Below are positions 1 through 28,078 of a stretch of 28,078 bases of DNA, piece by piece (the stretch's first letter is position 1; each line of letters starts with the position of its first letter). A program made the position numbers and the translations under genes. Under the pieces are notes generated by a model. It did no database searches and was not told where the DNA came from. It saw nothing but the letters and a program-made list of their open reading frames with translations. The stretch is from a virus: positions 1 through 28,078 of the IMG/VR virus record IMGVR_UViG_3300025087_000265, one strand, 5' to 3'.

Positions 1-237
1 CACGTCTGAATCGAGAAAAAAGATATGGCTTGCACCTATCTTCCGAGCTTGATCTACAAGATCACACCTAGCCCTGTCAATAGGCAAACCACGATTTGCG
101 ATAATGGTAAAAGGAACGGGCGATTGCAATGTTCTGAATTGAACCGCCCAATCAAAAGTAACTATTCCAACATTAGGTATAGCTACAGCTATAGACTCAC
201 TGGGAATTTGGGTTTCCCATGCTCCGATACCCGGCAT
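1..237 (-). CDS. Glycosyltransferase-like protein, GT-A fold, 3' end cut by window edge
   Basis: Only the first 79 codons lie in the window; the frame is open to base 1. The visible part has features of a nucleotide-sugar glycosyltransferase of the family 2 / GT-A type: an N-terminal beta-strand region, the segment NRGLPIDRARCDLVDQARKI (residues 48-67), and a strand ending in FFLDSDV (residues 73-79), where DSD matches the metal- and sugar-nucleotide-binding DxD motif. The ATG at 237 is preceded by AGGAG (245-249 on the + strand) with good spacing, 13 bases after the stop of the upstream gene. It is the last visible gene of the head cluster. Phage enzymes of this kind may modify virion proteins, DNA or host surface sugars; the substrate cannot be told here. 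Confidence 0.75.
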   Translation of the reverse strand, partial: MPGIGAWETQIPSESIAVAIPNVGIVTFDWAVQFRTLQSPVPFTIIANRGLPIDRARCDLVDQARKIGASHIFFLDSDV

Positions 238-250
238 GTATTCGCTCCTG

Positions 251-586
251 TTACTTACCGATTGCCATCCAGTTAACGAGGCTAGATGCACTTGCAGTAC
301 CTGCGCCTGTATGAAGATAAGCGTCAAAGGTATGACCAGAGCATACGATGTTTATAGCAGCTTGACCGGAGCAACGAGTAGCACCACCGAAGTTTGCCAC
401 TGCCATTACTATAGAAGAGAGGCGGGTAGATACTGCCGCCAGTTGGCCGGAAGTAGTGAAGCTGCCTTTATCTACGCGCAGCAACCCATCCACGCCGGAA
501 GGACCAATGAAACTTTCATGCCCCGTCTTGCCTATAGCAAAACCGGAGCCATAGACGGAAATACCGTCATGATGTGTCTGTCCCAT
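251..586 (-). CDS. Small protein downstream of the capsid gene, function unknown
   Basis: This 111-residue protein is rich in Gly, Ser, Ala and Thr with alternating hydrophobic residues (for example AAINIVCSGHTFDAYLHTGA), which suggests an all-beta fold. No catalytic motif is visible. The ATG at 586 follows GAGGTGAAGA, a good ribosome site. It lies between the major capsid gene and the glycosyltransferase and is separated from the capsid gene by hairpins, so it is probably a minor structural or virion-decorating protein. That role is inferred from position only. Confidence 0.6.
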   Translation of the reverse strand: MGQTHHDGISVYGSGFAIGKTGHESFIGPSGVDGLLRVDKGSFTTSGQLAAVSTRLSSIVMAVANFGGATRCSGQAAINIVCSGHTFDAYLHTGAGTASASSLVNWMAIGK

Positions 587-605
587 TCTTCACCTCGCGC
601 CTTTT

Positions 606-638
606 AAAAAGGCAGGGGATAGGCTCGACCTACCCCCC
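606..638 (-). terminator. Probable rho-independent terminator after the capsid gene
   Basis: On the minus strand GGGGTAGG (636-629) pairs with CCTATCCCC (623-615) around the loop TCGAG, with one bulged A, and is followed by TGCC and five T (610-606). A second small hairpin, AGAGCC-AGC-GGCTCT (660-646), starts at the last base of the capsid stop codon. The GCCTTTT/AAAAGGC dyad just beyond would extend the T-tract structure. This would end or thin the abundant capsid transcript before the 251-586 gene. Confidence 0.5.
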
Positions 639-659
639 ACAAGTCAGAGCCGCTGGCTC

Positions 660-1571
660 TTACGCACCGGGAGTCCCGGCGATACCCCTCCACCCAGAGA
701 AACCACAGGTGAATCTCATGTACGCTTTGAATTTTGCATCCCCGGTATCAAAGTCGTCATCGTTGTCGAAGCTCAAAGCCTCACGCCAGAAGAAACGCAG
801 GTAATGTTCTTCTTTGTCAGTCAACAGGAACCACGCCGAAGTAGAGGTAAGGTAATGAGCCACCATGTAGGACAAGCCCTCACCTTTCAGAGCGTTGATC
901 TCATTGTCTGCCGTGTGCGGCTTGTGCTCGCTTTCCAGTAGTTCCTTTGCCATCCACTTCAGAGAGTAAGGAATGACCAGAAGTTTAGGCCGCAGAAGAA
1001 TCGGCATATCCCTATCATCGGTTGTGGTTTCCATCAGTTCAAGCATGGATTGCAGCGAAGTAATGGAAAGGTCGGCATCCGTTGCCAGCCTATTGCTGTA
1101 AGGGCCGCTACCCGGTCCAGCCGCTACGTTCGGATGTGCCAACGAGCACAGAGGTTGCCTGTCCAGCCCCAGTTGCGCCGTGGAAAATGCGTTGTTGAGC
1201 ACACTCCACGTATTTACTTCTTCTGTTTGATGTGCAGACCGAGAAAGCGCGCTCGGCATACGCTTGATGATACCGTACTGGTCATCCGAGTACAGTTCAT
1301 GTGTGACCCTGAAACCGAGAGCATACGGTACAGGGGTATAGGTCTTGATCTCACCCTGAACAGGATCGTCATAGGTGATTGCCCTACCTTCCTGTTTCTG
1401 GACGAGAGGCCCAAGCCCAGTGATTTCGGTATCCTGCTCATATGCCCTAGTCGTATTCTCGATACTGAATATCGACTGATACTCTTTCGGGCGCATCCCG
1501 TACTTCTCAAAGAAAATCTCATGAAGTGCAGGTTGAAGCAGGTGTGAAAATGCAGAAGATCTGGAACCCAT
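660..1571 (-). CDS. Major capsid protein (HK97-like fold, Mu gpT-like family)
   Basis: A 303-residue protein that forms the icosahedral head shell. The N-terminal helical stretch with YQSIFSIENTTRAYEQD, the turn ITYDDPVQGEIKTYT, the segment GFRVTHELYSDDQYG, and a C-terminus ending FTCGFSGWRGIAGTPGA are characteristic of phage major head proteins of this family. The length is normal for the group. ATG at 1571 is preferred over the in-frame GTG at 1577, because AGGAGG lies seven bases upstream of the ATG and almost touches the GTG. It follows the decoration-like, 135-residue and scaffold genes, the usual head-gene order. A terminator-like hairpin follows. Confidence 0.88.
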   Translation of the reverse strand: MGSRSSAFSHLLQPALHEIFFEKYGMRPKEYQSIFSIENTTRAYEQDTEITGLGPLVQKQEGRAITYDDPVQGEIKTYTPVPYALGFRVTHELYSDDQYGIIKRMPSALSRSAHQTEEVNTWSVLNNAFSTAQLGLDRQPLCSLAHPNVAAGPGSGPYSNRLATDADLSITSLQSMLELMETTTDDRDMPILLRPKLLVIPYSLKWMAKELLESEHKPHTADNEINALKGEGLSYMVAHYLTSTSAWFLLTDKEEHYLRFFWREALSFDNDDDFDTGDAKFKAYMRFTCGFSGWRGIAGTPGA

Positions 1572-1583
1572 TTGCACCCCTCC

Positions 1584-2162
1584 TTAGTTCGCCAATGCAG
1601 GGGAAGAAATGTTATTCAAGACTTGGCTGTTTACCAGCTGCGAAACAGGCGCAAGAACTTGGAACAACACTCTACCATAGAATGTAGGAACATCGTCTTG
1701 CTCATGGAAGCCAAGAACCCGAACCATAGCCGTTGATACGTTCGCCCCACCCTTAGACTTATCGACATAGGTTCTACCACTCAGCGAAGTAAGACCGAAA
1801 AGCTGGAAGCAGTCCGTTGCCGCAGTCTGCGCACTGGCAGAAGTGGAATGGCCCACGTTTCCAATAAAGATCGTGTCAGGAGTAGCAACATATACTCCAA
1901 GCACCGCAGAGATAGCTGTACCTGCATCGTCAGCCGCGAAACCAACAATTCCTTGACCGCTTGCGTCCGTGCCGGGCTTGGTAAGCCCCATTCTACTACC
2001 AGCTGCACCGGACATGCAGACCATTTCGCCAGCTTTGAACGATTCACTCGCCCCCAACTGAGGAAAAGGAAAGAGAGGAACATCCCCGCCGTTCATAAAA
2101 CTTACGGGCCTTACCCCTATCAAGTCGGTTATGGAAGATCCAGCAGAATTCTTCCTAGACAT
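1584..2162 (-). CDS. Probable head decoration (cement-like) protein
   Basis: The 192-residue product is rich in Gly, Ser, Ala and Val and predicted mostly beta. The segment FKAGEMVCMSGAAGSRMGLT, followed by QGIVGFAADDA, resembles the beta-tulip core of capsid cement proteins (DUF2190-like), and the C-terminus FYGRVLFQVLAPVSQLVNSQ is helical. ATG at 2162 has GGAGG at 2168-2172, so it is chosen over an in-frame TTG at 2174 that overlaps the ribosome site. The gene lies directly before the capsid gene with a 12-base gap, the usual place for decoration or stabilising proteins. The family assignment is by pattern and context. Confidence 0.6.
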   Translation of the reverse strand: MSRKNSAGSSITDLIGVRPVSFMNGGDVPLFPFPQLGASESFKAGEMVCMSGAAGSRMGLTKPGTDASGQGIVGFAADDAGTAISAVLGVYVATPDTIFIGNVGHSTSASAQTAATDCFQLFGLTSLSGRTYVDKSKGGANVSTAMVRVLGFHEQDDVPTFYGRVLFQVLAPVSQLVNSQVLNNISSPALAN

Positions 2163-2183
2163 ACTACCCTCCAAAAGTAACTT

Positions 2184-2591
2184 TTAGTCCTCAAAGGTTT
2201 TAACACCAAGCTCCTTGGCTTTTTCCTTGAAACTTTCCTTGGCGGATTGCACCGCATGTTTGTTTTTCAGTTCGTCTCTTGTGACCCTGCGCTCATGAAC
2301 TTCCCTTGGGATTTTCCCCAGTACCAGATCCCCAAACTCCGCATCCGGTATTGTCTCATACCCCTCGGCTTTGCGTACCGCCATGTTCTGTTTGCGCGTA
2401 TTCAATGCACGGTAATGAAAATTTTCCTCATCCGTCTTGAACTCACTGAACGGATCAAACATCGGATTCGCCAGCGAAGGTTCAGCAACCGGCGTAGGAT
2501 TCCCAATTACCACATCGTCAGGCAAGTGAAGAGGCACAGAACCATCCCCGTTGGGCCTGCCCGGCCTTATCCTGCTACCCTCATCTTTCAT
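2184..2591 (-). CDS. Hypothetical head-module protein, 135 aa
   Basis: A charged, mostly soluble protein. The N-terminal 45 residues are Pro/Gly-rich and probably disordered. The middle part, HYRALNTRKQNMAVRKAEGY, and the C-terminal helix (REVHERRVTRDELKNKHAVQ onward) are strongly basic and amphipathic. It sits between scaffold and decoration-like genes; the scaffold stop is seven bases upstream of its ATG, and the GGGG ribosome site lies inside the scaffold's last codons. No known catalytic motif is present. The position suggests a capsid assembly or internal head protein, which is inference. Confidence 0.65.
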   Translation of the reverse strand: MKDEGSRIRPGRPNGDGSVPLHLPDDVVIGNPTPVAEPSLANPMFDPFSEFKTDEENFHYRALNTRKQNMAVRKAEGYETIPDAEFGDLVLGKIPREVHERRVTRDELKNKHAVQSAKESFKEKAKELGVKTFED

Positions 2592-2597
2592 ATATGA

Positions 2598-3290
2598 TTA
2601 CCCCAATCTCTTTTTGCTCGCGGCGTACTTTTTGTGCGCCTCATCTTTTGGCATACCAGAGTAGAACTTTTCTGCCACTGCCTTTTCTTCTGCCGACAAT
2701 GGAGCGTCTTTCTTCTCTCCCCCAAGATTGGAAGCTGAGGGGGATTCAAGACCGCCTTCTCCTTTCTCTTGCTGCCTTTCCTTGTGCTTTTCAAGAACCA
2801 TTCGTGTGAACTCTTCAGGGTCAAAGTGCATCCCCTTGACCATCTTAAAGACTTCACCCACGACACCCGGCTTGAGTTTGAGTTGAGGTTGCATGTTCAG
2901 TAGCTGGTCTACTTCCTTCTCATACTTTACGAACTCAGGATCAGAACGAAGTGCAACTTTCTGCTGCTCATACATAAATTCAAAGATCGGGCTTACCGCC
3001 TGTTGGATAACCTTTGCAGTGGCCTTTGCAGGTTCTCTAAAGAAAAGATCATCTATATTATCATCATCTTCAGGGGGTTCAATCGGCGGAGCATCTGGCA
3101 CCCTGTTTTGCAGCGATTCTAAAAGTTGTTTATTGGCCGAAAGTTCTTGGCTCTTACGGGTAAACTCACTTTCCAAATTGCTGTACGCCGTTGCTAGATC
3201 ATCAGGACTTTTAAACTTACCAAGAATAAGTTTCTCTTCGCCACCTTCAGGGGGTTGTCCACCTTGTCCATCCGGCTTATTGTCATCCAT
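2598..3290 (-). CDS. Capsid scaffolding protein
   Basis: The 230-residue product is acidic and highly charged, with the N-terminal motif LILGKFKSPDDLATAYSNLE that recurs in scaffolding proteins of tailed phages with P22/T7-like heads. A predicted coiled-coil and helical core follows, then a basic C-terminal tail (HKKYAASKKRLG) of the kind that contacts the capsid inner surface. ATG at 3290 comes one base after the stop of the previous gene with AGAGGA upstream. The in-frame TTG at 3317 lies inside that gene and is rejected. It would guide procapsid assembly and then leave or be degraded. The gene order portal - small ORF - scaffold - capsid supports the call. Confidence 0.8.
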   Translation of the reverse strand: MDDNKPDGQGGQPPEGGEEKLILGKFKSPDDLATAYSNLESEFTRKSQELSANKQLLESLQNRVPDAPPIEPPEDDDNIDDLFFREPAKATAKVIQQAVSPIFEFMYEQQKVALRSDPEFVKYEKEVDQLLNMQPQLKLKPGVVGEVFKMVKGMHFDPEEFTRMVLEKHKERQQEKGEGGLESPSASNLGGEKKDAPLSAEEKAVAEKFYSGMPKDEAHKKYAASKKRLG

Positions 3291-3291
3291 A

Positions 3292-3504
3292 TTATTGATC
3301 CTCTTCCCATTTGTCAATAGCTTTTTCCGGTAGACTTTCGATTAAAAGTAAAGTGTCAACTGCTCCTACAAAATAATCACAGTTAACGCCCACTCTTGCA
3401 TTCTTTGTCATATCCGACATTGCTCTTGACTTCAGACTCTCTACCTCTTGCAGAACTAACTGCCACACTTTATTCTTCTGCAAGTCCCGTAGGTACTGCC
3501 GCAT
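3292..3504 (-). CDS. Small helical protein between portal and scaffold
   Basis: A 70-residue, helical protein without catalytic motifs (MRQYLRDLQKNKVWQLVLQE at the start). The ATG at 3504 has AAGGAGGA immediately upstream and overlaps the last 35 bases of the portal gene in another frame, so translation is probably coupled to portal. The frame is open further upstream, but only to a TTG without a ribosome site. The stop codon is one base from the scaffold start. Role unknown; perhaps a head-assembly accessory. Confidence 0.6.
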   Translation of the reverse strand: MRQYLRDLQKNKVWQLVLQEVESLKSRAMSDMTKNARVGVNCDYFVGAVDTLLLIESLPEKAIDKWEEDQ

Positions 3505-5359
3505 TTCCTCCTTGCTGTGTTTGTCCAAACATACCTCCCAGCTGTTCCAGTAACTGTTGTACTCCTGCGCCCTGTTGCCCAACTTGCCCGTAAGCCTCCC
3601 TAATCATTTCAGGTAATTCGGGAACATAACTTTCAACATCAGCTTTTTCAAACGACCTTACCAAGTCTTTCGCCATGTTGTAGTAAGACCGAATCACGCC
3701 ATACACAAACTCTTGAAGTTCAGGCGGCATCTGAACCATTGGGTTCATCACCGTAGTAAGAAGCTGTATCATCTGTGAGAAAATACTACCAAGCTGTTGA
3801 AGCATCATGAGATTGGATTGCTTCTCGATCTCTTTATTAACACTCAAGGAAGTGGCAGCACAGGCAAATTGATAGTTTTCCCTGAGATATTCTGCATCCA
3901 ACCCACTAGGAAGCATAATTTCAGCCACAGTACCTTTTTCATCATCCTCCACGGTAAATATCTTTTCAGGCCGATACTGCGCATACAGTTCAACTACCTG
4001 ATATGCCAGTTCTGCAATAGCTTTGCGTGAGTTATTGATAACCAAGTCAAAGTGCCTGCCTGATTCTTGGAGCAACGCAAGAGTACCAGTTGCCGTTGCT
4101 CTACTCTTCATAGTGGCACTCTCTTTACCCACCGTATAATCTGTGACTTTGGTTCTACGCTCATGATAGTCACGCAGCATAGTATGAAGAACAAAGTTGG
4201 ATTGGTGAACATCCCCGAGGGAAAATTCCTGAAGATCAGTAACATCATCAAGATCAAAAACCTTACCGGGATATACCGTCATTTCCCGTTTGTCTTTCTC
4301 TCCCCCTCTCCTGCGCTTGAAGCATTTGGCATTGGCAAGGGTCATATTGTCTATCGTCTGGTTAAAAGCCGTATTGATTGCGTCCTGAAGATGTTCACTC
4401 AGTTCACAAATGCCCTTACCGTAAATCCTACTCGCTCTCCCCTGATACACGTTACGGACAAAGGGCCGCTTTCCATGTTTATACGGAAGATGAATCCAAC
4501 GCAAGATGGTATCTGTTTCCAGATGAACCGTTATCACGGTCCTTTCAGGATAACCATCATCGTCTATGTCATAGTCAAGATGAACCTCATAGATAGTAAA
4601 CTCATTCAGTGCGTCATGCGAAGTCTCATGGATCTTCTCAGCCTTTTGCTTTTCGCCCTGTACGTCCTTACCAGTCTGTGCATCGGCAGTCTTTGAATCC
4701 TGTTTCCCTTCCAACTTGTCTACATTCTGGTATATGCCAGCTTTACCTTTTGCTTTTAATGCAGTCCAGTGCAGCTTAAGCCTGTGTGCAACCCAAGGTG
4801 CAGTCTGAAGATCCTTCGCATTAGAGGGGAAAATCAGATCCTCGATAGCTACTATTTCAGTCTTGGCATCGTCCCGCTCAACGATCTTGCCGCCCACCTT
4901 CAAGCTGTCAGTGTCCCAAATGGCTTTCAAATAACCAGTTCCCATTTTATTCTTCTCAAGAATCCACTGGGAACCTACCTCATGGAAATCCACCACGTTA
5001 AGGAATATCTGCTCAAGAAACTGCTCGATCTTGGCGCAGCTATCCTTATCTACACCTTTCTTTTTAGGCTTGACCTGAATGTACGGATGAAGGCTAAGGA
5101 GGGTGTTAACCTCCCTAGCGTGAATGGTTTCTACTGCTATGGCAGTGAGGGGCAAGGAAATGTTGCTACACCCCGGCCACGGAAAATCCTTTTGCTCAGG
5201 CAGAATTTCTTCATACTGCTTGACCCACTTAATCCACCTGTCCTCAAGCTGGCTCCTGTCATTTAAGGCAGTGAGAATCTGGCCCTTGACATACATGAGA
5301 ACTTCATCACGCATTTCCGCACTTGCCTTTACAACAAGGCTATTCTTTTTATCGGCCAT
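3470..5359 (-). CDS. Portal protein
   Basis: The 629-residue product is the ring-shaped channel through which DNA enters and leaves the head. The segments KDFPWPGCSNISLPLTAIAV and ETIHAREVNTLLSLHPYIQV, the GTGYLKAIWDTD strand, the FVRNVYQGRASRIYGKGICE region and the long helical part after residue 420 are typical of large P22-like portals. The C-terminus is Gln/Gly-rich (GQVGQQGAGVQQLLEQLGG). Length fits the P22-like group of about 600-750 residues. ATG at 5359 follows GAGGTATTAA. It overlaps the downstream small gene by 35 bases. The acid-rich stretch around residues 215-245 is probably a surface loop. Confidence 0.88.
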   Translation of the reverse strand: MADKKNSLVVKASAEMRDEVLMYVKGQILTALNDRSQLEDRWIKWVKQYEEILPEQKDFPWPGCSNISLPLTAIAVETIHAREVNTLLSLHPYIQVKPKKKGVDKDSCAKIEQFLEQIFLNVVDFHEVGSQWILEKNKMGTGYLKAIWDTDSLKVGGKIVERDDAKTEIVAIEDLIFPSNAKDLQTAPWVAHRLKLHWTALKAKGKAGIYQNVDKLEGKQDSKTADAQTGKDVQGEKQKAEKIHETSHDALNEFTIYEVHLDYDIDDDGYPERTVITVHLETDTILRWIHLPYKHGKRPFVRNVYQGRASRIYGKGICELSEHLQDAINTAFNQTIDNMTLANAKCFKRRRGGEKDKREMTVYPGKVFDLDDVTDLQEFSLGDVHQSNFVLHTMLRDYHERRTKVTDYTVGKESATMKSRATATGTLALLQESGRHFDLVINNSRKAIAELAYQVVELYAQYRPEKIFTVEDDEKGTVAEIMLPSGLDAEYLRENYQFACAATSLSVNKEIEKQSNLMMLQQLGSIFSQMIQLLTTVMNPMVQMPPELQEFVYGVIRSYYNMAKDLVRSFEKADVESYVPELPEMIREAYGQVGQQGAGVQQLLEQLGGMFGQTQQGGNAAVPTGLAEE

Positions 5360-5367
5360 TTAATACC

Positions 5368-5658
5368 TCAATGTATATATATGAAGAGGGTGCCGCTTGG
5401 CACACACCGGACAAACATATCGGTCATCCACTGGCTAACACGATTGACTTGGCTTTGGCCCGACACCTCTACCGCCATATGATTGTAAACTTTCCCCGTG
5501 GCATCGGCCTTGGAAATGATAAGTGCCGAAGTTGAAGAGAGATCCGGCTGTAACCAGTAAAACCGCTCTACCTTGACTCTCCCCCTTAAAACAAGTTCGT
5601 TCATCGTCCCAGAGGTAATAACAATAGGGTCACTCCCCGTAATGCTGCTACCATTCAT
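5368..5658 (-). CDS. Hypothetical structural-module protein, 96 aa
   Basis: A small beta-rich protein with alternating hydrophobic strands (MNELVLRGRVKVERFYWLQP) and a C-terminal strand ending GTLFIYIH. Small proteins with a C-terminal SGTL-hydrophobic strand recur next to phage portal genes, but I know no assigned function. ATG at 5658 has AAGGAGGG nine bases upstream; the frame continues upstream into the beta-helix gene and is not used. It lies nine bases before the portal start. Confidence 0.6.
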   Translation of the reverse strand: MNGSSITGSDPIVITSGTMNELVLRGRVKVERFYWLQPDLSSTSALIISKADATGKVYNHMAVEVSGQSQVNRVSQWMTDMFVRCVPSGTLFIYIH

Positions 5659-5671
5659 AACCAATCCCTCC

Positions 5672-8600
5672 TTAGTATTCGTAAACACCTATATCCGGTG
5701 CGCTGCCGTTGTAAGGGAGCGAAACCGCCGCCCCATTTGTCCAAGTGATTACTGAACCAACAGTTATAGTGTTGCCTGAAATGCCAGTTATTGTAGCAGT
5801 TTGTGACCCTACTTGTATAGTATCTCCTGTAAGCCAACCAAACCCAGAAAAGAACCATCCAGCATCTGCCACAGTAAAAGTGTTACCCCCGACACTGTTA
5901 GTTGCACTTGTAACAGTAGTCAAGGTTGCTCCTGCGTCTATAGTTGGACTACCCACTAAAGGCGCATGTGCAGCATTAAGCAATGGTGCCTGCTGGATAT
6001 TACCAACATAGTATGAAGGATATGCAGTCTGCAACGCTGCCACTGTGCGCGGCGATCCATCTACCCATGTCACAGCCCCAGACCCTATGCTGTCTTTATA
6101 AAACAGATTATTATTAAAATAGTTTTGATAGGAAGCGGCAACAAGCATTGCCATATTCTCTGTACCTGCCGTGGCACTACCATCTTGCATAGTCTGGAAA
6201 AGGTAGCCACCGACATTATAAAATATATTGTTTTTAATATAGTTATTACTTGTCCCACCACTATTGTTACCTATGTACACACCTTGGCCACCAGATATGA
6301 CGTTAGTAACCAAGTTATTATAAACATGGTTCCCTGTTACGGGCCATCCCCCGTTCGCCTCTAACATGATACCCCTTGAATCAAGGCAAGTCTTAGACTT
6401 AATAATATTTCTTCTGACTATATTATTTGTTGAATCTATAGTTAAACCACCCTGAGTTCTGGCTTGACTTAGCCCACTATTCTGACCGCACCTTACATAC
6501 GGAAGAGCATGATCCCACCCGATTAAGATATTACCATCTAGCAGGTTGTTTTTCCCATTCTCAAGCGCAGCGTAAGAGGAACCGCCATAGCTATAGATGA
6601 TATTATTCCTGAATACATTATAGTCAGCAGTACCTTGGCCATCGGCAGACAATGACGCGCCCTGTGTTGCTGTTGCATTATGCCCACCGGAGACTGTTAT
6701 AGTATTCCCTTCAAATAGGTTATAGTTTGCATAAGCCCGAAGATTAATAGCATCGTTCATGACATTGCTAACAGTCAGTGTGACAATACTATTCTTTACC
6801 GTGTTATGATGTGACGCTCCACTTGGCATGAAGTTAGAGCTATACAGATAAATTGCTGGACTCCATGATCCATATGTAGAGTAGACCTCACAGCTATCAA
6901 TTGTAATATAGCTTGCCCCCGCCAGCAATACTACTGTCCCTGTACCAGAGGACAACTTGAGATTTTTTATGGTTGCATAAGAACGGCTCATAGCATTCAC
7001 GCCAGAAAGTGTAGGCTTGGCCGTAGCTGTCCCATATGAAGTATAAACAATAGGGCTGGTCGATGTACCAGTTCTGGGGATAAGCGTTTCATACCATGTA
7101 TCGCCTTTCCTAAACCCAATAACTTTTCCAGCAACAAATGCAGTGTTGTTTACCTTTCCAACAGTACACCACGGAGTTGCACTTGAAGTCCCATTATAGC
7201 TATCACTGCACCCTGAAGTTGCTACATAATAGTCTGGTACTTGCTCTATTGGTATTGTTTGCCATGTAACCCATTGGCTATTTTTATATACTTTGACAGT
7301 TGGTACTTTCCATACGCCATTTAAATATGTCTTGAGTGGAGCTATTCCCCAACTATTATTAACATGGGCCTTCAGCCCACCAGAAAGGCTAACTGTTGAA
7401 AACCCAATTGTCTCTCCCCCTGTTATATAAGCCCCCATAACTAAAGGGTACGTTCCCCCTATCCCATTCTGAGCATAAACACTTCTTTTAAAATCAGTTG
7501 CCAAAGAGAAAGTCCCAGTCTCATTAAGGAATTGAGGGTCAGTATTTATTGAATGGCTGTCTCCCCCTGCCAATAAGGTATTACATTTTACTTTCCAAGC
7601 ATCAAGGGTGCTATAAATTGCACCCTGATAAACCCATCGAGGTGTTCCAGTTGTGTAATAATTGTTGTAGTCAATAGTAGTAAATGTAAACGTAGCGGCA
7701 CCATACGGCCAGGACAAAAAAGAGTTCACTGGGGAACTAGATATGTTATTAAGAAACTTTGCAGGCATACTAACTGAGGTCCATTTATTAAAATCAGCTA
7801 CCTTATTAGCGTAAAATGTATTGTTATAAATTTCTATATCAGTTGCCAATGTCACGAATGTGATCGCGCCATACTCAGCCGAATTTGAGGTGTTATTGCC
7901 TTTGAAAATATTTTGATAAATTCTTGTCCCTGTAGAAGTCCCTGCATTTGCTTGGTTAGCCATCCAAGCCCCACCATAAGCATTGTTATAAATAAAATTT
8001 TTCCTTACTATTGTGTTTGTTTGAGAATCTTTCAAGGTCATTGCGGGACCGCCACTATTATATATATCATTATTTTCTATGACTAAATTAGTGGCAAGAT
8101 ATACCATTATCAACGCACTGTTGGTATATTGGACCCCCCTTAACGAATTATCATGTAATCTATTATTTTGAATGACACAGTTAGAGCAACCTTGGACCCA
8201 TATAACCTCTCCTTGTCCAATCCCACTCCAACTATCTCCCCCAATTGAAATATCACAATTTTTTACTATTGTCCCAGTCGCCTCCATCACTACAATCCCT
8301 TGGATAGTCAACCCATCTATAATAGTACCATCACGTTTATTAGTCCCATCGAAATCACCTATAACTCCGTTGGTTGGCATTACCCCGCCATTGCCTACCA
8401 AAGTTACAGTTTCTCCTGAATAAGCTTTAATGGTAATATTATCGGCTGGCGGGACTATCGCTGCCGATTGCCCCATTGTTGCTGTAGTCGTGACTTGATA
8501 TGTCCCACCACGCAAAATTATAGTATCATTCGCAGATAATCTACTAACTCCATACAAAGGAGTGGCCCAAGGTGCACCTATCGCACCTGTCCCTACCGTA

Positions 8601-8686
8601 TCACTCCCAGTTGTTGCTACATAATATGTTGCCGCAAATGAAGTTTGTGAAAATATCAAAAGCATCAATATAATGATTATATTCAT
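5672..8686 (-). CDS. Large tailspike-like protein with signal peptide and two right-handed parallel beta-helices
   Basis: The 1004-residue product begins with a strongly hydrophobic segment ending in SFAA (residues 1-19), which reads as a Sec signal peptide with an Ala-x-Ala cleavage site. Two beta-helix modules follow, each opening with a YYVATxG strand: residues about 20-425 and about 485-1004. Both carry the Asn-rich ladder (NNDIYNSGGPAMTLK, NNIIYSYGGSSYAALENG) of pectate-lyase-like folds. Between them lies a short repeat module of the type VKVYKNSQWVTW (about 432-480), seen in phage fibre proteins. It most likely binds or cleaves host surface polysaccharide; no catalytic residues can be named. 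It sits in the fibre block upstream of portal. Confidence 0.75.
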   Translation of the reverse strand: MNIIIILMLLIFSQTSFAATYYVATTGSDTVGTGAIGAPWATPLYGVSRLSANDTIILRGGTYQVTTTATMGQSAAIVPPADNITIKAYSGETVTLVGNGGVMPTNGVIGDFDGTNKRDGTIIDGLTIQGIVVMEATGTIVKNCDISIGGDSWSGIGQGEVIWVQGCSNCVIQNNRLHDNSLRGVQYTNSALIMVYLATNLVIENNDIYNSGGPAMTLKDSQTNTIVRKNFIYNNAYGGAWMANQANAGTSTGTRIYQNIFKGNNTSNSAEYGAITFVTLATDIEIYNNTFYANKVADFNKWTSVSMPAKFLNNISSSPVNSFLSWPYGAATFTFTTIDYNNYYTTGTPRWVYQGAIYSTLDAWKVKCNTLLAGGDSHSINTDPQFLNETGTFSLATDFKRSVYAQNGIGGTYPLVMGAYITGGETIGFSTVSLSGGLKAHVNNSWGIAPLKTYLNGVWKVPTVKVYKNSQWVTWQTIPIEQVPDYYVATSGCSDSYNGTSSATPWCTVGKVNNTAFVAGKVIGFRKGDTWYETLIPRTGTSTSPIVYTSYGTATAKPTLSGVNAMSRSYATIKNLKLSSGTGTVVLLAGASYITIDSCEVYSTYGSWSPAIYLYSSNFMPSGASHHNTVKNSIVTLTVSNVMNDAINLRAYANYNLFEGNTITVSGGHNATATQGASLSADGQGTADYNVFRNNIIYSYGGSSYAALENGKNNLLDGNILIGWDHALPYVRCGQNSGLSQARTQGGLTIDSTNNIVRRNIIKSKTCLDSRGIMLEANGGWPVTGNHVYNNLVTNVISGGQGVYIGNNSGGTSNNYIKNNIFYNVGGYLFQTMQDGSATAGTENMAMLVAASYQNYFNNNLFYKDSIGSGAVTWVDGSPRTVAALQTAYPSYYVGNIQQAPLLNAAHAPLVGSPTIDAGATLTTVTSATNSVGGNTFTVADAGWFFSGFGWLTGDTIQVGSQTATITGISGNTITVGSVITWTNGAAVSLPYNGSAPDIGVYEY

Positions 8687-8691
8687 TTTTT

Positions 8692-9345
8692 TTACCTAGC
8701 ATATATATTTAACAACTGATACCCGCCAGTTGAGTCAGTTACGCCTAGCCCCCGAATACCTACTTTACCAGCATCAGCTATGTCTGAGTCAGTTGCAGAT
8801 ATTGTTTCTGCCCCATCGACAAACAATTTAATAGATGTTCCTTCCATACGAAGTTCTATGCTATATGACCCGCTAAGTGATAATGACTGCACGACAGTAG
8901 AACCTAATTGGGTGGCAGACCCGTTTACGAACTTATAAAGTTGCCAACCGCTGCTAGTGCCACCATATCTTGCAAGATAAAATGTATTCGCTGAAGTGCT
9001 GGCCCTGCCAATTACGCCTGCCGACAAAGACGCACCGTTAGATTGTACATAAATAGTTGCGAAGACACTATAATCAGCAGAAGGGGGAGCACCACTAGCA
9101 TAATAACATGTGGAATTTGTATTAAAATAAACCTTGTCTCCAGATGCTTCAACTACCGCTGCACCTGTAGCATAGGAAGGATGGCTTACCCATGTTGCCC
9201 CAACTTCCCCAGTATGAGATGCTAATGTTGTGTCCTCTGTTTCGGAAAATGTATCATTAACAATATAAGCCACTGCTGAAAGACCAAGACCAGCAAGAGT
9301 TGTGCCTATCCCCCAATTCACCCCCATACTAATTCCTTTGTTCAT
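8692..9345 (-). CDS. Concanavalin A-like (LamG/DUF1080-type) lectin-domain protein
   Basis: A 217-residue protein. After a hydrophobic N-terminal stretch (GIGTTLAGLGLSAVAYIV, about 12-29), residues 30-217 form a jelly-roll-like pattern: VNDTFSETEDTTLASHTGE, then a sugar-binding style strand series (TFYLARYGGTSSGWQLYKFV), and SIELRMEGTSIKLFVDGAET near the end, a hallmark of concanavalin A-like lectin/glucanase folds. It is probably a receptor-binding accessory of the fibre complex. ATG at 9345 follows AGGA and the upstream stop. A second ATG six codons later is also possible. Its gene lies between tail fibre and beta-helix spike. Confidence 0.65.
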   Translation of the reverse strand: MNKGISMGVNWGIGTTLAGLGLSAVAYIVNDTFSETEDTTLASHTGEVGATWVSHPSYATGAAVVEASGDKVYFNTNSTCYYASGAPPSADYSVFATIYVQSNGASLSAGVIGRASTSANTFYLARYGGTSSGWQLYKFVNGSATQLGSTVVQSLSLSGSYSIELRMEGTSIKLFVDGAETISATDSDIADAGKVGIRGLGVTDSTGGYQLLNIYAR

Positions 9346-9347
9346 TG

Positions 9348-10598
9348 TTATAGTCCTGTAGTATCTACCCAAATATCGTTGGCAGAAGGGGCAGAAGGAG
9401 CAACCGTGCCTACTGTTATTTTAGAAAAACCAGAGAATGCAGTATTTGCCATAGGGGTGTACCCATACAAAGTGTTAACATCAGTAGAGGATACCGCCGA
9501 AACAACACCAGAACCATTCGCCTTGAGTATACCGTTTATTGTACCAGCCCCGCCTCTAGCCGCAGCTACTACACCGGAAGACAAATTGCTTGCGTTGAGA
9601 GTCGTAAGTGTTGAGCCATTTGTCGTAGTAGAAAATACGCCGCTGGTCGAATAAGTGAACCCCGTCCCAGTAGCCGGGGTTAAAACCTTTCCCGTTGTGC
9701 CGCTAAATAAACTTATTTGCCCACTTGTTGTGGTAGATGGCAAATTAGTAAGAGGCATTTTTGTGTCAAGCACAGCTTGCAAATCTGTTTGATTCGATAA
9801 TGTCCCAATAATACTTCCCCATACTCCACCGCCACCTTCACCCGAATGAGCAGCAACGTAACTTACTACTGCCGCTTGCGAAGGGACTTTAGTGTTAGAG
9901 TTTGCTGCCATGTTCGCATCGGTATCGAGATAAGTAAGGGGCATCTGGGCCACGTTGGACACATTACCTAAACCAACATCAGTAGCAGAGACAGTAACGT
10001 TGCCTGTCAATTCATGCCCTGCCACTGTTCTTGAGGTAGGGACTTTGGAACTGAGTGCAGTGTTGAGATCAGTCTGAAAAGATAATGTACCTGTAATACT
10101 CCCCCACGACAGAACAGGTGTCTTCCCATCCACATAGGTTTTAACAGCCGCCTGCGATGGTACTCTTGTATCAGAATTGGCAGTCATGTTGGAATCAAGA
10201 TCAAGATATGATAAAGGCATTTGTTGGAGGTTATCTACATTGCCTAGCCCAATGTCACCTTTGCCTAACGTAACATCAGCAGACAGAGGATACTCATTCA
10301 CTTTTATACTGGGAGAAACAGCGCCAATATCAGAGGGGGTAAGGCTAATATCGTTATTCAACGACCTGCCGTTAACTGTGCGTGTAAGCGGGACATACCC
10401 ACTGACGGAGAACAATGACTTCATTGCGCTTATACTTACTGTCCTATCCCTGAAACCTAGCGGCTGTCCAGAATCATAGAAATATGTATAAGCCGCGTCG
10501 GTCGGCGTAGTTAGCGGGGTATATTGCGTTATTCTCGCCGCAATAGTTACTTTTGGAATAAAGAGAAGAAGAATTACAGCCCACCATAATTGCCTCAT
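9348..10598 (-). CDS. Tail fibre protein with internal repeats and N-terminal signal peptide
   Basis: The 416-residue product contains two imperfect repeats of about 92 residues (98-189 and 190-282), each with the string GLGNV, then QMPL-YLD, then a VPSQAAV motif, and a TDL-x(6-8)-K end, as in phage tail fibres built from repeated shaft units. A shorter half-repeat lies at 73-92. The C-terminal part (290-416) is Thr/Ser/Gly-rich and ends in a strand typical of fibre tips. Residues 1-20 (basic start, WWAVILLLFIP, then TIAA) look like a Sec signal peptide. ATG at 10598 follows GAGGTAAC. Likely a trimeric host-recognition fibre. Confidence 0.75.
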   Translation of the reverse strand: MRQLWWAVILLLFIPKVTIAARITQYTPLTTPTDAAYTYFYDSGQPLGFRDRTVSISAMKSLFSVSGYVPLTRTVNGRSLNNDISLTPSDIGAVSPSIKVNEYPLSADVTLGKGDIGLGNVDNLQQMPLSYLDLDSNMTANSDTRVPSQAAVKTYVDGKTPVLSWGSITGTLSFQTDLNTALSSKVPTSRTVAGHELTGNVTVSATDVGLGNVSNVAQMPLTYLDTDANMAANSNTKVPSQAAVVSYVAAHSGEGGGGVWGSIIGTLSNQTDLQAVLDTKMPLTNLPSTTTSGQISLFSGTTGKVLTPATGTGFTYSTSGVFSTTTNGSTLTTLNASNLSSGVVAAARGGAGTINGILKANGSGVVSAVSSTDVNTLYGYTPMANTAFSGFSKITVGTVAPSAPSANDIWVDTTGL

Positions 10599-10602
10599 GA
10601 TG

Positions 10603-10989
10603 TTACCTCATTCTAAAATAAGAGTTTGTTGCCATCCATGACTTAGCATCTGCTACTGCCAGCCATATAGTAGGCATTCTGAATGTTCCCATATACCCAA
10701 AAGACGCAACCCTTACCTGAAGTTGTGTCCCTACTGTAACGTTCCAATAACCGTAAGAAATTATAGAGTTAATACCGAACGGGTTTTCAGGATCTTCTAT
10801 ACCTTGAGAGTCATAGATAATATTCCCTTCAGAGTCTAACAAATCATCCCCAAAAGAGTCAGTAATCCCACCAAGAGAAATAGTAGCATCCATAACGTCA
10901 AGATAACCGTTACTCACTATAATAGGATTTAATGCAGAAGCTGGCTCACGCCAATATACCCCTGCTATCGCTCTGCGATCAAACCCCAT
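10603..10989 (-). CDS. Hypothetical protein in the fibre block, 128 aa
   Basis: A beta-rich protein with an acid-rich central loop (GDDLLDSEGNIIYDSQGIED, about 48-67) and hydrophobic strands at both ends. No known motif is recognised. ATG at 10989 has GGAGG six bases upstream, so it is preferred to the in-frame GTG at 11001. It overlaps the end of the preceding gene by 25 bases and stops four bases before the tail-fibre start. Context suggests a small tail or fibre-attachment component; this is inference. Confidence 0.6.
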   Translation of the reverse strand: MGFDRRAIAGVYWREPASALNPIIVSNGYLDVMDATISLGGITDSFGDDLLDSEGNIIYDSQGIEDPENPFGINSIISYGYWNVTVGTQLQVRVASFGYMGTFRMPTIWLAVADAKSWMATNSYFRMR

Positions 10990-11243
10990 AACTTCCTCCA
11001 CCCTGTTTTTTCTTCTTTAGATCTCGGCTCCGTTATTGCCGAAAAACAACTATCTACTTCAGCCTTGGTCAAGTCCTGCATCAGCTGAGCACATAAAGCA
11101 TCCCCCGATCTAAAGTCTCTGCCTTCTTTGGAGTACTTAACAATAAGGGCAATTCCAAGTTGAGGATTCATACCTTGACTCTTGAGCCATGCAAGATATC
11201 TTTCTTCAGTATAGTTATATCTCTGTAAGAACTCTGTAATCAT
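10965..11243 (-). CDS. Hypothetical protein, 92 aa
   Basis: A soluble, helix-rich protein with no recognisable motif. Its ATG overlaps the stop of the 430-residue upstream gene (TAATG), so translation is coupled, and its 3' end overlaps the next gene by 25 bases. Placement within the fibre block is the only hint of function. Confidence 0.6.
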   Translation of the reverse strand: MITEFLQRYNYTEERYLAWLKSQGMNPQLGIALIVKYSKEGRDFRSGDALCAQLMQDLTKAEVDSCFSAITEPRSKEEKTGWRKLWGLIAER

Positions 11244-12535
11244 TACCCACCCCTAACTCTTTCGGTATAGTTCACATTATCAATAAGTGTGAAGTAAGAA
11301 GAATAATTTGTTGCATCGGTTCTTAAGTACATCCTATTCGGAAGATAGGTTTTGTCGATGTATAAATCTTCCCATGCAAACCACCTAAGCATCCTTGCTG
11401 TATGCGCCAGTGTACCGGAGGTAAGTTCTGCTGCATCATCAGTCGCAATGTTCGCCACACCTACCGCAACACTTGAAACTGCCGTAAGGATATTGTCAAG
11501 GCCAGAGATACCCACCGATAACCCAGAGATTGCCGCCAAAGTGAGGTTAAACCCAGAGGTTTCTATTCTTGCACCTATGCTAGAAACTTGTGTGAGTATC
11601 GGTGTAAGCCCTGAGACGTTAAAGTAAACAGCACCGAGCCCAGAAATTGCATCTATGATAGGATCAAGCCCAGAAACCTCTACCGAACCGCCAAAGGTCG
11701 TGTTTGAAGTATGATTAGTTTTAATCGTGTTCCAGACTTGACCTGCAATTGCAGAGGTGTCTGTTGCCACCTGTGCTGCTGCAAGCACCGGAGCGAAGCC
11801 AGAAGCTACTGCATTAGTAACACCAGATATTGCAGCAAGAATTGGTGTTAGGCCAGAAACTTCTGTAGCAACCGTAATGCTGGAAACTGCTACGAGAATT
11901 GGTGCAAACCCAGAAGCAACAGCAGCTACTGAACTAGAGATTGCAGTAAGTGTGTCAATCTGATTCCCAGCAAAGGTAGTACTTGAGGTATATGTTGCAG
12001 TAAGGCTGTTCCACACTTGAGCCGCTATGGAAGACGTGTCTACAGAGGGAGCCGTGCCGCCATCAATAACCCTAGCAATTTGGGAAGAAGTATGCGTTGA
12101 ACCCCACAGACCGACAAGCGCGTTAGTGTGGACACCGGGACGAAGAACGACAGGGCCAGAACAAGCAGCCAAAATCCCCGGCAAACCAGAGACATTATTT
12201 TTAAGACCAGACACAGCAGTAATAATATCAGTAGGCGTATACCCATCATTTTGCCCTACCAATATCTGGTCTAAACTTCCTGAAGTAGTGCTAAATTTTA
12301 TAGCCCAATTATCGCAAGACATTTCAAGTGCAGTGAGACTTGCAATGGCATACATTGTCCCACCAAGTATCCCAGAGATTCTACCGCTTAGGCTTGTGTA
12401 ATCTCCTGTGCCGGGGTATCCGATAAAGACTCCTGATATAGATTCCGCAGCATAGTTTTTCGCATATGTTCCTGAGGCTGTTACAAGCGGGAACATTATA
12501 CCGGACAATGCTACTCCATACTTACCTTTTATCAT
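11243..12535 (-). CDS. Repeat-rich fibre or neck protein, 430 aa
   Basis: The protein is low in Cys and built from short repeats with the pattern SG-L/F-x-P-I-L-x-A-I/V-S (for example SGFAPILVAVSS, SGLTPILAAISG, SGLDPIIDAISG), seen at least seven times between residues 110 and 355. A longer repeat unit (IAAQVWNSLTATYTSSTTF at 170-188 and IAGQVWNTIKTNHTSNTTF at 263-281) recurs 93 residues apart. Such spaced hydrophobic repeats suggest a trimeric coiled or beta-rich shaft. The Trp/Tyr-rich C-terminus could be the binding tip. ATG at 12535 follows AGGGGG. It is the first gene after terminase on this strand. Confidence 0.65.
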   Translation of the reverse strand: MIKGKYGVALSGIMFPLVTASGTYAKNYAAESISGVFIGYPGTGDYTSLSGRISGILGGTMYAIASLTALEMSCDNWAIKFSTTSGSLDQILVGQNDGYTPTDIITAVSGLKNNVSGLPGILAACSGPVVLRPGVHTNALVGLWGSTHTSSQIARVIDGGTAPSVDTSSIAAQVWNSLTATYTSSTTFAGNQIDTLTAISSSVAAVASGFAPILVAVSSITVATEVSGLTPILAAISGVTNAVASGFAPVLAAAQVATDTSAIAGQVWNTIKTNHTSNTTFGGSVEVSGLDPIIDAISGLGAVYFNVSGLTPILTQVSSIGARIETSGFNLTLAAISGLSVGISGLDNILTAVSSVAVGVANIATDDAAELTSGTLAHTARMLRWFAWEDLYIDKTYLPNRMYLRTDATNYSSYFTLIDNVNYTERVRGG

Positions 12536-12590
12536 TATTGCCCCCTATACTACGGCCAACAAATTTAGTAAATTATATCCTTATGCCAAT

Positions 12591-13928
12591 TCAATATCCA
12601 GTCCTTTTATTCATTGCATCAATTTTTTGCTTCTCTGCTCTTGCTATAGCGTCCAATTCATCCTCGGATACAGCCCTGTTCGGAGTATCATTAGCAATGT
12701 ATTTCAAACAATCCATAAGGTGGTGTTTCCCTTCGCCCTCGTTCTCCCATGTGTAATCTTCAAACTCTTCTAGCGTCCTATGACAATCACGGAAAACAAA
12801 AAGTGAAGGCCGAAGTGTCTGCTCGTCACCATATACAGGAGTTAATCTTAACTTGTTATTAATCTGATACCATGCACCATCAAATTTGTTGTTTGCTTCC
12901 AAACACGGTATACCAGCGCGTCTGAATTGCATCTGCACTGACATAGTTTGGCCGCGCAACTTGTCAATCAGTTTTGCGTTCGGGTCTATGAGATACCGTG
13001 AGACTGGACACTTCTTCTCGATCTTGATTAACTTAGTAGCTATCTCAGGTATCGTGAGATCAGGCTGGAACATTTCATGACAAATATACCAAGTGCCAAA
13101 CTCATCAACCGTAAGCCATAGAACGCCAGTAGCAGTAGAAGGGTGAGGGTCGATAGCACAAAAAACAGGCCAATGCCAAGGAATACCAAAAGGATCACAG
13201 AGGTGCAGCGACCTAGAAAATCTACGATAAATAAGCCCAGACCAAGATACAAACTGGCCATCATACTGTTCTGCGAAGGCTGTCTCATCAAGTTCTTTCT
13301 TTGCTTTTTCATACTCTTCTTTACTGAAGGTAGGATTCTCAGTGACCTTTATATTGATCTTCGCCCAATAATCAGGATCACCGTTGACTGCCGGAAGATA
13401 GAACCGCTTGTAAAGCCAGTTGTACCCATGCGGAGTAGTAGGGATGATAACACGCCCTTTACGGGAACCAAGCCTTGCGCGAAGATACCTGTCATACGTC
13501 TCTTCTTTAAGACGTGAACCTTCCGACAGGATCAGCCAATCAATTTCTTCACCAAGGAGTGCATCGGGATTTTGTTCGGTCTTTGTGTGAACTTCAGACC
13601 CCCAAGGGAAAAGCAGCATCTGGGGGCCGGGCGTGGTATAGGAAACATTTATTTTACTATCAGGTTTGAATCCGAGTTTGTTTACCAGCGCGTCATAGAT
13701 ATATCGGAATTCTTTGGAAGGTTGCTCGTATGAGGGGCCGACAATCCAGCCCCTCGTGTTGGGCTTTAAGATATCAGGCAGAACATCCATTGCACCGCAC
13801 AGAGATTTCCCAAAACGCGAACCCGCACCGATAAACTTAAACCGAGCGGGTGTATCGTGGAACTCCTGTTGAGGCGGGGAAGGAACATACCCCAGAGTTT
13901 TGTACAGCGCAGCAGCAACTTTGTCCAT
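12591..13928 (-). CDS. terL: Terminase large subunit (DNA-packaging ATPase/nuclease)
   Basis: The 445-residue product has the packaging ATPase signatures: Walker A GAGSRFGKS (34-42), Walker B with catalytic acid IDWLILSEGSRL (129-140, Glu136), and coupling motif TTPHGYNW (164-171). The C-terminal RNase H-like nuclease shows acidic residues in FCAIDPHP (Asp260), LIDPNA (Asp315) and HHLMDCL near the end. It pumps DNA into the prohead through the portal. ATG at 13928 overlaps the stop of the preceding 81-residue gene (TAATG). Length is typical. Confidence 0.93.
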   Translation of the reverse strand: MDKVAAALYKTLGYVPSPPQQEFHDTPARFKFIGAGSRFGKSLCGAMDVLPDILKPNTRGWIVGPSYEQPSKEFRYIYDALVNKLGFKPDSKINVSYTTPGPQMLLFPWGSEVHTKTEQNPDALLGEEIDWLILSEGSRLKEETYDRYLRARLGSRKGRVIIPTTPHGYNWLYKRFYLPAVNGDPDYWAKINIKVTENPTFSKEEYEKAKKELDETAFAEQYDGQFVSWSGLIYRRFSRSLHLCDPFGIPWHWPVFCAIDPHPSTATGVLWLTVDEFGTWYICHEMFQPDLTIPEIATKLIKIEKKCPVSRYLIDPNAKLIDKLRGQTMSVQMQFRRAGIPCLEANNKFDGAWYQINNKLRLTPVYGDEQTLRPSLFVFRDCHRTLEEFEDYTWENEGEGKHHLMDCLKYIANDTPNRAVSEDELDAIARAEKQKIDAMNKRTGY

Positions 13929-14173
13929 TATTTAGACCAGATAAGCTCCAGCATTTCATTAGCAAATATATACTCGTTGATTCTTTGGGCATCTTCCTCT
14001 GTCTGAAGTGCAAGCCCGAACAGTATAATACTCATCTGGCTTAAAAGTCTACCCTTTTCTCGCAAGGCCACAATCTCATTGACAAGGGCATCATTCGGAT
14101 CTTCACCCTCTGCCATAGCTAACACACAAATTTCTTGAGGATCAAGGCTCATAGTAGATATATGGTCCGTCAT
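13928..14173 (-). CDS. Hypothetical protein upstream of terminase, possible small-subunit candidate
   Basis: An 81-residue acidic, helical protein overlapping the large-terminase start by one base and the end of the helicase gene by 32 bases. The position directly before the large subunit is the usual place of a small terminase subunit. However, the protein is short and has no clear helix-turn-helix, so the assignment stays open. An internal ATG at 14152 is an alternative start; neither start has a strong ribosome site. Confidence 0.5.
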   Translation of the reverse strand: MTDHISTMSLDPQEICVLAMAEGEDPNDALVNEIVALREKGRLLSQMSIILFGLALQTEEDAQRINEYIFANEMLELIWSK

Positions 14174-15041
14174 TCAGAGTTTCGATATATTGCATACTGG
14201 GCTTGTGAAAGTATAAACCGTAAGATCCTTCACCGTCTCCGCCCAATTCCCTGTTCTTGGAGCAGTTCAAAATGCAGTCATACTCCAATAGTAACTTTTC
14301 AAACTGAGGTCCGAAGCATTGTCTATCATAACATTCCCTGTATTTGTCCTCTTTCTTCTTGTTTCTCCAAATAGAATAGACATTATCCGGCAAGTCTGTC
14401 AGTTCAGACGTACCTTTCACATCCATCTTGCCCGGTTTCTCATCTTCCGACTGTGATTTTTTGGCGTGAGCTATCACATTTACGTTGACATTGTGTAATT
14501 GTGCAAAATCTTGCCACTCATCCATGAAATTCTTCTGTTTTGAGTGGTCGTCTGGATCAATCCCACACTTCATGAGACTGTCAATCACAAAATACTTGAC
14601 TTTATGCTCTGCTCTTGCCCTGTTGAATACCATTTTCAGAGTTTTAAGGTTGCCCACACCTGTCTTGTCATAGACAAAAACCCTTTTGTCAAGCCAATCT
14701 ATGCAAGAGGCCACTTCATCCTCTGTTGGATTAGCTTTTCCTAGTGCTTGTCGCACCATTCGATACAGATTCTTAACTGCTGGCATTTCAAAAGAGGCAA
14801 GAACTGATTTTTCCCCCAGCACACACTGCTCAAGAATTGTCTGATTCAGAAAAAGTGACTTACCGTGACCATTATACCCAGACCATAGGGATGTTTCACC
14901 CCATATCACCATGAATGGTAACTTTTTCCAATGGTATTTATATCCTATCTGATCCTCATCAGTAGGGAAAAAGCGTCTCAGTATCTTATCCTTAAAGTAT
15001 CCAGCTGGTCTTAATAGAGATTCATCATAGTTATCTGACAT
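14142..15041 (-). CDS. Replicative helicase domain protein (DnaB/Twinkle-type RecA fold, no primase)
   Basis: The 299-residue product shows Walker A SGYNGHGKS (54-62), the catalytic Glu in SFEMP (Glu85), Walker B KYFVIDSL (149-156) and the motif NVIAHAKK (188-195), followed by KGTSELTDLPDNVYSIW. This order and spacing match the RecA-like C-terminal domain of DnaB and T7 gp4 helicases. There is no zinc-ribbon or TOPRIM primase domain and no DnaB N-terminal domain. It likely forms a hexamer that unwinds the fork with primer supplied elsewhere. The ATG overlaps the end of the initiator gene by 11 bases. Confidence 0.8.
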   Translation of the reverse strand: MSDNYDESLLRPAGYFKDKILRRFFPTDEDQIGYKYHWKKLPFMVIWGETSLWSGYNGHGKSLFLNQTILEQCVLGEKSVLASFEMPAVKNLYRMVRQALGKANPTEDEVASCIDWLDKRVFVYDKTGVGNLKTLKMVFNRARAEHKVKYFVIDSLMKCGIDPDDHSKQKNFMDEWQDFAQLHNVNVNVIAHAKKSQSEDEKPGKMDVKGTSELTDLPDNVYSIWRNKKKEDKYRECYDRQCFGPQFEKLLLEYDCILNCSKNRELGGDGEGSYGLYFHKPSMQYIETLNDGPYIYYEP

Positions 15042-15756
15042 ATACAGACTCGATCTCTATTTGTACCTCATCCAGCCACCTCTCAGAATTAAGCCATGTT
15101 GCTGCATGAGGTATGAACTGTTCTTCTCTCTGTAGATGCAGTTTACTTTGTTTCTGATTCTCTAAGCTGTTAAGGATAAACTGCTCTACGTCATAAGGAT
15201 AGACTTTCTTCCTGAGAACCTTGAGGTACGCCTTTTCCGCTAGTGACTTGCCTACCTTCCGAGGATACGCTTTCCAGAATTCTTCAAAACGGTTCTGAGG
15301 ATAAGAGGCTTCAACATCTGGCAAACCGCTTTCACCTCCAAAAAGCGATCTTTCTTTTATATTTCTTTTCTTTGTAACTGATTCTCTTGTTGTGGTGACA
15401 CGCATGACACCGGGGGTAGTGTCGCGCTGTACACCCTGTGTCACGCATGACACCCCCCCTTCCATCCATTCATGGCGAAGGAAAAAATAATCGCTCGGTA
15501 GGCACTGAGCACAGCGTTCAACCTTCTCGATTAACCCCAAGCTTACCAGTTCAGCCAGATACCTTTGCGTCATCCTTGGTTGAAAACCAATCGACTTTGC
15601 CAGCGTTTCGACTTTTGGGAAAGCTGCTCCATCCTCTCCTGCATACTGGCAAAGTTTACCGTATACGATTTTTGCCCCATGTGAAACTTCTTCGCGCTCT
15701 AATAACCAGTTAGGTATAAACGCACCAACAAACAACTTGTATGGGTTTATTCTCAT
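15031..15756 (-). CDS. Replication initiator / helicase-loader-like protein with winged helix
   Basis: The 241-residue protein has an N-terminal winged-helix DNA-binding domain (about 20-90: HGAKIVYGKLCQYAGEDGAA, then TLAKSIGFQPRMTQRYLAEL) and a C-terminal domain (157-230) with FEEFWKAYPRKVGK and IPHAATWLNSERWLDE, a pattern shared by phage replication proteins of the lambda O / DnaD-like type. The linker (100-150) is Thr/Ser/Arg-rich and low in conservation. Its DNA carries three 17-bp repeats. The next gene is a helicase, as expected for an initiator-loader. ATG at 15756 overlaps the previous stop (ATGA). Confidence 0.75.
   Translation of the reverse strand: MRINPYKLFVGAFIPNWLLEREEVSHGAKIVYGKLCQYAGEDGAAFPKVETLAKSIGFQPRMTQRYLAELVSLGLIEKVERCAQCLPSDYFFLRHEWMEGGVSCVTQGVQRDTTPGVMRVTTTRESVTKKRNIKERSLFGGESGLPDVEASYPQNRFEEFWKAYPRKVGKSLAEKAYLKVLRKKVYPYDVEQFILNSLENQKQSKLHLQREEQFIPHAATWLNSERWLDEVQIEIESVYVR
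15340..15454. repeat. Candidate replication origin: three 17-bp iterons plus A/T-rich tract inside the initiator gene
   Basis: Three related 17-mers lie at 15395-15411 (GTGACACGCATGACACC), 15419-15435 (GTGTCGCGCTGTACACC) and 15438-15454 (GTGTCACGCATGACACC). The third contains the perfect dyad GTGTCA-CGCA-TGACAC. They fall in the codons for residues about 101-120 of the initiator, in the linker between its two domains. Immediately beyond (15340-15393) the strand is A/T-rich with long pyrimidine/purine asymmetry, as in a DNA-unwinding element. In lambda the O-protein iterons and A/T-rich region sit at the same place within gene O. Confidence 0.55.
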
Positions 15757-15965
15757 ATCAGCACCTTCTTAAGCAGATCATCTACAGCTATCCGGTATAC
15801 TGCGGCAACTGAACAGCCGTTGGCCTTGGCTACCAGTTCAACTTTCTCCTTGATCTCCGCTGGAATGAAGAAGGATGTTGTTACGTAATTGTGTCTCTCT
15901 TTCTTCTTCAACCCTTCTATCTCTCGCACCTGATTTAATTTTCCCACCTCGTATCTCGTACTCAT
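15753..15965 (-). CDS. Small DNA-binding protein, ribbon-helix-helix-like
   Basis: A 70-residue protein whose C-terminal 45 residues fit a ribbon-helix-helix pattern: a strand YVTTSFFIP, a helix AEIKEKVELVAKANG, a turn with CSVAAVYRIAVDDLLKKVL. The N-terminus is charged. ATG at 15965 follows GAGG with good spacing and lies 128 bases inside the preceding HNH-type gene in a different frame; the stop overlaps the initiator ATG (ATGA). It may regulate its own operon or the initiator gene. Confidence 0.6.
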   Translation of the reverse strand: MSTRYEVGKLNQVREIEGLKKKERHNYVTTSFFIPAEIKEKVELVAKANGCSVAAVYRIAVDDLLKKVLI

Positions 15966-16209
15966 AGTTTAGCCTCAGTATTGCCTGTATGAATTTTAAT
16001 GGAACTTCCTTTCTCTGAAGAATATCGTCATGGCATCGTTCACAGGCCGGGATGGTATCATAGTCCGAGCATTTAATTCCCATGCCCCCAGTGAAAACAT
16101 GGTGCGCCTCGATACCCCCCACGATGTACGGCCTACGGCAGATAATGCAGTCATGCTTCCGCACAAAGGACAGATAGACAGGATCTCTTGCGTACTTGAT
16201 TTTAAGCAT
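15838..16209 (-). CDS. HNH-type zinc endonuclease-like protein (DUF968-like)
   Basis: The 123-residue product has Cys21-x2-Cys24, the EAHHV motif (34-38), GGMGIKCSDYDTIPACERCH (41-60) with Cys56-x2-Cys59 and His60, a zinc-stabilised HNH/beta-beta-alpha-metal nuclease core as in phage recombination or packaging-associated HNH proteins. His36/His37 are the likely catalytic residues. ATG at 16209 overlaps the end of the preceding gene; the ribosome site is weak. The frame runs upstream to 16326, but that part has no plausible start signal. The last 40 residues overlap the next gene and are basic. Confidence 0.65.
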   Translation of the reverse strand: MLKIKYARDPVYLSFVRKHDCIICRRPYIVGGIEAHHVFTGGMGIKCSDYDTIPACERCHDDILQRKEVPLKFIQAILRLNYEYEIRGGKIKSGARDRRVEEERETQLRNNILLHSSGDQGES

Positions 16210-16357
16210 GAAAACCAAAAAGTTCTTCGCAGATAAGATGTACTGCATCATCCGGCGAACCAACAAAGGCTTCAAAATCATAGACAGGCTCTCCACATAT
16301 TTCACAGATACAGAGAACCCACGCATCGCTCGGTACTTCTCTATATCTGATAATCAT
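16202..16357 (-). CDS. Mini-protein with CxxC pair, 51 aa
   Basis: The protein contains CICEIC (Cys-x-Cys-x2-Cys) near residues 16-21, a central acidic part and a C-terminal CEELFGFHA. It may bind one zinc. ATG at 16357 has GAGGA six bases upstream and overlaps the previous gene by 17 bases. Three in-frame ATGs further upstream (16369, 16390, 16420) lack this signal. Function unknown. Confidence 0.5.
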   Translation of the reverse strand: MIIRYREVPSDAWVLCICEICGEPVYDFEAFVGSPDDAVHLICEELFGFHA

Positions 16358-16511
16358 TGGATTCCTCATTTGGAATGAACGTGTATACATACATACTCTC
16401 ACCTTTTTTATAGGTTTCAACTATAGTCCCTTGCCCAATCTTAACCCCTGCTTCTCTTAATTTTTTGTAAATGTATGCTTCAGGATTAAATTCACATGCA
16501 AGATTATACAT
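16341..16511 (-). CDS. Mini-protein, 56 aa, function unknown
   Basis: A small soluble protein (YNLACEFNPEAYIYKKLREA at the start) without recognised motif. ATG at 16511 follows AGGA after the upstream stop. The in-frame ATG at 16589 would extend it by 26 residues and overlap the previous gene by 70 bases, which is less likely. It is one of the coupled run of leftward mini-genes. Confidence 0.45.
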   Translation of the reverse strand: MYNLACEFNPEAYIYKKLREAGVKIGQGTIVETYKKGESMYVYTFIPNEESNDYQI

Positions 16512-16519
16512 AGATATTT

Positions 16520-16738
16520 CTATCCTAATAATTCCTTTATTTCCTCTATTGTCAGTCTTTTCTTCCATGTCTCTTTTCCCGGTAAACATTTAGGTTCTGA
16601 ATCGTTGACATAAAACTTGCACTGGGCGGGACCACCTTTCATTACTTTACAGTTATCAGGGTGTCCACAGACTTTTCCGAGTCCGATGAACAGGAAATAG
16701 TGGCACGAACCGCATACGGGTTTAAGTATGTTTTGCAA
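16520..16738 (-). CDS. Cys-rich mini-protein, 72 aa, TTG start
   Basis: Residues 9-41 hold VCGSCHYF, then KVCGHPDNC, then GPAQCKFY: five Cys and two His that could bind one or two zinc ions. The C-terminal half (TWKKRLTIEEIKELLG) is a charged helix. No ATG is available before the Cys cluster. TTG at 16738 has GAGGG just upstream and is taken as start. Function unknown. Confidence 0.5.
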   Translation of the reverse strand: MQNILKPVCGSCHYFLFIGLGKVCGHPDNCKVMKGGPAQCKFYVNDSEPKCLPGKETWKKRLTIEEIKELLG

Positions 16739-16968
16739 TGTTCCCTCATTGTGTTATCCATTTGGTAACAGTAGAGAATCTTATCGAAGTAAAGCCCTCT
16801 TGCTTGGTCGAGGCTGTCACTAGAAATAGCCCTGAAGGTACTCCCATTTTTTAAAATGATCCTTCTCTGGTCGTATAATGTGGTGCAGCAGCTATGTTCC
16901 GCTGTCATTTTGTTAATGATACGGTCCCGGCAAGAAGGGCAACAGGCTACATAGAGAACGTCAATCAT
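16642..16968 (-). CDS. Hypothetical Cys-containing protein, 108 aa
   Basis: The N-terminus has ACCPSCRDRI (CxxC). The centre, RRIILKNGSTFRAISSDSLD followed by QARGLYFDKILY, resembles the NGS-RGL pattern seen in the ATPase lobe of terminases and related P-loop proteins, but no Walker A or acidic catalytic pair is present. It could be a remnant or an unrelated fold. ATG at 16968 follows GGGAG. It overlaps the next gene by 97 bases in a different frame. Confidence 0.45.
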   Translation of the reverse strand: MIDVLYVACCPSCRDRIINKMTAEHSCCTTLYDQRRIILKNGSTFRAISSDSLDQARGLYFDKILYCYQMDNTMREHCKTYLNPYAVRATISCSSDSEKSVDTLITVK

Positions 16969-17128
16969 CACAAGTCTCCCACTGGAACCCGCAATCTACA
17001 CAGCGATAAACATCAGCCCTGTGTATCCCCTCATCGTTCCTCCATATGTCCGTCCGGTACTCCACATGGAAACCACGGCACCTACCGCACTGTCGGGTAC
17101 TGGGCCACCAACTATAAGTAAGTCTCAT
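16961..17128 (-). CDS. Zinc-ribbon mini-protein, 55 aa
   Basis: CGRC at residues 14-17 and CVDCGFQWETC at 43-53 form a classical four-Cys zinc ribbon with aromatic residues between the knuckles. The ATG at 17128 overlaps the previous stop (ATGA) and the end overlaps the next gene by eight bases, so it is embedded in the coupled run. Similar ribbon mini-proteins recur on both strands. Target unknown. Confidence 0.6.
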   Translation of the reverse strand: MRLTYSWWPSTRQCGRCRGFHVEYRTDIWRNDEGIHRADVYRCVDCGFQWETCDD

Positions 17129-17319
17129 CTTCTTTTCCTCATCAAAAAGTTGATAGCGTGTCTCTGCTCCGCGAGATCCTTAGACATGGAACCCATGACC
17201 ATGTAAAGCTGTTTCAGCTTCTGGTTGTGCTCAAAAATCTCCTTGCACACAGCCGACATTGCCGGTCCCATTATCCGCCTCAGATTAGCCTTAAATTCTC
17301 TGTCCTCTCTGGCTGTCAT
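17125..17319 (-). CDS. Small helical basic protein, 64 aa
   Basis: Mostly helical and charged (MTAREDREFKANLRRIMGPA at the start), with heptad-like spacing and a basic end (RKRR). It could form a small coiled coil. ATG at 17319 overlaps the upstream stop (ATGA) and follows GGAGA; the in-frame TTG two codons earlier is rejected. No function recognised. Confidence 0.55.
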   Translation of the reverse strand: MTAREDREFKANLRRIMGPAMSAVCKEIFEHNQKLKQLYMVMGSMSKDLAEQRHAINFLMRKRR

Positions 17320-17546
17320 TTCCAAGTCTCCCTGTTCTCTCCGGTCCTGTAGTTATGGCACATGGTATTCGGGCAGTAAGGAGGGGGAGCAATCAACACC
17401 CTATCCTTAAAGGTAGCAGGAGGGTTGACGAAAATATGCCGACACTCCTTGTTGTTGCAGACGATTTGTTGATATGGTTGAACTATGTCTTCTACATTAT
17501 CTGCTTCAGCAGGAACTCCTGAAGTTACCACACCCCATGTACTCAT
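17316..17546 (-). CDS. Zinc-finger-like mini-protein, 76 aa
   Basis: Residues about 30-65 carry CNNKECRHIF and, after a Pro-rich spacer (APPPYC), PNTMCHNY: a Cys-x4-Cys and a Cys-x4-Cys pair with nearby His, suited to zinc binding. ATG at 17546 is preceded by AGGAGAAGGGGA. An upstream in-frame start is possible but overlaps the previous gene. The stop overlaps the next ATG. Function unknown. Confidence 0.55.
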   Translation of the reverse strand: MSTWGVVTSGVPAEADNVEDIVQPYQQIVCNNKECRHIFVNPPATFKDRVLIAPPPYCPNTMCHNYRTGENRETWK

Positions 17547-17710
17547 TCCCCTTCTCCTTCCCACCACTGGAACCTGCACACTTCGCATTTAAGCTGGAAC
17601 TCCTTACCCCAAAACCGCCCAAGCACCGTCTTGTTGGATAGACACACCGGGCATTCCTTGCCGGACTTCCTCCACTCAGGCATCCTAACATCATGGCCAT
17701 CTATAATCAT
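17543..17710 (-). CDS. Zinc-ribbon mini-protein, 55 aa
   Basis: CPVC (about 20-23) and CEVCRFQW (about 42-49) form a compact zinc ribbon separated by a basic strand pair (NKTVLGRFWGKEFQLK). ATG at 17710 overlaps the preceding stop (ATGA) and has GGGGAG upstream. The protein ends in an acidic tail. Function unknown; possibly nucleic-acid or host-protein binding. Confidence 0.6.
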   Translation of the reverse strand: MIIDGHDVRMPEWRKSGKECPVCLSNKTVLGRFWGKEFQLKCEVCRFQWWEGEGE

Positions 17711-17934
17711 GACTGCTCTCCCCACGCCAGTATGCACTCATGGCAGATCACCATCCCGTTGGAGACTTCCAGTTCGGACTGGCAGAATGGGCAGACAGGG
17801 TTATAGCTTTGGTGCCACACCCTGATTAGCGGGCTTGCCCCGCCAGAAGTCTCTATGGAGATAATGTCCTCCCGCCTGAACTTCCGTTCGTTCATTTCCT
17901 CGATGCTCTCAAAATCCGTGTAGGTGATGTTCAT
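17707..17934 (-). CDS. Zinc-ribbon mini-protein, 75 aa
   Basis: The N-terminal half is charged. The C-terminal half carries CPFCQSELEVSNGMVICHEC, a textbook four-Cys ribbon with a short hairpin between the knuckles. ATG at 17934 overlaps the previous stop (ATGA). Function unknown. Confidence 0.6.
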   Translation of the reverse strand: MNITYTDFESIEEMNERKFRREDIISIETSGGASPLIRVWHQSYNPVCPFCQSELEVSNGMVICHECILAWGEQS

Positions 17935-18140
17935 CGTGTTACCCTCTTTACCATGACGTTAACCATGATTAGTTCGTGGTGCGCCTCTTTCTGTAACTGG
18001 TACTGAACATCTACTACCCTGTACCCATGTGACTCTCTTTCAAAAAAGAATAGGGAGCCAACCGCAGGAACAGGTATTTCTAACGGAAGAATAGGTGCTT
18101 CATCAAAACCGTTGGTACATATGAAGTAACATTTTGGCAT
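17931..18140 (-). CDS. First gene of the leftward unit, 69 aa, function unknown
   Basis: A small protein (MPKCYFICTNGFDEAPILPL at the start) with strand-rich middle and VQYQLQKEAHHELIMVNVMV near the end. The start is fixed by a perfect AAGGAGGT (18148-18155) eight bases before ATG 18140, the strongest ribosome site on this strand. The frame is open to 18284, but no signal supports a longer form. As the promoter-proximal gene with the best ribosome site it is probably made early and in quantity. Confidence 0.6.
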   Translation of the reverse strand: MPKCYFICTNGFDEAPILPLEIPVPAVGSLFFFERESHGYRVVDVQYQLQKEAHHELIMVNVMVKRVTR

Positions 18141-18442
18141 ACGCGCTACCTCCTTTTCGTCCATACTGCCGCAAACCCGCCCCTCAAGGCAAGCATTTTC
18201 TATTAGGTTCACCATTAGAATTGCAAAATATACAAAAAATAGGGGCATCTTGATAACAAAACGGCCTGTTTTTCGATTTTGCAAAAAATAATAATATCAG
18301 TACTTTAGTTTCGATCTCTCAGCGGTGGGATAAAACTCAATTGAAAATAGAACCGTGGAACATTTGTTTCACAGAGAAAGAAATTTGAATACGAGAAAAT
18401 GATGTTTGGGGCATACCTATAGAAAGTGTCAACGTGTTATTT

Positions 18443-18459
18443 GGGGGGGGTGGGGGGGG
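18443..18459 (+). repeat. Double G8 homopolymer tract
   Basis: Eight G, one T, eight G. It is the only long homopolymer of its kind in the window and stands out in an otherwise A/T-rich neighbourhood. Such a tract can form G-quadruplexes between strands, stall polymerases, or vary in length by slippage. The exact G count may also be unreliable as sequenced. Confidence 0.8.
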
Positions 18460-18490
18460 TCGAACCAAACCCATGTATATGTATATTTAT

Positions 18491-18519
18491 ATACAGCGAT
18501 TCAACGTAACATGCTGTAT
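18491..18519. promoter_or_regulatory. Dyad ATACAGC / GCTGTAT
   Basis: Seven-base perfect inverted repeat (18491-18497 and 18513-18519) around a 15-base loop, in the non-coding divergence region. It could be a protein-binding dyad or a small hairpin. No coding function overlaps it. Confidence 0.4.
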
Positions 18520-18537
18520 TCACTAGGCAATACGCCA

Positions 18538-18557
18538 CTATAAACGACCGTTTGTAG
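18538..18557. promoter_or_regulatory. 20-bp near-perfect palindrome, operator-like
   Basis: CTATAAACG-AC-CGTTTGTAG: nine-base arms with one T/G position and a two-base centre. Compact dyads of this size are typical binding sites for phage dimeric repressors, and this one lies between the two divergent units. No cI-like repressor gene is visible in the window. Confidence 0.45.
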
Positions 18558-18600
18558 CGACATGTATGTATATTGGAACAACGATGAAGCGCGTCACCAC

Positions 18601-18650
18601 TGATTCTCCATGTGTCAGAGAGGCGTCTGTCTACTGAGCTGAGGGGGTTT
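18601..18650 (-). other. tRNA-like 5' half (degenerate, tRNA-Val(GAC)-like)
   Basis: On the minus strand the run AGCTCAGTAGACAGACGCCT (18640-18621), continuing CTCTGACACATGGAGA, resembles the D-arm and anticodon arm of tRNA-Val(GAC), whose anticodon loop is CTGACAC. The D-stem is not fully paired, the 3' anticodon stem is shifted, and no TTCGA T-arm or matching acceptor strand follows at the right distance. It reads as a decayed or partial tRNA rather than a working gene. Confidence 0.35.
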
Positions 18651-18660
18651 TATACACACT

Positions 18661-18710
18661 TACCTATAATTATACATAACTACACATAACTACGCATAAC
18701 TTCCTATAAC
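18661..18710 (+). repeat. Five tandem 10-bp repeats, consensus TACNCATAAC
   Basis: The decamers are TACCTATAAT, TATACATAAC, TACACATAAC, TACGCATAAC and TTCCTATAAC, in exact 10-base register. A weaker copy, TGGCTATAAC, lies at 18732-18741. Repeats spaced at one helical turn put each unit on the same DNA face, as in arrays bound by cooperative proteins or in curved DNA. They lie in the divergence region next to phased A/T-rich DNA. Confidence 0.7.
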
Positions 18711-18780
18711 TTCATGCAAATGTGCATCAATTGGCTATAACTACGTGTAATAAGGCATCACAGCCGTATTTATGCACTAA

Positions 18781-18930
18781 CCGTGATACTTGGATATTCG
18801 TTTATCAGGCTATCCGTATATAGGCCATATAAGGCTTTACGTCTCATGAGGCGATAAAGGCTTATTGGTATAAGGCTATATTCGTATATCTGGATAGGGT
18901 TATAGAAGGGTATTTGGATATAGGGTTTTT
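18781..18930 (+). repeat. Phased A/T-rich DNA with recurrent GGCTATAT-type motifs
   Basis: Motifs such as AGGCTATCC, AAGGCTTTAC, AAGGCTTATT and AAGGCTATAT recur at roughly 10- to 20-base steps, with TATA steps between them. The stretch has no open reading frame of note. It would be intrinsically flexible or curved and easily melted, fitting a regulatory or unwinding region. Confidence 0.5.
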
Positions 18931-18990
18931 CACTGGCAATGGCGCAGCAAAAGGCTATATGGATATATGGATTCTATTATGTTCTCCCAG

Positions 18991-19047
18991 CCCAGCCCGG
19001 CAACAATTTTATAGATATATATGGGTTATTGAATTGTTCCAGCTGGG
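18991..19047. repeat. Inverted repeat with A/T-rich loop
   Basis: CCCAGC (18991-18996) and AACAATT (19002-19008) pair with AATTGTT (19032-19038) and GCTGGG (19042-19047), with small unequal spacers of 5 and 3 bases. The loop is 23 bases of A/T-rich sequence. It may be a hairpin in a rightward leader transcript or a DNA dyad. Confidence 0.45.
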
Positions 19048-19119
19048 AAAACCTAACATCGTGAAAAGGCGAATAGTTACTATTGGTTATAGGACATTCA
19101 TATATATGGATATAAGCTC

Positions 19120-19392
19120 ATGAATTTTTTTTGTTTTTTTTCTTGCTTTCGGTTTTCGATTCGTGGGATATTCGGATCAACGGAAGGAAACGGAATCCGG
19201 AGCCGAGATCCTCAGACTGAGAGGGTCGATAAAAATCTGAATAGCAGGAGTACGGGGCAACGGTTAGGTCCGGCCAGCTTAGACTGGGTAATTAGGCAAA
19301 CCAGAGCCACCTATAGACAACAGAGGCTATTCAGAAACATGCAAGACCGGGAAATGGAATATTACCGGATAGCAAGCCAGAATCCCCAGTGA
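19120..19392 (+). CDS. Doubtful 90-codon open frame
   Basis: The frame runs from ATG 19120 through two poly-T runs (giving FF and CFF) and then a basic, helix-like part (DWVIRQTRATYRQQRLFRNM). There is no ribosome site before the ATG and the first 20 residues look like translated low-complexity DNA. The C-terminal part alone could be coding, but no internal start with a good signal is seen. I keep it as a weak possibility only. Confidence 0.25.
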   Translation: MNFFCFFSCFRFSIRGIFGSTEGNGIRSRDPQTERVDKNLNSRSTGQRLGPASLDWVIRQTRATYRQQRLFRNMQDREMEYYRIASQNPQ

Positions 19393-19479
19393 CTAGCGAT
19401 AGAGCTACACGGTAGAGGTAGATGGCAAACGAGAGTCCAGAACATTAGCGGCTCAGTTAAATGTCTGACACTGGGGGAA

Positions 19480-19510
19480 AACCTTGATACTGTAACCTAT
19501 CTAGCATGGG
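19480..19510 (+). repeat. Inverted repeat A, 5' arm
   Basis: Begins AACCTTGATACTGTAACC and ends AGCATGGG. It pairs with 20187-20217 at 28 of 31 positions; two of the three mismatches would be G-U pairs in RNA. The two arms enclose two small genes and the whole of pair B. Confidence 0.9.
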
Positions 19511-19517
19511 TACACAG

Positions 19518-19545
19518 TCCTTTGGTTATTCTCCGATAGAGCCTG
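19518..19545 (+). repeat. Inverted repeat B, 5' arm
   Basis: Begins TCCTTTGGTTATTCTCC and ends GATAGAGCCTG. It pairs with 19785-19812 at 25 of 28 positions (two further positions are G-U in RNA). It lies just upstream of the ribosome site of the 64-residue gene. Confidence 0.9.
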
Positions 19546-19574
19546 AAACCAAGACTCTTTCAAGGAGATAAGCC

Positions 19575-19769
19575 ATGTTAGTAGAAATCAAAGGAAACAA
19601 ACTGATTATCACCGCTGATATCAACGATCTTCAGAAGCTGCCGGATAGTACCACTGGCAAAACCCTGATTGTTTTCTCAACCCACGGCAATATCCCCACA
19701 GCTTGCATCGTGAATGGTAAACCGCTTGTGGTGAGCATTAACGCATACGTCAAAAAAGACAAGAAATAA
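19575..19769 (+). CDS. Small conserved phage protein, 64 aa
   Basis: A compact beta-rich protein: MLVEIKGNKLIITADIND, then GKTLIVFSTHGNIPTACI, then VNGKPLVVSINAYVKK. Short proteins with the KGNKL...SGKTL.V.STHGN...NGKP pattern recur in phages and mobile elements, but I know no function. AAGGAG stands eight bases before the ATG. The gene is bracketed by inverted repeat B and, with the next gene, by inverted repeat A. Confidence 0.75.
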   Translation: MLVEIKGNKLIITADINDLQKLPDSTTGKTLIVFSTHGNIPTACIVNGKPLVVSINAYVKKDKK

Positions 19770-19784
19770 CCCTTACAACCAACA

Positions 19785-19812
19785 CAGGCTCTATCAGAGA
19801 GTAGCCAAAGGA
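19785..19812 (+). repeat. Inverted repeat B, 3' arm
   Basis: Begins CAGGCTCTATCAGAGAG. Complement of 19518-19545. It starts 15 bases after the stop of the 64-residue gene and ends 16 bases before the next ATG, just upstream of the AAGGAG of that gene. Confidence 0.9.
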
Positions 19813-19828
19813 TCTAAGGAGATACATC

Positions 19829-20179
19829 ATGCTAAAGATAAAACTAGATGATAGGGTAAAGTTAGTAATATCGGGATGTTGTGACACCCCTAGTTGGCAT
19901 TATGGTGGGACAATCATCGCAGCAGAGACATTATCGGGTATCACCTACTATGGGGTCACAGACGAAAACGTCAATATCACATATTGGCATAATTCATCTT
20001 GTTTTGTACAAGACAATAAAGCGACAGAGAAACAAGCGTATGAGGCATGGAAAGCCAAAGTGACCAAAGGAGACGATGAGCTTGACACAGACTTTTATGT
20101 CCATACCACACCGGGGATGTACAAGACTTACAACGGACCCAGAATAGGGGAGATACTGGGGAGACGGAGCCATGACTAA
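19829..20179 (+). CDS. Hypothetical protein, 116 aa
   Basis: A soluble mixed alpha/beta protein, beginning MLKIKLDDRVKLVISGCCDT, with Trp/Tyr-rich middle (ITYYGVTDENVNITYWHN). No known motif is recognised. AAGGAG precedes the ATG with nine-base spacing. It sits between the B and A 3' arms of the inverted repeats, so it shares the A loop with the 64-residue gene. Confidence 0.65.
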   Translation: MLKIKLDDRVKLVISGCCDTPSWHYGGTIIAAETLSGITYYGVTDENVNITYWHNSSCFVQDNKATEKQAYEAWKAKVTKGDDELDTDFYVHTTPGMYKTYNGPRIGEILGRRSHD

Positions 20180-20186
20180 ACAGACT

Positions 20187-20217
20187 CCCATGCTGGATAA
20201 GTTATAGTATCAAGGTT
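20187..20217 (+). repeat. Inverted repeat A, 3' arm
   Basis: Begins CCCATGCTGGATAAG and ends ATCAAGGTT. Complement of 19480-19510, about 680 bases away. It ends two bases before the next inverted repeat (C) begins. Confidence 0.9.
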
Positions 20218-20219
20218 AA

Positions 20220-20250
20220 ATCTCGCTCCTTTCTGCATAGCATGGTGGTG
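20220..20250 (+). repeat. Inverted repeat C, 5' arm
   Basis: ATCTCGCTCCTTTCTG (20220-20235), five unpaired bases, then CATGGTGGTG (20241-20250). Both blocks are perfectly complementary to the 3' arm at 20982-21013. Confidence 0.9.
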
Positions 20251-20267
20251 TCTAAAAGGGGATCACC

Positions 20268-20723
20268 ATGAGAAAGACTATGAGATTTAAAGTTATCAAG
20301 GCAGTATACGAGACGTTATCGGTAAATGAACCAGATATAGCCGAGTATGCAAGCCACCATTACACATCATCTGCACAAGTGGCTGATTTCCTTTACTTTC
20401 TTAAACCAGAGTGCAAAGAGTATTTTATCACCCTACACCTTGACGGAAAGAATCGGATACTCTGTCTTGATATGGTATCACAGGGAAGTTTGAACCAGAG
20501 TCTTGTCCATCCCAGAGAAGTATTCAAAACAGCCATGCTTTCTTCAGCAGCGGCTATGATTCTGGTTCATAACCATCCTTCAGGAGATCCAACACCATCA
20601 GGAGAAGATAAAGAGCTAACACACAGATTAATAGAAGGTGCGGAAATACTGGGGATCAGGGTATTAGATCACATCATCATCGGAGATAGTTACTTTTCGT
20701 TTGCAGAAAGGGGATTGATATGA
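20268..20723 (+). CDS. radC: RadC-type JAB/MPN domain protein
   Basis: The 151-residue product is a short RadC-like protein of the kind found on phages and other mobile elements. Residues 80-110 show VHPREVFKTAMLSSAAAM then ILVHNHPSGDPTPS, containing the metal-binding JAMM motif (His101, His103, Asp107) and a conserved Glu84. The later ILGIRVLDHIIIGD is also typical. There is no N-terminal helix-hairpin-helix of cellular RadC. Its biochemical role is not settled in the family. GGGGA precedes the ATG. The gene and its partner (20720-20974) are bracketed by inverted repeat C. Confidence 0.88.
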   Translation: MRKTMRFKVIKAVYETLSVNEPDIAEYASHHYTSSAQVADFLYFLKPECKEYFITLHLDGKNRILCLDMVSQGSLNQSLVHPREVFKTAMLSSAAAMILVHNHPSGDPTPSGEDKELTHRLIEGAEILGIRVLDHIIIGDSYFSFAERGLI

Positions 20724-20974
20724 AGGCATACGATAAAGAAAACAAACAATGGGAGGCATGGGCATGGCCGGGTGGTTATCCTATTTATCATGTGACAAAA
20801 GATTGTGGAGTGCTTTGCACAAAATGTGCGAATGACAACTACGATCTAACATTAGGGGATGATCCACAATGGCACATTATAGGTTCTGATATTAACTACG
20901 AAGACCCAGAGCTATTTTGTGATAACTGCTATGAACGAATTGAGTCAGCCTATGCAGAACCAGAAGAAGAATAA
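20720..20974 (+). CDS. Cys-containing protein coupled to radC, 84 aa
   Basis: An acidic protein with GGYPIYHVTKDCGVLCTKCA (about 18-37) and FCDNCYERIESAYAEPEEE at the end, giving two CxxC pairs that may hold one zinc. Its ATG overlaps the radC stop (ATGA). Similar Cys-pair proteins with the phrase KDCGVLC.KCA occur in phage early regions; no function is known to me. Confidence 0.7.
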   Translation: MKAYDKENKQWEAWAWPGGYPIYHVTKDCGVLCTKCANDNYDLTLGDDPQWHIIGSDINYEDPELFCDNCYERIESAYAEPEEE

Positions 20975-20981
20975 TCATTAC

Positions 20982-21013
20982 CACCACCATGTTAATACAG
21001 AAAGGAGCGAGAT
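20982..21013 (+). repeat. Inverted repeat C, 3' arm
   Basis: CACCACCATG (20982-20991), six unpaired bases, then CAGAAAGGAGCGAGAT (20998-21013). Complement of 20220-20250, closing a loop of about 730 bases that holds radC and the 84-residue gene. The D 5' arm follows with no gap. Confidence 0.9.
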
Positions 21014-21040
21014 CCTTTTGTCTAGTGTCTTATGGCATGG
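21014..21040 (+). repeat. Inverted repeat D, 5' arm
   Basis: CCTTTTG, five partly matched bases, then TGTCTTATGGCATGG. It pairs with 22134-22160 at 24 of 27 positions. Located just upstream of the ribosome site of the DUF932 gene. Confidence 0.9.
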
Positions 21041-21061
21041 CTCAGATAAAGGAGACATATC

Positions 21062-22117
21062 ATGAGTAACGAGACTACAGCAAGTAGAGAGTGGGCAACA
21101 AGACCCGCAGACGAAAGGATGCTTACATTAGAGGAAGCGTATACCAAGGCACGGACCAGAGCAGAGAACAGCACCGTAAAGGTAACTGCTACGGACATGC
21201 TGAAAGTGTACGGTACAGAGCAGAATGAGCTTATCATCAACACCGAATTAGGCCCAAAAATCTTCACCAACTGGTCATTTGGGCAGGTTTCCCAGATAGC
21301 CGGTGCTCCTGCCTCTTATCTCAGAAAACTCCCGTCAGAACTGGCAGCAGCTTGCTTGAATGACGGATTCCAGAGGACTCCGAGAGAGAGAACGATGCTT
21401 ATGGCGAATGGGAACGATACCCTCAGATGCGCAACATCGGAAACTTATGGCAGGATTTATGACCATCAGGTTATCCGATCCATCATGAAGGCAAACCATG
21501 ATAACACATGGAAGATCCCGGCAGCATCATACGCCACGCAGAACCCGCGCAGAGCTTCCACAATCTACGTCAGCGACCGGGATATTTTCATCTTCTTGGT
21601 TGACGACCAGCATCCTATCGAGGTGGGCGGCAAGCCCATGTTCAGAGGCTTCTACACTTGGAACAGTGAGGTAGGGGCGCAGGTTTGGGGTTTGGCAACT
21701 TTCTTGTACGAGTATGTATGCGATAACAGGATTATTTGGGGCATGACGAATAGAAACGAAATTCGTGTGCGCCACACCTCCGGTGGGCCTGAAAGATTCG
21801 AACTGGAAGGGGAAAAAGCACTGATCGAGTATGCCAACCAGAGTGCAGCACCCCTTGAGGAGCAGATACGCCGGGCGCAGAACCTGAAGATCGGCAAGGA
21901 TGAGGATGAGGTTAAAGACTTCCTCAAAAAACGTGGCCTTACCGGAGCAACAGCAGAGAACGCAGTAAAAGCAGCTAAGATGGAAGGGAACGATTTCCTT
22001 ACCTCTTGGGGCATTGCAGAAGGGCTTACGGCCCATGCAAGAAGCATCGACCACACAGATGATCGGGTGAAACTGGAAAGGGAAGCAGGTAAGATCCTTG
22101 ACTACACCCTCAAATAA
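21062..22117 (+). CDS. DUF932 protein (phage/plasmid-like family)
   Basis: The 351-residue product matches the DUF932 family, common on phages and plasmids: IFTNWSFGQVSQIAGAPASY near residue 68, the LMANGNDTLRCATSETYGRI block (about 112-131), DDQHPIEVGG-KPMFRGFYTW and NSEVGAQVWGLATFLYEYVC with DNRIIWG. The C-terminal third is helical. The molecular function is not established; association with anti-defence or DNA metabolism is suggested for some relatives. AAAGGAGA precedes the ATG. The gene is bracketed by inverted repeat D. Confidence 0.85.
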   Translation: MSNETTASREWATRPADERMLTLEEAYTKARTRAENSTVKVTATDMLKVYGTEQNELIINTELGPKIFTNWSFGQVSQIAGAPASYLRKLPSELAAACLNDGFQRTPRERTMLMANGNDTLRCATSETYGRIYDHQVIRSIMKANHDNTWKIPAASYATQNPRRASTIYVSDRDIFIFLVDDQHPIEVGGKPMFRGFYTWNSEVGAQVWGLATFLYEYVCDNRIIWGMTNRNEIRVRHTSGGPERFELEGEKALIEYANQSAAPLEEQIRRAQNLKIGKDEDEVKDFLKKRGLTGATAENAVKAAKMEGNDFLTSWGIAEGLTAHARSIDHTDDRVKLEREAGKILDYTLK

Positions 22118-22133
22118 CAACTGGCACGATAAT

Positions 22134-22160
22134 CCATGCCATAAGACAGTATGCAAAAGG
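22134..22160 (+). repeat. Inverted repeat D, 3' arm
   Basis: CCATGCCATAAGACA followed by five partly matched bases and CAAAAGG. Complement of 21014-21040, closing a loop of about 1.1 kb that holds only the DUF932 gene. Starts 16 bases after its stop. Confidence 0.9.
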
Positions 22161-22183
22161 GGAGGTGATAGATGAAGAAATAG
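22161..22183 (+). other. Strong ribosome site followed by a three-codon minigene
   Basis: GGAGGTGAT (22161-22169), a near-full match to the 16S rRNA 3' end, is followed after two bases by ATG AAG AAA TAG (22172-22183). An overlapping GTG frame would instead give about 12 codons. It lies in the 194-base gap between the DUF932 gene and the next small gene. It may be a leader or minigene, or the strong match may be chance. Confidence 0.3.
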
Positions 22184-22261
22184 CGCAAAGACCAAGTTTT
22201 TAACAGGATTTTAGTATTAAAGTAGTTAAAAGCGTAGTTTGTTTGACCCTGAAAGAGTCAG

Positions 22262-22290
22262 AAGGGAAGTGCTGTATTGGCTTCCCTTTT
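22262..22290 (+). terminator. Probable rho-independent terminator or attenuator
   Basis: AAGGGAAG (22262-22269) pairs perfectly with CTTCCCTT (22281-22288) around an 11-base loop and ends in a short T run (22287-22290). It closes the DUF932 cassette and lies 22 bases before the next gene, so transcription may end or be thinned here. The T run is short, which lowers confidence. Confidence 0.5.
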
Positions 22291-22311
22291 GGTTTGTAAG
22301 GAACAACAGAA

Positions 22312-22491
22312 ATGGAATTAACAGTACAAAGAACAGAAGCAGAAAAGAAAGCAGAGAAGAGACTGTTAGAGGCGTGGATAGGCTTTATGAATCATGAGAT
22401 TACCCATGCCGAATACAAGGAAATTGAAAAGTTACTATTTCCTAGATATGAAGAGAAAGATATTCTTCCATATCTGAGGGGGATCGAATGA
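22312..22491 (+). CDS. Small charged helical protein, 59 aa
   Basis: A Glu/Lys-rich helical protein (MELTVQRTEAEKKAEKRLLE at the start) ending in LLFPRYEEKDILPYLRGIE. AAGGA lies about ten bases before the ATG. Its stop overlaps the next ATG (ATGA), which begins the long coupled run of rightward mini-genes. No function recognised. Confidence 0.65.
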   Translation: MELTVQRTEAEKKAEKRLLEAWIGFMNHEITHAEYKEIEKLLFPRYEEKDILPYLRGIE

Positions 22492-22784
22492 GTGAGTTTG
22501 ACGTTTGCGGCCTATGCCGTAGGAATATGGACGATCTTGTCTTAGTGGTTGAGAAAATAGGCAAGGTTTACTCAGTCGAGGGGAAGGATATTACCCTTGA
22601 GTTTTTCGTAGAGTTTAACTATCTACGAGGTGCAGTTAAACAGTATGAGGGGAGAGAAGAACAGAATGACAGCATTATTAGTGATAAGCGGTCTGATCGT
22701 AGTGGGACAACTCCTTCCGAGCATCTTACTGTTGACCGGGATTTTAGCCGGAATATGGAAGAGTGGGCAAAGAAAAACTCATGA
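22488..22784 (+). CDS. Mini-protein with CxxC, 98 aa
   Basis: Residues 1-60 look like a folded unit: MSEFDVCGLCRRNMDDLVLV with one CxxC, then beta-like segments. The last 40 residues are charged and Ser/Arg-rich, apparently because that stretch also encodes a membrane protein in another frame. GAGGGGGAT precedes the ATG. The stop overlaps the next gene's ATG at 22781. Function unknown. Confidence 0.55.
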   Translation: MSEFDVCGLCRRNMDDLVLVVEKIGKVYSVEGKDITLEFFVEFNYLRGAVKQYEGREEQNDSIISDKRSDRSGTTPSEHLTVDRDFSRNMEEWAKKNS

Positions 22785-22788
22785 ATAA
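22666..22788 (+). CDS. Single-pass membrane mini-protein in an overlapping frame, 40 aa
   Basis: MTALLVISGLIVVGQLLPSI then LLLTGILAGIW form one long or two short hydrophobic segments, ending in the basic tail KSGQRKTHE. GGGGAGAG stands upstream of the ATG. The gene is nested in the 3' part of the 98-residue frame and ends seven bases into the next gene. Small holin-like or inhibitor proteins have this shape, but no function can be assigned. Confidence 0.5.
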   Translation: MTALLVISGLIVVGQLLPSILLLTGILAGIWKSGQRKTHE

Positions 22789-22954
22789 AAACATCGAGTA
22801 CCCCGTAAAAGAGCATCCTGATTACTGGTCATGTGAGGTAAATGGCTGTGATTGGGAGGCTAAAACGGTGGAAGAAATCAACTACGATTACTACCGTTGT
22901 AAGAGGTGCGGGAGGTGCGTAGATCACCTTGAATCCAGAAATTTTGTTGATTGA
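22781..22954 (+). CDS. Zinc-ribbon mini-protein, 57 aa
   Basis: SCEVNGCDW (Cys18-x4-Cys23) and YRCKRCGRCVDH form a Cys-rich metal site separated by an acidic spacer. The ATG at 22781 overlaps the previous stop (ATGA); an in-frame GTG six codons earlier is less likely. One of several similar proteins in this run. Confidence 0.6.
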   Translation: MNKNIEYPVKEHPDYWSCEVNGCDWEAKTVEEINYDYYRCKRCGRCVDHLESRNFVD

Positions 22955-23001
22955 TTTTATTATTATGATTATGATGATCGGCAAGGAGGAACAGGAAACG
23001 T

Positions 23002-23217
23002 ATGGAACGCTTAAAGTTTGGAGGTTCACGCGAGCATTGGAGAAGAGGGGATTATATCATTTTCTTTGAGTCGGAGAATGGCGCGGTAGGTCTTGTGCCT
23101 ATGAGCGAATTTGATGGCCCCCTCACTTCAGTCACGAAATGTCAAGATGCAATCGCAGAATTACAACTTAACTACCCAGACTATCAATTCTGGTACAAGA
23201 GGGAGTATTACCGATGA
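23002..23217 (+). CDS. Hypothetical protein, 71 aa
   Basis: A soluble protein (GDYIIFFESENGAVGLVPMS in the middle) with Trp/Tyr-rich ends, likely a small beta sheet plus helix. AAGGAGG lies 12 bases before the ATG. The 47-base gap before it contains a TTA/TGA-type trinucleotide run. No function recognised. Confidence 0.6.
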   Translation: MERLKFGGSREHWRRGDYIIFFESENGAVGLVPMSEFDGPLTSVTKCQDAIAELQLNYPDYQFWYKREYYR

Positions 23218-23348
23218 AGATGATACTGTTTCTTTTGGTATCAGCGGCTTACTTCAAGGTGTCAATCAAGTACAAGGCACTAAACAAGTATTCACCACTA
23301 TTGGCGATTGTCTTTCTTATCGCCCTGTACCTTACTGTGAGGCACTGA
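23214..23348 (+). CDS. Two-segment membrane mini-protein, 44 aa
   Basis: MKMILFLLVSAAYFKV is a first hydrophobic segment, KYKALNKYS a basic loop, and PLLAIVFLIALYLTV a second segment. The total length and layout resemble small phage membrane proteins such as holin-like or superinfection-exclusion proteins. ATG at 23214 overlaps the previous stop (ATGA). Function cannot be assigned. Confidence 0.6.
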   Translation: MKMILFLLVSAAYFKVSIKYKALNKYSPLLAIVFLIALYLTVRH

Positions 23349-23355
23349 AAAGAGA

Positions 23356-23652
23356 ATGGACATGAGAGATTCTAAACTGAAGAGATTAGATACAATCGTT
23401 GACTTACTGGAAATAGCAACTGAATTGTTGCCGGATATGCCCTGCAAGTCTCTTGCTACCTGTAAGCAGTGTGATCCACATTGCCGGGCAGCGAATGCTG
23501 TTAGATCAGCCACCTTGCTTATCGAAGAAGTGGCTGTGATGATCGAGAAAGAAAAGGATATGCAACCCAGAATCACTACCAGCGAGCCGCTGACTCCGCA
23601 AGAAGTTTATTTGCGTCCCGAACTCTTTACGAAGGATGAACACAATGACTGA
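23356..23652 (+). CDS. Cys-cluster protein, 98 aa
   Basis: An N-terminal helix (LKRLDTIVDLLEIATELLPD) is followed by CKSLATCKQCDPHCRAANA with four Cys and one His in 15 residues, then a second helix and an acidic tail. The cluster could bind zinc or another metal. ATG at 23356 lacks a strong ribosome site; an ATG two codons later is equivalent. Confidence 0.55.
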   Translation: MDMRDSKLKRLDTIVDLLEIATELLPDMPCKSLATCKQCDPHCRAANAVRSATLLIEEVAVMIEKEKDMQPRITTSEPLTPQEVYLRPELFTKDEHND

Positions 23653-23818
23653 CGAAAAACTGAGAGGCGAATTAGCGGGATCTTTGGCAGCGATTAACAA
23701 AACGCTGGAAAAGATCAAGGAGAATCCTTTGCCTACTTCTATTCTGGTTACAGTGAGGGTAGAACTTACTAATATCAGGATGTGGTTAGAGGATGCCTTA
23801 AAGGAATTAAAACAATGA
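23645..23818 (+). CDS. Small helical protein, 57 aa
   Basis: Predicted two-helix protein (LRGELAGSLAAINKTLEKIK, then VRVELTNIRMWLEDALKELK) with heptad-like hydrophobic spacing. AAGGA precedes the ATG at 23645, which overlaps the previous gene by eight bases. No function recognised. Confidence 0.55.
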   Translation: MTDEKLRGELAGSLAAINKTLEKIKENPLPTSILVTVRVELTNIRMWLEDALKELKQ

Positions 23819-23946
23819 GTATCAATGAAACAGAATCATACTGCAACTGTCCAAGATGCCGTGCGCTTAAATGGTACTGGTATTTAAGGACACAAAAGTC
23901 ACCTATCGAGTTAGAGGCAGACAGACTCGCTCAAAGAGGTTTTTGA
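23815..23946 (+). CDS. Mini-protein with CxCxxC, 43 aa
   Basis: The N-terminal CNCPRC is followed by ALKWYWYLRTQ and a charged helix. Its ATG overlaps the previous stop (ATGA), and its stop overlaps the recombinase ATG (TGATG), so it is translated just before that enzyme. Function unknown. Confidence 0.55.
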   Translation: MSINETESYCNCPRCRALKWYWYLRTQKSPIELEADRLAQRGF

Positions 23947-24416
23947 TGCGAGTCGGTTATCTGAGGGTATCGACAGAGGGACAAGATGTAGAAAACCAAC
24001 GTCATGCTATCGGAATATGTGATGAATGGGTATCTGAGTGCGTATCAGGCAAGGCAAGTTGGAGAAGTCGTAAACTTGGTACGTTGATAACAGCCTATCT
24101 TAAAACCGGAGATACCTTAGTAGTATCCGAGCTTTCACGCTTGGGGAGGTCATTCTATGAGATCATTGAAATCCTTTCCATTTTGGAGAATAGGAAGGTT
24201 CACGTCATTTCCATCAAGGAAAATTTTAACTTGTCGGATGATATACAGAGTAAGGTTATCGCTTTCGCGTTTTCTTTGGCAGCGGAGATTGAACGTCAGC
24301 TTATCAGCCAGAGAACTAAGGAGGCGTTGTCTTACAAGCGGAGCCAAGGCGTGATCCTTGGTAGACCAGAGGGGTCTAAAGACAAGAAACCACGAATAAG
24401 GAGGAAAGCAGAATGA
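23946..24416 (+). CDS. Serine recombinase (resolvase/invertase catalytic domain), 156 aa
   Basis: The catalytic serine lies in YLRVSTEGQD (Ser9) and the arginine motif SELSRLGRSF (Arg65, Arg68) follows at the expected distance; IKENFNL and the long E-helix with EIERQLISQRTKEAL are also present. The C-terminus ends in a basic linker (GRPEGSKDKKPRIRRKAE) with almost none of the usual helix-turn-helix, so it is shorter than the 180-190 residue resolvases and invertases. ATG at 23946 is preferred over a longer frame because of AGAGG and the coupled stop. It may invert or resolve DNA, or act as a regulator. Confidence 0.8.
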   Translation: MRVGYLRVSTEGQDVENQRHAIGICDEWVSECVSGKASWRSRKLGTLITAYLKTGDTLVVSELSRLGRSFYEIIEILSILENRKVHVISIKENFNLSDDIQSKVIAFAFSLAAEIERQLISQRTKEALSYKRSQGVILGRPEGSKDKKPRIRRKAE

Positions 24417-24619
24417 AAGTTACTTTGATACCTGTACGAAAACCGAAAGAGTATGAGCCTATTACTGTACAGTTGACTCTAATAAGCCGAGAGGAGGCAT
24501 ACAGATTCATAAAGGAACTAGGTGGTTTACCGTCTCCTGAAGGTTTATTCCAAGAGTTATACGACACTACAAGAGAAGAACTTATCAGGCAGGGCTTTAT
24601 GGAAAGGGAGGATTACTAA
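24413..24619 (+). CDS. Hypothetical protein, 68 aa
   Basis: A charged protein beginning MKVTLIPVRKPKEYEPITVQ with a helical C-terminus. It overlaps the recombinase stop (ATGA) and ends with TAATG shared with the next gene. No recognisable motif. Confidence 0.6.
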   Translation: MKVTLIPVRKPKEYEPITVQLTLISREEAYRFIKELGGLPSPEGLFQELYDTTREELIRQGFMEREDY

Positions 24620-24939
24620 TGGCTGAGCAATCAAGACCACAAGGAAAGAACCACTGCCTGATACGGAGTGCAGTACATCGTGAAAAAGGCGTGTTTCTGA
24701 AACAGGCACTACGTTCTGCCAAGAACAAGGCAAAGAATGTAGCAATGAACAAAGCACAAGGCGATCCATATGCCGGTATGCCCATAAAGTGTGAGGAACA
24801 CCACCGGGGACGGTTACACGGCAAATGGAAATGGGTAGACGTGCCAACTGAGATTAAAGTCTTGGATAAAGAGACAAAAGATCGAATGATTACCAAGATC
24901 ATACCCTTACCTCTTTGGAGACGAGTACCCGGTACATGA
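24619..24939 (+). CDS. Hypothetical basic protein, 106 aa
   Basis: Basic and rich in Lys/Arg/His (HREKGVFLKQALRSAKNKAK, then HHRGRLHGKWKWVDVPTEIK). It may bind nucleic acid, but no fold is recognisable. The start is coupled to the previous stop and its own stop overlaps the next ATG (ATGA). Confidence 0.6.
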   Translation: MAEQSRPQGKNHCLIRSAVHREKGVFLKQALRSAKNKAKNVAMNKAQGDPYAGMPIKCEEHHRGRLHGKWKWVDVPTEIKVLDKETKDRMITKIIPLPLWRRVPGT

Positions 24940-25436
24940 TAGATTACCTACAAGAATCACGTAAGTGGGCATTCAGGCTTTACACCCTAGAGGAAGTCTG
25001 CAAGATTCTACGCATTAGCAAGGAAAAGCTCTATGTACTTAAGAAAATAGGGCTTTTCCGAGCTATGCACAGACGGGCGGGGTTTGGTAAAAGCAGAGGG
25101 GGGGAAACTTACTACACTGATCGGCAAGTATTTGAAGGGATTATGTACCTCTTTCCAGACATAACTACGATAGAGGTTGACTTTCTGAATTCTCAGATTA
25201 CGGAGGTGCCTGACAATGCCACGTTTAAGGAAAGACGGAAGCCCCGCCAGAAAACCCGGCAGAAAAAGCAGGGCGGAGCAAATGGCGGTAGATTCAACGA
25301 TAGAGTTAGAGAAGGACAAGAACGGAAAGTTCGCGGTCGCAAGAGGAAAGTGTACACAGTTGATCCCAGTTGTTATACCAGACGGGATAGCACCGATAGA
25401 CTACCTGACCAAGAAGCAATTGACCCTGATCGGTAG
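24936..25436 (+). CDS. MerR/excisionase-like DNA-binding protein with long overlap, 166 aa
   Basis: Residues about 12-75 fit a MerR-type winged helix: YTLEEVCKILRISKEKLYVL then KKIGLFRAM, and YYTDRQVFEGIMYLF. The remaining 70 residues are extremely basic (RKPRQKTRQKKQGGANGGRF) and share 221 bases with the next gene in another frame. ATG 24936 overlaps the previous stop (ATGA); the ribosome site is weak. Likely a regulator, or a recognition protein such as an excisionase or small terminase relative. The true 3' end may be shorter if the overlap reflects a frameshift. Confidence 0.55.
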   Translation: MIDYLQESRKWAFRLYTLEEVCKILRISKEKLYVLKKIGLFRAMHRRAGFGKSRGGETYYTDRQVFEGIMYLFPDITTIEVDFLNSQITEVPDNATFKERRKPRQKTRQKKQGGANGGRFNDRVREGQERKVRGRKRKVYTVDPSCYTRRDSTDRLPDQEAIDPDR

Positions 25437-25614
25437 GATAGAACGGATAGGGATAGAGGGAAGGCCAGAGGATATGGTGAGATTAAAGGCGAATCAGATA
25501 CTCCTTCAGAAAGTCATGCCTGATCTTACCAAGAGCGAAACGCTGGTTACTATTTCCCCTTACGAACGCATTGCTAAGGCAATAGAGGACGCAGAAAAAG
25601 ATGGAAAATCTTAA
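25216..25614 (+). CDS. Hypothetical protein, 132 aa, possible small-terminase-like
   Basis: A very basic N-terminus (MPRLRKDGSPARKPGRKSRA) is followed by beta-like and helical parts, with the C-terminal LKANQILLQKVMPDLTKSE that resembles the end of several phage DNA-packaging small subunits. That resemblance is weak. GGAGG nine bases before ATG 25216 fixes the start. It overlaps the MerR-like gene by 221 bases. Confidence 0.55.
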   Translation: MPRLRKDGSPARKPGRKSRAEQMAVDSTIELEKDKNGKFAVARGKCTQLIPVVIPDGIAPIDYLTKKQLTLIGRIERIGIEGRPEDMVRLKANQILLQKVMPDLTKSETLVTISPYERIAKAIEDAEKDGKS

Positions 25615-25786
25615 TTGCCGATGCAACAAGTGTAGCTATGAGTGGAAGTCTAAAACTCTAGCTGTCCCTAAGTGCTGTCCTATGTGTAAATCCTATCGTT
25701 GGAACATGAAAGAGGTGGTAAATGAAAGAGAAGATTATAGCAATGATAGAACAGCTACGGGATTCTTACGAAGTGTGGACGACTGA
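25601..25786 (+). CDS. Zinc-ribbon mini-protein, 61 aa
   Basis: CNKC (about 8-11) and CCPMCKSYRW (about 25-34) form a rubredoxin-like ribbon with Trp after each knuckle, the common CxxC-W-CPxC pattern of small phage and bacterial ribbon proteins. The last 20 residues overlap the next mini-gene. Start overlaps the preceding stop region. Function unknown. Confidence 0.6.
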   Translation: MENLNCRCNKCSYEWKSKTLAVPKCCPMCKSYRWNMKEVVNEREDYSNDRTATGFLRSVDD

Positions 25787-25841
25787 ATACCGTGAATGTG
25801 ACCATATTTTGCATATTTTGCATCGGGTTCATAAGTTATGA
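25722..25841 (+). CDS. Mini-protein, 39 aa
   Basis: A short helical peptide (MKEKIIAMIEQLRDSYEVWT at the start) with a His-rich end (HILHILHRVHKL). AGAGGTGG precedes the ATG. It overlaps the ribbon gene by 65 bases and its stop overlaps the nuclease start (ATGATAG). No function recognised; it may mainly couple translation to the nuclease. Confidence 0.5.
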   Translation: MKEKIIAMIEQLRDSYEVWTTEYRECDHILHILHRVHKL

Positions 25842-26707
25842 TAGTGGAACGGATTGACAGATATATGGAGAGCCAGATCAAGGAGCATCCCTGTAATACC
25901 AATAGGGCATCCGAGATCGGGCATGAATGCGACAGGTATCTTGTTTTCAGCCGTACCAGAAGCGATAAGAAATTACATGGACTAGATTCTGAGTACATCT
26001 TTAGAGAAGGAAACTACCAAGAGGCGGCTGTTCTTAACCTCTTAACTGAGGCTGGTTTTTCAGTAGTTGAGCAGCAGCGGCCTTTTGAGTGGAAAAGATA
26101 CCAGTTAACAGGGCATGTTGACGGCAAGATCATCATTGAGAATGAAGCCATACCTATCGAGATCAAGTCTATGGCCCCTTGGATCTGGGATTCTATTAAG
26201 ACTCTCGATGATATGATGAATAGTAAATACCCTTGGATAAGAAAGTATCCGGCTCAACTTACCATGTACGAAATGATGGATGAGAAAGAGCTTGCTATCT
26301 TCCTAACCAAGAACAAGTCAACAGGCCGTATCAGAGAAATTCCAATTACCCTTGACTATTCCTATGCTGAATTTCTTGTACAGAAGTGCGAGAGAATCAA
26401 CGAGGCTATCGCCACTCATACCATACCGGAACCGATTACATGGTGTGATACTTGCGACAAATGCCCCTTTAATCACGTCTGTCTCCAAGAAGTCCTCAGA
26501 GAAGAACTGCAATTCACTGTAGACCCAGACGCAGAAGAGAAGATAGATGGATGGTTTGAACTGAGGCAATGGCACGACAAGTGGAAGGACTTGGACGATT
26601 GGCGCAAGGAACATTTCAGGGGAATAGATAGGCTGGTTGTCGGACCTTACCTAATCATGGGTAGGGGAACATCTAAGGGCTGGAAAACAACAATAACGAG
26701 GATATGA
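25838..26707 (+). CDS. Cas4/RecB-like PD-(D/E)xK nuclease with Cys cluster
   Basis: The 289-residue product shows the nuclease core: RASEIGHECDRY (Cys31), GHVDGKI (Asp95), IPIEIKS with Glu108 and Lys110 as the (D/E)xK, and YPAQLTMY (Gln140) as the QxxxY motif. A second Cys group, Cys203-x2-Cys206-x2-Cys209-x5-Cys215 in CDTCDKCPFNHVC, resembles the iron-sulfur site of Cas4 and AddB-type nucleases. It may process DNA ends for replication or recombination. It is not next to a CRISPR array. ATGA overlap upstream; ParB-like gene coupled downstream. Confidence 0.82.
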   Translation: MIVERIDRYMESQIKEHPCNTNRASEIGHECDRYLVFSRTRSDKKLHGLDSEYIFREGNYQEAAVLNLLTEAGFSVVEQQRPFEWKRYQLTGHVDGKIIIENEAIPIEIKSMAPWIWDSIKTLDDMMNSKYPWIRKYPAQLTMYEMMDEKELAIFLTKNKSTGRIREIPITLDYSYAEFLVQKCERINEAIATHTIPEPITWCDTCDKCPFNHVCLQEVLREELQFTVDPDAEEKIDGWFELRQWHDKWKDLDDWRKEHFRGIDRLVVGPYLIMGRGTSKGWKTTITRI

Positions 26708-26709
26708 AA

Positions 26710-27492
26710 ATGGCAGAGAAAGACCCAACAAGAATTTACAGCAGGAAACTGGAAGAACTGTCCGTTAAGGACGGGTTCAATGTTCGTATCGACACGCTGG
26801 ATTCAAAAGTAACTATTGAGGAACTGGCAAAGTCTATCGCCACGGTCGGCCTGAAAGATCCCTTGGTTGTCTTTGAGGAAGGTGAGGAAACCTTTATCGA
26901 GGACGGACACCGGAGGTTTGCGGCGATTTTAGTTGCCAACAAGGAACTTGCCGCCAATATCGAGACAGTCAAGGTCCGGTACAACAACAAGGCAACAGAT
27001 GAAGAACGTACTGTCAACCTCATGGTGCGACAAGGCGAACCTCTTGCCTTACTGGAACAGGCAGAAGTAGTGCGGAGACTCCTATTTGTTCACAAGCTGG
27101 AAGAACAGGCAGTAGCCGACAAGGTAGGTGCAAGCATTTCCCATATCAAGAATCTCAGGCTCTTGATTGACGCGCCGGAAGGTGTCAAGGCACTGATAGT
27201 CGAGGACAAGGTATCAGCGAGCCATGCCATAGAAGCCATGCGTAAGTTTGGCGATAAGGCAGAAGAGGCATTGGTACAAGCCCTTGTTATGGTCGAGGGT
27301 AAGGGCAAGAAGAGGGTAACGAATAAGACCCTGAAAGCAACTGGACCTAAGACCAACTGGAAAGAGATCGGCCCAAGACTCAGGGACATGATCGAGATCC
27401 TGTTGTCCATCGACACGAGCAACGTGGAAGCTATTAAGGGTAACTTGGAAGATGCCAAGATGCTTCTGGTTGAATTGGGAATCAATTCATGA
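26710..27492 (+). CDS. ParB/Srx-fold DNA-binding protein
   Basis: The 260-residue product has the ParB N-terminal nuclease-like fold: a strand and helix with TIEELAKSIATVGLKDPLVV and the nucleotide-binding IEDGHRRFAA (GHRR at 66-69). A helix-turn-helix part follows at about 122-170 (EEQAVADKVGASISHIKNLR). The C-terminus is a helical tail for dimerisation. ATG 26710 follows GAGG with eight-base spacing; ATG 26704 is also possible. No parA is seen. It may bind a centromere-like site, segregate DNA or act as a regulator. Confidence 0.8.
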   Translation: MAEKDPTRIYSRKLEELSVKDGFNVRIDTLDSKVTIEELAKSIATVGLKDPLVVFEEGEETFIEDGHRRFAAILVANKELAANIETVKVRYNNKATDEERTVNLMVRQGEPLALLEQAEVVRRLLFVHKLEEQAVADKVGASISHIKNLRLLIDAPEGVKALIVEDKVSASHAIEAMRKFGDKAEEALVQALVMVEGKGKKRVTNKTLKATGPKTNWKEIGPRLRDMIEILLSIDTSNVEAIKGNLEDAKMLLVELGINS

Positions 27493-27653
27493 AGTGGGTA
27501 TGCCGGGAGTGCCACGACCATTGCATAGTAGACACGGGGGAGGCTAAGCGGCCCCCTGAAACCTGTGTATACTCTGGGTTTGAAGTTAAGTGGGAAAAGA
27601 TAACTGAGCCGCCAAAATTTGTTCCTCTCTCAGAGTTAGGTCAATATCAGTAA
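27489..27653 (+). CDS. Cys-containing mini-protein, 54 aa
   Basis: WVCRECHDHC (CxxC with a third Cys and two His) and a later TCVYSGFEVKW form a likely zinc site; the end is Pro/Leu-rich. Its ATG overlaps the ParB-like stop (ATGA). Function unknown. Confidence 0.6.
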   Translation: MKWVCRECHDHCIVDTGEAKRPPETCVYSGFEVKWEKITEPPKFVPLSELGQYQ

Positions 27654-27661
27654 ACGAAAAG

Positions 27662-27721
27662 CCTTGGGCGTCTCCTTTGGTGAAGGGGTGAGACGACTGA
27701 GCTAAACGATGTGGCCCAAGG
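27662..27721. other. Structured tRNA-like element closed by an 8-bp inverted repeat
   Basis: CCTTGGGC (27662-27669) pairs perfectly with GCCCAAGG (27714-27721). Directly inside, GTCTC (27670-27674) pairs with GAGAC (27690-27694). On the minus strand the part CGTTTAGCTCAGTCGTCTC looks like the D-arm region of a tRNA, but no T-arm is present and the length is only 60 bases. It lies in a gene-free 171-base gap. It may be a small RNA, a processed tRNA-like signal, or a pseudo-tRNA. Confidence 0.45.
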
Positions 27722-27759
27722 TATAGTTCATGGCATCGTTAGCTTGGTTGTGTAGACCG

Positions 27760-27800
27760 GGGGGCTGTGACGATCATGCAGTAATGTCATTCAAGCCCCC
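27760..27800 (+). promoter_or_regulatory. Stable hairpin in the leader of the 67-residue gene
   Basis: GGGGGCT (27760-27766) pairs with AGCCCCC (27794-27800). Further in, TGAC (27768-27771) pairs with GTCA (27786-27789) around a loop. It is followed 13 bases later by AAGGAGG of the next gene. With no T run, it is more likely a leader structure or RNA-processing site than a terminator. Confidence 0.5.
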
Positions 27801-27824
27801 AACTTATTTCAAGGAGGTAACATA

Positions 27825-28028
27825 ATGCCATGTGGTAAATGGGGAGACAAAGAAACCACCGCTCATGTCAATCATAGCTGTGTCCATTGTGGAAACTTCA
27901 CCGGGGACTTTAACGACCTACTCATGGAATATGCCAAGGAATGTATTGGATGCTTTGGCGGCACGGAGTGTCATTTCATCGGCTTGTGTGAGAAGGTTCA
28001 ACCAAAATACACGGAGGAAGATGAATGA
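27825..28028 (+). CDS. Cys/His-rich mini-protein, 67 aa
   Basis: HSCVHCGNF, then ECIGCFGGTECHFIGLCEK, give six Cys and several His, suited to one or two zinc ions. The last part is acidic. AAGGAGG is well placed before the ATG. The stop overlaps the next ATG (ATGA). Function unknown. Confidence 0.65.
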   Translation: MPCGKWGDKETTAHVNHSCVHCGNFTGDFNDLLMEYAKECIGCFGGTECHFIGLCEKVQPKYTEEDE

Positions 28029-28078
28029 GACATTTTATACTGGACTGTTCACGCAAAGAACTGAAGAACGCCAAGTCG
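28025..28078 (+). CDS. Start of a gene cut by the right window edge
   Basis: Eighteen codons beginning MRHFILDCSRKELKNAKS, in an ATGA overlap with the previous gene. Too short to identify. It shows that the coupled rightward run continues beyond the window. Confidence 0.45.
   Translation, partial: MRHFILDCSRKELKNAKS

Follow-up and report, generated by a model that had tools for sequence, protein, structure and literature searches.

The locus at positions 19480-22160 of the viral record IMGVR_UViG_3300025087_000265 raises the question of why successive protein genes should be enclosed by long inverted repeats, and whether such repeats act in RNA or in DNA. Analyses of the window (the whole stretch of 28,078 nucleotides that was analysed) and of one related contig showed that the pairs are present, exceed what chance gives, are kept with changed sequence in the relative, are mutually orthogonal and form in the minimum-energy fold.

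Inverted-repeat pairs and genes of the array

All four pairs described in an earlier note were recovered, with their arms on the plus strand. The arms of pair A, which makes an outer stem round genes 1 and 2, lie at 19480-19510 (A5) and 20187-20217 (A3), those of pair B at 19518-19545 (B5) and 19785-19812 (B3), those of pair C at 20220-20250 (C5) and 20982-21013 (C3) and those of pair D at 21014-21040 (D5) and 22134-22160 (D3). Comparison of one arm with the reverse complement of the other gave identities of 28/31 for pair A, 25/28 for pair B and 24/27 for pair D, while 29 of 32 alignment columns matched in pair C, with one gap. The order of the array is A5 B5 gene 1 B3 gene 2 A3, C5 radC orf C3, D5 DUF932 D3, the unit bounded by A being gene 1 (within B) and then gene 2. 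The pairs had been called nested, which is loosely worded, since only B lies inside another pair, A, and the pairs A, C and D follow one another in series; the anatomy described under that word was correct. All arms are intergenic, 16-29 nt upstream of a start codon or 7-16 nt downstream of a stop codon, and adjacent arms are separated by 7 nt (A5-B5), 2 nt (A3-C5) and 0 nt (C3-D5), exactly as had been claimed. The window genes to the right of the array are tightly packed and carry no such arms.

In the inverted-repeat scan the four pairs scored 25, 22, 22 and 21 and no further window pair scored above 16, the score of the next best. The best score in dinucleotide shuffles of the window (n=150) averaged 14.8 with a maximum of 20, and within the record the pairs had blastn E-values of 6.5e-6 to 9.5e-4. 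The earlier claim that chance does not give these pairs is borne out, no shuffle having reached their scores, as is the claim that each pair has a different sequence, the pairs being mutually dissimilar by duplex energy.

Analysis of the enclosed units by profile matches indicated that they are protein genes and not rRNA, and Rfam gave no match in the window, with rRNA, group I/II intron and ribozyme families included. Gene 1 (19575..19769, plus strand as are all those that follow) encodes 64 aa of no family and lies within pair B, and gene 2 (19829..20179) encodes 116 aa. The C pair encloses a radC-like JAB-domain gene (20268..20723; Pfam RadC, E 2e-42) and a gene for an 84 aa protein (20720..20974; PHROG 18452, E 3.6e-16), and the D pair a DUF932-like gene (21062..22117; PHROG 1362, E 8.5e-37), for which the Pfam DUF932 match (E 4e-4) falls below the Pfam cut-off. 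Past the last stem, at 22161-22178, a strong ribosome-binding site is followed only by ATG AAG AAA TAG. A hairpin with a U-rich 3' side at 22255..22295 (plus strand; predicted fold -18.3 kcal/mol, z -4.1) is likely the intrinsic terminator of the array transcript, as judged from the fold; it was not reported by a consensus terminator scan restricted to loops of at most 8 nt.

Layout, pairing and leader RNA in a related phage

A single protein query with DUF932 identified the contig IMGVR_UViG_3300003358_000027 (L009), whose DUF932 is 73% identical, and the DUF932 searches gave no other close relative carrying the operon. The scan of L009 revealed exactly four strong pairs, all in series and closing every cassette, so that over both phages all eight cassettes are closed by their own pair. 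Pair 1 (4120-4152/4430-4462) encloses a protein unrelated to window gene 1, pair 2 (4466-4494/5017-5045) a kinase-like protein, pair 3 (5046-5076/5841-5871) radC and one ORF, and pair 4 (5873-5902/6989-7017) DUF932; adjacent arms are spaced by 3, 0 and 1 nt. The radC and DUF932 cassettes are homologous to those of the window with extensively changed arms, while the two other cassettes hold different genes. A terminator-like hairpin at L009 4117-4133 overlaps the first 5' arm and could be an attenuator competing with the long-range stem.

The eight stems have arms of 27-33 nt and duplex energies of -39 to -49 kcal/mol with their own partners, while a 5' arm with any non-partner 3' arm gave -7 to -27 kcal/mol and shuffled arms averaged -11. 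Partners exchanged between the two phages gave only -26.5/-23.0 kcal/mol for the radC stem and -24.5/-18.5 kcal/mol for the DUF932 stem. Pairing survived a change in both arms at 7 positions of the radC stem and 3 of the DUF932 stem; in the two first cassettes, where homology of the arms is uncertain, 9 and 13 such positions were counted. The arm alignments are short and were checked by hand only, and two phages supply few independent events. On this comparison of sequences the flanking helix is conserved by covariation, in two phages only. The check proposed in the note, co-variation of the arms in a relative, gave extensive change with pairing retained and self-pairing far above cross-pairing; neither uncompensated divergence nor a missing arm, which would have refuted it, was seen in L009, and the retained pairing supports long-range stems that close the cassettes.

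At the matching place after the DUF932 cassette (7020-7239) L009 has a 64 aa gene with a C-terminus similar to window gene 2, whose own C-terminus resembles L009 7045-7239. That this C-terminus lies inside cassette A in the window but outside any cassette in L009 suggests that a gene has moved in or out of a cassette. Elsewhere, both phages carry an overlapping gene pair in different frames with an overlap of about 220 nt (window 24915-25436 / 25216-25614; L009 10330-10854 / 10610-11038), and both its proteins are conserved between them (55% and 54% identity).

Upstream of the array, 1.3 kb of intergenic sequence separates divergent genes, and its last part contains a conserved RNA. The core of this structured leader (19233..19372, plus strand) shares blocks of 15-20 identical nt with its counterpart at L009 3912-4055, and both are predicted to form a closing helix, though of differing sequence, UCUGAAUAGC/GCUAUUCAGA in the window vs UCAGG.UGGC/GCCACCUGA in L009. 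A second domain predicted by folding (19383..19477, plus strand; closed by CCCCAGUG/CACUGGGG) ends beside arm A5 and has no alignable counterpart in L009. No Rfam family matched the leader RNA, and its covariance model recovered only the window phage and L009 in 770 kb of sequence. In viral contigs, three patterns of the leader (two exact, one gapped) retrieved L009 only, apart from a chance coding match in another contig (L012); five genome-contig matches to the gapped pattern were also chance matches. The leader could be antiterminator-like or a new ncRNA.

The cassette-closing array was found only in the window phage and L009, in searches that did not extend to metagenome contigs. Neither the pairs nor the leader RNA nor DUF932 occurred with relatives of the Cas4-type exonuclease (62-68% identical), one of them on a 47 kb contig, the layout was absent from the DUF932 loci of phages and plasmids that were examined, and 80 phage radC loci (about 600 kb) contained no comparable array. 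These radC loci do hold other strong pairs, apparently GC-rich coding or dispersed repeats. One strong pair (7247-7285 / 7731-7769; score 23) lies over gene starts in L045, a contig from an unrelated phage that has a Cas4-type exonuclease.

RNA-level closure and its possible roles

Unconstrained minimum-energy folds of the 3076 and 3139 nt transcripts contained all eight stems, such folds being the only basis for whole-transcript structure. On the coding strand, transition-type mismatches (n=17) comprised 12 G.U vs 5 A.C (one-sided p 0.07), and the sense RNA duplex was more stable than the antisense one in seven of the eight stems. Ribosome-binding site and stop codon lie within the loop and outside the stem in 8/8 cassettes, with 12-29 nt between 5' arm and ATG and 7-16 nt between stop and 3' arm. 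Counted from the outer end, seven stems carry a true defect (G.U excluded) within positions 17-20, a bias with a permutation P of about 0.01 for the best window of positions and 0.08 without the two homologous stems. The wobble and defect-position biases are only suggestive, the latter being modest. A role at the mRNA level is favoured because of the G.U lean, the sense stability, the minimum-energy folds and the arms that spare ribosome-binding site and stop codon, and we are highly confident that closure takes place in RNA. Among the roles listed in the earlier note, mRNA processing or protection fits best, while gene exchange fits poorly, every pair having its own sequence.

We consider processing by RNase III or a similar enzyme likeliest, in view of the rRNA-precursor layout and the even closer likeness to the 23S rRNA intervening sequence of Coxiella. 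The stems would be processed to give mRNAs with ends still paired; this is inferred without transcript or cleavage data, and the case for it is evenly balanced. According to this proposal, an early phage operon would be transcribed into one RNA of about 3 kb, the leader RNA first and then the cassettes, and both flanks of each cassette would pair into a 27-33 bp leader-trailer helix like those of 16S and 23S rRNA. RNase III or a similar double-strand endonuclease would cut mid-stem and free each cassette as a separate mRNA, the linker RNA being almost wholly double-stranded because adjacent stems abut. The Shine-Dalgarno sequence and the stop codon, sited in the loop, would survive cutting and leave the mRNA translatable, while the stem remnant would hold the 5' and 3' ends paired and resist exonucleases and 5'-end-dependent decay. 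Against processing it may be said that the evidence comes from two phages only, and that local intergenic hairpins as in T7, where the intercistronic hairpins do not enclose genes, would be enough for cutting, so that long-range closure needs an additional reason.

Circumstantial support for processing comes from the kinase-like protein of L009, on a profile match only. This 165 aa protein (4507-5004), encoded within a pair-closed cassette, has the kinase-like motifs GEGLYCQVWEV...AVKI, DLHPNN and MDP and matched PHROG 15752, a family of T7-type (gp0.7-type) kinases annotated 'protein kinase ... positively regulates RNaseIII' (E 5.9e-9 over 74 residues), and PHROG 18305 (E 0.003), while Pfam, PDB sequences and phage-genome tblastn gave no match. 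Its structure model is poor (pLDDT 48), and the Foldseek search, with a best E of 0.06 and many kinases or aminoglycoside phosphotransferases among the top matches, therefore carries no weight. No kinase was found among the window cassette genes. The kinase of T7 makes RNase III 7.4-fold more efficient in vitro (PMC4858673).

The stems might instead stay uncut and insulate each gene as a folding domain in a closed-loop mRNA, the stop codon lying beside its own ribosome-binding site, with the consequence that ribosomes would recycle onto the same gene without coupling to the next. The tight geometry of arm, ATG and stop in all eight cassettes and the fact that 5' arms pair well solely with their own 3' arms accord with this, and in E. 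coli ORF-wide structural units are already a feature of operon mRNAs (PMC5318159). However, duplexes of 30 bp are well suited to RNase III, so that the stems would have to evade cutting, the C loop holds two genes, and gene 2 shares A with the nested B; we regard uncut loops as possible but rather unlikely.

Template switching between inverted repeats in DNA (quasi-palindrome correction) could keep arms complementary without any selected RNA role, and would explain why matched arms can have any sequence and change in concert, as is observed. The 240-1100 nt between the arms are far for template switching, however, and the coding-strand G.U excess, the persistence of the defect at a similar stem position and the finding that arms stand exactly at the gene borders of all cassettes and are absent from the rest of both contigs make this explanation improbable. 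Self-regulation, by which 5'/3' pairing would reduce translation of its own mRNA or trigger its decay, has a precedent in S. aureus icaR, where 5'-3' UTR pairing is combined with RNase III cleavage (PMC3868564), but the icaR pairing covers the ribosome-binding site that the phage stems leave free in 8/8 cassettes, and we consider it very doubtful. Least credible are mobile cassettes or invertible segments with recombination sites at their ends (terminal inverted repeats or serine recombinase sites): although the arms are similar in length to recombinase sites, a DNA-invertase-family (serine recombinase) gene lies 1.7 kb downstream (23871-24416; PHROG 125, E 1e-38) with a homologue in L009, and the cassette genes differ in part between the phages, there is no common site (off-diagonal duplexes being the weak ones given above), arms round the same gene differ between the phages, and directly abutting arms show no target-site duplication.

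Significance and comparison with known systems

Long leader-trailer helices are a hallmark of stable RNA processing. With RNase III processing as the preferred reading, we tentatively suggest, short of holding it probable, an undescribed mRNA architecture in which the operon is a series of mRNA modules with sealed ends, each individually addressable and with a private leader-trailer helix, behind a new structured leader and possibly with the help of a phage kinase acting on RNase III. If this is true, the packaging of genes into self-contained mRNA modules, with arms that keep pairing despite sequence change, is within the reach of phages. The array makes it testable whether end-to-end mRNA closure controls stability or translation in bacteria, and it suggests a simple design for polycistronic expression with insulation between genes. 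Searches of open-access full text returned no described case (subscription journals were mostly outside their scope), and the remark that the layout matches no named phage system stands uncontradicted. Integron cassettes, transposon terminal inverted repeats and invertase sites were rejected, as they call for a shared end sequence recognised by a recombinase and the pairs are mutually dissimilar.

The array resembles the pre-16S and pre-23S rRNA in its tandem units within a single transcript, its long-range covarying helices of 25-40 bp and the structured leader that comes first (PMC10250234). In rRNA the leader-trailer helices, of 25-40 bp for 16S and 27 bp for 23S, are cut by RNase III (PMC10250234), and unit flanks complementary over about 25-40 bp, as in rRNA, are found in 8/8 phage cassettes. 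What sets the array apart from rRNA precursors is that its units are protein genes carrying ribosome-binding sites, that one of its pairs is nested and that its helices abut directly; its cleavage is unproven.

The intervening sequence of Coxiella burnetii 23S rRNA is alike in that a stem of similar length and with defects encloses an ORF in its loop; this stem measures 28 bp, contains one mismatch and a bulge, and is cut in the middle by RNase III (PMC4990558). By contrast, the intervening sequence is a single insert in rRNA that loses its Shine-Dalgarno sequence on cutting and is probably untranslated, while the phage array is a chain of functional-looking genes that retain theirs in the loop. 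The window array itself is not such an intervening sequence, which would have to be inserted in 23S rRNA, the window being without rRNA.

T7 early mRNA differs from the array in having local intercistronic hairpins in place of gene-enclosing stems. It is likewise a phage early polycistron, and T7 also has an RNase III-stimulating kinase (PMC4858673). In the icaR mRNA of S. aureus the UTRs of one mRNA pair into an RNase III substrate (PMC3868564), but the pairing is short, inhibitory and over the ribosome-binding site of a single gene. The operon mRNAs of E. coli resemble the array in that every ORF is its own structural unit (PMC5318159); there the structure is diffuse and intrinsic to the ORF, while in the phage array each unit has a dedicated closing helix.
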